IMG/VR virus record: IMGVR_UViG_3300025057_000003 | Coordinates: 51,585 to 115,584 of that record | Reading direction: 5' to 3' (one strand) | Source of the DNA: a virus | DNA: 64,000 bases | In this document: positions 1 through 64,000 of the stretch, piece by piece | How the letters are laid out: each line of letters opens with the position of its first letter | Numbering within the stretch: the stretch's first letter is position 1 | The notes under the pieces: generated by a model | The model's input: only the letters and a program-made list of their open reading frames with translations | Databases searched by the model: none | What the model was told of the DNA's origin: nothing | Position numbers and translations under genes: made by a program

Positions 1-177
1 GATAGGGGTGTTCCAATAACTCAAGCCAATAGAAATTACTTAGATTTTTATATGAATCAATTTTTATATGAATTTGAAAAAATTGGAACTAGCCAAACAG
101 ATTTAAAAAATGCTTGGAAGAAAGCTAATCCTACTGCTTTAGTTGAAGAACCAGAAATGTTATTTGCAAATAATTAA
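1..177 (+). CDS. C-terminal end of an unidentified phage protein (5' end outside window)
   Basis: An open frame enters from the left edge and stops with TAA at 175-177, giving 58 residues that end in EMLFANN. The sequence is charged, with aromatic residues and no recognisable motif. It lies 4 bases before the giant virion gene on the same strand, so it is probably the end of another virion or cargo protein of the same operon. Function cannot be told from this fragment. Confidence 0.75.
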   Translation, partial: DRGVPITQANRNYLDFYMNQFLYEFEKIGTSQTDLKNAWKKANPTALVEEPEMLFANN

Positions 178-181
178 ACAT

Positions 182-3100
182 ATGTCAAATTTAGATAATA
201 CGGTATTTAATAATGAAATTGCAAATACTCCAGTTGGTGTTCCACCGGATCAGTTTACATTTGAAACAATTTCAGATTTAGAGATACCTGCAGATCTTGA
301 AGCTTTTGATGAAGCTGTAGATCCGCAGTATCAAGCAATGTTAAACTCTGCTTCAGATGAGATTAACAAAACTATTGCATCTCCGATAGCTAATATGAAT
401 AATTTACCTGGTGCGGCTGGAGGAAGATATAATCCTGCTGCTCAGCAAGAAATACCCTCTCCAGATACAATGGAAGGTAAAATTAGATTATTTCAGAATA
501 TTAATAAAAGAACTCCTCAAATAAGTAAGACGGATAATATATTTGGAGATAATACTGTAAATATAAAAGATCCAACATATTCTGGTATAGCTGCAACGCA
601 GTTTGATAGATATTATGCTCATCCTGCTTTTTCTAGATTAGGGTTTCGTCCTTATAGAAATAATGAAGAGTTTTACAATACCCATAGTAGTGGTTGGGAA
701 GATGCTCAACGTATGTTTGGCCAACTAAATAAACTTATGGGAACTGGTTATCTAAGTTCTTATAGAAGCTGGTTTGAGGATGATGTAATGGATCTTAAGT
801 CTGCTATTGAATATGAAGACGCTGTAAGAATAGGTAGTTCTAGTAGAGGCGGTTTTGGTGCTGGTCTTAATAACTTTGTATTAAACTCAGGTTATACTTT
901 AGGTATTATTGGTTCAATTGCAGTTGAAGAACTTGCAATGTGGGGAGCTACTGTAGCTTTAGGTTTAGCAACTCCTGTTACAGGCGGGGCTTCTGGTGCT
1001 GCTGCTGTAGCAACAGGTACAGCTGCTGCTGCAAGAACTGCATATAATGCTGGCAGATTGGCAAAAGCATTTAGATCTATAGGTCAAAGTTTTAAAATAG
1101 GTAAGGCATTTCAGGCTACAAGAACAATGGTTAACAGCTTTAAGAATATAGATAAAGTAAGAGACTTACATTCAGCTGTTAGAGGAACCGGAAATGTTTT
1201 AGGTAAGATACTTGCACCTGAAACAGTAAGAGCATTTAAACAATTAAATAGTGCTAAAAAAGCTGGTGAAAATATAACAAACATGGCAAAAGTTTCTAAG
1301 ACAATTGGAGGCTTTTATAGGGATCTTAGATCAATGAACTTTGCTTTGTCTGAAGGTAGAATGGAAGGTGGTTCTGTATATAAAGAACAATGGGAAAAAG
1401 AATTTATAATTGCATTAGATAAAAATAGAGAAGCCGGTTTAGGGGATAACTTATCATATGAGCAACTGCAAGGTGTAAATGAAAGAGCTAAGGCTGCAGC
1501 ATTAACAACAACATTGTTTAATGCTCCAGTTATATATTTGTCTAATCAGTTGCTTTTAGGAAATGCCTTTGGTGGATATAAAAGAAGTATAAATCAAATT
1601 GCTAGAGAAGGTATTGAGGGTGCCGCATCTAGAGTTATTAGAGGAAAGGCTGCAACTAAAGTTATAAAAGATACTGTTAAAAAACAAGCAGGAAAGGAAG
1701 CTGGAAAGCAAGGTAAAAGACAAGTACAAAAACAATTATATGAAAGTGTAGAAGATGGTTTTATGAACTGGAGATCTACACTTAAGAAAGTAAAATCAGC
1801 TGGTCTAAGAGGCGGTGCTACTATGGCTGGTGCAGCTGCTCTACGATTTACTGCAAATAATTTATCTGAAGGTATTCAGGAAGTTTATCAAGAAGCCGTA
1901 GCAGAAGGTATTAAAGATTACTATACTAATTTAGCATTTGATCCTTTAGCTGGAGGATCAGATATGTTTAATGCATCATTAAGTCATGGTATAAAATCAC
2001 AAATGAGTGCTCAAGGTTTACATACTTTTGCATCTGGATTTTTCATGAGTACTTTAGTTGGGGGACCTCAAAAATTAATATTCCAAACAATGCCTGAATT
2101 GTATCAGGCAACATTTAACAAGGAACAATATCAAAATTATAAAGCTCAAAAAGAAGCTGAAGTAACTAGAATAGTAGATTCCATGAATGAGTATGGTGAT
2201 GCACTTGCTCAAGATCCAACTAATTTATTTGGTCTTGAAAAAATGCAATATGCTACTCAAAAACAAGCAGCAGAAGCAATGGAAGAAGCTCAAGCAAATG
2301 ATGATTTGATGGGCTTTATTGACATGAAGGATCATGCTAAGTTCCATAATATGTTTACTTTATTTGAAACTGGGAAAACAGATTTCTTTAAAGAACAGCT
2401 TGAAGATTATTTATCATTAACAGATCAAGAGTTAGCTGAAGCATTTCCAGATAGAAAAGCAGATGCAAAATCAGGAAAGCTTAGGAATAGTATACAAAAT
2501 CAGATTACTAAGCTTGATAAAATGGAGCAATGGTTTGCTCAAAATAAAGATAAAATTCAAGTTACAGCAAAGCCGGAAAACTTTGAAAAAGGTAGTAGAG
2601 AACATCAAGATGAGCAAATAAAATTTTTAGCGCAAAGACATGCTAAGTATTTATATCTATTTACTAAAGATGGATTTGAAAGAGCTGCAGAAAGAACAGA
2701 TGCTATATATGAAAAACTAGCAACAGATCCTATAATAAAAGATTTAGCTGCAAATGATCTTACAGTATTTTTAACCAAAGATGCTTTACTAACAGAGATT
2801 GGACAACTTAAAGGTGAGGTAGAAATTCTTGGCGATCCAGGTTCAAAACAAGCAAAAAAACAGAAAGAAAAAAAGCTAGCACATTTAGAAAAGATAGCGG
2901 ATGTACTATACAATGAAGAATATCTAAATAAAGATGGGAGCTTTGATAAAAGGAGAATTGGAAAACTTATGCCATTAATAGGCGCTTATCTAGATGATGT
3001 AGCTAAAACTAGAAATGGCTTTGTAGATAATGAAATGCTTTTGGATACTGTTAAGAGTATTATTGATCATAATCATTTAAGTGTTAGACAAGCAATGTAT

Positions 3101-6100
3101 GATAGAGCTCTTAGAGTAATGACTGATCCAGCATATCTAGATGATTTGCTTACAGCTGGTAAGTTATATTTTAAATTTGCTTATGAAAATAGAAAGGCTT
3201 TATTTAGAGAGGCTATTGAAAAATTTATTAATAAGCAAGAGATAAACCAACTCTTAAATGCACTTGCAGATTTAGGTGTATATCCAGATATGGATAGTAC
3301 AATACTATTTTCACAAACAGGAGATCCAAAAGATCTAGGGTCATTTTATAATGCTGAAGGTATAGTAAATAAAGTAGATGATCCAGAGCTATATGAAAAG
3401 ATTGAAAATGCAATTGATATATATAGACAAACTGCAACAGATGCATTAAAAAAAGCTGCAGAAAAAGCCAAGAAAGAAGCTGAAGAAGAAGCTAAAGCTA
3501 GAACTGCAGAAAAAGCATCAAGTAGTGTTGATCAAATATTAGCAGAAGAAGGTGTAGATGCACCCGAGTCTAAGATTATAGGTAAAACAAAAGAAGAATC
3601 CCCTGTATTAGATCAAACTCTGCAAAGATTGTTTTCTGAAATGAAGGCTTTAGGTCTTAAAAAAGGCTTTACTATAAATCCATCTTGGGAAAAATTTCTT
3701 GAAAGTGATTTAGCCAAAGAGCATATAACTGCTTATAATGGTCTTAAAAAACTTTGGTATCAAACTCTTACAGCCTTACCGGAAGAAGAGAGAATGAATA
3801 GATTTAATAAAGACATAGGATTTATTGATTGGTTAAAGCTTCAAGGCACTAATGATCTTGTACAAAAAGTTTTAGCAGAAAGTGCTATTGGTGTTGGTGC
3901 TATAAGAATTCAAGCTTTTATACCAGAAGTAGAAGCTGAAATTAGGTCAGATGAAAAAAGAGAAGTAGATTCAAAAACTAGTGACTCTATCAATATTCAG
4001 ACTAGATTAATTTTTGATCATTCTACAGGAGAACAAACAACAATATTTATTCTTACGGATAAAAACAATAATATAATAGATGAAGAAATTTATACATCAG
4101 TAGGTATAGATCCAATAAGAGCTAATGCTGGATTCCGTACAAGGAAAGAAGCCAATGATGCAATAAAGCTAATGGCTAATTTAGTTCCTGTAACTGCAAG
4201 CTTTACTTTTGATGGTCAGACTTTAACCTATGCTGATGTTGTAGAAGATATAAATACTAAAAAGAAATATGTTATTATATCAGATGCAAATACAGTTGAC
4301 AGGTATGGTAATCTTCTATTAATGAAAATAGAAGATATAGGTAAACTTAATCCCAAACAAGCAATAGCCAAAGCAGTTAAAAGCAAGGAGTTAAATTTAT
4401 CTGAAGGTGATTTTCAGAAAAGATTTGCAACGGAACAATTGAATGCTGGCATAGCTTCTTTACCTGCAAATGTTACTAAATTAAACGTAAGAGAAGCTAC
4501 AAGATTAATTCCTCATAGAACTAACTTTGATACAAACTTCCCTGAAAATGAAGAGCTTGCTAGAAGACGTTATGATTTTATAATTAAAAATCTTACACCA
4601 GAGCAGTTAAAACAATTAAAAGTTAAAGTAAGAGTAAGACCTGATGGTGGGAAAGATATAGGTTATGTTAAGTTTGAAGATAAGGCAGCAAATCCATTTA
4701 TTAAAAAAACTAGAGCTCCTTATGATATAGAGATAATAGTTCCTGATGAGATACTTTCACCTATACTTGAAAAATTACCAAAAGAAATTAAAAAACCTGA
4801 AGGTAATGCATTAGGTTATATACCTAACGGTAACGTTGTACTTTTGGATAGAACTAATGGTACTGTTATAAATCCTTTGAGTATTACAGCAGATCAAGTA
4901 AAGGATTTATTTGATATTACCGGAAGCAGCAAAGAACAAGCTGCTGAAGATATTAAGCAAAATTTTGCAATTCAGTTTACAATTATGAACTCAATTGCAG
5001 AAAAGCTAGGAGATTCTGCAGAAATGGAAATGAGCCTTGAGGATATAGGAGGTGTTAATTTCTTTAGTACTCCAGGAGCAATGTTATTTGATGGGATAGA
5101 CAAACCTGTAAATGATTTAAATATTAGAACGGTTGACGGTCTAACTATTATATTAGAAAATACTAAGCTAAAGAATGGCAAGGTAGCTACTAGATTAATA
5201 CATAATGGTGAACGCGGTGAGGGTCCAACACTTCAGAGAAAGATTAAAAATGAAATGGATGCTCAAAATCCTAATTTATATGAGGGAGCTACAGGAACGT
5301 CTAGATATACAATGGTTGTAAAAAGTGCTTCAGGAGTATATTCTTACTTTCCAGTTAAAACACCACCATTATCCGATGAGTCTTTGCAAACTATAGCTGA
5401 CACTCTTATAAAAAGATCTGTAGAAACAGCCAAAGAAAACTTTACTTTAGAAGGCAAGGGAAAAACACAAAAGACAAAACTTAAAAATCTACAATATAAT
5501 AGTACGTTTAATGCAGACTTAAATTCTAATGAGTCACAAGATATTCCTAAATTCTATATTGCAGGTAAACCCGGATATACTTTTGAATTAGCTGTAACAG
5601 CAAATGGATCTGTATCAATTAAAGTTTATGATAGAAAATTACAACAATCTCAATATGTAGGACTTTCTGCAGAAGACGTGGCTACATATGCCGAATCAGA
5701 AAACAAAGCAGATTTTATAAAAGCATTAATAACTAATTATAATGATTATCTATCTAATCTTGATCCTGAAAAAGTAGATACAAAAAAGAAAGCATTCTTT
5801 ACAAATCTTAAGAAAAATGGTGCATTAAAAGAGAATGCGCTTAAAGAATCTTTTGAAGAGCTTGCTCCAGCTGAAGAAATTTCTGATGCTGTAACAACAC
5901 AGGTTGGACCTAGTGTTAGAAAAAAGTCTGCCTTAGTTGCAAATATTAGTGGAGTAGATTCTCAGAATATAAAATCTACACCTATTATATCTAGAACAAC
6001 TAGTGGTGTATTTACACCAAGTGAAAGATTTACAGATGCCCAAGGTAAGCCAATACCTAAAGGGCCTGCTATGACTACATCAACTGAGTCATTAAATATA

Positions 6101-9100
6101 GCTGGAGAAATTGGAAGCTTAGAACAGCTTAGTGATGATGAGTTTACTGAATTACAATCAAAAGACTTTTTAACATTAACTAAAGATCAGCAAGAATATT
6201 TAGCAAAAAGAGTTGCAACTCTAAAACAAGAGGAGTTAACAGATAGAGAGCTAACCGTATTAAGTTCTCCTGCGTCTAGTTTAATTAATGTTAGAGCTCA
6301 GGCATATAAGATAAATGAAGGTCAACCTAAATCTAATGCAACAAGTGCAAGTACAATTGAGAATCAAAAGAAAGAGGTATCACTTGAAAAGCAATTAGAA
6401 GATCTTAAGTCTCAGTTAGACGCTAGAATGAATCAAGTTAAAGAAAATAACTCTGATCTTTTTGGTTTAGCTTTAATAAAAGCAATACAACAGGATAGCA
6501 CTGTTAAGAGTCTTGAAAAGAAAATTCAAGAGGTTAGATTAAAACAAGGTGGCGCTAATAAAATATCAGATGATTTATCATTAGATGATGTAAGGCACAT
6601 TGATGAGTTTGCTGCATGGGCTGCTTCCAATTTACCTGAATTTATTACACTAGATAATATTGCAACTTTAACAGACAATATGAAGTCTGGTGGAGAAAGA
6701 GTGGGTGCTTTTGTTATGTCTCTTGAAAAAATAGCAGGTAAAGAGAGAATAGGCGGTAAGTTATATGTTGGAGCAACATCTAAGTATGCATACCATGAAG
6801 CTTTCCATTCTGTATTTAGATTGCTATTAACAAAAGAACAACAAGAACAATACTATAAACTAGCTAAGAAAGAAGTTCTAGCTAAATTACGTGGAGAAGG
6901 TAAAAGCTTAAAAGAAGAAATAGAAGGTTTAAGAAATACAGACATTGCTAAATATAAAGATTACTCAAATGATAGAATGGAGAAAGAGTATTTGGAAGAA
7001 TACATGGCAGATGAATTTGAAGTCTTCAAACAAAGTCCAAGAAAAACAAAGACAGATTCTTGGATCAAGTCTCTTTTTAATAAAATACTTGAGTGGATTA
7101 GAAATGTTCTTGGGAATTTCAACGGGCCTCAGCTTAGCCTCTTGTATAAAGATATTAGTTCAGGTAAATATAGACAGGCTGAAGTGGTGTCAAACCCATT
7201 TACGGATGATTTATTTAGTGGCGCTACTATTGACGCTAGTAAGCTTATTAGGTATAAAAAAGAAGTTTTAGAAAATGGAAAGGAGTTATATAAAAACCTT
7301 CCAAATAAACAGAGTGTTGGTATTATATCATCTATTGCAGCTAGAGTTGTTGATCTAGAAATGAAAAATGAAAGTGCAGACTTTGATATTAAGGATGCAG
7401 TAAAAAAGTCAATAGAGTTATACAAGGATTTATATAATCCAGATAATGCTCAGTATAGAAATTTATCTATACAGCAGCTTTTAGATGTAGGTAATATCTA
7501 TGAAGCCTTTACTAATTATGATAAAGATATATTAGAAAGTGTTGTAGATACTCTGGCAATTTATGATATCAAGCTAGAAGTAATTGAAGAATTAGATGAG
7601 GAGAATGAAGTAGAATATGGTTTAAGAACTACAGAACAATACGGTAAAGATGCTTCTCAAATAGGAGGAGCTAGATCACTATCTTCATTTTTAAGAAAGT
7701 ATATTGCATCAACTACATTATCAGAAAAAGATGAATTTGGGAATGAGTATTTGAGCAATGGAGAACGTTTAATTGTTCCTGTAGATTTTAGTGTAGCATA
7801 TTCTGGCTTCTTAAAAGCTGCAGCTGGTACAACAGATCCTATAAGAATTTTACAAAAGTTATATATATTTTCACAAAATAACCCACAAACAAGAGCAATT
7901 GTAGAAAGGTTATATGGAGATTTAAATTTAGTTTGGGAAGATCAACTTGAAGATGGTATTATACCAGCAGAAACTAGCAATAATTTATTGTTCCAATCAA
8001 TGCTAAAAGGTTTTGAAAACTTTAAGATTGATTACTTATTCTTACATACAAATACAAAAGATGGTTCCGTAGTAGGTTATTCTGCTGCAAATAGAGATGA
8101 TGCTCATACTCAAATTGAGAGATGGGAAACTGAGTATAAACATAGAAGAAGATTATACTTAGCAGATCCTAAATTAAAAGAAGAAGCTTCTGATGAACTT
8201 GCTAGACTATTGGAGTTTATCAATACTGATCAGCCTATAAATAAAATGACTAATGTTAAATTAGCAGAGGTATCAAAGAATATATCAGAGGCGCTAGCTA
8301 AAACAATGGGTATCAAACTCCATCCTGATTATATTGCATATACTATTGCAAACAATATTACTAAACCAACTAAATATCAATCAGCATTATTAGAATCTCA
8401 AAAAGATGTTATTCTAATAGATCCAGAGGCTATAATGTATATGAAGCAACAGTTTGATGGAGATGCAGATTTAATGTCACAGGCTGAAGACGAAGGTGTT
8501 TATAATAGATTGAGGAGATTAGGTTTAGGTAATGCAATGTTTGATGAAACAGTTGGAGCATCAGTCTTCAAAAATGCTAATGGAGATTTAGTTTATTCTC
8601 ATCAATTGCCTACAATGCACTTGAAAAAAATGGCAGAGCTAAATGATATTGTTAGCGATCCTACTAAAGTTGCAGAGCTTATTGAAAATGAACCTTACGT
8701 TGCAACTAATTATTTATTAAATGATCCGGCATTCCGTCAAATGGCTAAGGAAGGCTTGCTTAAAATAACTAGAATATCTGGTAGTAAATCAAGTAAAGGT
8801 ATTGAAGTAGATAGTGATGGAGGTGTAATTGAAGGATATGATAGAAATGAAAAAGGAACTGTTTATGGAGATTATGATCCTAAACAATTCTTGGCTTCTT
8901 TGCTAAGCGCTTATATATCAGGTGTTAATCCAAAGTCTGGTAGATTGCAAGCTGGTGTAATTCCAGAGGGTCAAGATGATATGGTTGCATTAGCTCCGGT
9001 ATTACTGAGAGTTATTGAAGCATCTAACACTGGTGACTTGTCTGCCTTACCTATAATAAAAGCAGTTGAAGAAAATGCAAAGGGTGAAGCTCAAATTACA

Positions 9101-12100
9101 GATCAAGCTTTAGACGCATATGTAAAAAATATAACTGCAGAGTTTGATAGAATACAAAGAGAGTTAAATCCATATACAAAAACTAAAAATTTAAAACCTG
9201 GATATAATGCAGATAAGAAAGGTCAAAAACCAGATCTAAATGGAAGAGCTTACAGATTTGCTAATAATAAACTTATATTAACTCCATCCAATTCAATAAC
9301 TCCTGATGTAGAATCTGGAAAACTTTTAGATAGTAGCTCTACAATAACTAGAATTAGAGAAGGAAGTCAAAAACTATTTATAAAGACAGATGCTGCAGCA
9401 GTAGCAATGGGATTCTTTGCGGAAGGAGAAAGTACTAATTTAGAAATAGGAATAGGTGAGGAAACTAAAGTTGGAAAAGGTAAAAGAAGAGTATTTAAAC
9501 AAGCTGCTAAAGACAAATCTACATTCCATAGAGTTAAGTTAATTGGTAAGAAATCTGTAAATAACTTAACATTATTCAATGTTGAGGATATGTTAGGAGA
9601 GGCTATATCAGATAAAAAGACAAACACCCATACTAAAGAAGTAGAGATTGGAAATCAAACAAGATGGGTTGAGTCTGATGCAATGAAGGCATTTTTATTG
9701 GGTGAAAAGGAGTTCTTTGTTTATGAAGTAATTGAAAATGACTTAACTAATCTAACAGACGAAGAGCTTGACATACTAGAGAAAGAAGCTGTAGATCAAG
9801 AAGATTATGCTAAAGCTAAAGAAATAGCAGATCTAAGATCATATGGTGAAATAAATTATGCATCTGAATTAGAAAGAATTTTAAAAGAACATGCTAAAGA
9901 ACAAGAAGGAAAATCTGAAGAAGATTATGAAACACTAACTTTAGAAGAAGCTCTTTCTAAAATTCCTAGCGATAAAGACATTAATCTAGATTCTTTAAAA
10001 GCTTTTATTACTGAAAGAATAGATCAAGAGTTTAAGCAATTTAATAAAGACATAAATAATGAATTCTATAGAGTAGAGGAAGATGGTAGTGTATACTTAG
10101 ATTTACCTAGATTCATATCAACGGGTCTTAAGAGAAATGAGAACTCAACAGGTAGTGAAGCTGCATTTGAAAATGCAAATCAAAAGTTAAACCTTACAAA
10201 TAATAGAACTCATAATTTAAAGCAAATCTTTATTAATGACTGGATTAATACTACAGCAATAAATGATCTTTTGCTTGGTGATCAAGCAGTGTCCCTTAAA
10301 GATGGGGTTGATGCAGTTAAAAGAGCCAAAATGCAAAATGCTGCATACTATAGTGCAGCAAGCAGAATATCTTCTAAAAAACATAATGTATTGAATCCTC
10401 TGCAAAAGATATCAATGTTTGCTGTGACAGATCCAATTGCGTCTTCAATACATACTAAAGAAAATATAGAGCAAGCAGATGCACAAAACTGGATGACTGT
10501 AAAAGCATTTAGATATATGTGGTTTGGCTTTGGAAAACTTACAGAAACTCAATCTAAATTGCTAGATAAAATAGAAGCTGGAGCTGAGATTTCAGTAGAG
10601 GAAATATTTGGAGCAGCCGGTGCCGTTAAAAAGCAAGAGATGTTAAACTCTAAAAAACTTGTTTATGGTGATGGTAAAGTGTTTGACAAATTCTCGGTAA
10701 TACCTCTTAGTAAGGCAATGACATCTATGAAGGACAAAAACGGAAACTGGATTGCAAAACCAGGACGTGAGATACTTCATAATATGAGGGTAAAGATGGA
10801 GCAGTATGAACAAGATCAGCTTGATCAAGGTATTGATACTGTTGCAATGGTGGCCCCTTTATCTGCTTTAAAAATGATGAAGGAGAATGTTTCATTAATT
10901 GATGATTTAGTAAATCCTAATGAAACTATTATTCAATCTCAAGGTAAAGGTACTGATGCTCAGTATATGGGTAGAAGCCTTTCATATGAGGCAGTTAAGT
11001 CAGGTAAACCCAATAGACTTACTACGGATAATGTAATGGATCTTGATGCTAATTATATGGGTCTGCAAGTATTAAACCCTTCTAATAAAGAAGAGATTAT
11101 AGATCCTACTCAGATTAAAACATTATTAACTGGTGAGCAAGATGACAAGGCCACAGTAAGAATTGATGGCGAGGTAGTTTCAATAGGAGCTTTAAGAAAA
11201 AGATACAATGAATTAGTTAGTGCAAGGCTAACTCAAAAGTATATAGATAAAAGAAATCTTATATTTGATATTGATCCTGAATATGCAATGGATCAGTTAC
11301 ATAAAAGTATTGAAGCAAAAAAGATAACACCTGATTTATATTCTTTCTTGAATTATGCTCAGACATCATTGCTAGCAAGTCAGTCATCATCACAATTATT
11401 AGAGTTCTTTTCATTTGATGAGGACGGCAATCCTACTTTTGATTTTGTCCAAGATTCACCAATGGTTGAAGCTAAGTTTAAGCAGTTATTCTTAAGCTAT
11501 TTTAGTAAAGGAGTAATGGCTGAAAAAATACCAGGTACCGGTGCGGCATTGCTTTCTGATTATGGTTTTTCTCAATATAGAAAGGTTTATAGTGTAGATG
11601 AAAATAACTATATAGATAGACAAGAAATAATAAGAACAAATGATTTTGCTCAGAACTATTCTATGAGTGATGTGCAAATGGAAGGTAATGATGTTCTTGA
11701 TTTATCCAATGATGATAAGTTTGATGTATTAGCTCAAAGAGTTAATAAACTTAAGAAGGGTGAGTTTATTATAGTAAAAGATAGACTTAGACCTAATATG
11801 AAAGAATATAACATTAAAGGTGAATATACTGGAGTTAAATATTCCGAGGCTTTAATGCCTGCACATTCAAAAGAAGTTTATGAAAATTTAGATCTTTTAA
11901 AACCTGATGCAGCAATTCCAGATTCAGTTGGTAAGATGTTTGGTATACGTATTCCATCCCAAGATAATCACTCTACTATAAATGTTAAGGTTGTAGATTT
12001 TTTACCTGTGTTTAATGGATCAACGATAGTTGCATCAAGAGAACTTGTTGAGGTATCAGGAGCTGACTTTGATATTGATAAGTTATATCTTCAAATGAAA

Positions 12101-15100
12101 GAATACTATCTTAAGGATGGTGAGTTCTTTGAGTATAAAAACAACTTTGAAGACTATGTAAGATATATTAATAAAAAAGTTAAGAAGAAAGGAAGTACTT
12201 ATGCTGAAGCTGCAATGAAAGCTAAGAAAAGAAAAGGTAAACTTTTATCTGACGCAAAGTTTGAAGCAGCTAAAAAAAGAGGTTTTGATGTTCAGGCAAT
12301 TCATGCTTTAAGAATATTAAACCTTCCTTTAACTAAACCAGAATACAATAAATATGTAGAAACAACAGGAAGAGCTCCTTTTGCGGCAGGGTATAATAAT
12401 GAAATATTAGATGTTAAGTTTAGGCTTATGGGTCATGATGGTGTAACAACTTCTGCAGATGGAAGTACGCCTATTTCATATGAAGCAGCGAATCTTTTAC
12501 CATTAACTAACCCTAAAGATAGAACTGGCGTTTGGGAAATGATACAGACTGAAATGCCTGAGTTAGCTGAAACATTAGCTGAAGACAATTTAGATATAAA
12601 TAATTTACGTGGTAAGGGTATATCATTTGGAAATAATAAAGAGGGAGCCAAATCTATTGGTGCTGCTGTACTACCAAATTTGTATCTAAGTTTAATGCAA
12701 GAGGTAGATATAAGATTAGCTAAAGGTAGAGGCTATGAATTAAACTTGGGTGGTCAAGTATATGATGGTTTTTATAATTATGATCCAATAAAAAAACAGG
12801 CTAGAACTAGAGAATTACTAGAAGATGGATCAGAAGGTTTTAGAAAACAATATATTATATCTGCTTTGATTACAGCTATGACCGATAACGCCAAAGAAAG
12901 ACTTGCAAAAAAATTAGGTCTTAGTCAAAATGGTTTAGGTATTGTAACTGCTATGACAGCAATGGGTGTTCCAATTAAAACATCAATAGGAATGATGAAT
13001 CATCCTATAATAAGAAGAGCATATGAATTAGAAAAAAGAGCTCCTGAATTTGAATTTGATGTTAAAGAACATATTGAAGAAAAAATAACAAGCTTAAAAC
13101 TTGCCGGTAATCAATATGAATTATTTGAAGATGATGTTTCTGTTGGTGTAAATCAAGATAATCTAATAAAAGCTGTTAATGAACCAATGCTTTCATTTAG
13201 AAATGATGGAGAGTTGGAGCAAAAGTTAGATAACTTAGAAGAGTTTGAATTAGAAGATATAGGAAATAAAATGCTATTAGATATAGCAATATTAGAAGAG
13301 TTCCTAAAGGCATATGATATTGCATCATTCTTAAGACCAGTTGGAGATTTATTAAATTTATCAAAAGGTTTTGGTGTAGATACAGCTTCTATTGCTAAAG
13401 TTAAAAAAGCAAGACAAAAATTAAAGCTTGATTTAACTGATCAAGAGATGGCAAAGTTACCTCCAAACGAGGTTCCAATGTTTGATCTTAGAAAAGTATT
13501 TAGCAGTGATAGATGGCAAACAACAATGCTAGATATATATGATGAGTTTGTTGATAGCTTACTACCGAAAGTATTTCTTAATGAAAGCAAACCTTTTAAT
13601 AATATATTTACATCTTTTCAAGATAACTTTAAATATCTAAACAAAGAAGATAGAGCTATGGTAGAAAAAGATCTTCTATCATATATAACTATTTCTGGTT
13701 ACATGCATTGGTTAGGTCAGAATAAATCTTCTGTTTTAGGCATGCCTACAAATAAATTAATTTATCCTGAAGAAGGTCAAACTGATATTGTAGACGTATA
13801 TGAAAAACTTAAAACTGTAAATGGAGAAAAGTATAATTATTTCTTAGATGGTTTTGTGAGACCTGAGAGAGCAACTGATCCTGGTAATAAAACAGGTATT
13901 AGCATGCTAACTTCAAATACATTAACAACTTTAAATGATTCACAAAGGATAGATGTACAAAATGGATTTAAAGAGTTGTTTGTAGATCCTGCAACTAGAT
14001 ATGGTGCAATGCAGGTGCTTAATTATATGATAGTTAAAGATGGTCTACAACCTTTATATAGAAGTATAATGAATGCAGTTGATCCAGAAATGTTTGCAGA
14101 ATATTTAGGGACATTACCAAATACATCAAATGTCTTTGCAACTATGAGTGAAGCTCAAATGCAAAGTAATTTTGGAATGTCATTTAAAGAGTTAAAGCTT
14201 AACTTCTTAAAAGAATATGGTCTTCATCCAAAAACTGCAAGATTATTAAAATCAGGATGGGCTCCTAAAGAACTTGTACTAAATTCTAAAGCATTCTTTA
14301 CACAGAGTTTTGGAGAGTTTAAAAAGTCCACTGTAGAAAATAATCCAGATAAGCTTTTTGTAATATTTGATAATCAAGCAGGTGTTGGATCTTCAAATAA
14401 CAAAGAGGTTAGAGACTATCCTAATGTAATAAGCATTAATATTAAAAAGAATGCCGGTAGTGCTGAAACAGATTTCTATAATAAAGAAGAAGAATCTGCA
14501 GCAATACAACATATGGAAGCTATGATGGCTTACTTAGAACAAGCAGCAGAAGGTTATGATTCTGTAGTAATACAAGATAGAATAGCTGAAGAAGAGTTAA
14601 AAGGTATATTAAAATACACTCCGAATTTTCATGAAAACTTATTAAGTAAATTAGATAAGTTAGTTGGTTATAAACCAAAAGGCTTGACAGATAAAGACAA
14701 GAAGTCTGAAAGAAAGGCTGTAAATATAGCGGCAAAAAAGAAATCTGTGTTTATAAATAATACCGTATCTGGTAGAGCTGTATTAACTGTAGATATAGAA
14801 AAAGGTTTGAGCGGATCAGTAAATCCTTCTTTTAAAAATACAGATGATTTGTTTGCTGAAAGAAAACTTGCAGACCCTAAAAAGAAAGGTTTTGAATTTA
14901 CAACAAGAAGTCAGCAAATAGCAACAGCTAAGACTATATTTCAAATTGATAGTATTCCAGAAGGAAAGTATGTTCAGTATGTTGCAACATTCCCACAGAC
15001 AATAAGAGTAAATGTAGAGGGTGAAGGAAACAAATATTTTCAGTTGGTTAGATATGCTGGACCTGCATATGGAGAAATAGGACCTGGATTGTCTAGAGGT

Positions 15101-15877
15101 ACAGCTCTTGGTACATATGCTCAATATGTTGAAGTAGATATTATGGGATCATCTGCTCAGACACCAATTGGGTTTATATTTGGAGAAAGACAAACAAATG
15201 ATAAGATTAAGGAAATAGTATCTATAGCTAATGAACCACAGATAGAACAGGGTGGTGAAATAGATAATGAATCTTATGAGTATGGAACCATAGAGGTAAT
15301 TGATAGAAAAATGGAGGATCTTTATAATAAGACTCTTGAAACAATGAGAAGACAAGCTGAAGAAGGCGGAGGTTTAATAACTAAAGCTGTGGTTGAACAA
15401 ACTGAAAAGGCTGGAATACAAGCTTGGATAAATATGAGTTTAAGTGGAATACCTAGTAAAGAAGTTGTAGCTGTTATAAATGAATTTAATAATGGCGATA
15501 GTGCAGATGTATCATATGACTCTGAAACAAAAACTGTAAAAATAGATACTGAGAATATGACAAAATCAGGAAGTTTTAAATTTGATACAGGTGAGTCAAT
15601 GACTGAAGAAAATATAGATTTATCTAAAATAGATACAAGTAATATGAAAAAGACTAGTTTTAATCTTGGAGAAACTAGTGATACACAAGGTATACCAGAA
15701 GATATTACTGAGGAAAAAGTAGAAGAGTTTTGGGATAGTTTAGCAATCCCTCAAAAAACAAAATTAAAAGAGTTATATAAAATTAATAACTTAGAAGATC
15801 TTATTAAAGAAAGTAAGAAATCATATTATCAAAATATAGATCAATTCATTGAAGAAATAAATTCATGTTTTAAATAG
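182..15877 (+). CDS. Giant virion polyprotein: membrane-active N-terminus, zincin-like protease domain and crAss-like virion RNA polymerase
   Basis: A single frame of 5,231 residues. I start it at ATG 182 (MSNLDNTV) because an in-frame ATG at 143 overlaps the preceding gene. Residues about 235-290 are hydrophobic and Gly/Ala-rich, fit for membrane insertion; coiled, charged sequence follows (about 650-1150). An HEAFH motif sits at about 2205-2209, with a Glu-rich helix (EYLEEYMADEF) about 65 residues later, as in gluzincin-type peptidases. The polymerase occupies the second half: a segment reading YMGLQVLNPSNKEEI at about 3625 resembles one double-psi beta-barrel. The sequence RIPSQ, then VVDFLP, then GADFDID has catalytic aspartates at about 3962, 3964 and 3966, which matches the metal-binding loop of crAss-like virion RNA polymerase (phi14:2 gp66 type). 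Related phages encode these functions as a polymerase of about 2,200 residues plus separate large proteins, so this is an extreme fusion. It is expected to be packaged, ejected into the host and to transcribe early genes. Domain edges are estimates. Confidence 0.9.
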   Translation: MSNLDNTVFNNEIANTPVGVPPDQFTFETISDLEIPADLEAFDEAVDPQYQAMLNSASDEINKTIASPIANMNNLPGAAGGRYNPAAQQEIPSPDTMEGKIRLFQNINKRTPQISKTDNIFGDNTVNIKDPTYSGIAATQFDRYYAHPAFSRLGFRPYRNNEEFYNTHSSGWEDAQRMFGQLNKLMGTGYLSSYRSWFEDDVMDLKSAIEYEDAVRIGSSSRGGFGAGLNNFVLNSGYTLGIIGSIAVEELAMWGATVALGLATPVTGGASGAAAVATGTAAAARTAYNAGRLAKAFRSIGQSFKIGKAFQATRTMVNSFKNIDKVRDLHSAVRGTGNVLGKILAPETVRAFKQLNSAKKAGENITNMAKVSKTIGGFYRDLRSMNFALSEGRMEGGSVYKEQWEKEFIIALDKNREAGLGDNLSYEQLQGVNERAKAAALTTTLFNAPVIYLSNQLLLGNAFGGYKRSINQIAREGIEGAASRVIRGKAATKVIKDTVKKQAGKEAGKQGKRQVQKQLYESVEDGFMNWRSTLKKVKSAGLRGGATMAGAAALRFTANNLSEGIQEVYQEAVAEGIKDYYTNLAFDPLAGGSDMFNASLSHGIKSQMSAQGLHTFASGFFMSTLVGGPQKLIFQTMPELYQATFNKEQYQNYKAQKEAEVTRIVDSMNEYGDALAQDPTNLFGLEKMQYATQKQAAEAMEEAQANDDLMGFIDMKDHAKFHNMFTLFETGKTDFFKEQLEDYLSLTDQELAEAFPDRKADAKSGKLRNSIQNQITKLDKMEQWFAQNKDKIQVTAKPENFEKGSREHQDEQIKFLAQRHAKYLYLFTKDGFERAAERTDAIYEKLATDPIIKDLAANDLTVFLTKDALLTEIGQLKGEVEILGDPGSKQAKKQKEKKLAHLEKIADVLYNEEYLNKDGSFDKRRIGKLMPLIGAYLDDVAKTRNGFVDNEMLLDTVKSIIDHNHLSVRQAMYDRALRVMTDPAYLDDLLTAGKLYFKFAYENRKALFREAIEKFINKQEINQLLNALADLGVYPDMDSTILFSQTGDPKDLGSFYNAEGIVNKVDDPELYEKIENAIDIYRQTATDALKKAAEKAKKEAEEEAKARTAEKASSSVDQILAEEGVDAPESKIIGKTKEESPVLDQTLQRLFSEMKALGLKKGFTINPSWEKFLESDLAKEHITAYNGLKKLWYQTLTALPEEERMNRFNKDIGFIDWLKLQGTNDLVQKVLAESAIGVGAIRIQAFIPEVEAEIRSDEKREVDSKTSDSINIQTRLIFDHSTGEQTTIFILTDKNNNIIDEEIYTSVGIDPIRANAGFRTRKEANDAIKLMANLVPVTASFTFDGQTLTYADVVEDINTKKKYVIISDANTVDRYGNLLLMKIEDIGKLNPKQAIAKAVKSKELNLSEGDFQKRFATEQLNAGIASLPANVTKLNVREATRLIPHRTNFDTNFPENEELARRRYDFIIKNLTPEQLKQLKVKVRVRPDGGKDIGYVKFEDKAANPFIKKTRAPYDIEIIVPDEILSPILEKLPKEIKKPEGNALGYIPNGNVVLLDRTNGTVINPLSITADQVKDLFDITGSSKEQAAEDIKQNFAIQFTIMNSIAEKLGDSAEMEMSLEDIGGVNFFSTPGAMLFDGIDKPVNDLNIRTVDGLTIILENTKLKNGKVATRLIHNGERGEGPTLQRKIKNEMDAQNPNLYEGATGTSRYTMVVKSASGVYSYFPVKTPPLSDESLQTIADTLIKRSVETAKENFTLEGKGKTQKTKLKNLQYNSTFNADLNSNESQDIPKFYIAGKPGYTFELAVTANGSVSIKVYDRKLQQSQYVGLSAEDVATYAESENKADFIKALITNYNDYLSNLDPEKVDTKKKAFFTNLKKNGALKENALKESFEELAPAEEISDAVTTQVGPSVRKKSALVANISGVDSQNIKSTPIISRTTSGVFTPSERFTDAQGKPIPKGPAMTTSTESLNIAGEIGSLEQLSDDEFTELQSKDFLTLTKDQQEYLAKRVATLKQEELTDRELTVLSSPASSLINVRAQAYKINEGQPKSNATSASTIENQKKEVSLEKQLEDLKSQLDARMNQVKENNSDLFGLALIKAIQQDSTVKSLEKKIQEVRLKQGGANKISDDLSLDDVRHIDEFAAWAASNLPEFITLDNIATLTDNMKSGGERVGAFVMSLEKIAGKERIGGKLYVGATSKYAYHEAFHSVFRLLLTKEQQEQYYKLAKKEVLAKLRGEGKSLKEEIEGLRNTDIAKYKDYSNDRMEKEYLEEYMADEFEVFKQSPRKTKTDSWIKSLFNKILEWIRNVLGNFNGPQLSLLYKDISSGKYRQAEVVSNPFTDDLFSGATIDASKLIRYKKEVLENGKELYKNLPNKQSVGIISSIAARVVDLEMKNESADFDIKDAVKKSIELYKDLYNPDNAQYRNLSIQQLLDVGNIYEAFTNYDKDILESVVDTLAIYDIKLEVIEELDEENEVEYGLRTTEQYGKDASQIGGARSLSSFLRKYIASTTLSEKDEFGNEYLSNGERLIVPVDFSVAYSGFLKAAAGTTDPIRILQKLYIFSQNNPQTRAIVERLYGDLNLVWEDQLEDGIIPAETSNNLLFQSMLKGFENFKIDYLFLHTNTKDGSVVGYSAANRDDAHTQIERWETEYKHRRRLYLADPKLKEEASDELARLLEFINTDQPINKMTNVKLAEVSKNISEALAKTMGIKLHPDYIAYTIANNITKPTKYQSALLESQKDVILIDPEAIMYMKQQFDGDADLMSQAEDEGVYNRLRRLGLGNAMFDETVGASVFKNANGDLVYSHQLPTMHLKKMAELNDIVSDPTKVAELIENEPYVATNYLLNDPAFRQMAKEGLLKITRISGSKSSKGIEVDSDGGVIEGYDRNEKGTVYGDYDPKQFLASLLSAYISGVNPKSGRLQAGVIPEGQDDMVALAPVLLRVIEASNTGDLSALPIIKAVEENAKGEAQITDQALDAYVKNITAEFDRIQRELNPYTKTKNLKPGYNADKKGQKPDLNGRAYRFANNKLILTPSNSITPDVESGKLLDSSSTITRIREGSQKLFIKTDAAAVAMGFFAEGESTNLEIGIGEETKVGKGKRRVFKQAAKDKSTFHRVKLIGKKSVNNLTLFNVEDMLGEAISDKKTNTHTKEVEIGNQTRWVESDAMKAFLLGEKEFFVYEVIENDLTNLTDEELDILEKEAVDQEDYAKAKEIADLRSYGEINYASELERILKEHAKEQEGKSEEDYETLTLEEALSKIPSDKDINLDSLKAFITERIDQEFKQFNKDINNEFYRVEEDGSVYLDLPRFISTGLKRNENSTGSEAAFENANQKLNLTNNRTHNLKQIFINDWINTTAINDLLLGDQAVSLKDGVDAVKRAKMQNAAYYSAASRISSKKHNVLNPLQKISMFAVTDPIASSIHTKENIEQADAQNWMTVKAFRYMWFGFGKLTETQSKLLDKIEAGAEISVEEIFGAAGAVKKQEMLNSKKLVYGDGKVFDKFSVIPLSKAMTSMKDKNGNWIAKPGREILHNMRVKMEQYEQDQLDQGIDTVAMVAPLSALKMMKENVSLIDDLVNPNETIIQSQGKGTDAQYMGRSLSYEAVKSGKPNRLTTDNVMDLDANYMGLQVLNPSNKEEIIDPTQIKTLLTGEQDDKATVRIDGEVVSIGALRKRYNELVSARLTQKYIDKRNLIFDIDPEYAMDQLHKSIEAKKITPDLYSFLNYAQTSLLASQSSSQLLEFFSFDEDGNPTFDFVQDSPMVEAKFKQLFLSYFSKGVMAEKIPGTGAALLSDYGFSQYRKVYSVDENNYIDRQEIIRTNDFAQNYSMSDVQMEGNDVLDLSNDDKFDVLAQRVNKLKKGEFIIVKDRLRPNMKEYNIKGEYTGVKYSEALMPAHSKEVYENLDLLKPDAAIPDSVGKMFGIRIPSQDNHSTINVKVVDFLPVFNGSTIVASRELVEVSGADFDIDKLYLQMKEYYLKDGEFFEYKNNFEDYVRYINKKVKKKGSTYAEAAMKAKKRKGKLLSDAKFEAAKKRGFDVQAIHALRILNLPLTKPEYNKYVETTGRAPFAAGYNNEILDVKFRLMGHDGVTTSADGSTPISYEAANLLPLTNPKDRTGVWEMIQTEMPELAETLAEDNLDINNLRGKGISFGNNKEGAKSIGAAVLPNLYLSLMQEVDIRLAKGRGYELNLGGQVYDGFYNYDPIKKQARTRELLEDGSEGFRKQYIISALITAMTDNAKERLAKKLGLSQNGLGIVTAMTAMGVPIKTSIGMMNHPIIRRAYELEKRAPEFEFDVKEHIEEKITSLKLAGNQYELFEDDVSVGVNQDNLIKAVNEPMLSFRNDGELEQKLDNLEEFELEDIGNKMLLDIAILEEFLKAYDIASFLRPVGDLLNLSKGFGVDTASIAKVKKARQKLKLDLTDQEMAKLPPNEVPMFDLRKVFSSDRWQTTMLDIYDEFVDSLLPKVFLNESKPFNNIFTSFQDNFKYLNKEDRAMVEKDLLSYITISGYMHWLGQNKSSVLGMPTNKLIYPEEGQTDIVDVYEKLKTVNGEKYNYFLDGFVRPERATDPGNKTGISMLTSNTLTTLNDSQRIDVQNGFKELFVDPATRYGAMQVLNYMIVKDGLQPLYRSIMNAVDPEMFAEYLGTLPNTSNVFATMSEAQMQSNFGMSFKELKLNFLKEYGLHPKTARLLKSGWAPKELVLNSKAFFTQSFGEFKKSTVENNPDKLFVIFDNQAGVGSSNNKEVRDYPNVISINIKKNAGSAETDFYNKEEESAAIQHMEAMMAYLEQAAEGYDSVVIQDRIAEEELKGILKYTPNFHENLLSKLDKLVGYKPKGLTDKDKKSERKAVNIAAKKKSVFINNTVSGRAVLTVDIEKGLSGSVNPSFKNTDDLFAERKLADPKKKGFEFTTRSQQIATAKTIFQIDSIPEGKYVQYVATFPQTIRVNVEGEGNKYFQLVRYAGPAYGEIGPGLSRGTALGTYAQYVEVDIMGSSAQTPIGFIFGERQTNDKIKEIVSIANEPQIEQGGEIDNESYEYGTIEVIDRKMEDLYNKTLETMRRQAEEGGGLITKAVVEQTEKAGIQAWINMSLSGIPSKEVVAVINEFNNGDSADVSYDSETKTVKIDTENMTKSGSFKFDTGESMTEENIDLSKIDTSNMKKTSFNLGETSDTQGIPEDITEEKVEEFWDSLAIPQKTKLKELYKINNLEDLIKESKKSYYQNIDQFIEEINSCFK

Positions 15878-15879
15878 TT

Positions 15880-18800
15880 ATGGCAGTAAGATGTATAAAT
15901 AAAAATCTAAGTGAGTTTACTGATATTGCAGATGCTTTAGGATCAGCAATACAAGCAAACAGTTTAATTGTAAGATGGCAGGATTCAAATAAAACAGATG
16001 CACTTCCTACTGTAAAGGAGGCCCTGGATTTTAATAAATCCACAATGGCTAATCATAATTTAAAAACAAAAGAGTTTGCGGGATCACTATATGGAAACTT
16101 AACTAGACTTGGTATAATTTCTAAATATCATGGTAGTTATTATATTGTTTCATCTAGAAACAGGGTATTTGATCCTTCTATACGTGACTTCAACTTAAGA
16201 AGATTGTACAGCTATTTAAGAGTTAATAACATACCAAAAGAATCTATTGTTACAATGCAAAAAGGCAAAGGTCTAGCAATAGAAATAAAGGATAATGTTT
16301 TTACTCCTAGGGATATATTACCAGCAACTAGAGGATTTAATACACCTCATTCAAGAGAAGTAGTAAGACATCTTATGCGGATGTTCCCACAGGTAAGCAT
16401 AACAATGCTATCCGTATCTAAAGCTAAAATATTATATGATTCTTTACCTGATAGTCAAAAAGCTAATGTACCATTTGACCAGGTTAATTCTTTTTATGTA
16501 GATGGTCAAGCCGTCTTAATAAAAGGTAGGGTTACTGATGATGTGGCTATAGAAGAAATGTTACATCCTTTTATAGATAGTGTATATGTAGAAAATCAAG
16601 AACTATTTAATAATCTTTTAGAAGAGTCAAGAAAAAACTTTCCTCAGCTAAGGCAAGAGATTAATGATGCTTATTCAGACAAAAGAGGATTTACTCAAAA
16701 GCATAGAGATCTTGAATTAGTTACTCAAGCTTTAAGTAGGCATTTTAACAAAGAGTATAAACAAAATGAAACTAAATCATTTAAAGATGCAGTTAAGCAG
16801 TTCTTGAATTGGTTCATGGAAATTATTCAAAACTTATCTGAATACTTAACGGGTAAACCTCTTGGTGCTAGATCTATATCAGCTAAGGCTAACTTAACAG
16901 ATATAGCTAAGTTATTAAATACATCAGATATTCAATTTAAACTTGAAAAAGTTGCGGATAGAAAAGTTAGATATAACCTAACTGGTACCGCAAAAATAGC
17001 ATATGATAATGCAATTGGTTCTTCAAATGCTGTACAAAAACAAATAATAGAAACTTTATTTCATGCTGCTGTACATTCTCCAGAAAACATAGGAAATCTT
17101 GCAGCAACTACTTTAGAAGATGGAGCGCCAATTTTAGTTTTAGATGAAGCAACTCATACATATCAAGACTTAAATAATTTGACAAGACCTTGGATGAGCA
17201 CTACAACTGCAATTAAAGGTAAAATGTCAAAAGAGCAAGAAGAAAAATACAAGTTAAATAGAGAACTTGGAAATGACTTTGATAATTTATTAAATGCACT
17301 ATCTGCAGGTTTAAGTGTAGAAGATGTAGTTAATGAAATGAAAATTCTTGATGATCAGCAAGCTAGAGATGCATACAATGATTTATCAGATCAGTTAGAG
17401 ATATTAAAGACAACACCGCAAGGAAAGGCAATTGCTCTTCCACAGGTTGTAGTATATGATGATGCAACTGGTATGGCTGGTACTATTGACTTATTATTAA
17501 TAGAGCCAAATGGAACATTGAGAATAGTAGATCTTAAGACTTCAAAAAATGGACTTAAGGATTATTCAGGATATACGCAAAGAACATTGAAGTATGATAC
17601 ACAATGGGATTTATCTGAAGAAAGTCAAATTAGACAAAAACTTGGCGTAACTAGATTATCAACCAGACAACAGCATAATACACAAGTAAATGTGTATAGA
17701 AGAATGTTGGAAAATATGGGTTATACCATATCAACAAATGATAATGCTACGTCTACAATTCATGTTAAAGTAGATGTAAAAGGTGAAGGAAAGAAGCAAG
17801 AATTTAAAGGCACATTTAAAGTTGAAGAGTCTAGGGAGCACCCGATAGATCAAAATAAAGAATATGTAGATGCAATTGTTCCTTCTAATGTAAATGAAAA
17901 TAGAAAGTCTAAGATAGATGAAGCCATGGATGGTTCACCAGAATCTTATGATCATTCATTTAAGCTAAACAATTTAACAAAAGAAGAGCAAGTTCCAGAT
18001 GATAGTGTTATACAAGATCCTGAATTTGCTATTGTAACTCAAGCTTTAAAAACTTATCAATTAGGATTAATAAAAAAGAATGATGCCATTGATCAGTTGA
18101 ATAAACAAGTATATTTAGGTAGACATAAAACAACAGCAGATCTTCAAGAGCAAATATTAAATTCAATTAGTGCTATTAATGTTGCGCTAAGTTCTGCCCC
18201 ACAAGCTAGATCTAGAATATATTCTTCATTGCTTAGAGATGCTTTGGCTCAAATGAGAGAGTTTAAATCATATGTCCAAGATCCAAAAAACTTTGGTAAA
18301 CCTGAGTATATAACTTATGTTTTAAATTTTAATAATTTCTTAGGTACTTTCCAGGGTCTATATACACTGCAAGATTCTTCAGAGTTAAACGGCACTCAAA
18401 AAAGTTTAGTACTAAACCTACAAACTGAAGCTAATGGTTTAGTGGGTGTTGGAAATTTTGATAATTATAAAGAAGGTATTATTGATAGAGCTATTCAGGA
18501 TTATGTAAGAACTGTTGTTAAAGACAAGAGTAAAAAAGATATGACTGATGATGAGCTAGATAGAATAATGAAGATTGGAGAAGAAATTGGAATCATGGAT
18601 CTAGGTACTAGAGATATGGCTACACAGCGGGATACACTTCTTGCTATAATGGATAAAATATATAAGGCCAAGAAACAAGAACTTCTAGATAAAATACAAA
18701 CACGAGAGGATTCAATTAGAAGAACAGCATTAAAGTTGCAAAAATTAGCTCCTGAAAAAGATGCTCAAAAGATGTTTGACTTTATGCTTGTATTTGATGA

Positions 18801-21576
18801 GAATGGTGAATTTACAGGACGTTATGTTCAAAAGATAGGCCGCGTTTATTACGATAAGCTTAATGAACTGCGAGATAAACTTTATGATGCAGCGGGTAAT
18901 CCTTTACAGTTTAAAGATATTACTGATGCATCAACTGCAAGTGTAGAGGATCTTGAATGGAATATTAAACTAGCTAAAATGAAGAAAGATTTTTCTGACT
19001 TCTTTAGAGCTGAAACAATAGGATTGAATGAACAACCAATTGATGGTAAGTATCATTACTATACTAAGGAGTTTAAAGATGCTAGAGCTAAGTACGAATA
19101 TTTTGTAGCTGCGGGAGATCACGGTTACTGGAGAAGAAAAGATAATATATCAGACAGAGAATGGGATAGATATCAAGCTAAATATTTTACTTCAGGTATA
19201 GAAGTAGAAACAAGAACGATTGCTAAGAGAGTTGATGGAGAGTTTACCGGTGAGGTAATTCATGACTTTGGTAAACCATTTGTACGAAATGAATATAGAA
19301 AGATTAGAGATGATGTAAAGATTGATGGTAAAGATATTAAAAGTGATAAGTATAATGCGATAATGAATGATACTTCAGCTCTTGGTATGGCTAGGAAAGA
19401 GTTCTATTTAATGTTTAAAGAATTGTTTGAAGAAGATCTATTAAAGAAACTACCTAAATCTACAAGAGATAAAATGATAGGGCGAGTTCCTGTTATTAGA
19501 GGTAGAATAACTCAAGACCTAAAGGCAAAACCTAGTATAGTAACAAAGATGTTTGCTAAAACAACCCGTGGCATCAAAAATCTTTTTAGAGAGACTGGTC
19601 AAAATAGAACAATGTTTGCTAATGAGGATGGTGAATTAGTTGACTCATTACCTATATTTTATACAGGTAGCACTAGAACAGATGCTCAGCTTGAAGCTCT
19701 TGATCTAGAAATAGAAGCTTTAAAACAAGATAGAGCAGATGGTAAAATAAAAATAGAACCATATAAAAAGAAACTTAAAGAACTTGAAGGCACAAGAGCT
19801 CAGTTAGAAAATAAACCTACCAAAGAAGAATTAAACAGAGATATGGGTAATGCTTTGTTAAAATTTGCAGGTATGGCTGAGCACTATGAAACAATGGGTA
19901 CAATTGAAGATACAATGAAAGCTTTCTTATACCAACTTGAAAAGCGTCAGTATACTACACCCGAAGGTTCTGTAAAAAAAGGTGTGAGGACTGTATTAGG
20001 ATTTCAAGAAAAGGCTTCAATTAAAGGTTCAGATTCTAGAGTTTTAACTAGAGCTAAGAAGTGGATGAACATGGTGTATTATGATAATGATCAGATAACA
20101 AAAGGTTTCTGGGAAAAGGTCTCTGATGGACTTATTCAGTTATCATCATTATCTTATGTTGCATTTAACCCATTTGGTAACTTTAATAACTACGTCCTGG
20201 GTCGGGTCAATGATAACATTGAAGCAATAGGTGGTAGATTCTTTTCAGCTAGTTCATATGCCCGTGCTAGTTTAGAATACAATAAAAGAGCTATGCCAGA
20301 TCTAATCCATAGATTGTCAGCATCTGTTAACAAGTTAGGTAAATTAAAACAAGGTGATTATGATCCAGAAAAAGCTACTAGTAAATATGAAGCTTTTGTA
20401 GAACTGTATAGAATGATGGATGATGCATCAGATATACGTGAATCAGGATCAGCTATAGATAGAGCTGGAAAATCTTTATGGAGAAGATTTTTAGATTTTG
20501 GTTATGTAATGCAAGATGCTGCAGAATGGAATGTTCAAACTAAGGTTGGTATGGCTATGATCATAGATACTAGAATCAGAAACAATGAGACTGGTGAAAT
20601 ACTAAGTTTATATGATGCATTTGATTTTGATGGAAATACAAAAGAACTAAAGTTAAAAGAAGGTTTTAAAACTATAGTTAAGATAGATCCAAAAAATGTA
20701 GATGAAAATGGAAATTCTAAAGTACTAAAAGAAATAGGAGAATATAATGATGATTTTAGATATCAACTAAGAAATGAGATCCGTGAAGTAAATAAACAAA
20801 TTCATGGTAACTACGCCTATGAAGATAGAATGGTTATTCAATCTCATACTTTAGGAAAGCTAGCAGCACAGTTCCATAAGTGGATTGCACCTGCATATAG
20901 AGCAAGATTTGAAAGAGAATATTTTGATGAAAATCTTGGCTGGATGGAAGGAAGATATAAGTCTTGGGGTAAGTTTGTATGGTATGCTTCAAAACAATTA
21001 GCTAAAGGAAATATGGCCTTTAATAAATATGCTTCAGGTTTCTTAGATGACTATGGTTATTTAAAAGATGGGGACGAGCAAGATAATCAAAGAGCTTTAA
21101 ATAAACTTCAAGGTTTTTATAGAACTACTGGTGAAATTGGTATAACAATGTTAACCCTTGTTATATTAGAATTAATGAAGACACTGTGGAGAGATGGTGA
21201 TGATGAGGATAATGAAATACTTAAAAGATTTCAAAATATAGCAATGTATCAAGCAGATAGAACATTTAAAGAACTTATATTATTCTGGCCTGTATTCGGA
21301 TCTACACAACAAATGCAAATGGTTAAGTCTCCAATTGCATCAACAAGAACCATGGGTGAACTTGGTGAGGCTTTATGGGGATCAATTGAAACTCCGTTTT
21401 ATTTCTTAACCCAAGATGAAAATGAAATTAAAGGTAATTCAAATGTATACTATCAAAGAGGTTCACGTAAGGGCTCATTAAAATTAAAGAAACAATGGCA
21501 AGATGTTGTTCCTATTTGGTATAGCATTAAGAAATGGCAAAATTATCTTGAGATGAATAACTTCTTTATTAAATAA
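15880..21576 (+). CDS. Large virion (cargo) protein with PD-(D/E)XK nuclease domain and degenerate zincin motif
   Basis: 1,898 residues, starting 2 bases after the giant polymerase gene and so translationally linked to it. Around residue 224 the sequence EEMLHPF, followed by a helical stretch, looks like a zincin helix whose first His is replaced by Glu, so it is probably inactive. Residues about 430-620 carry a PD-(D/E)XK nuclease core: GTIDLL (Asp at about 537), then IVDLKTSK (Asp 551, Lys 553), then QHNTQVNVYRRML. The rest is long, helical and charged, with a hydrophobic segment near residue 1750 (ITMLTLVILELM). Large proteins beside the virion polymerase in crAss-like phages are carried in the particle and ejected. 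A nuclease here could act on host or competing DNA, or process the phage genome on entry; that role is inferred. A hairpin terminator follows the stop codon. Confidence 0.82.
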   Translation: MAVRCINKNLSEFTDIADALGSAIQANSLIVRWQDSNKTDALPTVKEALDFNKSTMANHNLKTKEFAGSLYGNLTRLGIISKYHGSYYIVSSRNRVFDPSIRDFNLRRLYSYLRVNNIPKESIVTMQKGKGLAIEIKDNVFTPRDILPATRGFNTPHSREVVRHLMRMFPQVSITMLSVSKAKILYDSLPDSQKANVPFDQVNSFYVDGQAVLIKGRVTDDVAIEEMLHPFIDSVYVENQELFNNLLEESRKNFPQLRQEINDAYSDKRGFTQKHRDLELVTQALSRHFNKEYKQNETKSFKDAVKQFLNWFMEIIQNLSEYLTGKPLGARSISAKANLTDIAKLLNTSDIQFKLEKVADRKVRYNLTGTAKIAYDNAIGSSNAVQKQIIETLFHAAVHSPENIGNLAATTLEDGAPILVLDEATHTYQDLNNLTRPWMSTTTAIKGKMSKEQEEKYKLNRELGNDFDNLLNALSAGLSVEDVVNEMKILDDQQARDAYNDLSDQLEILKTTPQGKAIALPQVVVYDDATGMAGTIDLLLIEPNGTLRIVDLKTSKNGLKDYSGYTQRTLKYDTQWDLSEESQIRQKLGVTRLSTRQQHNTQVNVYRRMLENMGYTISTNDNATSTIHVKVDVKGEGKKQEFKGTFKVEESREHPIDQNKEYVDAIVPSNVNENRKSKIDEAMDGSPESYDHSFKLNNLTKEEQVPDDSVIQDPEFAIVTQALKTYQLGLIKKNDAIDQLNKQVYLGRHKTTADLQEQILNSISAINVALSSAPQARSRIYSSLLRDALAQMREFKSYVQDPKNFGKPEYITYVLNFNNFLGTFQGLYTLQDSSELNGTQKSLVLNLQTEANGLVGVGNFDNYKEGIIDRAIQDYVRTVVKDKSKKDMTDDELDRIMKIGEEIGIMDLGTRDMATQRDTLLAIMDKIYKAKKQELLDKIQTREDSIRRTALKLQKLAPEKDAQKMFDFMLVFDENGEFTGRYVQKIGRVYYDKLNELRDKLYDAAGNPLQFKDITDASTASVEDLEWNIKLAKMKKDFSDFFRAETIGLNEQPIDGKYHYYTKEFKDARAKYEYFVAAGDHGYWRRKDNISDREWDRYQAKYFTSGIEVETRTIAKRVDGEFTGEVIHDFGKPFVRNEYRKIRDDVKIDGKDIKSDKYNAIMNDTSALGMARKEFYLMFKELFEEDLLKKLPKSTRDKMIGRVPVIRGRITQDLKAKPSIVTKMFAKTTRGIKNLFRETGQNRTMFANEDGELVDSLPIFYTGSTRTDAQLEALDLEIEALKQDRADGKIKIEPYKKKLKELEGTRAQLENKPTKEELNRDMGNALLKFAGMAEHYETMGTIEDTMKAFLYQLEKRQYTTPEGSVKKGVRTVLGFQEKASIKGSDSRVLTRAKKWMNMVYYDNDQITKGFWEKVSDGLIQLSSLSYVAFNPFGNFNNYVLGRVNDNIEAIGGRFFSASSYARASLEYNKRAMPDLIHRLSASVNKLGKLKQGDYDPEKATSKYEAFVELYRMMDDASDIRESGSAIDRAGKSLWRRFLDFGYVMQDAAEWNVQTKVGMAMIIDTRIRNNETGEILSLYDAFDFDGNTKELKLKEGFKTIVKIDPKNVDENGNSKVLKEIGEYNDDFRYQLRNEIREVNKQIHGNYAYEDRMVIQSHTLGKLAAQFHKWIAPAYRARFEREYFDENLGWMEGRYKSWGKFVWYASKQLAKGNMAFNKYASGFLDDYGYLKDGDEQDNQRALNKLQGFYRTTGEIGITMLTLVILELMKTLWRDGDDEDNEILKRFQNIAMYQADRTFKELILFWPVFGSTQQMQMVKSPIASTRTMGELGEALWGSIETPFYFLTQDENEIKGNSNVYYQRGSRKGSLKLKKQWQDVVPIWYSIKKWQNYLEMNNFFIK

Positions 21577-21582
21577 AAGAAT

Positions 21583-21610
21583 AGGGGGACATTACATCCC
21601 CCTTTCTTTC
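21583..21610 (+). terminator. Intrinsic terminator of the left virion operon
   Basis: Directly after the 1,898-residue gene, AGGGGG (21583-21588) pairs with CCCCCT (21598-21603) around a 9-base loop, followed by a T-rich run. It closes the rightward operon before the convergent ribonucleotide reductase gene. Confidence 0.8.
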
Positions 21611-21656
21611 TCTCTCCAGATGGTACAGACACCACTCTGCACCTTATATTGTAGCT

Positions 21657-21711
21657 AGTAAAAAGGTAGAGTCCAGGGCTTCAACCTGCGCGGCTTTACG
21701 TCCTCTACCTT
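21657..21711 (-). terminator. Terminator after the ribonucleotide reductase gene, with a large structured loop
   Basis: Read leftward, a 9-bp stem (21703-21711 with 21663-21671, core GGTAGAG/CTCTACC) is followed by TTTTT. The 31-base loop is GC-rich compared with its surroundings and holds a small CAGG/CCTG hairpin. It lies about 60 bases past the stop of the class II reductase. I checked it as a tRNA: the acceptor-like stem is there, but T-arm and anticodon arm are not. Confidence 0.6.
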
Positions 21712-21773
21712 GGCCAGTGTAACACCTGACTATATTGGAAACCCATAATAAAGTTTCTCAATCCAACACATGT

Positions 21774-23633
21774 TTACTGGATTTCACAGGCTCCTCCAGC
21801 ACACGCTAGTTCACCTGTAAGATTTGTTTCATCCGTCTCTTCAGTCACTTTAGATAAATCAACTTCTTTGAGATATTTTAACATCTCATTGTATTTATCT
21901 TCTGTAATATCTTGAAACGGTGCTTGTTTATATGTACCACCATTATATGGCAATACAGATAGTCCGTTATAGAACTCTCTATTATTCCACATCCACTCAC
22001 CTGCTAGATCCCATTCATCTTCTTTCAAAGAGATAGTTGCAGATACATTATGTGAATTAGAACCATTTCTGTGACCTGGTTTAATCCACTCTGTAGCTAC
22101 ACGCTTAACTCTTTCTAAAAGAGCAAATGGTGATTCTGTTCTCATGATGGCTCCTTTTGGTGCCTTTTGAGGAACGCTAATTACAGCAGTAGTATGAGGG
22201 CTAAAGTATTCATCTTCAACCAACTCCGGGATGTTCTTAGAAAGATAATTATATATAGCTTCATTCTTACCTACACGGAGAGTACGTATATAGTAATCAT
22301 TATGCCATGCATGTATTCCTGAACTTGTACCTAATGTAAGAGAAGTTGTACCCGCAGGTTTTACAGTAGTTGTTCTAGCTGATTTGTTAATACCAATCAA
22401 CTTTGCAACTCTTGCGTTTTCATTCTTTACAACTTCAGCGGCTTCAGTCATATTATAACCTAAAACAGATCCGGATCCAATTCCTGTCATTGATACACCA
22501 ATCAGTGCATCTTTCTCAGTTGTTTCTCTCCAGATATCTCTTAGATAATGAAAGTCTGTATATCCTGCTTGTAAAGTTCCAATGAAAGCCGCGGCTTTCA
22601 CTCTAGCATTTAAATCTTCTTGAGATTCAATGTTAGATACATTGACTTCACATAAGTTACAGAATTGATATGGACGTAGTGCAATCTCACAACAAGGATT
22701 AGTTCCCCAATCTTTGTCATTATTAAAGTAGATACCTGGTTCACCAGCTCCACTCTTTTCTACACGGTCCCACAACTTCATGAAGAACTTCTTTGTAATC
22801 TTATGTCTCATTAAGACAGCAGAGTTATTAGCCCTACCTCTTTGTGGATTAAGTTCCCACCAAGATCCAGACTTACATGCAATCATATCATCATCATCTG
22901 CTGAAAACAAAGATATAAGTGCAGCTCTACGGATACCTCCTGCCAATACTGCATCTGCAATATGACAAACAATATCATGAACTTCTAATGTAGTAAGCTG
23001 ATCACCATCATCCTTTGAATCTAAGATACCTGTTACCTTAACAATGCACTCTTTCAATGGCTGAGGTCCTGGAGCTTTACCACCAGATGTTATAAGTCTA
23101 GCACCCTTTGGTCTAATATCAGAGTAATCAAACTCTATACGAGAACTTTTACCATTAAGATAAGACTTCATAAGAACTTTAATTGCATCTGCCCAACCCT
23201 CAATTGAATCACCAATTAAGAATCTTCTTTTGCGTTTTACATAAGGTTTATTAATAGGGGGTAGTTTTTCTACATGATGCTTCTGTACTGAATATCCTAC
23301 ACCAGTCCCACCTAGTAGTAAGAACATAATTTCACTAAAGGACTCACGATCATCAATGGGCAAATAAGCACAGTTATATATTCTATTAGGAGATATTTCA
23401 ATTGGCTTGCCGCCAAATTGCATTGATCTCATAGATGGTAATACTTTTTTATCATATACGAACTTGTAGGTTTCTTCAATCTGATCTTTTAACTCAGGAT
23501 ATTTTTTGATATGCATATCCTTGTTTCTAGTTACAAGTTCTTGCCAGGTTTCTCTTCTATTGAGTTCAGGGATGTACCGGGCATATTTCATGTGGACAGT
23601 AATGTCACTAAGAATTTTGTTACTTAATTCCAT
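21774..23633 (-). CDS. nrdJ: Adenosylcobalamin-dependent (class II) ribonucleotide reductase
   Basis: 619 residues, related to the monomeric Lactobacillus-type class II reductases (about 740 residues), so shorter than the founding member. It makes deoxyribonucleotides for phage DNA synthesis without oxygen dependence, using host cobalamin. Cysteines expected for catalysis are visible: C88 in YNCAY, C313/C314 and E315 in TNPCCEIAL, and C325 in FCNLCEV. A redox pair near the C-terminus lies in CAGGACEIQ (C611, C616). GGTGVGYS (108-114) and KPAGTTS are family signatures. The usual NPCGE-type segment reads NPCCE here. The gene stands alone on the minus strand between two rightward blocks, with its own terminator and an inverted repeat upstream, so it is probably expressed with the leftward genes rather than the late genes. 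Confidence 0.93.
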   Translation of the reverse strand: MELSNKILSDITVHMKYARYIPELNRRETWQELVTRNKDMHIKKYPELKDQIEETYKFVYDKKVLPSMRSMQFGGKPIEISPNRIYNCAYLPIDDRESFSEIMFLLLGGTGVGYSVQKHHVEKLPPINKPYVKRKRRFLIGDSIEGWADAIKVLMKSYLNGKSSRIEFDYSDIRPKGARLITSGGKAPGPQPLKECIVKVTGILDSKDDGDQLTTLEVHDIVCHIADAVLAGGIRRAALISLFSADDDDMIACKSGSWWELNPQRGRANNSAVLMRHKITKKFFMKLWDRVEKSGAGEPGIYFNNDKDWGTNPCCEIALRPYQFCNLCEVNVSNIESQEDLNARVKAAAFIGTLQAGYTDFHYLRDIWRETTEKDALIGVSMTGIGSGSVLGYNMTEAAEVVKNENARVAKLIGINKSARTTTVKPAGTTSLTLGTSSGIHAWHNDYYIRTLRVGKNEAIYNYLSKNIPELVEDEYFSPHTTAVISVPQKAPKGAIMRTESPFALLERVKRVATEWIKPGHRNGSNSHNVSATISLKEDEWDLAGEWMWNNREFYNGLSVLPYNGGTYKQAPFQDITEDKYNEMLKYLKEVDLSKVTEETDETNLTGELACAGGACEIQ

Positions 23634-23670
23634 TTAAATAATTTTTGTTGTTAATAATTGATTTTTATTT

Positions 23671-23712
23671 GAGTTACTTTTTGAAAAAATGCCTTGTTAG
23701 TTTTTGTAACTC
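23671..23712 (-). promoter_or_regulatory. Inverted repeat upstream of the reductase gene
   Basis: GAGTTAC (23671-23677) and GTAACTC (23706-23712) form perfect 7-base arms around an AT-rich 28-base centre, 38-79 bases before the reductase start codon. It could be an operator or a leader hairpin. The sequence shows symmetry only; no known box is recognised. Confidence 0.35.
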
Positions 23713-23756
23713 TCATATACTTAATTTAAGAAAAATATGTCTTAAAATCAAGATGA

Positions 23757-23903
23757 TTAATTTAATATTCTCATAAATGAGAACCTGAAGAATAATAACC
23801 CTATTTCAATACCAAAAGTATCAAGAACATTTTGATCTTCATCTAAGAATTTATTATTTAAAATTTGAATACCCAGCAAAGGGGCTTTAGGTAATAATAC
23901 CAT
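23757..23903 (-). CDS. Possible small protein (48 residues) upstream of the reductase
   Basis: An ATG-initiated frame (MVLLPKAPLLGIQILNNK at the start) ends in an amphipathic/hydrophobic tail GIEIGLLFFRFSFMRILN and a TAA stop. Composition and codon use look like the neighbouring genes, and it fills most of an otherwise empty 400-base gap upstream of nrdJ. No family is recognised. A 7-base inverted repeat (23768-23774 with 23777-23783) lies inside its 3' end. It could be a chance frame in AT-rich DNA. Confidence 0.4.
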   Translation of the reverse strand: MVLLPKAPLLGIQILNNKFLDEDQNVLDTFGIEIGLLFFRFSFMRILN

Positions 23904-24038
23904 GTGGAAAGAGTTTTTTGACATATATTAAAATTTAAAGTTATATAATTTAAACTACAAAAATTCCAATGATTTTTGTATATTATAGTATAGAGTACTA
24001 AGTGATAGTACTGAATTTTGTTTCTACTTTATTGAAAA
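23904..24038. promoter_or_regulatory. Divergent intergenic region, likely promoter zone for the late block
   Basis: About 135 bases of very AT-rich DNA separate the leftward reductase side from the rightward late genes. It contains TTGACA followed 20 bases later by TATAAT, and an AGTACT direct repeat (AGTACT, 7 bases, AGTACT near 23996-24014) 25-45 bases before the first late gene. The rightward block needs a promoter here since the nearest upstream gene is on the other strand. The exact start site cannot be assigned. Confidence 0.4.
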
Positions 24039-24410
24039 ATGTTTTCAAAAATAAAAAATATTTTGACGTACTATGATTCTGAACCTACAGAAATTATGCA
24101 GGGCATCATATGGTTTATATTATTCCCTATAATATATACAGTAGAACACGGTCTAAATTTATTTTTGGTTGTAACCTCAATGGTTATAGGATTCTGTGGG
24201 CTATATTCAGTTTGTTATCATTCTCTAAAGACAAGAAAAACTTTAGCCTTTAGCACTTTTTTATTTTCAACAATTGTTGTTTTAATGTATCTAATCAAAG
24301 GAGACTTTGTTTGCCCTACTCATTGGGGTTGGGCTGTAATTTGCTTTAGTGCTTTCTTCAATCTAAAAAGAATTACTAATCATTACTATAGATCTTTGCA
24401 AAATGGATAA
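24039..24410 (+). CDS. Small multi-pass membrane protein
   Basis: 123 residues with three to four hydrophobic segments (about 20-40, 40-58, 68-90 and 98-110) and a basic C-terminus. It opens the late block and overlaps the next gene by 8 bases. Its position ahead of a TM/coiled-coil protein and the holin suggests a part in lysis or virion assembly at the membrane. No family is recognised. Confidence 0.6.
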   Translation: MFSKIKNILTYYDSEPTEIMQGIIWFILFPIIYTVEHGLNLFLVVTSMVIGFCGLYSVCYHSLKTRKTLAFSTFLFSTIVVLMYLIKGDFVCPTHWGWAVICFSAFFNLKRITNHYYRSLQNG

Positions 24411-24708
24411 TCTAACAACAGCAGTAGTTACATTAATTACCGTACTCTTTTCAGCAGGAGCTTGGAAATTTTATGAAACAAGAATGAAATTAAAATCAGA
24501 ACTAATGAAAGGAGAAAAAAATGATCAAAACATGTATAGAGATGATCTTAGAGAACGTGTTAGAAATCTTGAAAGGTTATTAAACATTAGTGCTGATGAA
24601 AAAGATGAGATGCGTCAACAGATCTTGTCATTAACAGAAGAAGTGGGTGTACTTAGAACTAAAGTTGCATTTCTTGAAAAAGAAAATGAAAGACTCCGGA
24701 ATGTATAA
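24403..24708 (+). CDS. Membrane-anchored coiled-coil protein (spanin-like or structural)
   Basis: 101 residues: one N-terminal membrane segment (residues about 5-22), then a long charged helix with heptad spacing (about 45-100, e.g. RVRNLERLL and LRTKVAFLEKENERL). The topology is that of an inner-membrane spanin or of a holin-associated factor, but sequence alone does not settle it. It overlaps its upstream neighbour by 8 bases, which indicates coupled translation. Confidence 0.6.
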   Translation: MDNLTTAVVTLITVLFSAGAWKFYETRMKLKSELMKGEKNDQNMYRDDLRERVRNLERLLNISADEKDEMRQQILSLTEEVGVLRTKVAFLEKENERLRNV

Positions 24709-24713
24709 ATGAT

Positions 24714-25055
24714 ATGATAGTCTTTGTTATATTAGTATTTTTTCTTATCTTATATAGTAGTATGGGAATAATTATGTCCCAGAATAAAATTACAATTATG
24801 AAAGTTATTAAATTAATTTTTAAGGTGATATGGACTATATCACTTCAAAATATTTTTCTATGGTTAGGTATGGCTTGGAAATGGGCTTGGTCTAAAACTG
24901 AAGTTGATGAAAAAGCTATTGCTGTAGCTAAAGAAGTAAAACGTAGAGCTGAAAATGCAGCAGACGAAATGGGTGATGTTGTTGATGCTTTAAAAGGTAA
25001 AGAAATAAATCCAAATGGCAGCGCAAAAAAAACTAAACATAAAAAAAGCAATTAA
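24714..25055 (+). CDS. Small membrane protein with charged C-terminal helix
   Basis: 113 residues from ATG 24714, or 93 if translation starts at ATG 24774 (MSQNKITI). Two hydrophobic segments (about 1-20 and 30-55) precede a charged helix (VDEKAIAVAKEVKRRAENA) and a Lys-rich tail. The last 41 bases overlap the next gene in another frame. It belongs to the run of short late genes typical of crAss-like phages; no specific function is recognised. Confidence 0.5.
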   Translation: MIVFVILVFFLILYSSMGIIMSQNKITIMKVIKLIFKVIWTISLQNIFLWLGMAWKWAWSKTEVDEKAIAVAKEVKRRAENAADEMGDVVDALKGKEINPNGSAKKTKHKKSN

Positions 25056-25218
25056 GAAACCAGGTTCTTTAACTGCCACTGCAAAAAGAGCAGGAGCTGT
25101 AAAGAAGGATGGTACTATTAAAGTGTCTTGGCTACGTGAAAAAGCTAAAGGAGGAAATAGCAAAACCGCACAACGTGCTAGATTTGCTTTAACCTTAAGA
25201 AAGTTAAACAAAAAATAA
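25015..25218 (+). CDS. Small basic late protein (67 residues)
   Basis: Highly basic, with the pattern KKPGSLTATAKRAGA, then KDGTIKVSWLREKAKG, then AQRARFALTLRKLNK. I recognise this style of short Lys/Arg-rich protein as recurrent next to structural genes of crAss-like phages; a DNA-binding or minor virion role is plausible but unproven. It starts inside the previous gene (41-base overlap in another frame). Confidence 0.6.
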   Translation: MAAQKKLNIKKAIKKPGSLTATAKRAGAVKKDGTIKVSWLREKAKGGNSKTAQRARFALTLRKLNKK

Positions 25219-25235
25219 ATTAAAACTTAGAAATT

Positions 25236-25763
25236 ATGCCTTATAATATGAAAAAAGCTGGTATGAAATACCAAGATGGAGGGTCTATAAAAAAAACAGC
25301 AAAAAAAGCTGTAAATAAAGCAAAGTCAGTAGATGATGCAATTGAAAAAAAATATCCTTCAGTTGCAAAAAACCCTGCATACAAAGGGGCGAAGTCTGCA
25401 GCTAAAAGTACCTTAAAATATCTTGGCTTAATGCAGAAAGGTGGAGCAATGAAATCACCAGATGCTTCTAAATATGTGGGTAATCCAATGGGTTACTATG
25501 CTGATAAAGCAGCTTACGGAAGAGAGATGGCCCGTCAAAAGATGATGCAAGGTGGTGGTGCTTATGACAGTAACATTGAAGCTCTTAATGTAATAGAACA
25601 AGAGCGTGATGCTATGCGAGCTAGAAAACAAAACAGATTGGATTCTAAATTAAAAAGAAAGCAAACAAAAGAAAAAATCTCTAGTGTTAATGCAGATATA
25701 GCTAGAAATAGATCTGATAAAAGAGCAGCTAATCAATCTAATAGAATGTTTAAAAGAAGATAA
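25236..25763 (+). CDS. Basic, Gly/Met-rich small structural-type protein
   Basis: 175 residues, with short Gly-rich turns (YQDGGS, MQKGGAM, MMQGGGAY) separated by Lys/Ala-rich helices and an Arg/Lys-rich C-terminus ending FKRR. It lies 17 bases after the small basic gene and 2 bases before the holin. Composition suggests a virion component or assembly factor. No domain recognised. Confidence 0.55.
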   Translation: MPYNMKKAGMKYQDGGSIKKTAKKAVNKAKSVDDAIEKKYPSVAKNPAYKGAKSAAKSTLKYLGLMQKGGAMKSPDASKYVGNPMGYYADKAAYGREMARQKMMQGGGAYDSNIEALNVIEQERDAMRARKQNRLDSKLKRKQTKEKISSVNADIARNRSDKRAANQSNRMFKRR

Positions 25764-25765
25764 TT

Positions 25766-26212
25766 ATGGCAGCACCTTGGGTTACAAAATTATTTGGAGG
25801 TCTTCTTAGTAAAGCAGATACAATCATAGATGAGGTAGTCACTTCTAAAGAGGAAAAGATTACCCTTAAAAATGCTATGCAAAAAATGCTGCTTGACAGT
25901 GAGGCTGTTGTTCAAGAGAATGTAACAGAACGTTGGAAAGCAGATATGAGCTCTGATTCATGGTTATCCAAAAATGTCAGACCTATGGTTCTGATTTTTT
26001 TGGTTGTATGCACTATGATTTTAGTATTTATTGATGCGGGTTTTATTGACTTTAAAGTAGAAGATAAATGGATTAACTTACTAGAGATCACATTGCTTAC
26101 TGTTATTGGAGCATACTTTGGTGGTAGATCTATTGAGAAAGTTAAGAATACAAATGTTGTAAAAAATGAGACTAAACGTAAAGGTCTATTCAGAAAGAAA
26201 GAAGAAGAGTAG
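25766..26212 (+). CDS. Holin, 3-TM family
   Basis: 148 residues. The segment ADMSSDSWLSKNVRP, followed by three hydrophobic segments (about 75-93, 96-106 and 113-128) and GAYFGGRSIEK, matches the Holin_3TMs family, which forms the inner-membrane lesion that starts lysis. An N-terminal amphipathic part and a Lys/Glu-rich tail flank the core. It ends with TAG; its last 47 bases overlap the tiny basic gene that follows. No endolysin is adjacent; peptidoglycan-active candidates lie in the 54-58 kb block or outside the window. Confidence 0.85.
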   Translation: MAAPWVTKLFGGLLSKADTIIDEVVTSKEEKITLKNAMQKMLLDSEAVVQENVTERWKADMSSDSWLSKNVRPMVLIFLVVCTMILVFIDAGFIDFKVEDKWINLLEITLLTVIGAYFGGRSIEKVKNTNVVKNETKRKGLFRKKEEE

Positions 26213-26297
26213 ACCAGGTGTCCACGCTAAAAGTAAAACCTCTAGATCTAAAAGTAGTAAAAACTACAAGAAGAAATATAGGGGACAGGGAAAATGA
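26166..26297 (+). CDS. Tiny basic protein, nested start inside the holin gene
   Basis: A 43-residue frame, too short to have been listed by a length cut-off. It starts at ATG 26166 inside the holin gene and stops at TGA 26295-26297. The core SRPGVHAKSKTSRSKSSKNY and the tail KKKYRGQGK look like a short, conserved basic protein I associate with crAss-like late operons. The stop overlaps the next ATG (ATGA), a sign of coupled translation. Role unknown; nucleic-acid or virion binding is plausible from charge. Confidence 0.6.
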   Translation: MRLNVKVYSERKKKSRPGVHAKSKTSRSKSSKNYKKKYRGQGK

Positions 26298-26383
26298 AGA
26301 TATTAGGATTAGTAGCGTTTATTATTGTAATGCTACTTCTTCATATAATAAAGATGAGGAGCAGATGGAGGACGTACCTTTAA
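26294..26383 (+). CDS. 29-residue single-pass membrane peptide
   Basis: Starts at ATG 26294, overlapping the TGA of the previous frame by four bases. The peptide is KILGLVAFIIVMLLLHII followed by a basic tail: one membrane helix with positive residues after it. It overlaps the next gene by 19 bases. It may be a mini-holin, antiholin or spanin partner, given its place right after the holin; that is inference from position. Confidence 0.45.
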   Translation: MKILGLVAFIIVMLLLHIIKMRSRWRTYL

Positions 26384-26520
26384 TTGAAATTGTTTTTCAT
26401 TGGCCGCATGATCGGCTTGCTTTAGGTTGGGACTGGATTAGACCGGATGAACAATATGATTATACAACAGTTAGATTATATTTATTAATAACTACAATAA
26501 CAATAAATTATGGCAAATAA
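26365..26520 (+). CDS. Small conserved-looking late protein (51 residues)
   Basis: The open frame runs from 26218, but its first 49 codons overlap two other genes in other frames, so I start it at ATG 26365 (MEDVPLIEI). The body VFHWPHDRLALGWDWIRPDE, then YTTVRLYLLITTITINYG, alternates polar and hydrophobic residues as in a small beta sandwich. I believe it is a recurring phage small protein, but I cannot name a function. Confidence 0.5.
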   Translation: MEDVPLIEIVFHWPHDRLALGWDWIRPDEQYDYTTVRLYLLITTITINYGK

Positions 26521-26695
26521 AAAATATTACAGAGCAGGTGGTCAGCCATCATTGCTTACTTCATTACAAGGACGTTTAGATATGACTATGCCTGGTGCAA
26601 TTAATAATAAATACATGAAAGGTAAAGATTGTGGTTGTAGTAAAAAGATGCAATTAGGAGGCGGAACTCATAATACTTATTTTGGTAAGAAATGA
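26510..26695 (+). CDS. Small Gly-rich protein with Cys pair
   Basis: 61 residues beginning MANKKYYRAGGQPS, with a CGCSKK segment and a C-terminus rich in Gly and Lys. It overlaps the previous gene by 11 bases and the appendage gene that follows by 4 bases (ATGA). It is unassigned; it probably belongs to the structural or assembly set of the late operon. Confidence 0.5.
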   Translation: MANKKYYRAGGQPSLLTSLQGRLDMTMPGAINNKYMKGKDCGCSKKMQLGGGTHNTYFGKK

Positions 26696-28296
26696 ATATT
26701 TTAACGGATATACTTAGTCTGATTAAAAGGAAAAAGTTTGTTGATCAAGCTAAAGCCAATGATGTATTAGTTCTTGGGATTAATGAAGAACCTGAGATAG
26801 AAGGTATAGCATCACCGGTTCCCTATAAAGACGTTAAGTTAATCAAAGTATCAGACTTTATTTCTGCAGGATCTGTAGATGCAGAGAATGTACCAATAGG
26901 TGCATCTGAAGCAGGATGTTTTAAAAATAAGGTTACGGATCCAGTTACTGGGGAAGCTACACTTAACTTTAGAAGATTAAAATCACTGTCTCTAGATCTT
27001 ACTATACAAGAAAACGGAGACTACGTTGAGTTTGATATTGATGTTATAGATGAAGGTGTTTGGTCTATACCTAATGCTGCAGGTAAAGATATATATTATG
27101 ATACATTTCAAGATGCTTTAGATGCAGCTTCTTCTGGAGATACCGTATATCTACATACTAATGTTATAGAAACTGGAGCAGTTACTGTAGTATTAAAAAC
27201 TGGAGTTAATGTTGACTTTAATGGATTTACATATATATTAGATGAACCATCTAATATAAGTGCAATTGGTGATGGTGGACTGGGTGTAACTGGTGTTGTA
27301 TTATCAAATGGAATAGTTCAAAGAAAAGGTGCTCTGGTTACAGGAACTGAAACGGATACCTTAGCTCTTTATATACAAAGTGGGTCATCAATAATTACAT
27401 ATGAAAATATGATCTTTACAAATAATAATGGTGTAGCTTGTAGAGTTGATGGTGAGACAAGAGGTATAAAAGGTAAAGGTACAGTAGTTGGTATATCATG
27501 TGGATTTTCTTCATATTTGTATAATTCAATAGGATTTGGTGCAAATACTGGTATAGGTATAAATTCAACTGCTGAAGGAAAAGTGGGTGAACTATATAAT
27601 TGTATAGGATATTCTGATCTTGGAGTTGGTATAAATTCAAATTTTGATATAATAAGTTGTAAAGGTTATTCAGGAGGAGATGACGGAATTAGAGTAAACG
27701 GACTTAGAATATATGACTCATTTGGATTTAGTACAAGGGCTAACGGGATCTCTTTATTAAACTGCGAGGCTCATTTCTGCAAAGGTGTATCTCTTGCTGC
27801 AACTGAGGAATTACCAATTGGTAGTTCTGGAATTAGAATAGAAGATTGTGTCAATATAAATAATTGTGCAGGTTATGGCTCACAGGCTAACGGTATGGGT
27901 GTTATAACTACCGGGATAATTACTAGATCTATAATTTCAAATTCATCAGCCAGCAGTACTAGAAATGCACTTAGAGTATATCAATATCTTGGAGTTGGTA
28001 CTCAGACAACAGATATGGTATTCATGAATTGTTCTTTTGATGGGTCTAGAGATGTTGCATTAATTGATAGAAATGATGTTGCTAAAACAACCTTTATGAA
28101 TTGTAGTTTTTACACAATTAATGATTTTTACAGTTGCATAAAAGGTATAAGCTCAGGTTCAACTACTATACCTGTTGATGTTAGTTATGCAAATTGTACA
28201 TTTAAGACAGAACAAAATTCTGCGGGTACACCGCTTGTTAATATAAATCAAGCAATAACAAATACTACAGATAACCAAGGTAATACTTACATATAA
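26692..28296 (+). CDS. Appendage/tail-spike-like protein with right-handed beta-helix
   Basis: 534 residues. An N-terminal anchor of about 120 residues (DVLVLGINEEPEIEGIASPV...) is followed by a segment FQDALDAASSGDTVYLHTNV and GVNVDFNGFTYILDEPSN, the entry of a pectate-lyase-type beta-helix. After it come many short coils rich in Asn, Cys, Gly and Ser. The same entry motif recurs in the C-terminal third of the 1,033-residue neighbour, so the two share a helix module. The likely role is binding or cutting host surface glycan. No catalytic residues can be assigned by eye. Confidence 0.7.
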   Translation: MNILTDILSLIKRKKFVDQAKANDVLVLGINEEPEIEGIASPVPYKDVKLIKVSDFISAGSVDAENVPIGASEAGCFKNKVTDPVTGEATLNFRRLKSLSLDLTIQENGDYVEFDIDVIDEGVWSIPNAAGKDIYYDTFQDALDAASSGDTVYLHTNVIETGAVTVVLKTGVNVDFNGFTYILDEPSNISAIGDGGLGVTGVVLSNGIVQRKGALVTGTETDTLALYIQSGSSIITYENMIFTNNNGVACRVDGETRGIKGKGTVVGISCGFSSYLYNSIGFGANTGIGINSTAEGKVGELYNCIGYSDLGVGINSNFDIISCKGYSGGDDGIRVNGLRIYDSFGFSTRANGISLLNCEAHFCKGVSLAATEELPIGSSGIRIEDCVNINNCAGYGSQANGMGVITTGIITRSIISNSSASSTRNALRVYQYLGVGTQTTDMVFMNCSFDGSRDVALIDRNDVAKTTFMNCSFYTINDFYSCIKGISSGSTTIPVDVSYANCTFKTEQNSAGTPLVNINQAITNTTDNQGNTYI

Positions 28297-28306
28297 AATA
28301 TACATT

Positions 28307-28549
28307 ATGAAAAAACCAAGTAAAACAGAAATGAGAAAATGGGAGATTGAATCAGCATTGTCAACTTTACAAAGAGCTGAGGAGATAAAAAAAGATGCAT
28401 CTTTAATGCGTGATGTAAAAAAGGCAGCTAAAAGTCAAGCAGATAGTTTAATGAAACTTGGCGGAGCTGTAACTAGTAAAAGAACTATTACTAGAAAATC
28501 TCCAGTAAGAACAACAACTACTAAGAGAACTCTTAGAAGAAAAAAGTAA
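28307..28549 (+). CDS. Small basic protein between appendage genes
   Basis: 80 residues, Lys/Arg/Thr-rich (TKRTLRRKK at the C-terminus), with a helical first half. It is placed 10 bases after one appendage gene and 7 bases before the next. Possibly an assembly factor or minor virion protein. No motif recognised. Confidence 0.5.
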   Translation: MKKPSKTEMRKWEIESALSTLQRAEEIKKDASLMRDVKKAAKSQADSLMKLGGAVTSKRTITRKSPVRTTTTKRTLRRKK

Positions 28550-28556
28550 ATAAGAC

Positions 28557-31500
28557 ATGGCAGTAACAGTAGTAACAACTAAAATGGCAGGTGGTGTAAA
28601 TTACACACACACCACTGATACTTCGGCAGACTGGCCGTCAGTACCAGTTAGTACCTATTTCTATGATATAGATACAGAAATAGTATACTATAAAGATGCT
28701 GCCGGAACTGTTATAGATGCATATGAAGAAGGTGGTCTAACTACGGTTGCAACTGATGGTTTCACTATAACAGGTGATGGTACACCAACTAATCCTTTAG
28801 GTTCAGTTGGAGTATCTGGAGGAAATCTATTAATATCAGGTGGTGCATCATACTCTGGTACAGGATTAGACTTTGATATATCTATTCTTGTATTTAAGAT
28901 AGCGGGAATTCAATATACAACATCAGCTGAGACAACACTTACACTAGCCGCAGGTGATCCTACCTTTGCAAGATTTGATGCTATTATAGCCACATTAGAT
29001 ACTAATGATAATCCTATAGTAGATGTTGTACAAGGAACTCCTTCAGCTACTCCAGTTACTCCAGCACTTAACGCAGATCAAGTATTAGTTCAATATGTAG
29101 ATATTCAAGCAGCATCAACTACTCCAAATATTACAATACAGCAAGTATATAGAGAAGATCAAACATCTGATTGGTTAGGTAGTGTATCTGGAGGATTTGG
29201 GAACGCAGCTGTTTTTTCATCTACAACACCTTCTCCAACAGAGGGATCTTTTTGTTGCCTTAATACAGTAGGTAGATATGGTATTAGAAGAGGTACTAGA
29301 TTTACAGCACCTGCTGCAGTAAATAGAAGTCAATACACACAACTAAGTTTTAGAATATATTTAGTAGATGATTTTATAGCTAATTATGTCAATTACATTA
29401 GAGTATTTGGGTATAGTGCTCTTCCTCCAGAGGAAGGAGGTACTGGTACATATCTTGGTTTACTAGATGTAATACCTTACATGGATTTAACAGCTGTAGG
29501 TCAATGGCAGTTAGTTGTTGTCCCTACAGGACTAATGAATCAAAACTTAAGTGTAAGTGAAATTGGTTTCTTAAACTTTACTGTATACAACTGTCCACCT
29601 GCTTTAGTTAAATGCGGTGGTACTGCGCTCAAAGATAATACTGGTAATTTAATAACTCTTCAGTATGCTATAGATGATGTTAAATTACAAACAGGAACTA
29701 CCCCATCACCTGGAGCACCTACTGTTGATATTTTAGAAAATACTATTGCTGTAGGTTCTACTAGAACACTTGATTTTCAAGATGGTAACAATACTACAGT
29801 TAATGTAACAGATGATCTTATTAATAATAAAATAGATGTTCAAATAGACTATACAGGTTCTGATGAATTAGTTAAAGCTTCAGCTGCGGATACTATGCCT
29901 GGTTTTTTAGATACAAAGCTAACAGCAGGTACCAACGTTACATTTAATACTTTAAACCCTGGAGCTAATGAATCAGTTGAAATCAGTGCAACTGATACAG
30001 ATACAACATATGATCTTACATCAGCTCAGAATGTTTCTGATGTTGATATAACACTTACAGGATCTGATGCTACTACAGATACAGTAAAGCTTGTTGCTGG
30101 TACTAATATTACACTAACTGATAGCGGCACCAATCAAGTTACAATAGATGCTGCCGGTGGAGGTGAGGCAAACACTGCTTCTAATGTAGGTACAGGAGCA
30201 GGTCAAGTCTTTAAACAAAAGACGGGTGTTGATCTAGAACTCAAGACTATAAAAGCTGGTACTAACATTACTGTTACAAATAATGTAGATGATATAACAA
30301 TTGATGCAACAGGTGGCAGTGGTGAAGTTAATACAGCATCTAATGTTGGAGTTGGAGATGGAGTTTTCAAGCAAAAAACTGGAGTAGATTTAGAGTTTAA
30401 ATCATTAGTTGCAGGTACAAATATAACTTTAACTTCAGGAACAGATACAATTACCATTGATGCAGCAGGTGGTTCTGGTGGATCAGGTATATGGGGAATT
30501 GCTAATGCGGCTGGTGTTTATACTTTTTATTCTACAATAGCTTTAGCTAATGCTGCAGCTAGTGCAGGAGATACAATTGTACTATTTACAAATGTTACTG
30601 AAACAGGTGCAGTTACTTGGAATCTTGTTAATGGTGTAAATATAAATTTAAATGGTCATACTTACACTTTAGATAATGCCGCAGCTATTGCAGCAATTAC
30701 AGATAATGCAGTTGCGGTTGAATGTAAAATATCAAATGGAATTATACAAAGATTAAATGGTGCAGGATTAGCGATAGCTGCCGCATTTACAAACGCATCC
30801 AGTGAAATTATTCTTGATAATGTAAAAGTTATAGAAGCAGCAGCAGGTATTGCTTTAAGTACTGCAGGTAAAGTTTATGGTGGTATATACGAAAGTGGTT
30901 CCCCAGTAGGAGCAGTTTTAGCAAATAGTTCCACTAGTGAAATATATAATGCAATAATACTTGGCGGTAGAGTTGAAGTTAAGGGTGGTAAATTAGAAAA
31001 TTGTTATGTTTCTACTAATTCATATGTAGATCTTAGTCTCTCTGGAATATTAGAAAGATGTACAATTATAGGAGAATCTGGATCACTTGCAGCAGTAAAC
31101 TGTCAAAATACTGTATCAAATAATGGTAAAATGACTAACTGTGTAGTAAGATCTATAGGAGGTACTCCTGCCTTAGTTCAAAATACATCAATATCATTTT
31201 TCCATAATTGTTATTTTGAAAGTACTGCAGAGAATGCAGTAGAAACTACACTTGGTTATTTTTATGGTTGTACTTTTTATTCTGTATCTAGAGTAGCTGT
31301 TGATGCTCAACGATCTAAATTCCATAATTGTAATATGTATTCATTAACAAATGGAGGAGTGCAAACAGGTGCAGAAGGAGCTAATTACTTTTATGGTTGT
31401 AATATAACTTCTTTATTTGCAACTACAGATGCTTGTACAATAACTGCAACTGGTACTGCAGGAGCAAATATATTTTCAATGTGTAACTTTGAAGTACAAT

Positions 31501-31658
31501 CTTCAACTGATTTTGGAATTGCATCAACTGTAGCTTCAGATGTTTATTTAATTGGTAATACTTTTAATGGTATGGCTACAGCAATAGATGGTAATACAAC
31601 AAATATTCAAAGTACCGCAAATCAACATGATAAATTTGGTAACGTTTTAATAGGGTAA
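28557..31658 (+). CDS. Large receptor-binding/tail-fibre-like protein with repeats and beta-helix
   Basis: 1,033 residues. Residues about 14-60 ([18 protein letters not shown]...) match the N-terminus of the next gene and probably form a shared anchor. A jelly-roll-like region follows. Residues about 520-640 hold at least two copies of a unit of roughly 45-50 residues (NTASNVG...[10 protein letters not shown]...AGTNIT...IDA.GG), a form common in marine phage fibres. A beta-helix region (about 640-1030) begins with [19 protein letters not shown] and is paralogous to the 534-residue protein. The role is host recognition. Confidence 0.75.
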
Positions 31659-31660
31659 TT

Positions 31661-33157
31661 ATGGCATATACAGCATTAAACTTAGGATATATACCAACAG
31701 CAGGTTATGAGTACACAGGTACTACAGATAGTAGTGCTGATTGGGCGAGTGTACCTAATGAAACTTATTTCTTTGATAAAACAGAGAGACAAGTTTATTA
31801 CAAAGATGTCAATGGTGGTGTATATGGTGCTTATGCAGGTGGTGAAGAAGGAGTATTAAATACATTTAATATATCATCTAGTCAGTGGAGTAGAACAGCT
31901 CCATTAACAAACTTACTTGATGGTCAAACTGCCAACGGTTTTACTTTTTTTAGAGATGATTTATACGCTAGTGAGTTGACATTGGGCACCCCAACTGGTT
32001 CTGGTTATACAATTGCCAATGATGTTCCTACTACTACTACTGGATCAGGAGATAATAATTTAACAGTAAATATTTTAGCTGTTGCAGGAGGGCGAATTAC
32101 CCAATTAGAAGTAGCTAATCCTGGATTTGGTTATACGTTACGTGATACAATTACAATAACTCAAGCTGGATCAACAAATGATCAAACAGCTACTATAACA
32201 GATGTAGCAAGTGATAAGTCTTTACCATCTGTAGCTATACTAACTATTGATAATCCTGGAACTGGTTATAGTACTGGTACAGCAATACAAGTATCTGGAG
32301 GTACTGGAGTTGGTTTATTAGTAAACATAGATTCTGTTGGTGGAAGTGGTGAGATTACCGGAGTATCAATTAATGATAAAGGTGACAGATATACAAATGG
32401 TGATTCAGTTACAGTAGAGTCTGGAAACCGTGATGCAACTTTAACTTTAACTTGTTATGAGGCAGGTACAACAGTATATGATCAGTACAATATAGCTTAT
32501 GGTCTTAGTGTTAGTTTAAGTGGTACAAGCGGAACGGCAAATATCCGTATTGGAGGGTCAGATTATTTAGCTACGTTCAATACTGATTTATTTACAACAG
32601 CACAAGATTGGGAAGATTTATATGGAGATACTTTAAGAGCTTTAAATATTAGATCTTTTGTTTTAGGAAGTGGTACAGATGCTAGAATAAGATTCTGTGC
32701 GCCAAGAGCTACATTATTAACTTTATCAATAGCTAATGTATCAGGAGACTTAAGTGGAACTATATTAAATGAATTTACTGGAGGGACACTTCCGCAACCT
32801 GATCATTTGTTAATACCTTATGTAGGCAAACCATACTTTGGTAAAAGAATACAGCATATTATCCGAGTAAACTTTAATGTAAATACAGGGCCTGTAAAAT
32901 ATGCAACTTTACAATTACGTAGATATGCAAATGACTCTGTGATTGGTAGTGGTATACCTGTTCAAAGATATGATAATACTTCTGGAATTACAGGACAGCA
33001 GCACAATTTTGTAACTTACACTGCAAGTCCTGTAGATAGTTTTGTATTAGGAGGTTTTTACTTTGCATTAGAAAATCAATCAGGTACAGATTGGGAAATT
33101 GAAGGTTCTGCTGGTATATTAGTTCAGAATACATTCTCCAACGAAACAAGTTTTTAA
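31661..33157 (+). CDS. Appendage protein sharing the anchor of the 1,033-residue fibre
   Basis: 498 residues, starting 2 bases after the previous stop. Residues about 18-62 (TDSSADWASVPNETYFFD...VYYKD) align with the start of the upstream fibre. The middle (about 120-270) has repeated beta units of the kind PGFGYT...GTGYS...GDRYTNGD, as in repeat-containing phage adhesins. The C-terminal 120 residues look like a compact beta sandwich. It is likely a second receptor-binding or collar protein on the same attachment point. It is the last gene of the rightward block. Confidence 0.7.
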   Translation: MAYTALNLGYIPTAGYEYTGTTDSSADWASVPNETYFFDKTERQVYYKDVNGGVYGAYAGGEEGVLNTFNISSSQWSRTAPLTNLLDGQTANGFTFFRDDLYASELTLGTPTGSGYTIANDVPTTTTGSGDNNLTVNILAVAGGRITQLEVANPGFGYTLRDTITITQAGSTNDQTATITDVASDKSLPSVAILTIDNPGTGYSTGTAIQVSGGTGVGLLVNIDSVGGSGEITGVSINDKGDRYTNGDSVTVESGNRDATLTLTCYEAGTTVYDQYNIAYGLSVSLSGTSGTANIRIGGSDYLATFNTDLFTTAQDWEDLYGDTLRALNIRSFVLGSGTDARIRFCAPRATLLTLSIANVSGDLSGTILNEFTGGTLPQPDHLLIPYVGKPYFGKRIQHIIRVNFNVNTGPVKYATLQLRRYANDSVIGSGIPVQRYDNTSGITGQQHNFVTYTASPVDSFVLGGFYFALENQSGTDWEIEGSAGILVQNTFSNETSF

Positions 33158-33203
33158 AGGTACCCATCAGAACACCTTAACTGATGGGGTTGGTTTACCT
33201 TTA
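33156..33203 (+). terminator. Two-tier hairpin terminator ending the late block
   Basis: AAAGGTA (33156-33162, overlapping the stop) pairs with TACCTTT (33196-33202). Inside it, CCCATCAG (33163-33170) pairs with CTGATGGG (33181-33188). It lies at the end of the rightward block; there is no long T-run, so factor-dependent release or a stable 3' end is possible. Confidence 0.6.
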
Positions 33204-33243
33204 TTATGTACACAGAATTGGGTATGGTGTTTTTAAATTCCAC

Positions 33244-33319
33244 TAGGGCTGTGGATCCTTTCTACTAGCTACTAAGTAAATTAAAAGGATGGCAATTAAT
33301 GCCTTTAATATGAGCCCTA
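33244..33319. other. Compact three-way-junction-forming sequence between convergent blocks
   Basis: P1 TAGGGCT/AGCCCTA (33244-33250 with 33313-33319) encloses ATCCTTT/AAAGGAT (33255-33261 with 33284-33290) and GGCA/TGCC (33291-33294 with 33300-33303). The arms are perfect and would fold on either strand. It sits between the ends of two convergent transcription units, so it may be a bidirectional end signal or a structured RNA. Nothing else is seen in the 33.16-33.33 kb gap. Confidence 0.45.
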
Positions 33320-33325
33320 AGTCTA

Positions 33326-34207
33326 TCAAATCTCAAAATCAAATTCATCATTAATCTCATCTTCATGAACATGAATGACTTCAGGGTTATTATCAACTCC
33401 ATATAATTGGGATGATAATTCATCTTCAGTAATTTCATCTTCAATCTGATCTTCTGTATTAACTGAATCTCTAGGAGTAACTCCCATTCCATTTAATACA
33501 TTAGCTACCATAAAGTCATGGAAGTTTTTTGTATCACTTAACCATGCTCTAGGATGAACTGATTTATACGAGTGTGTTACATGATTATAGAAAGCCCATG
33601 CATTCTCTTGATCACATTGGTAATCATATGATGGTTTTTCCATCTCATCTTTAACACAACTCATTTGTCTTGGACTAATAAGATCTTCATTAAAATACAT
33701 GCGTCCAAGTAATTGAGCTTGCTCTTTAAATGTTAGAGGAGTATTTCTTAGATTATCTCTATCATCTTTAATCCGGTCAAATGCTTTCTGAGCATTTTTA
33801 ATTTGACTTGATATCTGCATTTTAATTTCCTGATCTGCGGTACCTGTATGCTTTCTAGCATAATTCAGTTCTCCACAAACCATTCCATTACTACATGCAA
33901 ATACATGTGCTCCAATAGCACATTGGAATCTGATAGATTTATCATAAGAGTTTGTCCAGGCAAACATCATACCTATTTCATTGTCATCATGACCTGATAA
34001 AGGTTTTATATGATAAATACCTTGGGCTACTTCTCCACGATTATTAGCTCTATATAATTCATTTGTAACAATAAATCCACTATTAGCAAGCATTTGCTTA
34101 GTGGTATCAATTACAAATTTGTGTGATATAACCGTATACGTATCAGCATGTGATGGCAACGGTGCGTTTACTACAAAGTCTCTTGTTACTTCTATTTGAC
34201 TTTTCAT
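33326..34207 (-). CDS. DUF932-family protein
   Basis: 293 residues. The pattern GIYHIKPLSGHDDNEIGMMF, then IRFQCAIGAHVFACSNGMV, and helical sequence after it, matches DUF932 (phage/plasmid-like protein), common on phages and plasmids but without a proven activity. The C-terminus is acidic (EDEINDEFDFEI). It lies last in the leftward replication block, downstream of DNA polymerase, which fits a role connected with DNA replication or repair. Confidence 0.75.
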   Translation of the reverse strand: MKSQIEVTRDFVVNAPLPSHADTYTVISHKFVIDTTKQMLANSGFIVTNELYRANNRGEVAQGIYHIKPLSGHDDNEIGMMFAWTNSYDKSIRFQCAIGAHVFACSNGMVCGELNYARKHTGTADQEIKMQISSQIKNAQKAFDRIKDDRDNLRNTPLTFKEQAQLLGRMYFNEDLISPRQMSCVKDEMEKPSYDYQCDQENAWAFYNHVTHSYKSVHPRAWLSDTKNFHDFMVANVLNGMGVTPRDSVNTEDQIEDEITEDELSSQLYGVDNNPEVIHVHEDEINDEFDFEI

Positions 34208-34258
34208 AAATTAAACTTTATAAGTGTAAATATATTAATAATGTTGGACTATTCCAAA

Positions 34259-34342
34259 TTATACAATTATTAAAAACATAACAATCAAGCATATTATGCC
34301 GAATATTATAGCAGATAATATTGTATGAAGTTTATGATTCAT
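34259..34342 (-). CDS. 27-residue membrane peptide coupled to DNA polymerase stop
   Basis: A short ATG frame (MNHKLHTILSAIIFGIICLI, then VMFLIIV) begins on the polymerase stop codon (TAATG). It is one long hydrophobic helix with a polar start. The overlap and the clean membrane composition argue for a real micro-gene, though AT-rich DNA makes hydrophobic frames by chance. Confidence 0.4.
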   Translation of the reverse strand: MNHKLHTILSAIIFGIICLIVMFLIIV

Positions 34343-36342
34343 TAAAATAATTCTAATTGATTAATACTAGTATGTAATATTGAATTTATTTCAGATTCAA
34401 TAGCTTTAATATAATAAGCAAGATCAATATTATAATCTTCCCACTTGGGTTCTAACTTTATTTCATTGAATAAGGTTTGCATCCATCTTCCGGCTTCATT
34501 TTGTATTTCTCTTCCATCTTTATTATTAATCCTTAGTATTTTAACGCTTTTTTCACCATGTTTGGATATGAAGTATCTATTGATCTTTTGAAGATCTTCT
34601 TCTTTATATATACCGTTATTTGATGATATAGCTACTTGCTTCCAATCACCTTTTGATTTTTTACCTATACAGTAGTCAAGTATATTTTTATTCTTTGCAA
34701 GATAGTCTTCTGGTAAGACATCCTTAACAAAGTAATTATAAATAGCCTTTTTAACTACTAGTTTAGATTTATTCTTATGGAGTTGAAGTTCATGAAAATT
34801 AAATCTACCTTTTAACTTTACAGGAGCATACATAAAATCAGAACCTTTTACTTTAAATAAGTAATGTGGATTCTCTTCTTTTGCTTTTCTCCAGTTAGTT
34901 ATATCAACAGATTTAAAATCATTTACTGCAATGTAATTATTAACATCACCAAGAACAAGTCTTTGATATGTGTCATGCTCAAGATTTAGTTGAGTTAGAT
35001 CTTCCCACTGTTTGCAGATCTCTAAATATAGATCTTTTTTGTTTCTTGGAATTCTAATCTCTACACCATCTGTATTTTGCAATAAGCCAAATGCTTCTGG
35101 TATTGCGTCCAGTATCATATCATATAACATCATCAGACTAAGCTGACCATTGAGTGTTATACGCATGCATAGTTCAGGATCATAAAAGAAGCTATTCTCT
35201 TCATTGCTCAAACCAAATGTACTATTAAGTATAATTTTATATACATAGTTCATTGGATTAGACTTTGGGATTTTAACTCTCTCATTAAAGAACCATTCAT
35301 ACTGATCACAGAACTCTTCTTTTGGAAAGTGTGCGGGTGACCACTTATTCCGAATACATAGATTTGGATAGAAAGATGTAACATCCGAAGACATAATAAT
35401 ATGATCATCATCTGATTTATATACACCACTTTTTCTTGCACCGTGAATGCCACCTAATGCAAACGTTGTGTGTACACCTTTGTGTTCCATCTCATATCTA
35501 AACTGACCCTTAAGCCTCATTGCATCTAGCTCAAGAGATTTAAATCTTTCAAGAGCAGCTTTAAATTCAGGAGCATTAAACTTAATGTAAGGTAATATAA
35601 GATCTTTAACCTTAATTACATTTCTATAAGTCTTCATGTTCTTGATTTCCCCCGGGTTCATATCCAACTTCTTACCTAAATAATAAGCAAATAGTTCTTT
35701 AGCAATCTTTGGTTCAGAAGCACTAAATAGATTTATACCATATTGAGATGTAAGTTCTTTGCGTAACTTAATCTCTGATTTAGATCTATTAAATATTTCT
35801 TTAGTAGATGCAACATCATTAACACAATACTTAACTATTGTATCTAGCTCCTCTTGGGTTTTGATTTCTGTAGTATGATGTATAGGCATATCTAAAAGAT
35901 TTTCCCAATCCATACTATACTGAATCCATTTAAGGCTAGAACGTTTAGCTGGGTTGTCCCAGTGGTGTAACTTAAATAAATCAATCTGACCTATTTGTAT
36001 ATGCCACGGTGCAAATACTCCCCATTCTTTTTTATTTTGCCTAGCTATTGTGTCTTGAGCAAAGTCATAAATAATACCAGCTATGTCTTCAGCGCACATG
36101 CTATGCCACATATGGTAATTATTTAGTATATACTGAGTCACTTGAGCATCAAAAGCTAAACCATTATATGATATATGCCATTGCTTCTCATCTCTATTTG
36201 TATGTAAAAATTCTATGAAATCATCAAAATCATTTTGTAACTCATGTACTATAAATACTCTTTCCTCAGAGGTTTTATAATGCTGAAATACTGCTACAAA
36301 ACAATTTGATAATGTTTCATAATCCATTATGTAGTGATCCAT
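34342..36342 (-). CDS. Family B DNA polymerase with 3'-5' exonuclease
   Basis: 666 residues, compact for the family and close to protein-primed or phage-type polymerases in length. Exonuclease motifs: DYETL (D7, E9), YNGLAFD (D65), YCVNDV (Y172, D176). Polymerase motifs: A, DVTSFYP (320-326); B, KIILNSTFG (369-377); C, QNTDGVEI (TDG 424-426, reading TDG where DTD is usual). It should be the replicative polymerase of the phage. It lies after the 141-residue gene and a terminator hairpin, at the downstream part of the replication block. Confidence 0.92.
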   Translation of the reverse strand: MDHYIMDYETLSNCFVAVFQHYKTSEERVFIVHELQNDFDDFIEFLHTNRDEKQWHISYNGLAFDAQVTQYILNNYHMWHSMCAEDIAGIIYDFAQDTIARQNKKEWGVFAPWHIQIGQIDLFKLHHWDNPAKRSSLKWIQYSMDWENLLDMPIHHTTEIKTQEELDTIVKYCVNDVASTKEIFNRSKSEIKLRKELTSQYGINLFSASEPKIAKELFAYYLGKKLDMNPGEIKNMKTYRNVIKVKDLILPYIKFNAPEFKAALERFKSLELDAMRLKGQFRYEMEHKGVHTTFALGGIHGARKSGVYKSDDDHIIMSSDVTSFYPNLCIRNKWSPAHFPKEEFCDQYEWFFNERVKIPKSNPMNYVYKIILNSTFGLSNEENSFFYDPELCMRITLNGQLSLMMLYDMILDAIPEAFGLLQNTDGVEIRIPRNKKDLYLEICKQWEDLTQLNLEHDTYQRLVLGDVNNYIAVNDFKSVDITNWRKAKEENPHYLFKVKGSDFMYAPVKLKGRFNFHELQLHKNKSKLVVKKAIYNYFVKDVLPEDYLAKNKNILDYCIGKKSKGDWKQVAISSNNGIYKEEDLQKINRYFISKHGEKSVKILRINNKDGREIQNEAGRWMQTLFNEIKLEPKWEDYNIDLAYYIKAIESEINSILHTSINQLELF

Positions 36343-36356
36343 ACTAAAGTTTTAAG

Positions 36357-36390
36357 CAAAAAAAAAGAGGTTATAATACCTCTTTTCTTT
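36357..36390 (-). terminator. Intrinsic terminator/attenuator upstream of DNA polymerase
   Basis: AAAAGAGGT (36363-36371) pairs with ACCTCTTTT (36378-36386), with T-runs on both strands, between the 141-residue gene and the polymerase gene. Read leftward it would end or attenuate transcription before the polymerase. Confidence 0.65.
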
Positions 36391-36405
36391 TTTATTTGAT
36401 ATAGT

Positions 36406-36831
36406 TTAAGCTGGCATGATAATGTTAGATATTTTAGTTTCCTTAGCATCAACATTCATAAAGTCTTTATAATTAAATGAGCCTGCATTAATTGCAAATA
36501 ATTCAATAAAGTTTTCAATCTCTTCTTTTTCTGTAATATAAAATTCAGAAAAAGTTTCAACCATAACTCTTTGTTCTTTCATTACCTTGCCAGTTTCGTT
36601 ATTAGGAAACTTTAATTTTTGAGGTTCACCATCATCATTTAATCTAGGCATCATGGTAAACGTTTGTTTTTTATTCTTGGAAATAACTACTATAATCCCG
36701 CTAGCAGGATCAAACATTGCTTCCACATATGGGCAGTCTTCACTGACTGCAATCATGTTAAATGATTTAACTCCTCTAAATGAAGAGGATATTAACATCA
36801 TGTTCTGACCAATTAGTTTTTTTACACTCAT
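36406..36831 (-). CDS. Unknown 141-residue protein of the replication block
   Basis: Mixed alpha/beta composition with beta-rich stretches (MIAVSEDCPYVEAMF, then GIIVVISK) and an acidic helix (ITEKEEIENFIELF). No motif recognised. The start codon abuts the stop of the preceding gene (1-base overlap). Being between the PD-(D/E)XK nuclease pair and the polymerase, it is probably a replication or repair accessory factor. Confidence 0.55.
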   Translation of the reverse strand: MSVKKLIGQNMMLISSSFRGVKSFNMIAVSEDCPYVEAMFDPASGIIVVISKNKKQTFTMMPRLNDDGEPQKLKFPNNETGKVMKEQRVMVETFSEFYITEKEEIENFIELFAINAGSFNYKDFMNVDAKETKISNIIMPA

Positions 36832-37412
36832 TAATTATTTTTTTCTAAAGATATAGAATTATTGTGTAATAAAGCAAACTCATCTGGAATTTTTTCAAAT
36901 AGTGTTTCTTTTTCTAGATCAGGAGGTGTGCATAGTTCATGTGTTTCCTTTATAATATCTAAGCTTACATCTAATGCTTCTGCATATGTTTCATGATGTT
37001 CACTTGGATCCAGGTAAGATTGTATATACTTACTTATTCTACCAACCTTACCAAAGTATTTTAATATCTTATGTTTTGTTTTAACTGAAAATTTAGAGTA
37101 ATGTCCTTTTACGAACATATCAAAGTCATGCTCATATTTAGAATAGTCAAAAATGTAAATTTGCTTGTCCTTCATTCTTTCTTTATGATCTAACAATGGA
37201 TGTGAATCCAAATGTCTTCTCTCAAAATTTCTGAACTTTAAGTTTGCATTTGTATGATAAATACAGATATACCTATAGTCATGTGGCTGATAAAGACCAT
37301 CCCAGCAGATATATGTTTCTACTGGGACGTAATCTTCACCTTTCCTTATGTCTAATAAAGGATACAAAAAAATCTTTGATTTTTGAAAATACTGCATATA
37401 AGCCTGAGTCAT
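36831..37412 (-). CDS. Unknown 193-residue protein next to a RecB-like nuclease
   Basis: Rich in aromatic residues and His in the first half (YRYICIYHTNANLKFRNF) and helical and acidic in the second. No domain is recognised. It starts one base after the nuclease gene stops and ends on the next start, so the three genes form one translational unit. Confidence 0.55.
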   Translation of the reverse strand: MTQAYMQYFQKSKIFLYPLLDIRKGEDYVPVETYICWDGLYQPHDYRYICIYHTNANLKFRNFERRHLDSHPLLDHKERMKDKQIYIFDYSKYEHDFDMFVKGHYSKFSVKTKHKILKYFGKVGRISKYIQSYLDPSEHHETYAEALDVSLDIIKETHELCTPPDLEKETLFEKIPDEFALLHNNSISLEKNN

Positions 37413-37413
37413 A

Positions 37414-38400
37414 TTATAATTTTATTTTATTTGTTGCAAAATTATAAGGAAGGCTATAATCTTTCTCATTATAATGGTACTCAGCTACGTTCAATGCATC
37501 GGTTAACATAAAAGCCCATCCTCTCATAGTATCATCAAGAACTTCAAAAATGTAAACTTGATTATACTTGTCTATTACAACAAACTTAAACAAAATTTTG
37601 TAATCATCACGTATTTTTTCATCTAAATTTTCATATACAAGTTTAAAATATATTGCAGCCTGCAAGTAATATTTATAATACTCAACAGTCTCCTCAAACT
37701 CAACTATAGTCTTAGATGTAGTCTTGAGATCACAAATTGTGACAGTTTTATTTTCATGGTCTATTTTATAGAAATCTACGTAGCCGTGTAAGCCAAACTT
37801 TTTTTGTTTAAGTGTACACTTTAAATATTTTTCCACATATCTTTCTTCTGAATCTAACTCAAAGTCAGTCTCATTATTTGTAAATAGTTCCTTCACATCA
37901 GCGTGTGAGTTTAAAATATCCACGTAGTCATTGCAACGAGCAAGGGTATCTTGGTCAATAACATCCACAGTTTTATTGAGAATAAATTTCCAATATGTTT
38001 CATAATCATCAATTTTAATTTTAGCAATTCTTTGTTCATCAGTCTTAAGTGACTGATGCAAATTCACTTCTTTCAGAACATCTATTATTAGTTCATCATT
38101 AATATCTTCTAACTTTGCAGCATCTGTTTTCTCAGATAGTATGTGTAATACTTTTCTTACACTATCTGTAGGAGTTTTACCTGGTACAATCTTAAATTTC
38201 TTTTCAAGATTTTCAGGTTCTAGCAATAAGCAATGAACAAGCTTACCTTCAACTAGATGTTTGTCAGTACGGATCTCACGGTCCTGTAATATATACTCCT
38301 TATAAAATATAGAAGGAGAGAATAATAATTTATTTATAGAGGAGTAGCTAAAGTTAAAGTCTTTAGCATAGAACTCCTCTTCTTTTTGTTTGTCAATCAT
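37414..38400 (-). CDS. PD-(D/E)XK (RecB/exonuclease-like) nuclease
   Basis: 328 residues. The nuclease core is clear: a GKLVH helix near 52-56, D209 in HGYVDFY, D224 and K226 in ICDLKTTS, and a following YYLQAAIYFKL helix (Q247, Y251). This arrangement resembles the phage RecE/Cas4-like exonucleases that resect double-stranded ends for recombination. It lies near the Sak4-like ATPase and SSB-like proteins, which would complete a recombination set. Confidence 0.8.
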   Translation of the reverse strand: MIDKQKEEEFYAKDFNFSYSSINKLLFSPSIFYKEYILQDREIRTDKHLVEGKLVHCLLLEPENLEKKFKIVPGKTPTDSVRKVLHILSEKTDAAKLEDINDELIIDVLKEVNLHQSLKTDEQRIAKIKIDDYETYWKFILNKTVDVIDQDTLARCNDYVDILNSHADVKELFTNNETDFELDSEERYVEKYLKCTLKQKKFGLHGYVDFYKIDHENKTVTICDLKTTSKTIVEFEETVEYYKYYLQAAIYFKLVYENLDEKIRDDYKILFKFVVIDKYNQVYIFEVLDDTMRGWAFMLTDALNVAEYHYNEKDYSLPYNFATNKIKL

Positions 38401-38403
38401 ACT

Positions 38404-39237
38404 TTAAAATATATATCTAATTGTATCAATATTAAAATAGGCTGAATATAAAAACTTCCAATGATCAAGATATGCTTCTTTATCTTTAAGCGGATATCTC
38501 ATTACACCAGATTCATTCTTTACTTCACATGAAGCAGCCATTAACTTCTGTGCTTGTTCTGATGCTTTAGCCATCTGATTAGCGTGATTAGTTAATGCAA
38601 TAACTTCACACTTATTCTCACCGGCTATAGCTCTAACCATTTTAAATAGATCAGAATAACGTTCTGACCATTTATAATCAAATACCACAGGACTGTAGTT
38701 TATATGAACTTCCCATCCTAATTTCTTAAGACGGTTAATATCATGTATCCTATCTTCTATCTTTTGCATTTTAGGTTCAAGAACATCAGCAAAAATCTGA
38801 GGCATTAGACTAACTCTAACTCTAGGCTTCTTATTAAAATGATTAACATCTAAATTTAACAAACCTGGATACTTAGTAGCCATGGTTGTATTAAGTCTTG
38901 GATGATCATCATATCTTTTAAGATAGTCTATCAATGGTTCTGGTGTATGTTTTTGCATCAATACTAAATCAGTATTACATGCAATATCCACCATAGTATA
39001 TATAGGGTCTTGTTGATCAGGTACCTTAGTAAAGCCCTCTTCCCATTTAACAACCGAATTAAATATGTCATCTACATTTGTATTTACAAAGACTCTTGTA
39101 CCGTTATACCGGGACATGTAACAATAAGTATTTACACAGCCACCAAAGCATCCGTAGATTAAATTGGGAGCTATGCAATTAGCACTATTGTTATTGTTCT
39201 TTGTTGTTAGAGTCTTTGTCTTCTGTTCTTTGATCAT
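38404..39237 (-). CDS. Radical SAM protein, spore-photoproduct-lyase-like, with atypical cluster motif
   Basis: 277 residues. C30, C34 and C39 in YGCFGGCVNTYCYMSRYNG form a CX3CX4C cluster motif; classical radical SAM enzymes have CX3CX2C. The rest (NTDLVLMQKHTPEPLIDYL, then RVRVSLMPQIFADVLEPKM) follows the SplB/photolyase-like radical SAM layout, with a TIM-barrel pattern. A DNA-lesion repair or base-modification role is suggested by this family. The gene overlaps the zinc-ribbon gene before it by 47 bases. The assignment to the SPL branch is by pattern memory. Confidence 0.65.
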   Translation of the reverse strand: MIKEQKTKTLTTKNNNNSANCIAPNLIYGCFGGCVNTYCYMSRYNGTRVFVNTNVDDIFNSVVKWEEGFTKVPDQQDPIYTMVDIACNTDLVLMQKHTPEPLIDYLKRYDDHPRLNTTMATKYPGLLNLDVNHFNKKPRVRVSLMPQIFADVLEPKMQKIEDRIHDINRLKKLGWEVHINYSPVVFDYKWSERYSDLFKMVRAIAGENKCEVIALTNHANQMAKASEQAQKLMAASCEVKNESGVMRYPLKDKEAYLDHWKFLYSAYFNIDTIRYIF

Positions 39238-39376
39238 AGATTCTTTTTAATCTTTCTGGTAGTACAACTCCATAGTTACACTTATCACAGCATCTGCCAT
39301 CATTTACAGGCTCAGCATTATGCCCAATGGGCTCAAAGTTTTTGCCACATATACTACAAATATATTCTTTATCCAT
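39191..39376 (-). CDS. Small zinc-ribbon protein
   Basis: 61 residues with CSICGKNF at the N-terminus and CCDKCN about 23 residues later, forming a four-Cys zinc site, then a basic/acidic tail. This short form is common in phages. It overlaps the radical SAM gene by 47 bases in another frame, so the two are probably co-translated and may be functional partners. Confidence 0.7.
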   Translation of the reverse strand: MDKEYICSICGKNFEPIGHNAEPVNDGRCCDKCNYGVVLPERLKRIYDQRTEDKDSNNKEQ

Positions 39377-39392
39377 ACATCTAACTTTAGTT

Positions 39393-39457
39393 TAGTAAAA
39401 AAAGGGGTGGTGTGCAGACGTTCTGCACACCATTTCTAATCAATTATGGCTACCCCT
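39393..39457 (-). terminator. Nested hairpin with U-run between the 383-residue gene and the zinc-ribbon gene
   Basis: AGGGGT (39403-39408) pairs with ACCCCT (39452-39457) and encloses a strong 9-10-bp hairpin (39409-39418 with 39422-39431). Read leftward it ends in seven T. The outer arm takes in the stop codon of the upstream gene. It behaves as an intrinsic terminator with an added outer stem. Confidence 0.7.
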
Positions 39458-40607
39458 AAAACGGTAAGTCTTCAGTATATTCAGACTTCAGTTTTAAATC
39501 TTTAGGTCTTATATCAAATACAGACTCAGAGTTTGTAAGGCCTACATGACTCAATATAGTCTTGCACATTTTATTAGATATTGCACCTACAGCAAAAGGA
39601 GTTAAACAACCTTTTACATGCAAAGCTCTAACTAACATATTAAAACCATATCCATTATTACCCTCAACATAAGGAATATCTACTAATTGTTTCCTTAATG
39701 ATTTTACATTTACACTATTCCAGTTTCTTGCATTACCAAGTAACTCTTTATAGAATGCAAATATTAAAGCCAATTTATCAAATGATTTTTCAATATTGCA
39801 ATTAGCCATCATTTCTAAAGCTAAAGCTATACTATCTCTATCACCAGATTTAATCATCTGAGATATAGATTTGCATTCTTCTGGCGTAAGAACAACCGAA
39901 TCTTCATTACAATAGTTTATAAGATCAGTATCTTTAACTAACTTATCAGGGTTATTTATTAAATAAGTTAAATTTTCAGAGTGTGTAACTAACCAAAATT
40001 CATGACCTTTATCTCTAAGTTTATCATGTCTATCACTAAAAGCATCTCTAACAGTATGATTAAAGCCATAAGGTATTCTATTATCAATAAAAATAAAACC
40101 ATCTTTATTTATAACATGATCAACAAAGTGACAGATTTTATCATATATAGTTTCAGAAACATAAGCTTTTATTTTAGGTAGATATACTTCTTTTATATCT
40201 GATCCTGAGTAAAAGCTATGCCAGTTATATTCAGTTAAACTTTCAAAATATTTATCTGATGTAATAATATAATCTGCTTTATCCATATCTCTTACAACTT
40301 TTATATTATACTTATCTTTTAAAAGTTGCAATTTAACTTGCGGCAATGCTAATTTTGGAGTTCTATAGAAACTTGTATCTTGTAAATTGTTTTTATCAAA
40401 CTTAGGTATACTAAATGCTGGATTAGATCTTCTACCGTTAGAAATAGAACTTAGACCCCCAATATATGAGTAGTCTTCATTAGATCCTACATGATAATTT
40501 TTATGTTTATTTACAAAGGTAATGGCATCTTCATCAACTAAAACAGATTTTACCCACGATGAATCAGTTGGGTAAATGCTTAATGTATATAATTTTTCTA
40601 TTTTCAT
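39456..40607 (-). CDS. Unknown protein, paralog of the upstream 338-residue protein
   Basis: 383 residues. A middle segment (LALPQVKLQLLKDKYNIK, then KADYIITSDKYFE) aligns with the 338-residue neighbour (RLKAVAKEKGLTITNDYEKA, then ADVIITHDEFFQ), a small alpha/beta unit that could be BRCT-like. Its second half has SGDRDSIALALEMMANCNIE, a helical unit seen also in the neighbour and in the 148-residue gene of this cluster. It overlaps the neighbour by 4 bases. No activity is known; the pair travels with MoxR and vWA genes. Confidence 0.6.
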   Translation of the reverse strand: MKIEKLYTLSIYPTDSSWVKSVLVDEDAITFVNKHKNYHVGSNEDYSYIGGLSSISNGRRSNPAFSIPKFDKNNLQDTSFYRTPKLALPQVKLQLLKDKYNIKVVRDMDKADYIITSDKYFESLTEYNWHSFYSGSDIKEVYLPKIKAYVSETIYDKICHFVDHVINKDGFIFIDNRIPYGFNHTVRDAFSDRHDKLRDKGHEFWLVTHSENLTYLINNPDKLVKDTDLINYCNEDSVVLTPEECKSISQMIKSGDRDSIALALEMMANCNIEKSFDKLALIFAFYKELLGNARNWNSVNVKSLRKQLVDIPYVEGNNGYGFNMLVRALHVKGCLTPFAVGAISNKMCKTILSHVGLTNSESVFDIRPKDLKLKSEYTEDLPF

Positions 40608-41620
40608 TTTAAGTACTTTTTATATTCTGGTTTTACACTCACTTTAAACGTATAAAGATTGCGGTTATGAATTGAAATATCTTTTCTAACTATTTTCTCT
40701 AAATATTTAAATGATTCAGTGTCTAATCTATTTTCTACTTCCAACTGTAGAATCATATCTTCAGCTGAATTATGATATAATTTACTTAGATCTGATTGTT
40801 CCTCCCAAAACTGTACATCTTTATCTCTACTAAACTTATGTATATAAGAATATATATTTTGAGCCAATTGCCACATTAAATGTGGTTTCTTTGTATAGTT
40901 TATTGTAGGAAGAATCTTAGCTGCTACAGCTATGTTCTCTTCATCATATGAATTTACCCACTGCGTTATTTCATTAAGAAGGTCTTCAGTTAGATCTATT
41001 AGATTTGCAGAAGCATGTAACAATGTTTCACCACCGATTACTTTTAATTCACCTATATCTATAAGATATGCTATGTTTAAAGCTAAGGCTGAAATACCCC
41101 ACTCATCAATGAGAGTTGTTTGTCCAGAACAGTTATATGAACTTATTCTTCCTTCAAGTTTCTCATCATAAATTACAGCTTTATCATGATTATCTATCAT
41201 ATGATGACCTCCGGTAAATGCTTCATAATTCCAAAGCCTGTACATCATTACAGTAGATTGAATTTTTTCTCCATGTTCAAATCTTTGAAAAAATTCATCA
41301 TGTGTAATAATTACATCTGCTTTTTCATAATCATTAGTAATTGTTAAACCTTTTTCTTTAGCTACAGCTTTTAATCTATCCTGTGTTATTGGAGATCTTG
41401 GTAGTATAAAAGCCCTCTTATAGTTATTAAGAGCTGTTGGTTTTATATTCTGTATAGAAAGCATATTTTTAATGTTCTCATATCTAGTTTCATCTTGTGT
41501 TATAAGCACATCAGACACTTCAAAATCAGATGAAAGAACCCCATAAAGGGGCTCTTTATCCAATTTAAAATGATCTAGTGCATCTTGATTGTATTCTTGA
41601 TATACACTCTTATTTGCCAT
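40604..41620 (-). CDS. Unknown protein, paralog pair member beside MoxR ATPase
   Basis: 338 residues, starting just after the MoxR gene and overlapping the next gene by 4 bases. It shares with that gene the alpha/beta unit around residues 60-115 and the helical unit around 225-250 (YDEENIAVAAKILPTINYTK). It may be a substrate, adaptor or regulator of the MoxR/vWA machine; that is inferred from context only. Confidence 0.6.
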   Translation of the reverse strand: MANKSVYQEYNQDALDHFKLDKEPLYGVLSSDFEVSDVLITQDETRYENIKNMLSIQNIKPTALNNYKRAFILPRSPITQDRLKAVAKEKGLTITNDYEKADVIITHDEFFQRFEHGEKIQSTVMMYRLWNYEAFTGGHHMIDNHDKAVIYDEKLEGRISSYNCSGQTTLIDEWGISALALNIAYLIDIGELKVIGGETLLHASANLIDLTEDLLNEITQWVNSYDEENIAVAAKILPTINYTKKPHLMWQLAQNIYSYIHKFSRDKDVQFWEEQSDLSKLYHNSAEDMILQLEVENRLDTESFKYLEKIVRKDISIHNRNLYTFKVSVKPEYKKYLK

Positions 41621-41621
41621 A

Positions 41622-42896
41622 TTATTTTACAGTCATTTTAATTATTTCAGGCTTCATCATAAGCTTATTAAACTTCTGCTTGTTCCCGTTAAAAATAGTT
41701 CTTACAACTAAGTACTTAAGATCATTAGTGAAATACTCTTTTGTGCAAAGAGTTTCCAATCTATCAGTAATCTTTTGACTAATTGTATTATCCTTAGAAT
41801 ATACTACTGCAAAGTTTGCAAGTCTGGTTGCTAGGGTAGATGCAATATCTGCACGATAGTTATCATCTTTACCAATACAACCGGTTAACTCACCAAGAAT
41901 ATATTGCTCATTGTCATGAGTCAATAGATCTTTTGGTGTAACTAGTTTATCTAACTTATTATTAATAAATACAGTAAACATAGAAGCAAACTCTTCACCT
42001 ACTGATCCTTCACCAATCATTTGAATATATGAAAGGTTAGCCTCAAAGCTTTCAAAGCTAGAGATAGAATTAAAGAAAGTGGTGATTGCACGAGCATTTG
42101 TCTCTTGAGTCACAAGCTCAGGGTGTAGTAGCATGAAGTTAATACAACGTGTATCAATTCCTTCTTCTTCCGCCCAACGAGCCCATACGTTTACATCAAA
42201 CTGCAAGTTAGCAGTAATATAACGTGTTTTCTGTGCAGCATCAATAGAGTTAACCATATAGTCTCCGTTATCTGGATTTGCGGTTAACACAATATGCCAG
42301 TCTTGCGGTAGTGACCACGAGATGTACGTCTGACGATCAATCAGTTCCATTACGGCCTGAATAAATCTAACGTCTGCACGGTTCCAGTCATCAAGAAGTA
42401 GGATACCACCTTTCTTCTTGTCTGAGATCCACTCAGGTGCAGCATATGACATACGGTTCTTACCTGTCATCTTGTAACCATTGCTTAAATAGTCACTTAC
42501 TGCGAGCTCACTTACCCACTGCCCAATCTTCTTTGTAACAGAAGCATTATTGGCTAGCTGGGCAACATCTTTAGATGCGGCAGTCTTTGCACCGTAAGCT
42601 ACAGCGTCTTTGTTGTTATTAATAGATACAACTTTCTCTTTATACATTTGGAACTCTCTAACTGGGAAACCCACGAGATCACCTAGCTCCTCAATCTGAG
42701 CTAAGTTTAGTTTTACAAAATCAAGGTTATGTTCCTCAGCAATTTGTTTTACTGTGGATGTTTTACCAATACCTGATTCACCTAGAACTTCTATAGCAAC
42801 AGGAAGTTTTCCCTGTCCCTGTAGAAATCTATTATTGTTTATAATGTGGCCCATAAAGCCTCTTAAGTCATCAATGTTTAAATTTACTTGTGCCAT
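41622..42896 (-). CDS. MoxR-type AAA+ ATPase
   Basis: 424 residues. Walker A GESGIGKT at 39-46; Walker B GILLLDDWNRA at 164-174; sensor-type sequence HIVLTANPDNGDY after it. MoxR ATPases act as chaperone-like remodelling machines paired with a von Willebrand A protein, and the next gene upstream encodes exactly that. The C-terminal helices are long (about 300-424). On phages such pairs occur but their targets are unknown. Confidence 0.85.
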   Translation of the reverse strand: MAQVNLNIDDLRGFMGHIINNNRFLQGQGKLPVAIEVLGESGIGKTSTVKQIAEEHNLDFVKLNLAQIEELGDLVGFPVREFQMYKEKVVSINNNKDAVAYGAKTAASKDVAQLANNASVTKKIGQWVSELAVSDYLSNGYKMTGKNRMSYAAPEWISDKKKGGILLLDDWNRADVRFIQAVMELIDRQTYISWSLPQDWHIVLTANPDNGDYMVNSIDAAQKTRYITANLQFDVNVWARWAEEEGIDTRCINFMLLHPELVTQETNARAITTFFNSISSFESFEANLSYIQMIGEGSVGEEFASMFTVFINNKLDKLVTPKDLLTHDNEQYILGELTGCIGKDDNYRADIASTLATRLANFAVVYSKDNTISQKITDRLETLCTKEYFTNDLKYLVVRTIFNGNKQKFNKLMMKPEIIKMTVK

Positions 42897-42902
42897 AATT
42901 GT

Positions 42903-44057
42903 TTAATTTAATTGTATTTTTTTTCCGGGTAATTCTTCGTTTATTCTGCAATGACTGCTATGTACCCACAAAGCATTCTTTGGACAGTTCTCTGGGGCCC
43001 ATGCCTCACCATCCGTAAAATATATAAGAGCTGTATAACGCCCGTGTTCATTGTAGTGATCTATGACAGGTTGAAATGATGTACCACCTCTACCATGTAT
43101 TTGCCAATCACGCTTAGGATTAAAAGGTTCAATTGAATTGATACTTGTATCACACTGCACTACTGTAATCTGATGACCAGTCTTGTGCATATGTGTTAAC
43201 TCAGACCAAAATTCCTCAAGTTCCTTTTGACTTACAGATCCTGAAGTATCAACACCTACGCAGATGTGATTTTTGAATTTAATCTTTAGTCCTGGATTTT
43301 CAGAATACCTTTTATTATACTTTCTTCTTAGCTTCTTTGTATAAACTATAGATGAATTACCAACAAACCTTCTAAGGTAACCACGCCAATCAAACTTGGG
43401 TGGTTCTACATGACGGAGTCTTTTAATTAAGTCCGCCAACTCACCTGGAATATTACCGCATCTCTTCTCAGTCATCTCAGCATTTTCTTTGAGCTGATGC
43501 TCAACCTGCTTTTGGATTAACTTCTTTTCTGCTTCAGATAAATCTTCAATCTCTTCCCATGTGGCATGATCATATGGAGTACTTCCATCCATTTGATCCA
43601 TTAATTCATCAAGAGATGGAGATGAGCCATCTTCACGAGCTTGTTGTAATAACTCATAATATGTTTTAGTACCAGCTCTTGCAGGAAGATCTAACTCTGG
43701 AAATGAATCCATTGTTATACCTCCATCAGGAAGATAATCTTGATCAATGTATTGATTGATCTCCAAATCCGCAGCTATATTAAATAACTTCTTATCTGCA
43801 TACTGATCTCTGACCAACAAATGCCCAAATGATATATGAAGAAGTTCATGTTTTAATAAACCAATCCTGTGTTTATCATTCAATCCTGTAAAAAATTCAG
43901 GGTTAATTGCAAGCTGTACACCAATGCCGTGTTTACTAACACCAGCAGTAGGAAGCTTATCTGTATAAACCTTATTAAGGCCAACTAAAAAGAGCCCATA
44001 AAAGGGCTCTGTAAAAATTAGGGTTTTACTTGCTTTTGAAACTAAATTTGCTACCAT
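42903..44057 (-). CDS. vWA-domain protein with N-terminal metallopeptidase-like domain (DUF2201 type)
   Basis: 384 residues. KHELLHISFGH gives H70-E71-x-x-H74, a zincin helix, followed by LFNIAADLEINQYID as in DUF2201. The C-terminal vWA-like domain has the metal-ion site DTSGS (270-274), then VVQCDTSI and YFTDGEAW. It forms a cassette with the MoxR ATPase 6 bases downstream, suggesting an ATP-driven chaperone or protease module. Whether the protease site is active cannot be told from sequence. Confidence 0.85.
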   Translation of the reverse strand: MVANLVSKASKTLIFTEPFYGLFLVGLNKVYTDKLPTAGVSKHGIGVQLAINPEFFTGLNDKHRIGLLKHELLHISFGHLLVRDQYADKKLFNIAADLEINQYIDQDYLPDGGITMDSFPELDLPARAGTKTYYELLQQAREDGSSPSLDELMDQMDGSTPYDHATWEEIEDLSEAEKKLIQKQVEHQLKENAEMTEKRCGNIPGELADLIKRLRHVEPPKFDWRGYLRRFVGNSSIVYTKKLRRKYNKRYSENPGLKIKFKNHICVGVDTSGSVSQKELEEFWSELTHMHKTGHQITVVQCDTSINSIEPFNPKRDWQIHGRGGTSFQPVIDHYNEHGRYTALIYFTDGEAWAPENCPKNALWVHSSHCRINEELPGKKIQLN

Positions 44058-44497
44058 TTTACTTTGAATTTACCATCTATGAATTTATATTCTTCTGTTA
44101 AAGCATGAAAATGCTCAACAACCAATGATTCATAAATGAGTTTTATATTTTCTATATTATCACTTTTTAATTTTGATATGCTGTTATACAGCTCTTGCAT
44201 TGTGAGATCTTGATAATTCCACATGCTCTGACCAAGCATCTCTATAAGATGACGTCTGCCACCATATGAAGTTTTTTTAAGAATAAGCCTTATAATCTCT
44301 TCCTCAGGGTTTAAGTTTTTAATTGTCTCCAAGGCCATCTCAACATCTTCAGTATTTGAAGAGTTTAACATCTTAGATAAATTATTAAATACCTCTAAAT
44401 CTATTTTTAATATTTCTTTTGTATCCATTAGTCCTCTATTTTTAAGGTTTTTCTCATCCAATCTGGTTTTTCCTTTCTGTTCATATGAACAATCCAT
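44051..44497 (-). CDS. Unknown helical protein sharing a unit with the paralog pair
   Basis: 148 residues, or 125 if translation starts at MDTKEILK (residue 24), which would remove most of the overlap with the previous gene. The segment SSNTEDVEMALETIKNLNPE resembles the unit in the two paralogs downstream (SGDRDSIALALEMMANCNIE). It overlaps the vWA gene by 7 bases. It is probably an accessory of the MoxR/vWA module. Confidence 0.5.
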   Translation of the reverse strand: MDCSYEQKGKTRLDEKNLKNRGLMDTKEILKIDLEVFNNLSKMLNSSNTEDVEMALETIKNLNPEEEIIRLILKKTSYGGRRHLIEMLGQSMWNYQDLTMQELYNSISKLKSDNIENIKLIYESLVVEHFHALTEEYKFIDGKFKVKW

Positions 44498-44775
44498 TCC
44501 TTTGCAGATGGGATGTAATTATTGCAATCTTCTTTGACATGTTGTTCACCAACATATCTTGTATACACGGTCTTACCGTCTGAATTAATAAATGATTTAC
44601 CAAAGATTATTTCACATTCAAAAATACCTTCACTGTGATGACGATATAATCTGTGCATAGAATGACCTATCCACTTTTTAGTTTCATCAAACCACTCATG
44701 TATTTTAATGTAATCTTCAGGAATGCCACCCCATTTTCTCACTGAGGATTTAGCATGTAAAGAAGGATGAGCCAT
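44428..44775 (-). CDS. DUF6915-like protein
   Basis: 115 residues. HAKSSVRKWGGIPEDYIKIH, WFDETKKW, RLYRHHSEGIFECE, FINSDGK and RYVGEQHVKED follow closely a short family I recognise as DUF6915, found on phages and plasmids; function unknown. It starts one base into the stop of the DUF6878-like gene, so the two are coupled. The family name is from memory of its pattern. Confidence 0.6.
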   Translation of the reverse strand: MAHPSLHAKSSVRKWGGIPEDYIKIHEWFDETKKWIGHSMHRLYRHHSEGIFECEIIFGKSFINSDGKTVYTRYVGEQHVKEDCNNYIPSAKEWIVHMNRKEKPDWMRKTLKIED

Positions 44776-45131
44776 TAATCATCAAATATTAAAGCATCCC
44801 ATGAGTATGGATCTACAGTTCTTTGATTATAATCAGCCTCAATGGATTTATCTTTTACATTAATTGTTACACTGCCATATCCACCGTCATTATTTACCCA
44901 ATCTCCACCATAGCTATTAACACAATCTTCAATTAAAGAATATATATAATCTTCTAAGTTTTGATCTGCTCTATAGTCTATTAGATTATCATCAATATCA
45001 TAGAAAGTATAATCATGAACTTCTCCAGAATCACCTTGACCATCAAAGTCAGCTATTACTTTTTCTATTCCGTGATCCATTAATCTGCTCAGTAGTGGTA
45101 GCAGTTCCATTGGTTCTTTTTGTTTTGCCAT
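44775..45131 (-). CDS. DUF6878-like protein
   Basis: 118 residues, acidic. IEKVIADFDGQGDSGEVHDY, GGDWVNNDGGYGSVTI and the C-terminal DYNQRT follow the pattern of DUF6878, a short family of plasmids and phages without known activity. It overlaps the RusA-like gene by 83 bases in another frame and abuts the DUF6915-like gene. Confidence 0.6.
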   Translation of the reverse strand: MAKQKEPMELLPLLSRLMDHGIEKVIADFDGQGDSGEVHDYTFYDIDDNLIDYRADQNLEDYIYSLIEDCVNSYGGDWVNNDGGYGSVTINVKDKSIEADYNQRTVDPYSWDALIFDD

Positions 45132-45498
45132 AATTTATAATTTCAATTATTACTCCTGGCTTTTCTTTATCATATTGATATGGTTTGAATATGGGAATGA
45201 TAAATTCCATATTATCATCTTCTATCCAACCATGTGTTACCATATCATCTTGCACTGTTTGTGCAGGATTTATGTAATCAAACTTATGTTTAGTACCACG
45301 AATAAAAGTGAAAGCAATTGTGACCGGTAGTTTATGCTTCTTTAGTTCCTTCTGAAACTGAGATGCATATTTTTGATAGAAAGGTTTTGTGTCCTTTCTA
45401 TATTTCATAACTGTTTTACTAGATATGAAGTACTTGCCTGTCCATCTTCTTCCATTTTTACTACTAGGTACATTACCTGGTATAAAATATTTAGCCAT
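45049..45498 (-). CDS. RusA-like Holliday junction resolvase
   Basis: 149 residues. The start IPGNVPSSKNGRRW and the catalytic region KFDYINPAQTVQDDMVTHGWIEDD (Asp 74, 84/85 and 94/95) match the RusA family, which cuts recombination junctions. The last 27 residues are a Thr/Asn/Arg-rich tail that overlaps the next gene. It lies just after the primase gene and near recombination functions. Confidence 0.8.
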   Translation of the reverse strand: MAKYFIPGNVPSSKNGRRWTGKYFISSKTVMKYRKDTKPFYQKYASQFQKELKKHKLPVTIAFTFIRGTKHKFDYINPAQTVQDDMVTHGWIEDDNMEFIIPIFKPYQYDKEKPGVIIEIINYGKTKRTNGTATTTEQINGSRNRKSNS

Positions 45499-45499
45499 A

Positions 45500-46477
45500 T
45501 TATTTATGTATAGTCTCCTTAAGGAGAGGTTTTAAATTAGCATGAACTTCATCAAAGCCATACTCTTTTACTGCATCTGATATATCTTTTGCTAGATCTA
45601 AAGCACAACCATTTATATCATAGTTCTTTTTATAAACAGCAATTGCTTTTTTACCGGCATCATCATTATCAAATAAAGTTATTACTTTTTTATATTTACT
45701 CTTTAGATTCTCAATTATATAAGGCTTAATCAAAGTATTCTCACTGTCTGGAGCAATGACCTCAAGATTATAACCAAATCCGGCTAGAGACATCACATCT
45801 TTTAATGAAGAAGCAATAACCAAATAAGGCTGCTTATACTCCAACTGATCTAAACCTTGAATATAAGATTCAATTTTGTAAAACTTAAACCCATCACGAA
45901 GAGGCTGATAGATTTTAAATATCTGACCATGTTTATTGTAATAACCATACATGTTCTTACCACGTATAGTCTTTTTTTCCACGGTCCCATTATCAGACTT
46001 TATTAAATTATAGTAATCAATAGGTCTAACATTATATTTAGATAGCATAGAGCTACCAATCCTGTATTGTAACCAGTAAACCGCATCATCCTGGTTCCAG
46101 GACCGTGTCTTTACTAGTTCAACTTCCCATTTAGGTTGAGGTTTAAATTCTATCTTAACTGCTCCATTTTGCGCTACAAATTTATTATAGTCATTGATCA
46201 TCTTTTCAACTGCAGAAGCATAATTTAAATCAAATATATCTTGTATAAGATTAATCTTGTTACCACCTTTACCGGTTGAAAAGTCTTTATACATATAGCA
46301 ACGTTTCATTTTATCTACATATATGCATAAACTAGCTGTACGTTCTGAAGGATTCCAAATAGATTTTATTTTTATATCCTGTCCACTAAGATGTTCATTG
46401 AGTTTTAAATAATACTGAAAAACCCAATAGCTAGGAACAGATGATTCGTTTGCAACTAAGTTTTTTGTACTAATCAT
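45500..46477 (-). CDS. DnaG-type primase (TOPRIM)
   Basis: 325 residues. A TOPRIM-like region runs from about 215: PYLVIASSLKDVMSL, ITLFDNDDAGKKAI (D270, D272, D273) and LAKDISDAV. The conserved acidic residue of the first TOPRIM motif seems to be Ser (S223/S224) here. Residues 30-90 hold a DnaG-like N-terminal region (SERTASLCIYVDKMKRCYMY, DFSTGKGGNKINLIQDIF). It would make primers for the family B polymerase together with the DnaB-like helicase. Confidence 0.8.
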   Translation of the reverse strand: MISTKNLVANESSVPSYWVFQYYLKLNEHLSGQDIKIKSIWNPSERTASLCIYVDKMKRCYMYKDFSTGKGGNKINLIQDIFDLNYASAVEKMINDYNKFVAQNGAVKIEFKPQPKWEVELVKTRSWNQDDAVYWLQYRIGSSMLSKYNVRPIDYYNLIKSDNGTVEKKTIRGKNMYGYYNKHGQIFKIYQPLRDGFKFYKIESYIQGLDQLEYKQPYLVIASSLKDVMSLAGFGYNLEVIAPDSENTLIKPYIIENLKSKYKKVITLFDNDDAGKKAIAVYKKNYDINGCALDLAKDISDAVKEYGFDEVHANLKPLLKETIHK

Positions 46478-46487
46478 ATTTCAAATT

Positions 46488-46521
46488 TAAAAAAAAATTG
46501 CCGGCACAAGACCGGCAATTT
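46488..46521 (-). terminator. Intrinsic terminator after the small lipoprotein gene
   Basis: A perfect hairpin, AAATTGCCGG (46495-46504) with CCGGCAATTT (46512-46521), followed leftward by nine T. It ends the lipoprotein transcript just before the primase gene. Confidence 0.9.
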
Positions 46522-46532
46522 CAAACCCTAAA

Positions 46533-46715
46533 CTATTCTACAGTTTCTATAGATAATGAATCAGCTTCTACAGCTGGTTCTTCAGCTGGTGCTTCTTCTA
46601 CACTAGAACTTTCTGAAACTTCTACTTTTTCAGCTGAATCTGTGCATTCTCCTTTGCTACAAGACACAAGAGTTAACGCACTTACCGCAATAAAACTTAA
46701 AAATAACTTTTTCAT
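46533..46715 (-). CDS. Small secreted lipoprotein
   Basis: 60 residues: a signal peptide MKKLFLSFIAVSALTLVSC with lipobox LVSC (Cys 19), then an acidic, Glu/Ser-rich mature part of 40 residues. The gene is isolated by a structured RNA element before it and a strong terminator after it, so it is likely to be its own transcription unit. Phage lipoproteins often block superinfection or alter the surface; this role is inferred only. Confidence 0.75.
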   Translation of the reverse strand: MKKLFLSFIAVSALTLVSCSKGECTDSAEKVEVSESSSVEEAPAEEPAVEADSLSIETVE

Positions 46716-46740
46716 AATAAAAAAATTAAGGGATTAATAA

Positions 46741-46805
46741 AAAAGTAGAGGGGACACGCCAAACAGTCCCCCTGAATTAGTGATTTAGGCCTACTAAAAC
46801 TACTT
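46741..46805 (-). ncRNA. Structured three-way-junction RNA element, copy A
   Basis: Read leftward: P1 AAGTAG/CTACTT (46800-46805 with 46743-46748), P2 TTAGT/ACTAA (46793-46797 with 46777-46781), P3 GGGGA/TCCCC (46667 region equivalent: 46767-46771... with 46750-46754), then a U-run. The P2 loop AGGCCTAAATC and P3 loop CTGTTTGGCGTG share GGC/GCC complementarity that could kiss. A homologous copy lies at 55442-55508. It sits between the 221-residue SSB-like gene and the lipoprotein gene and may be a terminator, 3'-end stabiliser or 5'-leader switch. Confidence 0.55.
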
Positions 46806-46853
46806 GCTTGTTATGTTTTACATTAAAACACCCGCGCACGCAGGAAAAAAAAT

Positions 46854-47519
46854 TTATAGATCAAAGTCATCCCCTGTATTAGAACTAGCAGGTTCAAAAC
46901 TTGATGTAGTTTGAGTTTTCTTTAACTCTTTTACATGATCTTCTTTAGAAAACTTATATAATTTTGAATTTTCTACATCCAAAGCTTCTAATGAAACTCC
47001 GTCTTTAGAATTTCTTGGTAAGAATAAGTCATAGTTAATATAACCTTCCTTATTTTCCCACTCTCTACCGCCAACACATGCATTTATGAATGTATCTCCA
47101 GATAAAACGGAATCTGCAGATTTCATAAATTGTTCAATAGTGTCAGCTTCAATCATATCTAAGTCATCACGCTTATTTAATACTTCAGATAAATAAATCA
47201 TAGATTTAAGAACTTCTGTATCTCTTTTTACTTCTCTACCACTTGGTAAAGTAGCATCTTTAAACGGATATGGACTTAATCTAATCCTACCAACTTGACC
47301 TTCATATCTAGGCCCATTTGCATCATTAGGGTCTATAAGAAAACCCTCAAACTCTCCGCCTACTGGCTCTGATTCTACATGCAATACTACATTATATGCA
47401 TCCTTATCATAAGGTGTTTGATCAAATGTGATGCTATTAATTTTTACTTTCTGATTACCTACTCCGATAACAGGTCTTGCTTTGCCTGAACCGGCACTCA
47501 TGTCTTTTGTACTTAACAT
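46854..47519 (-). CDS. Single-stranded-DNA-binding-like protein with acidic tail
   Basis: 221 residues. A beta-rich body (VKINSITFDQTPYDKDAYNV, GRIRLSPYPF) ends in a Ser/Asn linker and the acidic, aromatic tip GDDFDL, as in SSB proteins that recruit partners by their C-terminus. It lies just after the Sak4-like ATPase gene, as SSB and recombinase often do. No OB-fold motif can be proved by eye. Confidence 0.5.
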   Translation of the reverse strand: MLSTKDMSAGSGKARPVIGVGNQKVKINSITFDQTPYDKDAYNVVLHVESEPVGGEFEGFLIDPNDANGPRYEGQVGRIRLSPYPFKDATLPSGREVKRDTEVLKSMIYLSEVLNKRDDLDMIEADTIEQFMKSADSVLSGDTFINACVGGREWENKEGYINYDLFLPRNSKDGVSLEALDVENSKLYKFSKEDHVKELKKTQTTSSFEPASSNTGDDFDL

Positions 47520-47540
47520 ACTTTTTAATTAATTAATTAT

Positions 47541-48224
47541 TTATTTACTATACTCAATGATGCAATCTTTAACATATTGCAAATCATTTTCAATGAAGGA
47601 TTCTTCAAACATACCCATTGGTGATTTACATGTGTTCTCACCATTAGTTTGTGTTTCAAATCCATATCTTAATGTTCCATCTTCTTCTTTGATAACCTTA
47701 CCAAAAAGTACAATAGAAAATAAGCCTTCCAAAGTTAATGCATTATCTATCATCTTACCTACAGTTTTTGCTTTAACTTTTCTATGGCCATTTATATCAG
47801 TTGACTCCTCTGAATGAGTTAGAAAAAAACAAAACAAATCATCTCTCAAATCTTTTGGCATTTTTGCAACCTGAGCTAGGTTTGAAGCTATTGAGGTAAA
47901 TTTATCATATCCTTTTTCATTTGCTCTATCAAAGTATTCAAAAGCAGACATATATTGCCAGTCATCAATAACTAAATTAGTTATATGTGGCATTTTATCA
48001 TTTACATGTTGTATAGCTTTCATAATCCCTGTAGCTGATGACGCATTTGTCATATTACCCGTGGGATTATCTTTGCTAATCAATGTGTATTTAGATTTCC
48101 AACCTTTAAAAGGTAAGGGTTTATTTGCAATATTAATCCAAAATGTTTCTTTTGGATCTAAATTTCTACCAGATGTAGATTTACCTGACCCTGAGTCAGC
48201 AATTACTAAAACGCTTTCTGCCAT
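47541..48224 (-). CDS. Sak4-like RecA-fold ATPase (AAA_24)
   Basis: 227 residues. Walker A VIADSGSGKSTS (residues 7-18), Walker B-like NLVIDDWQYM, and FFLTHSEE after it. This is the layout of the short phage Sak4 single-strand annealing/recombinase ATPases. Its neighbours, an SSB-like protein and a 167-residue gene, fit a recombination operon with the PD-(D/E)XK exonuclease. Confidence 0.8.
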   Translation of the reverse strand: MAESVLVIADSGSGKSTSGRNLDPKETFWINIANKPLPFKGWKSKYTLISKDNPTGNMTNASSATGIMKAIQHVNDKMPHITNLVIDDWQYMSAFEYFDRANEKGYDKFTSIASNLAQVAKMPKDLRDDLFCFFLTHSEESTDINGHRKVKAKTVGKMIDNALTLEGLFSIVLFGKVIKEEDGTLRYGFETQTNGENTCKSPMGMFEESFIENDLQYVKDCIIEYSK

Positions 48225-48227
48225 TAT

Positions 48228-48731
48228 TTATTTATTTAATTGTTTTGCTATTGATTCTAAAGCTATTGCTATTCTTTTAAGATATTGTTTCATATTATCA
48301 TCAGGATTAGGAAGATCTTCTAATTCAAATATAGTTTTAGATTCTTCTTTCCTGCTTGTTACATCATTTATAACAATTAGCTCATTTACAGGTATAAGAT
48401 GTCTTTCAAAACCTGAATTACTGGTTATGAGTTCATACTCTTCCTTCCAGTGAGCATTATATTTATGAAGATATAATGTTCTTTTAGGATCTTCTGATTC
48501 ATAATCAATACTTACAAATTCTGTATATATGTCTTCACCTTTCTCAAGTTCACTTGGAAAGAATGATACATATAAATCATCTTTGCCATTTGGCCTATAA
48601 GCCATTTTTGGTATGTATAATGCATTAAGATTTCCAATTGTTTGAAAATAATCTTCATGCTCTTCTCTAAGTTCAGAGACTTTCTTTTTTCTTTCGGCTG
48701 GAGTCATTACTTTACTTTTAGTACTTATCAT
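48228..48731 (-). CDS. Unknown 167-residue replication-block protein
   Basis: Starts MISTKSKVMTPAERKKKVSE, then beta-rich sequence (DDLYVSFFPSELEKGEDIYT) and a helical C-terminus. It shares the N-terminal MISTK with the primase. No family recognised. It overlaps the helicase gene by 4 bases, so it is probably a helicase or recombination accessory factor. Confidence 0.5.
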   Translation of the reverse strand: MISTKSKVMTPAERKKKVSELREEHEDYFQTIGNLNALYIPKMAYRPNGKDDLYVSFFPSELEKGEDIYTEFVSIDYESEDPKRTLYLHKYNAHWKEEYELITSNSGFERHLIPVNELIVINDVTSRKEESKTIFELEDLPNPDDNMKQYLKRIAIALESIAKQLNK

Positions 48732-49684
48732 CTTCTATCTTGTTGTTCTGGTGTGGCCATTTCAGATATCTGCATTTTTTCAAATTCTCCTCTAAAGAAA
48801 CTCATCCGTGTATCACCATTTCTTGCTTTAAGAAAGTGTAATACAAGAGTTCTATCATCTTTTATTATATATCTGTCTGGGCCATAATATCTGATCTTTT
48901 GTTTTGCAGGACGGTTAATACCAATTAAGTTATCTGCGTGTTGTAACATTGCATCTGAACCAAATATATCTGATTCTAATACATAGTTGCCATATTTACC
49001 ATCTACAGCCCGGTCAGGATTATCTATATTCCTATTAAGCTGAGACAGTGCAATAAATAAACACGGATAATCTCTTTTACATTGTGTAAAAAACTCACCT
49101 AACTCAAATAGCATATCTAATCTATTGTTTTGATAAGGAGCTCTTTTTACAAGTATAGTGTGATCCAGTGTAATAATAGTTTTGGCACCCTTGTGTTCAT
49201 CCATATACATATCAATCTGTTCACGCATCTGATTTACGGTCATAGGTCTGCTGATAATATCAACAGGATTCTTAACCCTATCTTTTGCATATTGATGACA
49301 TGTATTTATTACATCCGTAGATAATTTACTACCTGCACTACATAATTCTTTATAAGTTTTTCCAGTTAGTGAACTAAATTCACGCATAGCTGAGGTTCTA
49401 CCAACCATCTCAAATTGAAATTCTAGAACTCTAAAATTATCATCTGGATTTAAATCAAATGATTCTCTTATGATCTGATCTTTAATAAGAGTTTTACCTG
49501 AGCCAGGACGTCCCCCTATAACAGTTAAAGTATTCCACTCTAAACCATCTGTGGTTGCGTCATTAAACTTAGGCCACGGGGTATATACAGACTTTTCAAG
49601 TCCTTTTTGTCTATTTAGCATATATTTCAATGCTTCATTGAATGATTCATATTGACCACCCCATGCTGGTTTTTGTCTACTCAT
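48728..49684 (-). CDS. DnaB-like replicative helicase
   Basis: 318 residues, only the RecA-like ATPase core with a short N-terminus. Walker A IGGRPGSGKT (56-65), Walker B IITLDHT, and a later ALSQLNRN motif, with FLKARNGD near the end, as in the DnaB C-terminal domain. It lacks the N-terminal DnaB domain, so loading may use the small upstream proteins. It should unwind the fork for the family B polymerase. Confidence 0.87.
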   Translation of the reverse strand: MSRQKPAWGGQYESFNEALKYMLNRQKGLEKSVYTPWPKFNDATTDGLEWNTLTVIGGRPGSGKTLIKDQIIRESFDLNPDDNFRVLEFQFEMVGRTSAMREFSSLTGKTYKELCSAGSKLSTDVINTCHQYAKDRVKNPVDIISRPMTVNQMREQIDMYMDEHKGAKTIITLDHTILVKRAPYQNNRLDMLFELGEFFTQCKRDYPCLFIALSQLNRNIDNPDRAVDGKYGNYVLESDIFGSDAMLQHADNLIGINRPAKQKIRYYGPDRYIIKDDRTLVLHFLKARNGDTRMSFFRGEFEKMQISEMATPEQQDRR

Positions 49685-49904
49685 GCGGTATTTCCATTAT
49701 ATATCTTAAACATTCATAATAAAACTTCTTTCCTGATTCTTGAGCAAGTCTTTTGCAAGTAACATGGGTTGCCCATATTGCTTGATTTTTATTCATACTG
49801 CTACTAAAATCTTCTTTACTGAAGTTCTTATGTTCTTTTATTAATCCATTAACAAATTCAATTACCAAGTCTTTATCAATTTCTTCAACCGTTTGATCTT
49901 TCAT
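49677..49904 (-). CDS. Unknown 75-residue helical protein
   Basis: Charged and helical (EEIDKDLVIEFVNGLIKEHK). It overlaps both neighbours by 8 and 4 bases, between a putative replication initiator/loader and the helicase, so a helicase-loading role is possible. No motif recognised. Confidence 0.5.
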   Translation of the reverse strand: MKDQTVEEIDKDLVIEFVNGLIKEHKNFSKEDFSSSMNKNQAIWATHVTCKRLAQESGKKFYYECLRYIMEIPHE

Positions 49905-50482
49905 ACTACTTTTTCTTTAAAATGATCACTTTCAGTAGTTATACCATCTCTAATCATATCACAGTAGTCTGCAAGTTTTGAAGTTTTGACCTTGTGTTTG
50001 TCTTGTTTAGATATAAAATACTGACTATTCTGCATGTAAAGATAATTGTTTCTTTGATACTCATTTACATACATTTTAGTAGCCTTTATAATCTCTTCCC
50101 AGCTATAATCATACTCTGCAAAGAACCATCTAAAATTTTCAGTTAGTATTTTAACATTATTTCTTGCAGGTACACCTGATGGTAATTTACCTTTGGGAAA
50201 TATATCTCTGTATTGACTAACATTCAACTGTCCGGAATTTCCTAACAGTTGCTTATTTGTTTTATTTTTATTTACAGTGAAGTAATTATTCAAAGTAGCT
50301 ATTACTTTTTCACCTTCAACAGTTATGGAGTTATCTTTATTGATATATCCTTCTTCTACAAGACTTTTTATATCAAATTCTCCCCATGTATATGGAGTTA
50401 TTCCTTCATTAAATGCAAATAATATCATGCATTGATTAGGAGTTATTCCGTACTTCTGTATTTTTTGAAATAGTTCTAACAT
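49901..50482 (-). CDS. Replication-initiation/helicase-loader-like protein
   Basis: 193 residues. The N-terminus looks like a winged helix (TPNQCMILFAFNEGITPYTW, LVEEGYINKDNSITVEGE). A helical C-terminal part with WEEIIKATKMYVNEYQRNNY and SQYFISKQ recalls DnaD/replisome-organiser C-termini. It overlaps the DnaA-like gene by 47 bases. The function is inferred from layout and position. Confidence 0.5.
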   Translation of the reverse strand: MLELFQKIQKYGITPNQCMILFAFNEGITPYTWGEFDIKSLVEEGYINKDNSITVEGEKVIATLNNYFTVNKNKTNKQLLGNSGQLNVSQYRDIFPKGKLPSGVPARNNVKILTENFRWFFAEYDYSWEEIIKATKMYVNEYQRNNYLYMQNSQYFISKQDKHKVKTSKLADYCDMIRDGITTESDHFKEKVV

Positions 50483-50903
50483 AATCTTTGTATTTTTTTA
50501 TTATTTCATCATGTATTTCTAAATAAAATTTATCCCCATACTCTAGAAAAGTTTTCACTTTTCTACGAGAATAAAGTATAGTAGCATGATGAGAATTTAA
50601 AAATCTTGATACTTCACTTACACCAAAGCCTAGATCTTCACATGCTATGTATATATAACATTGTTTAATTGTAACCCATTCTCTCTTTCTAGTTTTTTTC
50701 TGTAAGTCAAGATACTTTATATACTTAGGATAATTAGTTGTTACATATTCAGAAAATAGATTCCACAAACCAGATAATGATACATATCCAGCTTCTTTCA
50801 CACTATTGCAATATACATACAGCGTTATACCGTATTTGTTAAACATTTCAGATTTAAAATCAACAATTTTATTGTCAATTTCTTCTTGTAATTCTATAAT
50901 CAT
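50436..50903 (-). CDS. DnaA domain IV-like DNA-binding protein
   Basis: 155 residues. The region ITIKQ...YIYIACEDLGFGVSEVSRFL, then NSHHATILYSRRKV, follows the DnaA C-terminal signature (helix-turn-helix with a D/HHxT-like loop before a basic helix). There is no AAA+ domain. It probably recognises the phage origin or host DnaA boxes. A 9-base AT inverted repeat lies directly before its start codon. Confidence 0.7.
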   Translation of the reverse strand: MIIELQEEIDNKIVDFKSEMFNKYGITLYVYCNSVKEAGYVSLSGLWNLFSEYVTTNYPKYIKYLDLQKKTRKREWVTIKQCYIYIACEDLGFGVSEVSRFLNSHHATILYSRRKVKTFLEYGDKFYLEIHDEIIKKYKDYVRTISKNTEVRNNS

Positions 50904-50910
50904 AGTGAAC

Positions 50911-50931
50911 TATAAATTTAATAAATTTATA
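50911..50931. promoter_or_regulatory. 9-base AT-rich inverted repeat before the DnaA-like gene
   Basis: TATAAATTT (50911-50919) and AAATTTATA (50923-50931) with a 3-base centre, 8 bases upstream of the gene for the DnaA-like protein. Its 11-mer ATAAATTTATA recurs at 51634-51644 over the uracil-DNA glycosylase start. It may be an operator or part of an origin. Confidence 0.35.
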
Positions 50932-50936
50932 TGATT

Positions 50937-51635
50937 TTACCAAGTTATTGGTTGATGATTTTGGGTCAATAAATGGCTGTTTATATTGTTAAATACATCC
51001 TTACAATCCCACTCTCCACCTTTATATGCAGCAGATGCTGGATGAGGTGTTTTGTATATTTTTTGATTATTAAGACGTAGTTGCCATTCTTCAGCTTTTT
51101 TGCCTAATAATGCAACAGCTAAATCTTTATTATTATTATTTATTGCTGATAGTATCATTTGAGTTATAGGCTTCCATACGTCATAATGACTACCAATTTT
51201 ACCTATTTCTACAGTAAATGCTGTGTTAAGCATTAAAACACCTTGTTTTGACCATCTACTAAGATCTGGATTCATGCTATCATACTGACTTCCATTTAGT
51301 GCTTTAAATATATAACGCAATGATGGTTGTAATTTCATTGTTTTACTACAACTAAAAGATATGCCATCTGCAACACCTAACTGTGGGTATGGATCTTGGC
51401 CAATTATTATAACTTTCAGCTGATCAAATGGACATTCTTCAAATGCTCTAAATATCTCAGATAATTTGGGTGTAAATCTCTGATCATTTTCTACATAAGA
51501 TTTTAGTTTATATATGCTAATCTCAAATGCTTCTGAATCAATTATAGGATCCATTATCTTGTTCCAACCACTGCTATTTAATTGTGTTTTGAACTTTTTT
51601 CTTATATTGTTTATGTTAATATCAATTTTATTCAT
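50937..51635 (-). CDS. ung: Uracil-DNA glycosylase
   Basis: 232 residues, normal length for family 1. IIGQDPYPQLG (residues 78-87, catalytic Asp 81), VLMLNTAFTVE and PHPASAAYKGG (His 198) are the family motifs; HPSP reads HPAS here, as in some bacterial enzymes. It removes uracil from DNA, so this phage genome should contain ordinary thymine. The gene is divergent from the only rightward gene of the region, 27 bases between start codons. Confidence 0.92.
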   Translation of the reverse strand: MNKIDININNIRKKFKTQLNSSGWNKIMDPIIDSEAFEISIYKLKSYVENDQRFTPKLSEIFRAFEECPFDQLKVIIIGQDPYPQLGVADGISFSCSKTMKLQPSLRYIFKALNGSQYDSMNPDLSRWSKQGVLMLNTAFTVEIGKIGSHYDVWKPITQMILSAINNNNKDLAVALLGKKAEEWQLRLNNQKIYKTPHPASAAYKGGEWDCKDVFNNINSHLLTQNHQPITW

Positions 51636-51662
51636 AAATTTATACTATTAAAGTTTATAATT

Positions 51663-52085
51663 ATGTCTGAGGAAAAAATACCAGTGCAAGATACATATGA
51701 TTTTACAAAGAACATTGAAGATATATCTTTGAGTACAACGTATATATTTGGTCTTGAACAGTTGATGGTATACTTTTTAATGAAGAAGGATGATCCTTCT
51801 GGAATTTCAGTAATGTTTGACAAATTTAATAAATATGTTGATGGCAAACTAGACACTGAAAAAGATCCATTCACAGAAGAAGAAGCTCATTTATATACAA
51901 TCTTTTCTTTACAACAGCTGTTAAAAGCTAAGGCTTATGAACAGGGTCTTAATATAAAAGTTAATGCTACTATAGATCAATCTTTAATAACTGAGCTTCT
52001 TAAGGCTACTGAGGCAAATGATTATGATAAATTTAATGAGATTAATAAAAAAATGCAGGATCAGCTTAATGAACAGTTATCTTAA
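51663..52085 (+). CDS. Unknown acidic helical protein, the only rightward gene in the replication block
   Basis: 140 residues from ATG 51663 (MSEEKIPVQDTY); the open frame extends 27 codons upstream, but that part lies over the divergent glycosylase start. The protein is helical and acidic (LEQLMVYFLMKKDD, ELLKATEANDYDKFNEINKK). It has 27 bases for a promoter before it and overlaps the opposite-strand gene downstream by 9 bases. No family recognised. Its isolated orientation suggests separate timing. Confidence 0.65.
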   Translation: MSEEKIPVQDTYDFTKNIEDISLSTTYIFGLEQLMVYFLMKKDDPSGISVMFDKFNKYVDGKLDTEKDPFTEEEAHLYTIFSLQQLLKAKAYEQGLNIKVNATIDQSLITELLKATEANDYDKFNEINKKMQDQLNEQLS

Positions 52086-52460
52086 TTGAATACCAAGATC
52101 ATCTCCTAATCTCACACACTCCTGGATACATAGATTTAAATCATCTTTATCACAGTCTGCAAAAGATTTACAATACTCTTGTTTATCCTTCATAAAACAT
52201 AGTCCAACATTACGTTTAACCATAAGTTTTACTTCTTCAAAGGTATAACCAAGATCATTTGCAATCTCTCTTATCATAACATGCAATCTTGCAAGTTGTG
52301 CATTACTACCTTTTCCGGTAGTTACACTTATAAACATTTCTAAATTTGCACCATCAGGTAAATCTTTTAAAAATGTATTGAATCTTGTTTGTTGAATTTT
52401 AGCAGGAAAATCAAGCTCTCCATCTTTAACAGAGAGCTTTAAAAATATATTATTCTTCAT
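52077..52460 (-). CDS. Unknown 127-residue protein, possible recombination accessory
   Basis: A compact alpha/beta pattern: FNTFLKDLPDGANLEMFISV, then SNAQLARLHVMIREIANDLG, YTFEEVKLMVKRNVGLCF, and DLNLCIQECVRLGDDLGIQL. It faintly resembles NinB-like recombination proteins (QLA..H..IREIA helix), but I do not claim the family. Its 3' end overlaps the rightward gene. Confidence 0.5.
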   Translation of the reverse strand: MKNNIFLKLSVKDGELDFPAKIQQTRFNTFLKDLPDGANLEMFISVTTGKGSNAQLARLHVMIREIANDLGYTFEEVKLMVKRNVGLCFMKDKQEYCKSFADCDKDDLNLCIQECVRLGDDLGIQLR

Positions 52461-52701
52461 TAGCTGCTTTTTCTAATATATTAAATAAAGCTTGGACTAC
52501 ACCAAAGTGTCTGAATTTAGTTGGTGTGTCTATAATATGTATAAACCAATCACCATCTGTAGTTTCATCATTTGAACAAGATAAAAATAATACACCGCTT
52601 ACATCTTTTGTATAATAATGGTAGTCATAACCATTGTCAGATTCTTCACTTAATATTGTTTGCTTTTCAAACTCTAATAATTCTAATTGTCTTTCAGTCA
52701 T
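52450..52701 (-). CDS. Unknown 83-residue protein
   Basis: Begins MTERQLELLEFEKQTILSEE, continues with an aromatic, beta-rich centre (YDYHYYTKDVSGVLFLSCSN) and ends in a helix. It overlaps both neighbours by 11 and 4 bases. No motif. Confidence 0.5.
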   Translation of the reverse strand: MTERQLELLEFEKQTILSEESDNGYDYHYYTKDVSGVLFLSCSNDETTDGDWFIHIIDTPTKFRHFGVVQALFNILEKAANEE

Positions 52702-52964
52702 TTTAATAATTTATCAGTTTCTAAATTTACTTGATCTTCTGTCCAGTCAGGATACTTAACATGTAATAACTCATGCACTATATCCTCTTCAGTTAGATCT
52801 CTATCATGGTATATTACTGCATCTTTGGTAAAAGAATCATATTTAACTCCTATAAAGTAACAATCTTCTGGTGGACAATCACATAAAACCTGTTCATTAC
52901 TTAAGGGTTCTAATCTAACTGTCCAATCAGTTAACTCTAACTTCTTAAGCCATTTGTTAATCAT
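52698..52964 (-). CDS. Mini-zincin (HELLH) metallopeptidase-like protein
   Basis: 88 residues. DIVHELLHVKYPDW gives H64-E65-x-x-H68, with E82 in QVNLETDKLL as a possible third ligand. Beta strands TVRLEPL and YFIGVKYDSFTKDAVIYHD precede the helix, the order of SprT/zincin folds in a very short form. It may be a stripped protease or a zinc-binding scaffold. Its substrate is unknown. Confidence 0.65.
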   Translation of the reverse strand: MINKWLKKLELTDWTVRLEPLSNEQVLCDCPPEDCYFIGVKYDSFTKDAVIYHDRDLTEEDIVHELLHVKYPDWTEDQVNLETDKLLK

Positions 52965-52975
52965 TTTTCTTTCTT

Positions 52976-53221
52976 TTAATCTAAACTTAAATTATAATTT
53001 TCTAGTAGTCTTCTAATCTCTTCTCTAATCTTATCAGCTGTTTCCATTTCTTCTGAGGATGCTGTTTGATTATGGTTAATAATTGAGTTTTGGTACTTAG
53101 CTATGCTTCTTAGTTCTTGGTCAAGGTCCCACATTGCTAGTTTCCATTTATAGCCATCCAATGCTGTTCTAGCATCTTCTGCCTCTTCTACTCCGTCAAA
53201 TTCTAGTGTTATTTTCATCAT
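52976..53221 (-). CDS. Unknown 81-residue helical protein
   Basis: Acidic and helical with two long helices (LDGYKWKLAMWDLDQELRSI and ETADKIREEIRRLLEN); a short coiled-coil is likely. It is the first gene after a structured RNA element in the gap 53222-53423, so that element is in its leader. No family recognised; the beginning MKITLEFDGVEEAEDA is like short phage proteins of unknown role. Confidence 0.55.
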   Translation of the reverse strand: MMKITLEFDGVEEAEDARTALDGYKWKLAMWDLDQELRSIAKYQNSIINHNQTASSEEMETADKIREEIRRLLENYNLSLD

Positions 53222-53274
53222 TTTTCAGTTTATAATCTTACTTTATTACACTTTTTATCAGTCTTTAGCCTTAC

Positions 53275-53353
53275 TTTTTAAAAAGACTTAACCACCTCAC
53301 TGTCTGCAGGTGCAAGAGATTACGGAGCTAATTGCATACATAATCTAGTTAAG
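53275..53353 (-). ncRNA. Perfect compact three-way junction with U-run
   Basis: P1 CTTAAC/GTTAAG (53287-53292 with 53348-53353) encloses CACCT/AGGTG (53293-53297 with 53308-53312) and AGATTA/TAATCT (53317-53322 with 53341-53346), with almost no unpaired bases at the junction, then T-run leftward. It has the form of copy A at 46.7 kb without sequence similarity in the loops. A tRNA was considered: arms are present in number, but no T-loop or CCA-type acceptor exists. Confidence 0.45.
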
Positions 53354-53414
53354 CCTTTATTCATCTTTGTTTTGGTTTAAATACTTTTTACAGATTCACC
53401 ACTTTGGTAAATAC

Positions 53415-53426
53415 TATTTTACATTA
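53415..53426 (-). promoter_or_regulatory. Repeated 12-base motif in leftward gaps
   Basis: The 12-mer TATTTTACATTA on the + strand (TAATGTAAAATA leftward) occurs here and at 53867-53878, with a one-base variant at 46814-46825. Each lies just downstream of a gene end and upstream of another leftward gene, so a promoter or operator box is possible. Confidence 0.3.
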
Positions 53427-53681
53427 CTTGCCAGGAAATAAGTCCTCTAGTTTTTTCTCTAGTTTATCATCTCCAAACACCATAGCCACTAATACTAAGC
53501 ATAGAATACTCAGTATCACCACTAAAAATAACATAACCATACCAAATGCAAGATGTAAAATGAATTGTCCTACTGATTCAGACTCTAAGAGTTTCATGGC
53601 TCCCCATCCTATTCCATAAACCACTGCAATGTTGCAGATCATCCAGGTTAAATAACCCATTCCTAATAATATCTTATTCAT
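53424..53681 (-). CDS. Two-pass membrane protein
   Basis: 85 residues with hydrophobic segments at about 5-30 and 42-70 and a charged C-terminus (DDKLEKKLEDLFPGK). It overlaps the 50-residue gene before it by 8 bases (start within its last codons). Accessory membrane protein of unknown function. Confidence 0.55.
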   Translation of the reverse strand: MNKILLGMGYLTWMICNIAVVYGIGWGAMKLLESESVGQFILHLAFGMVMLFLVVILSILCLVLVAMVFGDDKLEKKLEDLFPGK

Positions 53682-53826
53682 CTTTGTTTTGATTTAAATC
53701 TTCAAACTCTAAAAGTTGATTTATTTTATACTCAAACTCTTCCTGCATATGTTCTATATCATACACCTTTTTACCATCTTCATCTACATACCAGCAGATA
53801 TGAATTTCTATTATATCTTCATTCAT
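53674..53826 (-). CDS. Small acidic protein (50 residues)
   Basis: ATG 53826 to TAA 53674: MNEDIIEIHICWYVDEDGKK, then VYDIEHMQEEFEYKINQLLE and an acidic tail. It overlaps the membrane-protein start by 8 bases, a mark of coupled translation. It is below usual length cut-offs but composition and overlap favour a real gene. Confidence 0.55.
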   Translation of the reverse strand: MNEDIIEIHICWYVDEDGKKVYDIEHMQEEFEYKINQLLEFEDLNQNKDE

Positions 53827-53866
53827 CTTTTTTTAGTTTAATTAAACGTTTTTCACAACAATTAAG

Positions 53867-53930
53867 TATTTTACATTATATGCTTTTGCATTGAATAGTG
53901 CAGTTAAGTACACTTTTATATGCTTTTGCA
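53867..53930 (-). repeat. Two 15-base direct repeats and promoter-like motif in a 109-base gap
   Basis: TTATATGCTTTTGCA occurs at 53876-53890 and 53916-53930, exactly 40 bases apart; each half holds the ATGC/GCAT inverted pair. The 12-base motif TATTTTACATTA (53867-53878) overlaps the first. The gap also carries AATTAAACGTT (53840-53850), seen again at 60061-60071. This is probably the control region of the 53.8-53.4 kb genes. Confidence 0.4.
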
Positions 53931-53935
53931 CATAA

Positions 53936-54352
53936 CTATAAGTTTTCTTTTTCTGCACCAAGTGCAGTCTTTACAACTTTACCTCTTAACGGTTTAACAA
54001 AATCATATATAATACGAGCTTCTAGTTCTGCCCAAGATATTATATCTTCTTCTTTATTTTTTATATCATAGTCATATTTCCATAACCCATGATGCATGCA
54101 TTCATGAAATATTAAAAGTGTAGTTTGCACATCAGTTTTACAACGTGACAAATTTATATAAATAAACCTTTTGTTAGGATCATTAGGATCTTCATTAGTA
54201 AGTCCTGCTATATATGATCCATCTCCTGTATATTCTTTACACTTTTTAAGTGAAAGACCGTGCATTTCAGTCACATCAAAATAATCAAATAAATCACAGG
54301 GGTCATAGCTTAATAATAAACTATAATCCCCCATTCTTATTGACATTATCAT
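53936..54352 (-). CDS. Zincin-like metallopeptidase (HECMHH)
   Basis: 138 residues. LLIFHECMHHGLWKY gives H83-E84-x-x-H87, with an acidic helix (EEDIISWAELEARIIYDF, E102/E109 candidates) as third ligand. Strand-rich N-terminus. Its layout is that of short phage and plasmid zincins near the ImmA/IrrE style. Substrate unknown. Confidence 0.65.
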   Translation of the reverse strand: MIMSIRMGDYSLLLSYDPCDLFDYFDVTEMHGLSLKKCKEYTGDGSYIAGLTNEDPNDPNKRFIYINLSRCKTDVQTTLLIFHECMHHGLWKYDYDIKNKEEDIISWAELEARIIYDFVKPLRGKVVKTALGAEKENL

Positions 54353-54353
54353 A

Positions 54354-54923
54354 TTAGTATAATTTAGTTAAAGACTCACTTGTTAAAATGAATAACTTGG
54401 CTTTTAGGCCACATTTCTTAAATGTTTGATTTACCCATGTATTACAAGTGTTTAGAAAATAGTATGATCCATTTGCTTCATAAAAATTATCACGTATTCT
54501 AATTCTATTGCCAAAAGCATCATGTTTCATTTTATTTTCTATTTCATATTTTAGTTGAATTAGCTGCTCATCAGTAACTTTTACAGTTTTCCAATTTGAA
54601 TCTTTATAAAAGTACTCAGTAATCCGCATACAGGATGCAGGTTGTGTAAATAAAGCTTTAAATCCAACATTATATGTTAAATCATCCCATGTGGGTACAT
54701 CCATGAAGAATATTTTAGATCCCCAGCCATAAGCTACGTATCTATCATCTTCTGGAATAATTATATCTATATGCATACCATTATCATAAAGATAAACTTC
54801 ACGATCTCCGTTGCTATATTCACCTACCGGTATATAATGCAATGTAAATACTACTAAGCTTGCTATTCCCGTTGATAAAAGTGCTATTAATATGAATTTC
54901 AGTAATTTTTTCAATATTTTCAT
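54354..54923 (-). CDS. DUF2459-family membrane-anchored protein
   Basis: 189 residues: an N-terminal membrane anchor (about 8-30), then DNGMHIDIIIP, YVAYGWGSKIFFMDVPTWDD, FKALF and the C-terminal FLNTCNTWVNQTFKKCGLKA. This follows DUF2459 (TIGR02117), a family with an NlpC/P60-like pattern of Cys and His (H52, C-containing NTCNTW). It would sit outside the inner membrane and act on the cell wall. In a cluster of wall-active genes, a role in lysis or wall remodelling is likely. Confidence 0.75.
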   Translation of the reverse strand: MKILKKLLKFILIALLSTGIASLVVFTLHYIPVGEYSNGDREVYLYDNGMHIDIIIPEDDRYVAYGWGSKIFFMDVPTWDDLTYNVGFKALFTQPASCMRITEYFYKDSNWKTVKVTDEQLIQLKYEIENKMKHDAFGNRIRIRDNFYEANGSYYFLNTCNTWVNQTFKKCGLKAKLFILTSESLTKLY

Positions 54924-54940
54924 TACGTTTGGTTTGGTGG

Positions 54941-55162
54941 CTATTTAAATCTTACAGTGTTATCATCTATTTTAATAAATTCATATCCACATTTTGTACA
55001 TGATAGATCTACTGAACTATATTGAACCAGTTTATCTTTCATACAATTTGGACATAATATATTTGTGGGTGATGTAACATCATTTATTTCACGCATGTAT
55101 TCTGTATACTTTTCTGGATTTTGTTCCAGTTGTTGCATGAAAAGTTCTTTCATTCTTCCCAT
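54941..55162 (-). CDS. Small zinc-ribbon protein
   Basis: 73 residues: a helical start, then CPNCMKDKLVQYSSVDLSCTKCGYEF, a two-CxxC zinc ribbon. It overlaps the ClpS gene stop by one base. Possible nucleic-acid or protein-binding adaptor. Confidence 0.65.
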   Translation of the reverse strand: MGRMKELFMQQLEQNPEKYTEYMREINDVTSPTNILCPNCMKDKLVQYSSVDLSCTKCGYEFIKIDDNTVRFK

Positions 55163-55428
55163 TATTCTATTTCTGCATTTAATTTATGCACTAACAATTG
55201 TGCTTTAATAGGTATTAAATCTAAAAGGTCACCTGTTTTAACTGAGCATTTACCATTATTGTGTACAATATTAGCACACTGCTCTGCTTGTATAGGTGTA
55301 TGATCACAATACAACACAAGACATGTTATAACATGTTCAAATGTGTTGACATCATCATTATATAAAATGATAGATTTCTTATCACTCAATGCACTCTTAA
55401 GATTTTCTTCTAATTCTTTTACATTCAT
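55162..55428 (-). CDS. clpS: ClpS adaptor protein (N-end rule)
   Basis: 88 residues. IILYNDDVNTFEHVITCLV and QCANIVHNNGKCSVKTG match the Bacteroidota ClpS form. The pocket residues for N-degrons are kept: N24, D25, D26 and H56. An N-terminal extension of about 18 residues remains for engaging the host ClpA/ClpC ring. It could redirect host ClpAP/ClpCP to chosen substrates, or shield them. It follows structured RNA copy B, which lies in its leader. Confidence 0.88.
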   Translation of the reverse strand: MNVKELEENLKSALSDKKSIILYNDDVNTFEHVITCLVLYCDHTPIQAEQCANIVHNNGKCSVKTGDLLDLIPIKAQLLVHKLNAEIE

Positions 55429-55441
55429 AATAATTAAGAAT

Positions 55442-55508
55442 TTGCGGGGGAAAACTTGCCTTACAGTCTCCCCTATTTATTCAGTGATCTGGCCTACTGA
55501 AACCCGCT
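55442..55508 (-). ncRNA. Structured three-way-junction RNA element, copy B
   Basis: Read leftward: P1 GCGGG/CCCGC (55503-55507 with 55444-55448), P2 TTCAGT/ACTGAA (55496-55501 with 55480-55485), P3 GGGGA/TCCCC (55469-55473 with 55447-55451; P1 and P3 compete for two C). It shares AGTAGGCC, ATCACT, GGGG and CTGT..GGC with copy A at 46.7 kb. One P2 pair is U-A in A and C-G in B. There is no U-run, and it lies 15-80 bases before the ClpS start. Confidence 0.55.
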
Positions 55509-55516
55509 AATTCAAC

Positions 55517-56617
55517 TTAAGTATTTAAAGGATTAAAATATTGTATTTTACTCTGATCAAATGTTTTTAGTGCGTCTTCAACCCATTTCTCATCCTGAGT
55601 GCCTTTATAACATAATATATGACACACAGCTTGTTGATCTGGTGATAAACGTAGTAGTCTACCTATTCTTTGTGCACTTTTCCTATTATTACCATAAGCA
55701 TGCATAATAATACCTTGACGCAGATTAGGAATAGATATACCCTCACTGAGCTGTAATACACAAGATAGTTTATCAATTCTTCCATCACTAAATAATTCTA
55801 AGTTTTCTTCTGACTTTGAGTTCCCAGAATGGTAACTATGTTTACACATTCTATCTGCTTGAGCCTGCGTATTTGCAAATATAATACACTTACTACTTAT
55901 GTTGTTTAACATTCCTTTTAAGTATTCTTCTTTAGTCTTATATTCCATTAAACCACGCATTCTCATAATTGCAGCCATTTGTTGCTGCTTTGCACTTAGG
56001 GCATCTCTACAACGGTTAGTTAAATAACCATAGTCTAGTGCTTCTGATGTATACCATACACCCCCATTTTTGGATTTCTTTGCTAAATCTTTAATTTTAG
56101 ATAATTCCAGTTGATGAATAATTATTTTATAATCATTTAAGATATTGCTATCTGTAGCTTCATCTACGGAAAACTCAAATATAATAGGGCAGTATTTATT
56201 TACCATTTTATATTTAACTGAAGATTTTCTTGCTGGTGGAGTACCAGTTAAACCTAGTATTTTACCATTAAACTGATCTAAAAACTCTTCATGAGACTCT
56301 AATAAACTATGACATTCATCTAGATAGACTATATCATATTCTTTAGGATCTTGTTTATTAAGAGATAAATAAGTTGTAAATGTAAAATGACTTTCTAATG
56401 CAGTTAATTCCATCTTCTCAAGCTCATCTAACCATGCATCTTTAACTGATAATTTTGGTATAACAACCAAAGCCCGTATAAAGGAGTTATAATTTTTCTG
56501 GAAATGCTGTATAGCAATTCTAGTTTTACCAACTCCCATTGAAATCCCTAAGCCACAGCGTTTGTGACTTAGGGTTTTCTCTAAAGCTTCCTGTTGTACT
56601 TTTTCTCTATTTGACAT
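55517..56617 (-). CDS. SF2 DNA/RNA helicase (DECH-box)
   Basis: 366 residues from ATG 56617 (MSNREKVQQEALEK), which shortens the overlap with the upstream gene to 11 bases; an earlier ATG at 56650 is less likely. Motif I GISMGVGKTRIA, motif II YLDECHS, motif III LTGTPPA, motif VI SAQRIGRLLRLS. The form is that of small phage UvsW/SNF2-like helicases that remodel forks or recombination intermediates. Confidence 0.83.
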   Translation of the reverse strand: MSNREKVQQEALEKTLSHKRCGLGISMGVGKTRIAIQHFQKNYNSFIRALVVIPKLSVKDAWLDELEKMELTALESHFTFTTYLSLNKQDPKEYDIVYLDECHSLLESHEEFLDQFNGKILGLTGTPPARKSSVKYKMVNKYCPIIFEFSVDEATDSNILNDYKIIIHQLELSKIKDLAKKSKNGGVWYTSEALDYGYLTNRCRDALSAKQQQMAAIMRMRGLMEYKTKEEYLKGMLNNISSKCIIFANTQAQADRMCKHSYHSGNSKSEENLELFSDGRIDKLSCVLQLSEGISIPNLRQGIIMHAYGNNRKSAQRIGRLLRLSPDQQAVCHILCYKGTQDEKWVEDALKTFDQSKIQYFNPLNT

Positions 56618-57314
56618 AATATTTAAAATCATAATATGCATTGTACTCAAAAGTACAATCTTTTTGCATCTTTTTGATCATATCATCTGTAAGCCTATAT
56701 GCTTCAGTTGGAGCATAATAGCTTGCAAAATTTTCCGCTTGTGGGCCAGCTCCAATATTATGTATAACCAAATACTCATTAGTACCTTCTATACGTATAT
56801 TGCTTACTATTCCCGTGTGTCCGGCACCAATTTGATCCCAGAATAAAATATCACCAGGTTTATATTTACCATTTGCTGGTATCTTTGCACCTAGACCTGT
56901 AAGATAGGTCTGGATATTTTGAGTTCTTCTATGATCAATATTTCTATCTATAGTTTTTGTACGATATCTTTTATTATAATCAGATAACCTTAATTTCATA
57001 TCTTCATGAATTAATTCTTGTAAATCAATATCAATACATCTTAAAGCTCTGATTACAACATCAGTACAAACACCTTGTTGGTATCCAGGATCACCTCCTG
57101 GATATCCAATCTTAACCCAACTTCCATCATAAACAGTATTATGTTTAGTTTGTAACTCAGCATGATAAGCAGCTTTTTCTAAACTTGGTATACTATCTGT
57201 TCTTATTAACTGATTTAAAGTATATCTAGTGGGTCTATCATTTTCATCTACATGTGAACATGCTACTGCATTAAATCCTATTACTATTAATGACAATAAA
57301 ATTAACTTTTTCAT
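56607..57314 (-). CDS. DUF1287-family exported protein
   Basis: 235 residues: a signal peptide MKKLILLSLIVIGFNAVAC (possible lipidation at the Cys), then WVKIGYPGGDPGYQQGVCTD, VVIRALRCIDIDLQELIHED, NIDHRRTQNIQTYL and PGDILFWDQIGAGHTGIVSN. These follow DUF1287, an NlpC/P60-like fold with a Cys (GVCTD) and His (GHTGI) that act on peptide bonds of the cell wall. A lysis or entry role is plausible. Confidence 0.8.
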   Translation of the reverse strand: MKKLILLSLIVIGFNAVACSHVDENDRPTRYTLNQLIRTDSIPSLEKAAYHAELQTKHNTVYDGSWVKIGYPGGDPGYQQGVCTDVVIRALRCIDIDLQELIHEDMKLRLSDYNKRYRTKTIDRNIDHRRTQNIQTYLTGLGAKIPANGKYKPGDILFWDQIGAGHTGIVSNIRIEGTNEYLVIHNIGAGPQAENFASYYAPTEAYRLTDDMIKKMQKDCTFEYNAYYDFKYYVK

Positions 57315-57320
57315 AATTTT

Positions 57321-57590
57321 TTATTTTACTAGTTCTTGAATTTCCTCAGACTTAAGTTTTATATATTCTAACCAGTCTTGGGATTTATCTCCTTGTTTAA
57401 TGTTTTCAACATAATATCTTATGTCATCTAAACCTTCTTCTATATAATAAGCATCCTCATCACTCAAGCATTCTCCATTGATGCATTGTTTATGTACAAA
57501 AATTGTTTCTGTTTTTTTTATACCAACACCTGCACCAAAACCAAAAATAGCTGCTATGATTATACTTAGCATAAACATTATCTTTTTCAT
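57321..57590 (-). CDS. Small exported or membrane-anchored protein
   Basis: 89 residues: an N-terminal hydrophobic segment (MKKIMFMLSIIIAAIFGFGA), then a short Cys pair (CINGEC) and acidic helices. It lies 6 bases before the DUF1287 gene and 7 after the YkuD_2 gene, in the envelope cluster. No family recognised. Confidence 0.55.
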   Translation of the reverse strand: MKKIMFMLSIIIAAIFGFGAGVGIKKTETIFVHKQCINGECLSDEDAYYIEEGLDDIRYYVENIKQGDKSQDWLEYIKLKSEEIQELVK

Positions 57591-57597
57591 AATTCTA

Positions 57598-58242
57598 TTA
57601 TTTATAAATCCACATAAGAGTAGATTTTGTTTGACTTTTTAATAATTCATCTACATAACGAAAGTTATTATCTGATATAGCAGGACAACCCCATCCTTCT
57701 GGAGTACCAGCAGGATAAGTTTCTTGATCATCAATTGCACTCCAAGAATGAAATACAACATCTCTTTTACATGCGTTAGAATTAGTTTTTTCTAAACCGT
57801 GTAAAAGATATTTAGTGTGAACACCAAACATGCTGTAACCTCTTTCTCCAATCTTATATTTACCTAAAGAAGATAAATGACTGTCTTGAACATTACTAAA
57901 GCTTGGACTATCTTTGCTATCATCTAATGACCATCCATTTTCACCACATCCATGACTAACTAAACACTCTCTAATAATTAGACCTTTGTTTAAATCATAT
58001 ACAAAGAATCTATCTTTACCAGAATGAATACTCATATCAATAAGAATACAAAAGTCTGTATTCATATTATTTTCTAAACAATATTTTTTTGCTTCTGCAG
58101 CTTTCTCTGTTAATTCCTTATTTTCTGATATAATGTTTTGTTTTGTTAGATCTATTTTACTCATACTATAGCCAGCAAATATTATTATAGAGCATGTGAT
58201 AATAAAAATAAATGCGGCTATTCCTTTTATTAAATTTTTCAT
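57598..58242 (-). CDS. L,D-transpeptidase-like protein (YkuD_2 family), membrane-anchored
   Basis: 214 residues: membrane anchor (about 6-26), then DFCILIDMSIHSGKDRFFVY, SSLGKYKIGERGYSMFGVHT, GLEKTNSNACKRDVVFHSWS and EGWGCPAIS. The catalytic Cys (C186) and His (H165) of the murein L,D-transpeptidase family are present; the usual Ser two residues before the Cys is Gly/Trp. It may cross-link or exchange peptidoglycan stems, or cleave them. A start ATG overlaps the HNH gene stop by 4 bases. Confidence 0.78.
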   Translation of the reverse strand: MKNLIKGIAAFIFIITCSIIIFAGYSMSKIDLTKQNIISENKELTEKAAEAKKYCLENNMNTDFCILIDMSIHSGKDRFFVYDLNKGLIIRECLVSHGCGENGWSLDDSKDSPSFSNVQDSHLSSLGKYKIGERGYSMFGVHTKYLLHGLEKTNSNACKRDVVFHSWSAIDDQETYPAGTPEGWGCPAISDNNFRYVDELLKSQTKSTLMWIYK

Positions 58243-58511
58243 TCTTTTTTACTTCTTGATATACTAAATCCTAACTCTTTTGCATCTTCAGGATTTACTT
58301 CTATCCAATTATGGCAATTTCTACATACTGATAACCAGGTACTTACATCTAATAGATATTTTCCCCTACCTTTTTTGTGATGTACATCTGTAGATCTTAA
58401 TGTACATCTATTAATCTTTGCTTGACACATGGGATGTTCAGCAAGCCACGTTTTACGCAGCTTACTGTATTCCCTCTGTTCTTGTGCTAACTTTGTGCTA
58501 ACTTTCTTCAT
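58239..58511 (-). CDS. HNH endonuclease-like small protein
   Basis: 90 residues. C29, C36, H44-H45 (TDVHHKKGRG), then CRNCHNWIE with C63, C66, H67 fit a compact HNH/zinc fold. The length is that of free-standing phage HNH proteins. It overlaps both neighbours by 4 bases, so it is part of the operon and not an inserted homing element. Confidence 0.75.
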   Translation of the reverse strand: MKKVSTKLAQEQREYSKLRKTWLAEHPMCQAKINRCTLRSTDVHHKKGRGKYLLDVSTWLSVCRNCHNWIEVNPEDAKELGFSISRSKKE

Positions 58512-59023
58512 TTTACCAATAAGAAGTTTTTAGGTAATAAACCTAAATACATAAATCTTAGTATTACATCTTCATATGTAATACCTAAACTCTTTAATGA
58601 AGTCTTATTTATATAGCTAGGATCAATATCTGTTACAGGAACATTTATTAAATCTCTTACAAAAGGACTTCTCTCACCAAAAGTAACATATAAAAACTGA
58701 TTAAGCCTTTTGTTACATATTATTTGCTTCCACTCATTAATAACATTTTGACCTTTACGCCATACTTTACTAATTCTTTTTTTCTTTTGCGGATGCATTC
58801 TGGCAATTTCTTCTTTTGAATAAACGTTTAAGCCGTGTAATACACGCTTAAATAAGAAATGTTGTTGTGGGTTGAGTTTTGTGTAGTCTAATTTTTCAAT
58901 ATTAGCCTTGTTTGCACAGTAAGACTCATATATTCCATAATACATAAATCTTTCTTCTCTTTGTTTTAGTTGCATTATAGCTTTTTCTTTTTCTAGTAAT
59001 GCTTGTTGATCTTGAGATAACAT
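58508..59023 (-). CDS. Unknown 171-residue helical protein
   Basis: Basic, helical sequence (EEIARMHPQKKKRISKVWRK, GQNVINEWKQIICNKRLNQF). No family recognised. It is the first gene downstream of the terminator-like element at 59.05 kb and is coupled to the HNH gene; it could be a DNA-binding partner. Confidence 0.5.
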   Translation of the reverse strand: MLSQDQQALLEKEKAIMQLKQREERFMYYGIYESYCANKANIEKLDYTKLNPQQHFLFKRVLHGLNVYSKEEIARMHPQKKKRISKVWRKGQNVINEWKQIICNKRLNQFLYVTFGERSPFVRDLINVPVTDIDPSYINKTSLKSLGITYEDVILRFMYLGLLPKNFLLVK

Positions 59024-59044
59024 AATATATTGGTTTTAATTAAT

Positions 59045-59118
59045 AAAAAAAGGGGTCTTCCAGCTATGATTTTACTGGAAGATACCCCCGTCTGCTTAAT
59101 ATCACTGACTTTACAGTG
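59045..59118 (-). terminator. Terminator with a preceding small hairpin
   Basis: Read leftward: CACTG/CAGTG (59103-59107 with 59114-59118), then TCTTCCAG/CTGGAAGA extended by GGGG/CCCC (59052-59063 with 59075-59088), then seven T. It ends the transcript of the 185-residue gene. Confidence 0.75.
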
Positions 59119-59173
59119 CCCAATCTTTGGATACAATGCCATTAAGGACTTACATAATCACCTGTATTGGCTT

Positions 59174-59731
59174 TTATAATTCAAATGAATCTTCTTCTTC
59201 TAATTCATCCCCTTCTGCTTCAGCTACAACTTCTTCTTCTTCTTCTAATTCAGGTTCTGCCGTTTCTTCAGGAAATTCATCTTCAGCTATTGCTTCTGCA
59301 CCTGCACCTTCTGCATTTGCAGCTCTAATAGCATCACCATTTGCATGAGGAATCATGACATCCTCTTGTAAACCAGTTGCATCATAGAACGTAGTTCTAT
59401 AAATTGGCTCACCATCAGCAGTACAACAAATAATTCCCGTACTACCTGCAATTTTAAGATCACGATCTGGATCCTCTGAATTAAATGGTTCTGTAGATTC
59501 TTTAACTACAATTTTACCATCTAACGTCTGACCATTCTTGAATTTTAATTCTTTAAGGTCATCTATATTACCCAAAATAAGGGCGCTTCTTGTTTTTCTT
59601 TGAACCCATCCATTAGCACTATAGCTTACTGCATCTTGGGTTACTCTTACATATCCAATGTCTGGATTCTTTGACTGACGTATAACATTATTGTTATCAT
59701 CAGCAACAACTGTTACTTTGCTGTTTGACAT
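59174..59731 (-). CDS. Acidic-tailed protein, SSB-like candidate
   Basis: 185 residues: a beta-rich body of about 125 residues (DIGYVRVTQDAVSYSANGWV, SALILGNIDDLKELKF, GIICCTADGEPIYRTTFYDA) and a long Glu/Ala-rich tail ending DSFEL. The layout is that of phage SSB proteins with a recruiting C-terminal tip, and it would be the second one here besides the 221-residue protein. It is isolated between two gaps, so probably strongly and separately expressed. Confidence 0.5.
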   Translation of the reverse strand: MSNSKVTVVADDNNNVIRQSKNPDIGYVRVTQDAVSYSANGWVQRKTRSALILGNIDDLKELKFKNGQTLDGKIVVKESTEPFNSEDPDRDLKIAGSTGIICCTADGEPIYRTTFYDATGLQEDVMIPHANGDAIRAANAEGAGAEAIAEDEFPEETAEPELEEEEEVVAEAEGDELEEEDSFEL

Positions 59732-59763
59732 AATAAAAAAATTTAAAAGGTTTTAGAATACTA

Positions 59764-60036
59764 TTATTCTATATCATCTGGATAAAAATCTGAATCAATC
59801 ATTTTATCTTCATCATCTATTTCATGTAACTCAGGCTCATATTCTTCAAGATAATCTTCTTCAAATACTTGTTTAGCCGTTGTATCTGTAAATGATTTAT
59901 AAAATGGATTGTTAGATTCTTCTGAAGTATACTGAACTCCCAGTCCGTTTAGCTCTTTGAATTCCTGATCAGATAAATCTAAATAGATCTCAACTGAGCA
60001 TTCAATAATCTTTCCGGATGGTAATTGTATAATCAT
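59764..60036 (-). CDS. Unknown small acidic protein
   Basis: 90 residues, very acidic C-terminus (EEYEPELHEIDDEDKMID). It lies 32 bases before the SSB-like gene. N-terminal beta hairpin (IIQLPSGKIIECSVEIYLDL). Acidic small proteins next to SSB can be DNA mimics or regulators; that is only a guess from charge. Confidence 0.5.
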   Translation of the reverse strand: MIIQLPSGKIIECSVEIYLDLSDQEFKELNGLGVQYTSEESNNPFYKSFTDTTAKQVFEEDYLEEYEPELHEIDDEDKMIDSDFYPDDIE

Positions 60037-60057
60037 GGCATAAGAGTAACCAAATTT

Positions 60058-60103
60058 AACAATTAAACGTTCAATTTATAAGAAAGTATTGCGTTATTGA
60101 ACT
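60058..60103. promoter_or_regulatory. Inverted repeat in the leader of the 90-residue gene
   Basis: GTTCAAT (60070-60076) and ATTGAAC (60093-60099 by eye) surround an AT-rich centre, next to AATTAAACGTT (60061-60071), which also occurs at 53840-53850. Nothing else is seen in the 102-base gap. A promoter or operator is likely. Confidence 0.35.
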
Positions 60104-60138
60104 TAAAAACAAAAAAAAGTTATAATAATATAGCTAAC

Positions 60139-60378
60139 TCAAATAAGTTTGATTTTACGTCCCACTCTTTTTATGTAATTAAGTTCTTTTAATTCTGAAA
60201 TATAGACAGATATTTGTGTTTGACTCTTATTTGATATATCTGCAAGTGTTGATATGGAAGGATAACATGTTCTAGATTTATCAGCATAGCATGTTAACAA
60301 TGCATACAAACCTTTTGCTTGTAAAGATAGCTCTGGATCTGTTATCACATCATAATTTACTATACCAAATCTTTTCAT
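60139..60378 (-). CDS. Winged-helix protein (HTH_36-like)
   Basis: 79 residues. FGIVNYDVITDPELSLQAKG, LYALLTCYADKSRTCYPSIS and TLADISNKSQTQISVYISEL follow the HTH_36 pattern of replication initiators and regulators. It is short, so it probably binds DNA as a dimer. It overlaps the 70-residue gene by 4 bases. It may regulate the accessory block. Confidence 0.75.
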   Translation of the reverse strand: MKRFGIVNYDVITDPELSLQAKGLYALLTCYADKSRTCYPSISTLADISNKSQTQISVYISELKELNYIKRVGRKIKLI

Positions 60379-60587
60379 TTATAATCTTCAGGATTCTCTA
60401 TTACATAAGTTTTTAGGATATGATCATAAGCATCTTTATCATCTAATTTTAATAGTGCATCATCTTGCCATGTATACTTACTGTTCATATCTTCTCCAAA
60501 AGAATTTTGTTTATTCTTTAGAAAATATTTAAAACCTAAGTATGTTTCATATTCAGTATCAAGTAGTTGAGGTGATATTTGAGGCAT
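60375..60587 (-). CDS. Unknown 70-residue protein
   Basis: Polar, aromatic sequence (LLDTEYETYLGFKYFLKNKQ, DDALLKLDDKDAYDHILKTY). It overlaps the preceding gene by 29 bases and the winged-helix gene by 4. No motif. Confidence 0.45.
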   Translation of the reverse strand: MPQISPQLLDTEYETYLGFKYFLKNKQNSFGEDMNSKYTWQDDALLKLDDKDAYDHILKTYVIENPEDYK

Positions 60588-61023
60588 TGTTAAAGTATTT
60601 AATTTCTGATTTATTTATTTTTATAAGACTAGCTGTAAAAATCTTAACGTCTAATATAGCAAGTTTTAGGTTATCATCATATAAATATAATCCACACTGC
60701 ATTTTATAATAATAAGGATCAAATTTGTCACCCCAGTCATCTGAATTATGTACATGACCATAAACATAACCATCTTTATATAAACCTAAATCATATAATT
60801 GATCTATGTCTGTAGCTCCACCAAATTCATTCTCATCCCATTCAGTTTTAAAATAGTCACCTTTCTTTAAGAACTGATAATTATCATCATACATAACAGT
60901 TGCTATATATTCTAATTGATTTTGAGATAATATACCTGCTAATAATTCTACAACTTTTGGTGAAGCATCTTGTTTTAATACATTTTTCAATAGTAATGCA
61001 TTCAATTTAGTCTTACTTGTCAT
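60559..61023 (-). CDS. Unknown 154-residue protein
   Basis: N-terminal helices (KLNALLLKNVLKQDASPKVV), then a Gly/Asp/Tyr-rich centre (FKTEWDENEFGGATDIDQLY, VYGHVHNSDDWGDKF) and beta-strands. No family recognised. First gene downstream of the hairpin region at 61.04 kb. Confidence 0.5.
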   Translation of the reverse strand: MTSKTKLNALLLKNVLKQDASPKVVELLAGILSQNQLEYIATVMYDDNYQFLKKGDYFKTEWDENEFGGATDIDQLYDLGLYKDGYVYGHVHNSDDWGDKFDPYYYKMQCGLYLYDDNLKLAILDVKIFTASLIKINKSEIKYFNNASNITSTT

Positions 61024-61033
61024 TTAATTGTTT

Positions 61034-61154
61034 TTTTAAAGGTAAGAACGCAGGCAGGCACCACACCTACCTGCATCACTTACCTACCACTCATCAACCT
61101 AACCAATGTTGATTTTTAATACTGGTATTGTTAGTATACGGTATACCGGAATTA
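61034..61154 (-). other. Hairpin-rich intergenic segment
   Basis: Three hairpins in a row, read leftward: AATAC/GTATT, ATCAAC/GTTGAT (61091-61111), and a two-tier one, GGTAAG/CTTACC (61041-61046 with 61079-61084) with an inner 9-base arm GCAGG-AGG (61050-61058 with 61066-61074). There is no clear U-run. It lies between the 168- and 154-residue genes and may be a terminator/leader pair. Confidence 0.5.
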
Positions 61155-61661
61155 TTAATAAAAAATATCTTCAGGTAGTACTAAGAATCTTTCATATGGA
61201 TGATCATCATCACGTTCAAATGAACATAAATCTTCATCTGTCAATTGTTTTACATTTTCTCTTATTGTAGAGTACATATGTCTTATCTTACGAAAAGTAC
61301 CTATGTTTACATAATGGTTATTAAAATTAATACCCTTGTATTCTTCAGAATAAGTAAATATAATTTGAGTTCCTCCATAGAAATTACAAGTGTAACCATC
61401 TCTTTTTAATACCATCTTGCTTGGTAATGCTAATGCTTCCAATCTTCTTCCAAGTTCTCGATACCATTTAGGTATTTTGGCACCAATAGGATAATAATTA
61501 TAATCACTTGTTGTTATATTTTTGTTGGTGTTATAGGTTACTGTTAATACATTGTTGAAATAACTATGAACTAATATTATTTCATTGTCTGTATGAACTA
61601 GTTCCATGGCATGACCTTTAAAAGTCTTGCCACGGTCTAGTTTAAAAATGGATCTCCACAT
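61155..61661 (-). CDS. Unknown 168-residue protein
   Basis: Beta-rich (FKGHAMELVHTDNEIILVHS, NNVLTVTYNTNKNITTSDYN) and ends with a charged helix. No family recognised. It follows two tiny genes with small spacing. Confidence 0.5.
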   Translation of the reverse strand: MWRSIFKLDRGKTFKGHAMELVHTDNEIILVHSYFNNVLTVTYNTNKNITTSDYNYYPIGAKIPKWYRELGRRLEALALPSKMVLKRDGYTCNFYGGTQIIFTYSEEYKGINFNNHYVNIGTFRKIRHMYSTIRENVKQLTDEDLCSFERDDDHPYERFLVLPEDIFY

Positions 61662-61662
61662 A

Positions 61663-61749
61663 TTATGTTACTATTAAAGCAAGAACTGTCATAAATGTGA
61701 ACCAAGATACAGTTGCTACTGTTGTGTTGAATCTAATTTTCTTTTTCAT
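61663..61749 (-). CDS. 28-residue single-pass membrane peptide
   Basis: MKKKIRFNTTVATVSWFTFM followed by TVLALIVT: a basic start and one membrane helix. It stops 2 bases before the 168-residue gene. Typical of phage micro-proteins, but chance cannot be excluded. Confidence 0.4.
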   Translation of the reverse strand: MKKKIRFNTTVATVSWFTFMTVLALIVT

Positions 61750-61759
61750 TGTTTAAAAT

Positions 61760-61879
61760 TTAGGGGGTTAATACTTTGATTTCTTTGTCTTCATCACTTC
61801 TTTTATAAGCAATGGCTAAAGATGGGGTTATAAACTTAACCCCATTTCTTATGTATAAATACAATTCTTTATCTTCCAT
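61760..61879 (-). CDS. Small protein (39 residues)
   Basis: MEDKELYLYIRNGVKFITPS, then LAIAYKRSDEDKEIKVLTP: a beta-hairpin-like small domain with a charged end. It starts within the last codons of the 66-residue gene (11-base overlap), which supports translation. No family. Confidence 0.45.
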   Translation of the reverse strand: MEDKELYLYIRNGVKFITPSLAIAYKRSDEDKEIKVLTP

Positions 61880-62069
61880 GATATTTCTTTACATTTATTT
61901 CAAATACTAAAAATGGTATAACAATATTATACCTTCTGGTTGTATAATTGCTATATGTACTTTTAGGATCTATTGCAAATCCAAATGCTATAATAAACCC
62001 AGCGTCAACATCAAATGTTATTGACTTAGCTTTTCTTTTGATAGTGTAACTCATAATTATAGTTTTCAT
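61869..62069 (-). CDS. Unknown 66-residue protein
   Basis: Beta-rich, basic (MSYTIKRKAKSITFDVDAGF, STYSNYTTRRYNIVIPFLVF). It overlaps the exported-protein gene by 4 bases. No motif recognised. Confidence 0.45.
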   Translation of the reverse strand: MKTIIMSYTIKRKAKSITFDVDAGFIIAFGFAIDPKSTYSNYTTRRYNIVIPFLVFEINVKKYHGR

Positions 62070-62311
62070 AAGGATTTTTTATTTTGATAGTTATATAATT
62101 TAGGATCCATCCAAGAACATCTTATTCCTTTACGTAATCTTTTACGATCCATTCTTTTTGATTTTCTGTAATGTTTCTTATAATTAAATCCTTTGGGTTT
62201 AACTCCTCCATCTGCAGTTTTAGCAATAGATATAGGTGTTTGTGCTTGTACTGTCTCAGTCAATGAGACTGATAAAATCATAATAATGCTGGTAGCAATA
62301 ATTTTAATCAT
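62066..62311 (-). CDS. Small exported basic protein
   Basis: 81 residues with a clear signal peptide (MIKIIATSIIMILSVSLTET, cleavage near VQAQ), then a strongly basic mature part (FNYKKHYRKSKRMDRKRLRK). It would reach the periplasm; a cationic periplasmic peptide could act on the wall or block entry of other phages. A terminator precedes it. Confidence 0.6.
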   Translation of the reverse strand: MIKIIATSIIMILSVSLTETVQAQTPISIAKTADGGVKPKGFNYKKHYRKSKRMDRKRLRKGIRCSWMDPKLYNYQNKKSL

Positions 62312-62331
62312 GTTTTTTAAATTTAAGAGAG

Positions 62332-62356
62332 AAAAAAATCCCCGGACTTTCCGGGG
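62332..62356 (-). terminator. Intrinsic terminator
   Basis: CCCCGG (62340-62345) with CCGGGG (62351-62356), loop of 5, then seven T leftward, right after the 73-residue membrane gene. A textbook form. Confidence 0.92.
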
Positions 62357-62363
62357 AATATGT

Positions 62364-62585
62364 TTACTTTGTTTGTGACATGGTTGATAATTGATCTTCT
62401 AAGCTTTCTATATAGTTACCACATATAATTAATGCACAAGCTAGAGATCCAGGTGCAATTGATAGTGTTAACCATTCTTGATCTATTGGGCCACCAAAAA
62501 TTGTAATGTAAAGTGGTGCCATAAACAATAAACTACATATCATACCTAGTATGATACATAGTTGTCCTTTATTTTTCTTTTTCAT
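62364..62585 (-). CDS. Two-pass membrane protein
   Basis: 73 residues; hydrophobic segments at about 8-28 and 42-58, acidic C-terminus. Starts within the end of the 41-residue gene (17-base overlap). Accessory membrane protein; no family recognised. Confidence 0.55.
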   Translation of the reverse strand: MKKKNKGQLCIILGMICSLLFMAPLYITIFGGPIDQEWLTLSIAPGSLACALIICGNYIESLEDQLSTMSQTK

Positions 62586-62694
62586 TTGGTTGATTTTTGT
62601 GTTTAACTTTTCTACGATATTTCTTTTTGTTTCTGTGTATTCTATGCTTCATAGCTTCTTGTATCTCTTGTTGAGTTACTTGAATCTTTTCCAT
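62569..62694 (-). CDS. Small basic protein (41 residues)
   Basis: MEKIQVTQQEIQEAMKHRIH followed by a Lys/Arg-rich tail (RNKKKYRRKVKHKNQPNEKE). Its ATG overlaps the TGA of the preceding membrane gene (TGATG), and its end overlaps the next gene. The tight overlaps make it likely to be translated. Confidence 0.5.
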   Translation of the reverse strand: MEKIQVTQQEIQEAMKHRIHRNKKKYRRKVKHKNQPNEKEK

Positions 62695-62900
62695 CAGTTT
62701 GATCCTGAAGACTCTTTATGTCTTCTATCATTACCTCTATAGGTATGATCAGAAACTGTTAGCATTGGCATAAACATACATCCCCAGAAACAATAGCATA
62801 ATAAAAATGCTAGGATGTTTAAGTCACCCATACTTCCCAGTATGGCTGTGAACGTTCCTAATAACAGGACCGCCCACAAATACATTGCTAAATTTTTCAT
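62694..62900 (-). CDS. Small membrane protein
   Basis: 68 residues, two hydrophobic segments (about 5-25, 27-48), polar basic tail (YRGNDRRHKESSGSN). It overlaps the preceding gene by 4 bases. Part of the accessory membrane set; function unknown. Confidence 0.5.
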   Translation of the reverse strand: MKNLAMYLWAVLLLGTFTAILGSMGDLNILAFLLCYCFWGCMFMPMLTVSDHTYRGNDRRHKESSGSN

Positions 62901-63157
62901 AATGTTTCTTTTACAGTGTTAGGAAATAATTGCTCATCAACAGATCTATGATTAACAAAATCAATTTGTTTAATCATATATTTGACAGTATCATATCTTT
63001 CTTCAAGACTATCTGCCCCAAAACCTTCTTTGTTATCTGCAATTTCAATAGCAAGTTTAGTTTTTTCTTCTAATAGCATATTCTTTATACTATCTCTTTC
63101 TTCTTTTGGTAGATGGTTTATCATCTTTCTTAATACGTTTAATTCTGACGTGTCCAT
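62897..63157 (-). CDS. Unknown 86-residue helical protein
   Basis: Charged helices (LRKMINHLPKEERDSIKNML, EEKTKLAIEIADNKEGFGAD). No family recognised. It lies 5 bases after the 111-residue gene and overlaps the membrane-protein start. Confidence 0.5.
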   Translation of the reverse strand: MDTSELNVLRKMINHLPKEERDSIKNMLLEEKTKLAIEIADNKEGFGADSLEERYDTVKYMIKQIDFVNHRSVDEQLFPNTVKETL

Positions 63158-63162
63158 AATTT

Positions 63163-63498
63163 TTATTTTTTGTGGTTAATAATTTTTAATTCAGATCTAT
63201 AAAATTCATTTAACATTTGTTGTGGTGCTTCATGAAACCATTTTAAATAATCAAAAAAGTATTTACTATTATAATGAGATCCATCCATAACGTCTCTTTC
63301 TTCAAGTTCACCGTCTTTGATCAAGTAAATAAATAAGGCTATTCCAATAGGTTTAATATGAAATCCATCATTGCATGTGTATTCATAGTCTGGTATGACA
63401 TGTAATTCAAAATTACTATCAGCTTTGCTGGTAATAATAGTAGGCTTTTCTATCTCCATGTCAAATAGATAGATAGCATCTTCAAATAAGTTTCTCAT
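63163..63498 (-). CDS. Unknown 111-residue protein
   Basis: Acidic N-terminus (MRNLFEDAIYLFDMEIEKPT), beta-rich centre with Tyr/His (ELHVIPDYEYTCNDGFHIKP) and a helical end. No family recognised. It follows TerC by 11 bases. Confidence 0.5.
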   Translation of the reverse strand: MRNLFEDAIYLFDMEIEKPTIITSKADSNFELHVIPDYEYTCNDGFHIKPIGIALFIYLIKDGELEERDVMDGSHYNSKYFFDYLKWFHEAPQQMLNEFYRSELKIINHKK

Positions 63499-63509
63499 GA
63501 TGATGTAGT

Positions 63510-64000
63510 TTACTTGGGTAGAAGTTTTCTCCTACCCAAGATGAATGTTAAAATAAATACAATAAGTATAACTCCTGATACTAATAGATCTACAAATTCA
63601 CTATTAAGCTGAGGTATAAATACAGATAAAACTAACTTCAATCCTAATACACCTATGATACCGAATGCTATTTTTTCAAGGTTAGGTATTTGGTTAAGTA
63701 ATGAGATAAGTTTTACTGTGGCAAATCTGATTGCAAGTATACCAATAAACACACCTATACAAATTAGGATGTAGTTATCAGTAAATGCTACAGCTGAAAA
63801 GATATTATCTATACTAAATACAATATCTACAAACTCAATAAGAACTACTGTTGACCAGAATTTATTTAAGAATGGTATCTTAAATGTTTTTGCTTCCGGA
63901 TTATCAGAGTTTCTAAATGAACTTATACAAAGATATACGAGATATAATCCACCTATAACTTTGAGGTATGTAAGTTGTATAAGATATACAGCAAACAACA
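63510..64000 (-). CDS. TerC-family membrane protein (5' end outside window)
   Basis: The visible 163 residues hold the TerC core: FLNKFWSTVVLIEFVDIVFSIDNIFSAVAF (family signature with an acidic residue pair in membrane), then several membrane segments and a short basic end GRRKLLPK. TerC proteins relate to tellurite resistance and metal (Mn) handling at the membrane for exported metalloenzymes. The frame continues beyond the right edge; no start codon is inside the window except an internal TTG. Its last codons form a hairpin (about 63514-63540, CTTGGGTAG/CTACCCAAG). A phage copy is unusual. Confidence 0.85.
   Translation of the reverse strand, partial: LFAVYLIQLTYLKVIGGLYLVYLCISSFRNSDNPEAKTFKIPFLNKFWSTVVLIEFVDIVFSIDNIFSAVAFTDNYILICIGVFIGILAIRFATVKLISLLNQIPNLEKIAFGIIGVLGLKLVLSVFIPQLNSEFVDLLVSGVILIVFILTFILGRRKLLPK

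Follow-up and report, generated by a model that had tools for sequence, protein, structure and literature searches.

A strongly covarying three-helix RNA element between replication genes of marine crAss-like phages, a possible tRNA-like intercistronic signal

Gene neighborhood and fold of two intergenic elements

The window analyzed here, a stretch of 64,000 nucleotides (positions 51585-115584 of a 115.6-kb virus record), has the gene set of a crAss-like phage. Its rightward genes include those for giant proteins of 5244 and 1898 aa, and its leftward replication block encodes a DNA polymerase (phrog_1252), an ATPase, an HNH nuclease, a Toprim primase, and a helicase that matches Flavobacterium and Bacteroides phages, including Crassvirales, in INPHARED. 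Two short intergenic elements, A and B, are found on the minus strand (Table 1), one between the gene of an SSB-like protein and that of a lipoprotein-like protein ahead of the primase, the other between the helicase gene and the gene of a phage ClpS-like protein. The protein upstream of A has no Pfam match and no PHROG match and is called SSB-like because of its acidic tail and its location ahead of the primase. Further strong leftward intergenic hairpins, some with T-runs after them, occur at positions 59024-59173, 61024-61154, 39408-39432, and 62339-62357 of the window; terminator-like sites exceed the shuffled expectation (17 vs 5.6 and 11 vs 3.9).

According to the preliminary description of this DNA, A and B are homologous structured RNAs with three helices (P1, P2, and P3) around a three-way junction. 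Both were located on the minus strand as described, with all three helices predicted by RNAfold in each, and these helices covary in 12 copies (see below). As had also been noted, P1 is wholly different between A and B yet paired in both, one P2 pair differs (U-A in A, C-G in B), and the loop sequences are kept, L2 (AGGCC..ATC) and L3 (TGT..GGC) being common to the two. The window contains the combination AGTAGGCC-N-ATCACT twice, and 100 shuffles do not contain it at all. P1 of B is continued beyond an A-A mismatch by an outer extension, of which L112 keeps all 5 pairs with one pair altered on both sides. By fold energy B scores well (z -3.33) and A does not stand out (z -0.79); since this measure is indecisive alone, the case for the element rests on the comparison of copies.

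Table 1. Elements A and B and the features around them (positions in the window)
Feature	Position	Strand	Evidence or remark
Element A, 63 nt	46805-46743	-	sequence, covariance-model match 83.7 bits, covariation
A, P1	46805-46800/46748-46743	-	then U-run
A, P2	46797-46793/46781-46777	-	
A, L2	46792-46782	-	AGGCCTAAATC
A, P3	46771-46766/46755-46750	-	
A, L3	46765-46756	-	TGTTTGGCGT
Element B, 64 nt	55507-55444	-	sequence, covariance-model match 66.7 bits, covariation
B, P1	55507-55504/55447-55444	-	no U-run
B, P2	55501-55496/55485-55480	-	
B, L2	55495-55486	-	AGGCCAGATC
B, P3	55473-55466/55455-55448	-	
B, L3	55465-55456	-	TGTAAGGCAA
B, outer 5-bp P1 extension	55438..55513	-	GAATT 55513-55509 with AATTC 55442-55438; sequence, fold
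Gene upstream of A, 221-aa SSB-like protein	46854..47519	-	acidic DDFDL tail
Gene downstream of A, 60-aa lipoprotein-like protein	46533..46715	-	
Intrinsic-terminator-like hairpin between lipoprotein and primase genes	46494..46522	-	distinct from element A
Toprim primase	45500..46477	-	Pfam Toprim_2
Gene upstream of B, helicase	55517..56650	-	Pfam ResIII/Helicase_C
Gene downstream of B, phage ClpS-like protein	55162..55428	-	Pfam ClpS 1.7e-14

Copies and genomic sites

Copies were gathered by pattern scans of IMG/VR and from relatives fetched by protein, followed by covariance-model searches; nearly all matches listed in the first viral scan were chance, and contigs were retained only if L3 and stems followed downstream. 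At least 12 distinct versions (A, B, L134/L073, L074/L135, L112, L133, L138, L139, L148, L167, L211, and L395) occur at six intergenic sites in marine crAss-like phage contigs, and near letter-for-letter repeats of A are present on several more contigs. The preliminary description had looked to crAss-like phages and Bacteroidota for further copies; the phages have them, and the covariance model found none in the Bacteroidota genomes searched, which were 395 genomes of Bacteroidia. Model matches of 28-32 bits in 2 of these 395 genomes run antisense within coding genes and have no loop pair, those of 12-13 bits in phi14:2 and cr126_1 likewise lack it, and the 18-bit matches in L299-L302 are within an open reading frame. 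There was also no copy in five isolate or reference phage genomes, no blastn match in INPHARED, no new copy from a relaxed scan for the kiss between the loops, and none from a pattern scan of a genome collection, all 10 matches of which were unstructured chance.

All six sites are intergenic and co-oriented with both flanking genes. The element follows the SSB-like gene and precedes the primase or lipoprotein gene at one site (in L134 the lipoprotein-like gene is absent and the primase comes straight after the element), stands between helicase and ClpS at another, and lies between an ATPase gene and a 346-374-aa gene at another (L074, L135, and L138), with three further sites in L133, L148, and L167. 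Replication genes are held in common with the window by L167, L148, L138, and L135, and the helicase and two other genes by L133. Across copies the element measures 63-69 nt, and on the 3' strand L3 lies 12-15 nt from the foot of P1 despite varying P1 and P3 lengths. P1 starts 6-10 nt past the stop codon in 8 of the 12 versions and ends 14-27 nt ahead of the start codon at three sites; the distance to the next start codon is 88-544 nt at L133, L148, and L167.

Genomes carry one to two copies, and the distribution among close relatives is patchy. Within the fetched stretch of 80 relatives with helicases 67-91% identical, the element occurs only in L211 and L212 (the L112 contig). L209, the closest relative by helicase (91%), has neither the element nor ClpS, so that the pair resembles an inserted module there. 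A ClpS-specific role was dropped because ClpS is found without the element (L210, L381, and L391) and five of the six sites carry other genes.

Covariation and tests of known RNA classes

A hand alignment of the 12 copies has 97.2% of the cells paired in P1, 98.5% in P2, and 100% in P3. When arms are swapped between copies the values are 61.7, 77.9, and 84.0%, and those observed were never reached in 5000 trials. The model alignment gives a covariation score of 0.568 against 0.227 when shuffled and at most 0.203 with the partners slid, and 46 cells changed on both sides against 13 in shuffles; each of these two values was reached by 0 of 500 shuffles, counts that are not probabilities because related copies are not independent. 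The reason for adding the arm-swap test and the slid controls is that this alignment is fitted to the model's own structure and therefore leans to it. Covariation, on which the preliminary description had staked its proposal, is thus far above the controls.

Compensatory changes affect every helix position except the closing C-G of P3 and the outermost pairs of P2 and P3, which are present in some copies only. Nine different 5' arms of P1 occur among the copies, and the closing pair of P2, apparently invariant as U-A, is C-G in L395 (a viral scan with P2 closed by C-G ran into an unrelated repeated sequence, and a structural scan of the loci gave no new copy among the matches listed). The GCC:GGC kiss between L2 and L3, suggested beforehand from complementarity, is GCU:AGC in L211, changed on both sides, and resting on one compensatory event it is supported, not proved. 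G-U pairs occur 11 times and A-C pairs 0 times in the helices when read on the gene strand, which indicates that the selected strand is the one transcribed with the genes. About 17 conserved letters are confined to L2 and L3; the stems are variable, and the letters of the junction strands also vary between copies. The element is almost certainly a selected RNA structure and constitutes a new RNA family with strong covariation.

No Rfam family matches the element, ribozyme families included, and the tRNA family (RF00005) has no match at it. By sequence the element is not a tRNA: it has no anticodon arm, TGTWWGGCGT stands instead of a TTCRANY loop, and the sequence 3' of P1 is not conserved among copies and has no conserved 3' ACA. 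ARAGORN found 0 tRNAs in the window and the tested copy-bearing loci, save for one tRNA-Asn, unrelated, in L148. Three copies (A, L134, and L074) have a U-run after P1, L138 and L139 have a weaker or partial one, and B, L112, L133, L148, L167, L211, and L395 have none; because only some copies have it, the element is not an intrinsic terminator as a class, and the earlier impression that these are other than plain terminators holds.

RNAs in the same gap of relatives

In the relatives examined, the gap ahead of the primase gene nearly always contains folded RNA, either a hairpin or something larger. Marine relatives have A-type elements (type i), other folded RNAs (types ii-v), or plain hairpins there; plain hairpins occur in many of them, many with U-runs, and phi14:2 has a plain hairpin too. 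In the mostly gut-derived relatives (Suoliviridae; loci L518-L530), a tRNA or tRNA-like RNA precedes the primase in 11 of 12. Of 13 primase slots, 11 have a T arm (11 of 12 if phi14:2 is left aside), where shuffles would give 0.36 slots; outside the slots two T-arm motifs occur in 37.6 kb. The gap contains two annotated tRNA-Val in cr124_1 and a tRNA-Cys in a Bohxovirus. The tRNA family of Rfam matches there in cr4_1 and cr52_1, in both with large inserts, and in cr115_1, where the anticodon arm is lacking; cr6_1 has only a 42-nt minihelix with a 7-bp acceptor and a 5-bp T arm. Reduced tRNA-like RNAs of this kind (acceptor plus T arm) are mostly missed by ARAGORN. In cr6_1 and cr109_1, RNAs of similar tRNA-like form also precede the DNA polymerase (L532:1849, plus strand; L533:38861, minus strand).

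The type ii RNA of the ssb-primase slot (L314:4725-4808 and L312:4698-4781) has a three-helix layout too; its 6-nt loops AGTCCT and AGGACT are complementary, and in P3 a C-G pair is exchanged for U-A in a compensatory change. L314 and L139 belong to one contig, and the helicase site there, in L139, carries the type i element. In the same slot, type iii (L309, L323:4688-4763, and L324:3367-3440) has a conserved AGTATGGTTAAGACCGGCATCAACCGAA within an AAGGCA/TGCCTT stem and then a T-run. Type iv, with the motif CCAGACGTGG, is known from L327, L328, L352, L354, L235/L236 (about 12880-12960), and L133 (11893-11903, minus strand) and is in the ssb-primase slot in most; in L133 it shares one noncoding stretch of ~700 nt with a type i element. 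Type v, a hairpin of the same slot, keeps its GTGGTTGACT loop while the stem varies (L362, L366-L372, L377, L379, L221, L234, and L264). The small hairpin CCTGCGTGCGCGGG upstream of A (window 46831-46844) also occurs, in altered form, in the type ii allele L314 and is therefore a separate conserved feature of the ssb-primase slot.

A possible role in intercistronic punctuation

The preliminary description had left a ligand-, protein-, or RNase-related function open; the evidence favors, but does not prove, RNase processing or protein recognition over a ligand. We tentatively propose, with somewhat less than even confidence, that the element is an intercistronic punctuation or processing element that acts like a tRNA-like structure. 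A and B are two copies of one RNA module, which would act in cis between two replication-region cistrons that presumably lie on one polycistronic RNA. Around the junction, P1 and P3 may be stacked end to end with P2 as a side arm, and L2 and L3 would be docked through the GCC:GGC kiss. This compact fold would be recognized by a processing RNase or a protein, and processing would set the boundary between the upstream and downstream messages; the enzyme could be of the RNase P/Z type, as in tRNA punctuation, the element itself not being a tRNA.

The order of the helices is that of a tRNA lacking its anticodon arm, P1 corresponding to the acceptor stem, P2 to the D arm, and P3 to the T arm; on the 3' side P3 runs into P1 with at most a few intervening nucleotides. 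In tRNA, the acceptor and T arm form a stack of about 12 bp and are the part recognized by RNase P and RNase Z. It is this helix order, together with the tRNAs and tRNA-like RNAs at the same primase slot, that leads us to propose a tRNA-like processing signal, and the link to the RNAs of relatives rests on position and helix order, not on homology. The plain hairpins at the same slot weaken the slot argument, as a simple terminator or stabilizer would explain them too, and the long distance to the next start codon at L133, L148, and L167 counts against punctuation. Replication genes of Crassvirales are read by the virion RNA polymerase (PMC10136315), so that message boundaries need not depend on bacterial intrinsic terminators. 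More doubtful is the wider proposal that Crassvirales punctuate the replication transcripts of this polymerase with tRNA-like RNAs, which would be true tRNAs and degenerate acceptor/T-arm minihelices in gut phages and a new kissing three-helix mimic of the tRNA shape, without tRNA sequence, in the marine lineage of the window.

The element could instead be the site of an RNA-binding protein of phage or host that controls translation or stability and puts several replication-region genes under one regulator. This is unlikely, although sequence-conserved loops on freely varying stems, the closeness of P1 to the start codon at three sites, and the low copy number per genome would all suit it: there is no candidate protein, three sites are far from the next start codon, and the element is patchy among close relatives. 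A terminator or 3'-end stabilizer of the upstream message, with an elaborate top, seems less probable again. It draws on the U-runs of some copies and on the plain hairpins, many with U-runs, at the same slot in relatives, but other copies, B among them, have no U-run, terminators need neither conserved loops nor a kiss, and stabilizing a 3' end would alone leave the near-invariant loop letters unexplained. Likeness to any Rfam ribozyme is absent, as is any strictly conserved single-stranded site beyond the loops, and a new small self-cleaving ribozyme with an active site made from L2 and L3 is thus improbable, despite the conserved letters in two docked loops, the variable stems, the scattered contexts, and a size of 65 nt.

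A put- or EAR-like antitermination RNA would make the polymerase resistant to later terminators, and the position of the element inside long gene runs and a strong terminator-like hairpin 220 nt past A would agree with this. In L134, however, the primase follows directly with no lipoprotein gene or terminator between, no strong intergenic terminator comes soon after B, and the polymerase here is probably the virion enzyme, all of which make antitermination quite improbable. A metabolite riboswitch, with the three helices and docked L2 and L3 of the purine riboswitch plan, is unlikely, and markedly so, because the junction strands, the ligand-binding place in such RNAs, vary and the downstream genes are unrelated (lipoprotein or primase, ClpS, and unknowns); nor is there a common expression platform. 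We give least credence to a hairpin of single-stranded DNA with a priming or origin function, a reading prompted by the location among replication genes with the primase beside A: at six sites the element is always co-oriented with the flanking genes and between stop and start codons, and the gene-strand bias of G-U pairs fits RNA, though G-T pairs form in single-stranded DNA too.

The element is a new RNA family, and the phage order that carries it is among the most abundant. It offers a concrete, assayable candidate for how these phages, whose replication genes are read by their own virion polymerase, split up a long transcript. Considered alongside the tRNA-like RNAs at the same place in gut relatives, it opens tRNA-type punctuation of phage operons to direct test, and if the proposed mechanism is true, it would be a new variant of tRNA-like processing signals.

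Comparison with known systems

The open-access literature searched, outside which most subscription journals lie, held no description of the elements or of the tRNA-like slot. T4-type PeSLs are mobile intergenic cassettes of promoter and stem-loop that are repeated among phage genes; they and the element are both repeated intergenic stem-loop modules, but the element has no attached promoter and its tertiary loops are conserved. The purine riboswitch has a P1-P2-P3 plan with L2-L3 docking and is alike in its three-way layout, whereas the conserved letters of the element are in the loops and not in the junction, Rfam gives no match, and the downstream genes are unrelated.

The tRNAs and tRNA-like RNAs before the primase of gut Crassvirales (RF00005 or T arm) occupy the same genome slot and gene strand as the element and have the same helix order, namely an outer stem, a side arm, a linker, and a third stem joined to the outer one. 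Those of cr115_1 and cr6_1 also lack the anticodon arm. The element differs from them in having no T-loop, no ACA end, no tRNA sequence, and other stem lengths, and in its Watson-Crick kiss in place of D-loop/T-loop contacts. RNase P cleavage of polycistronic operon mRNA is the subject of reference 223 in PMC11143913, and the same reference list cites RNase P action on a plant-virus tRNA-like structure. With tRNA punctuation itself the element may share the principle proposed here, by which a tRNA-like fold between cistrons serves as the processing signal, with the difference that the element is not a tRNA and its processing is predicted.
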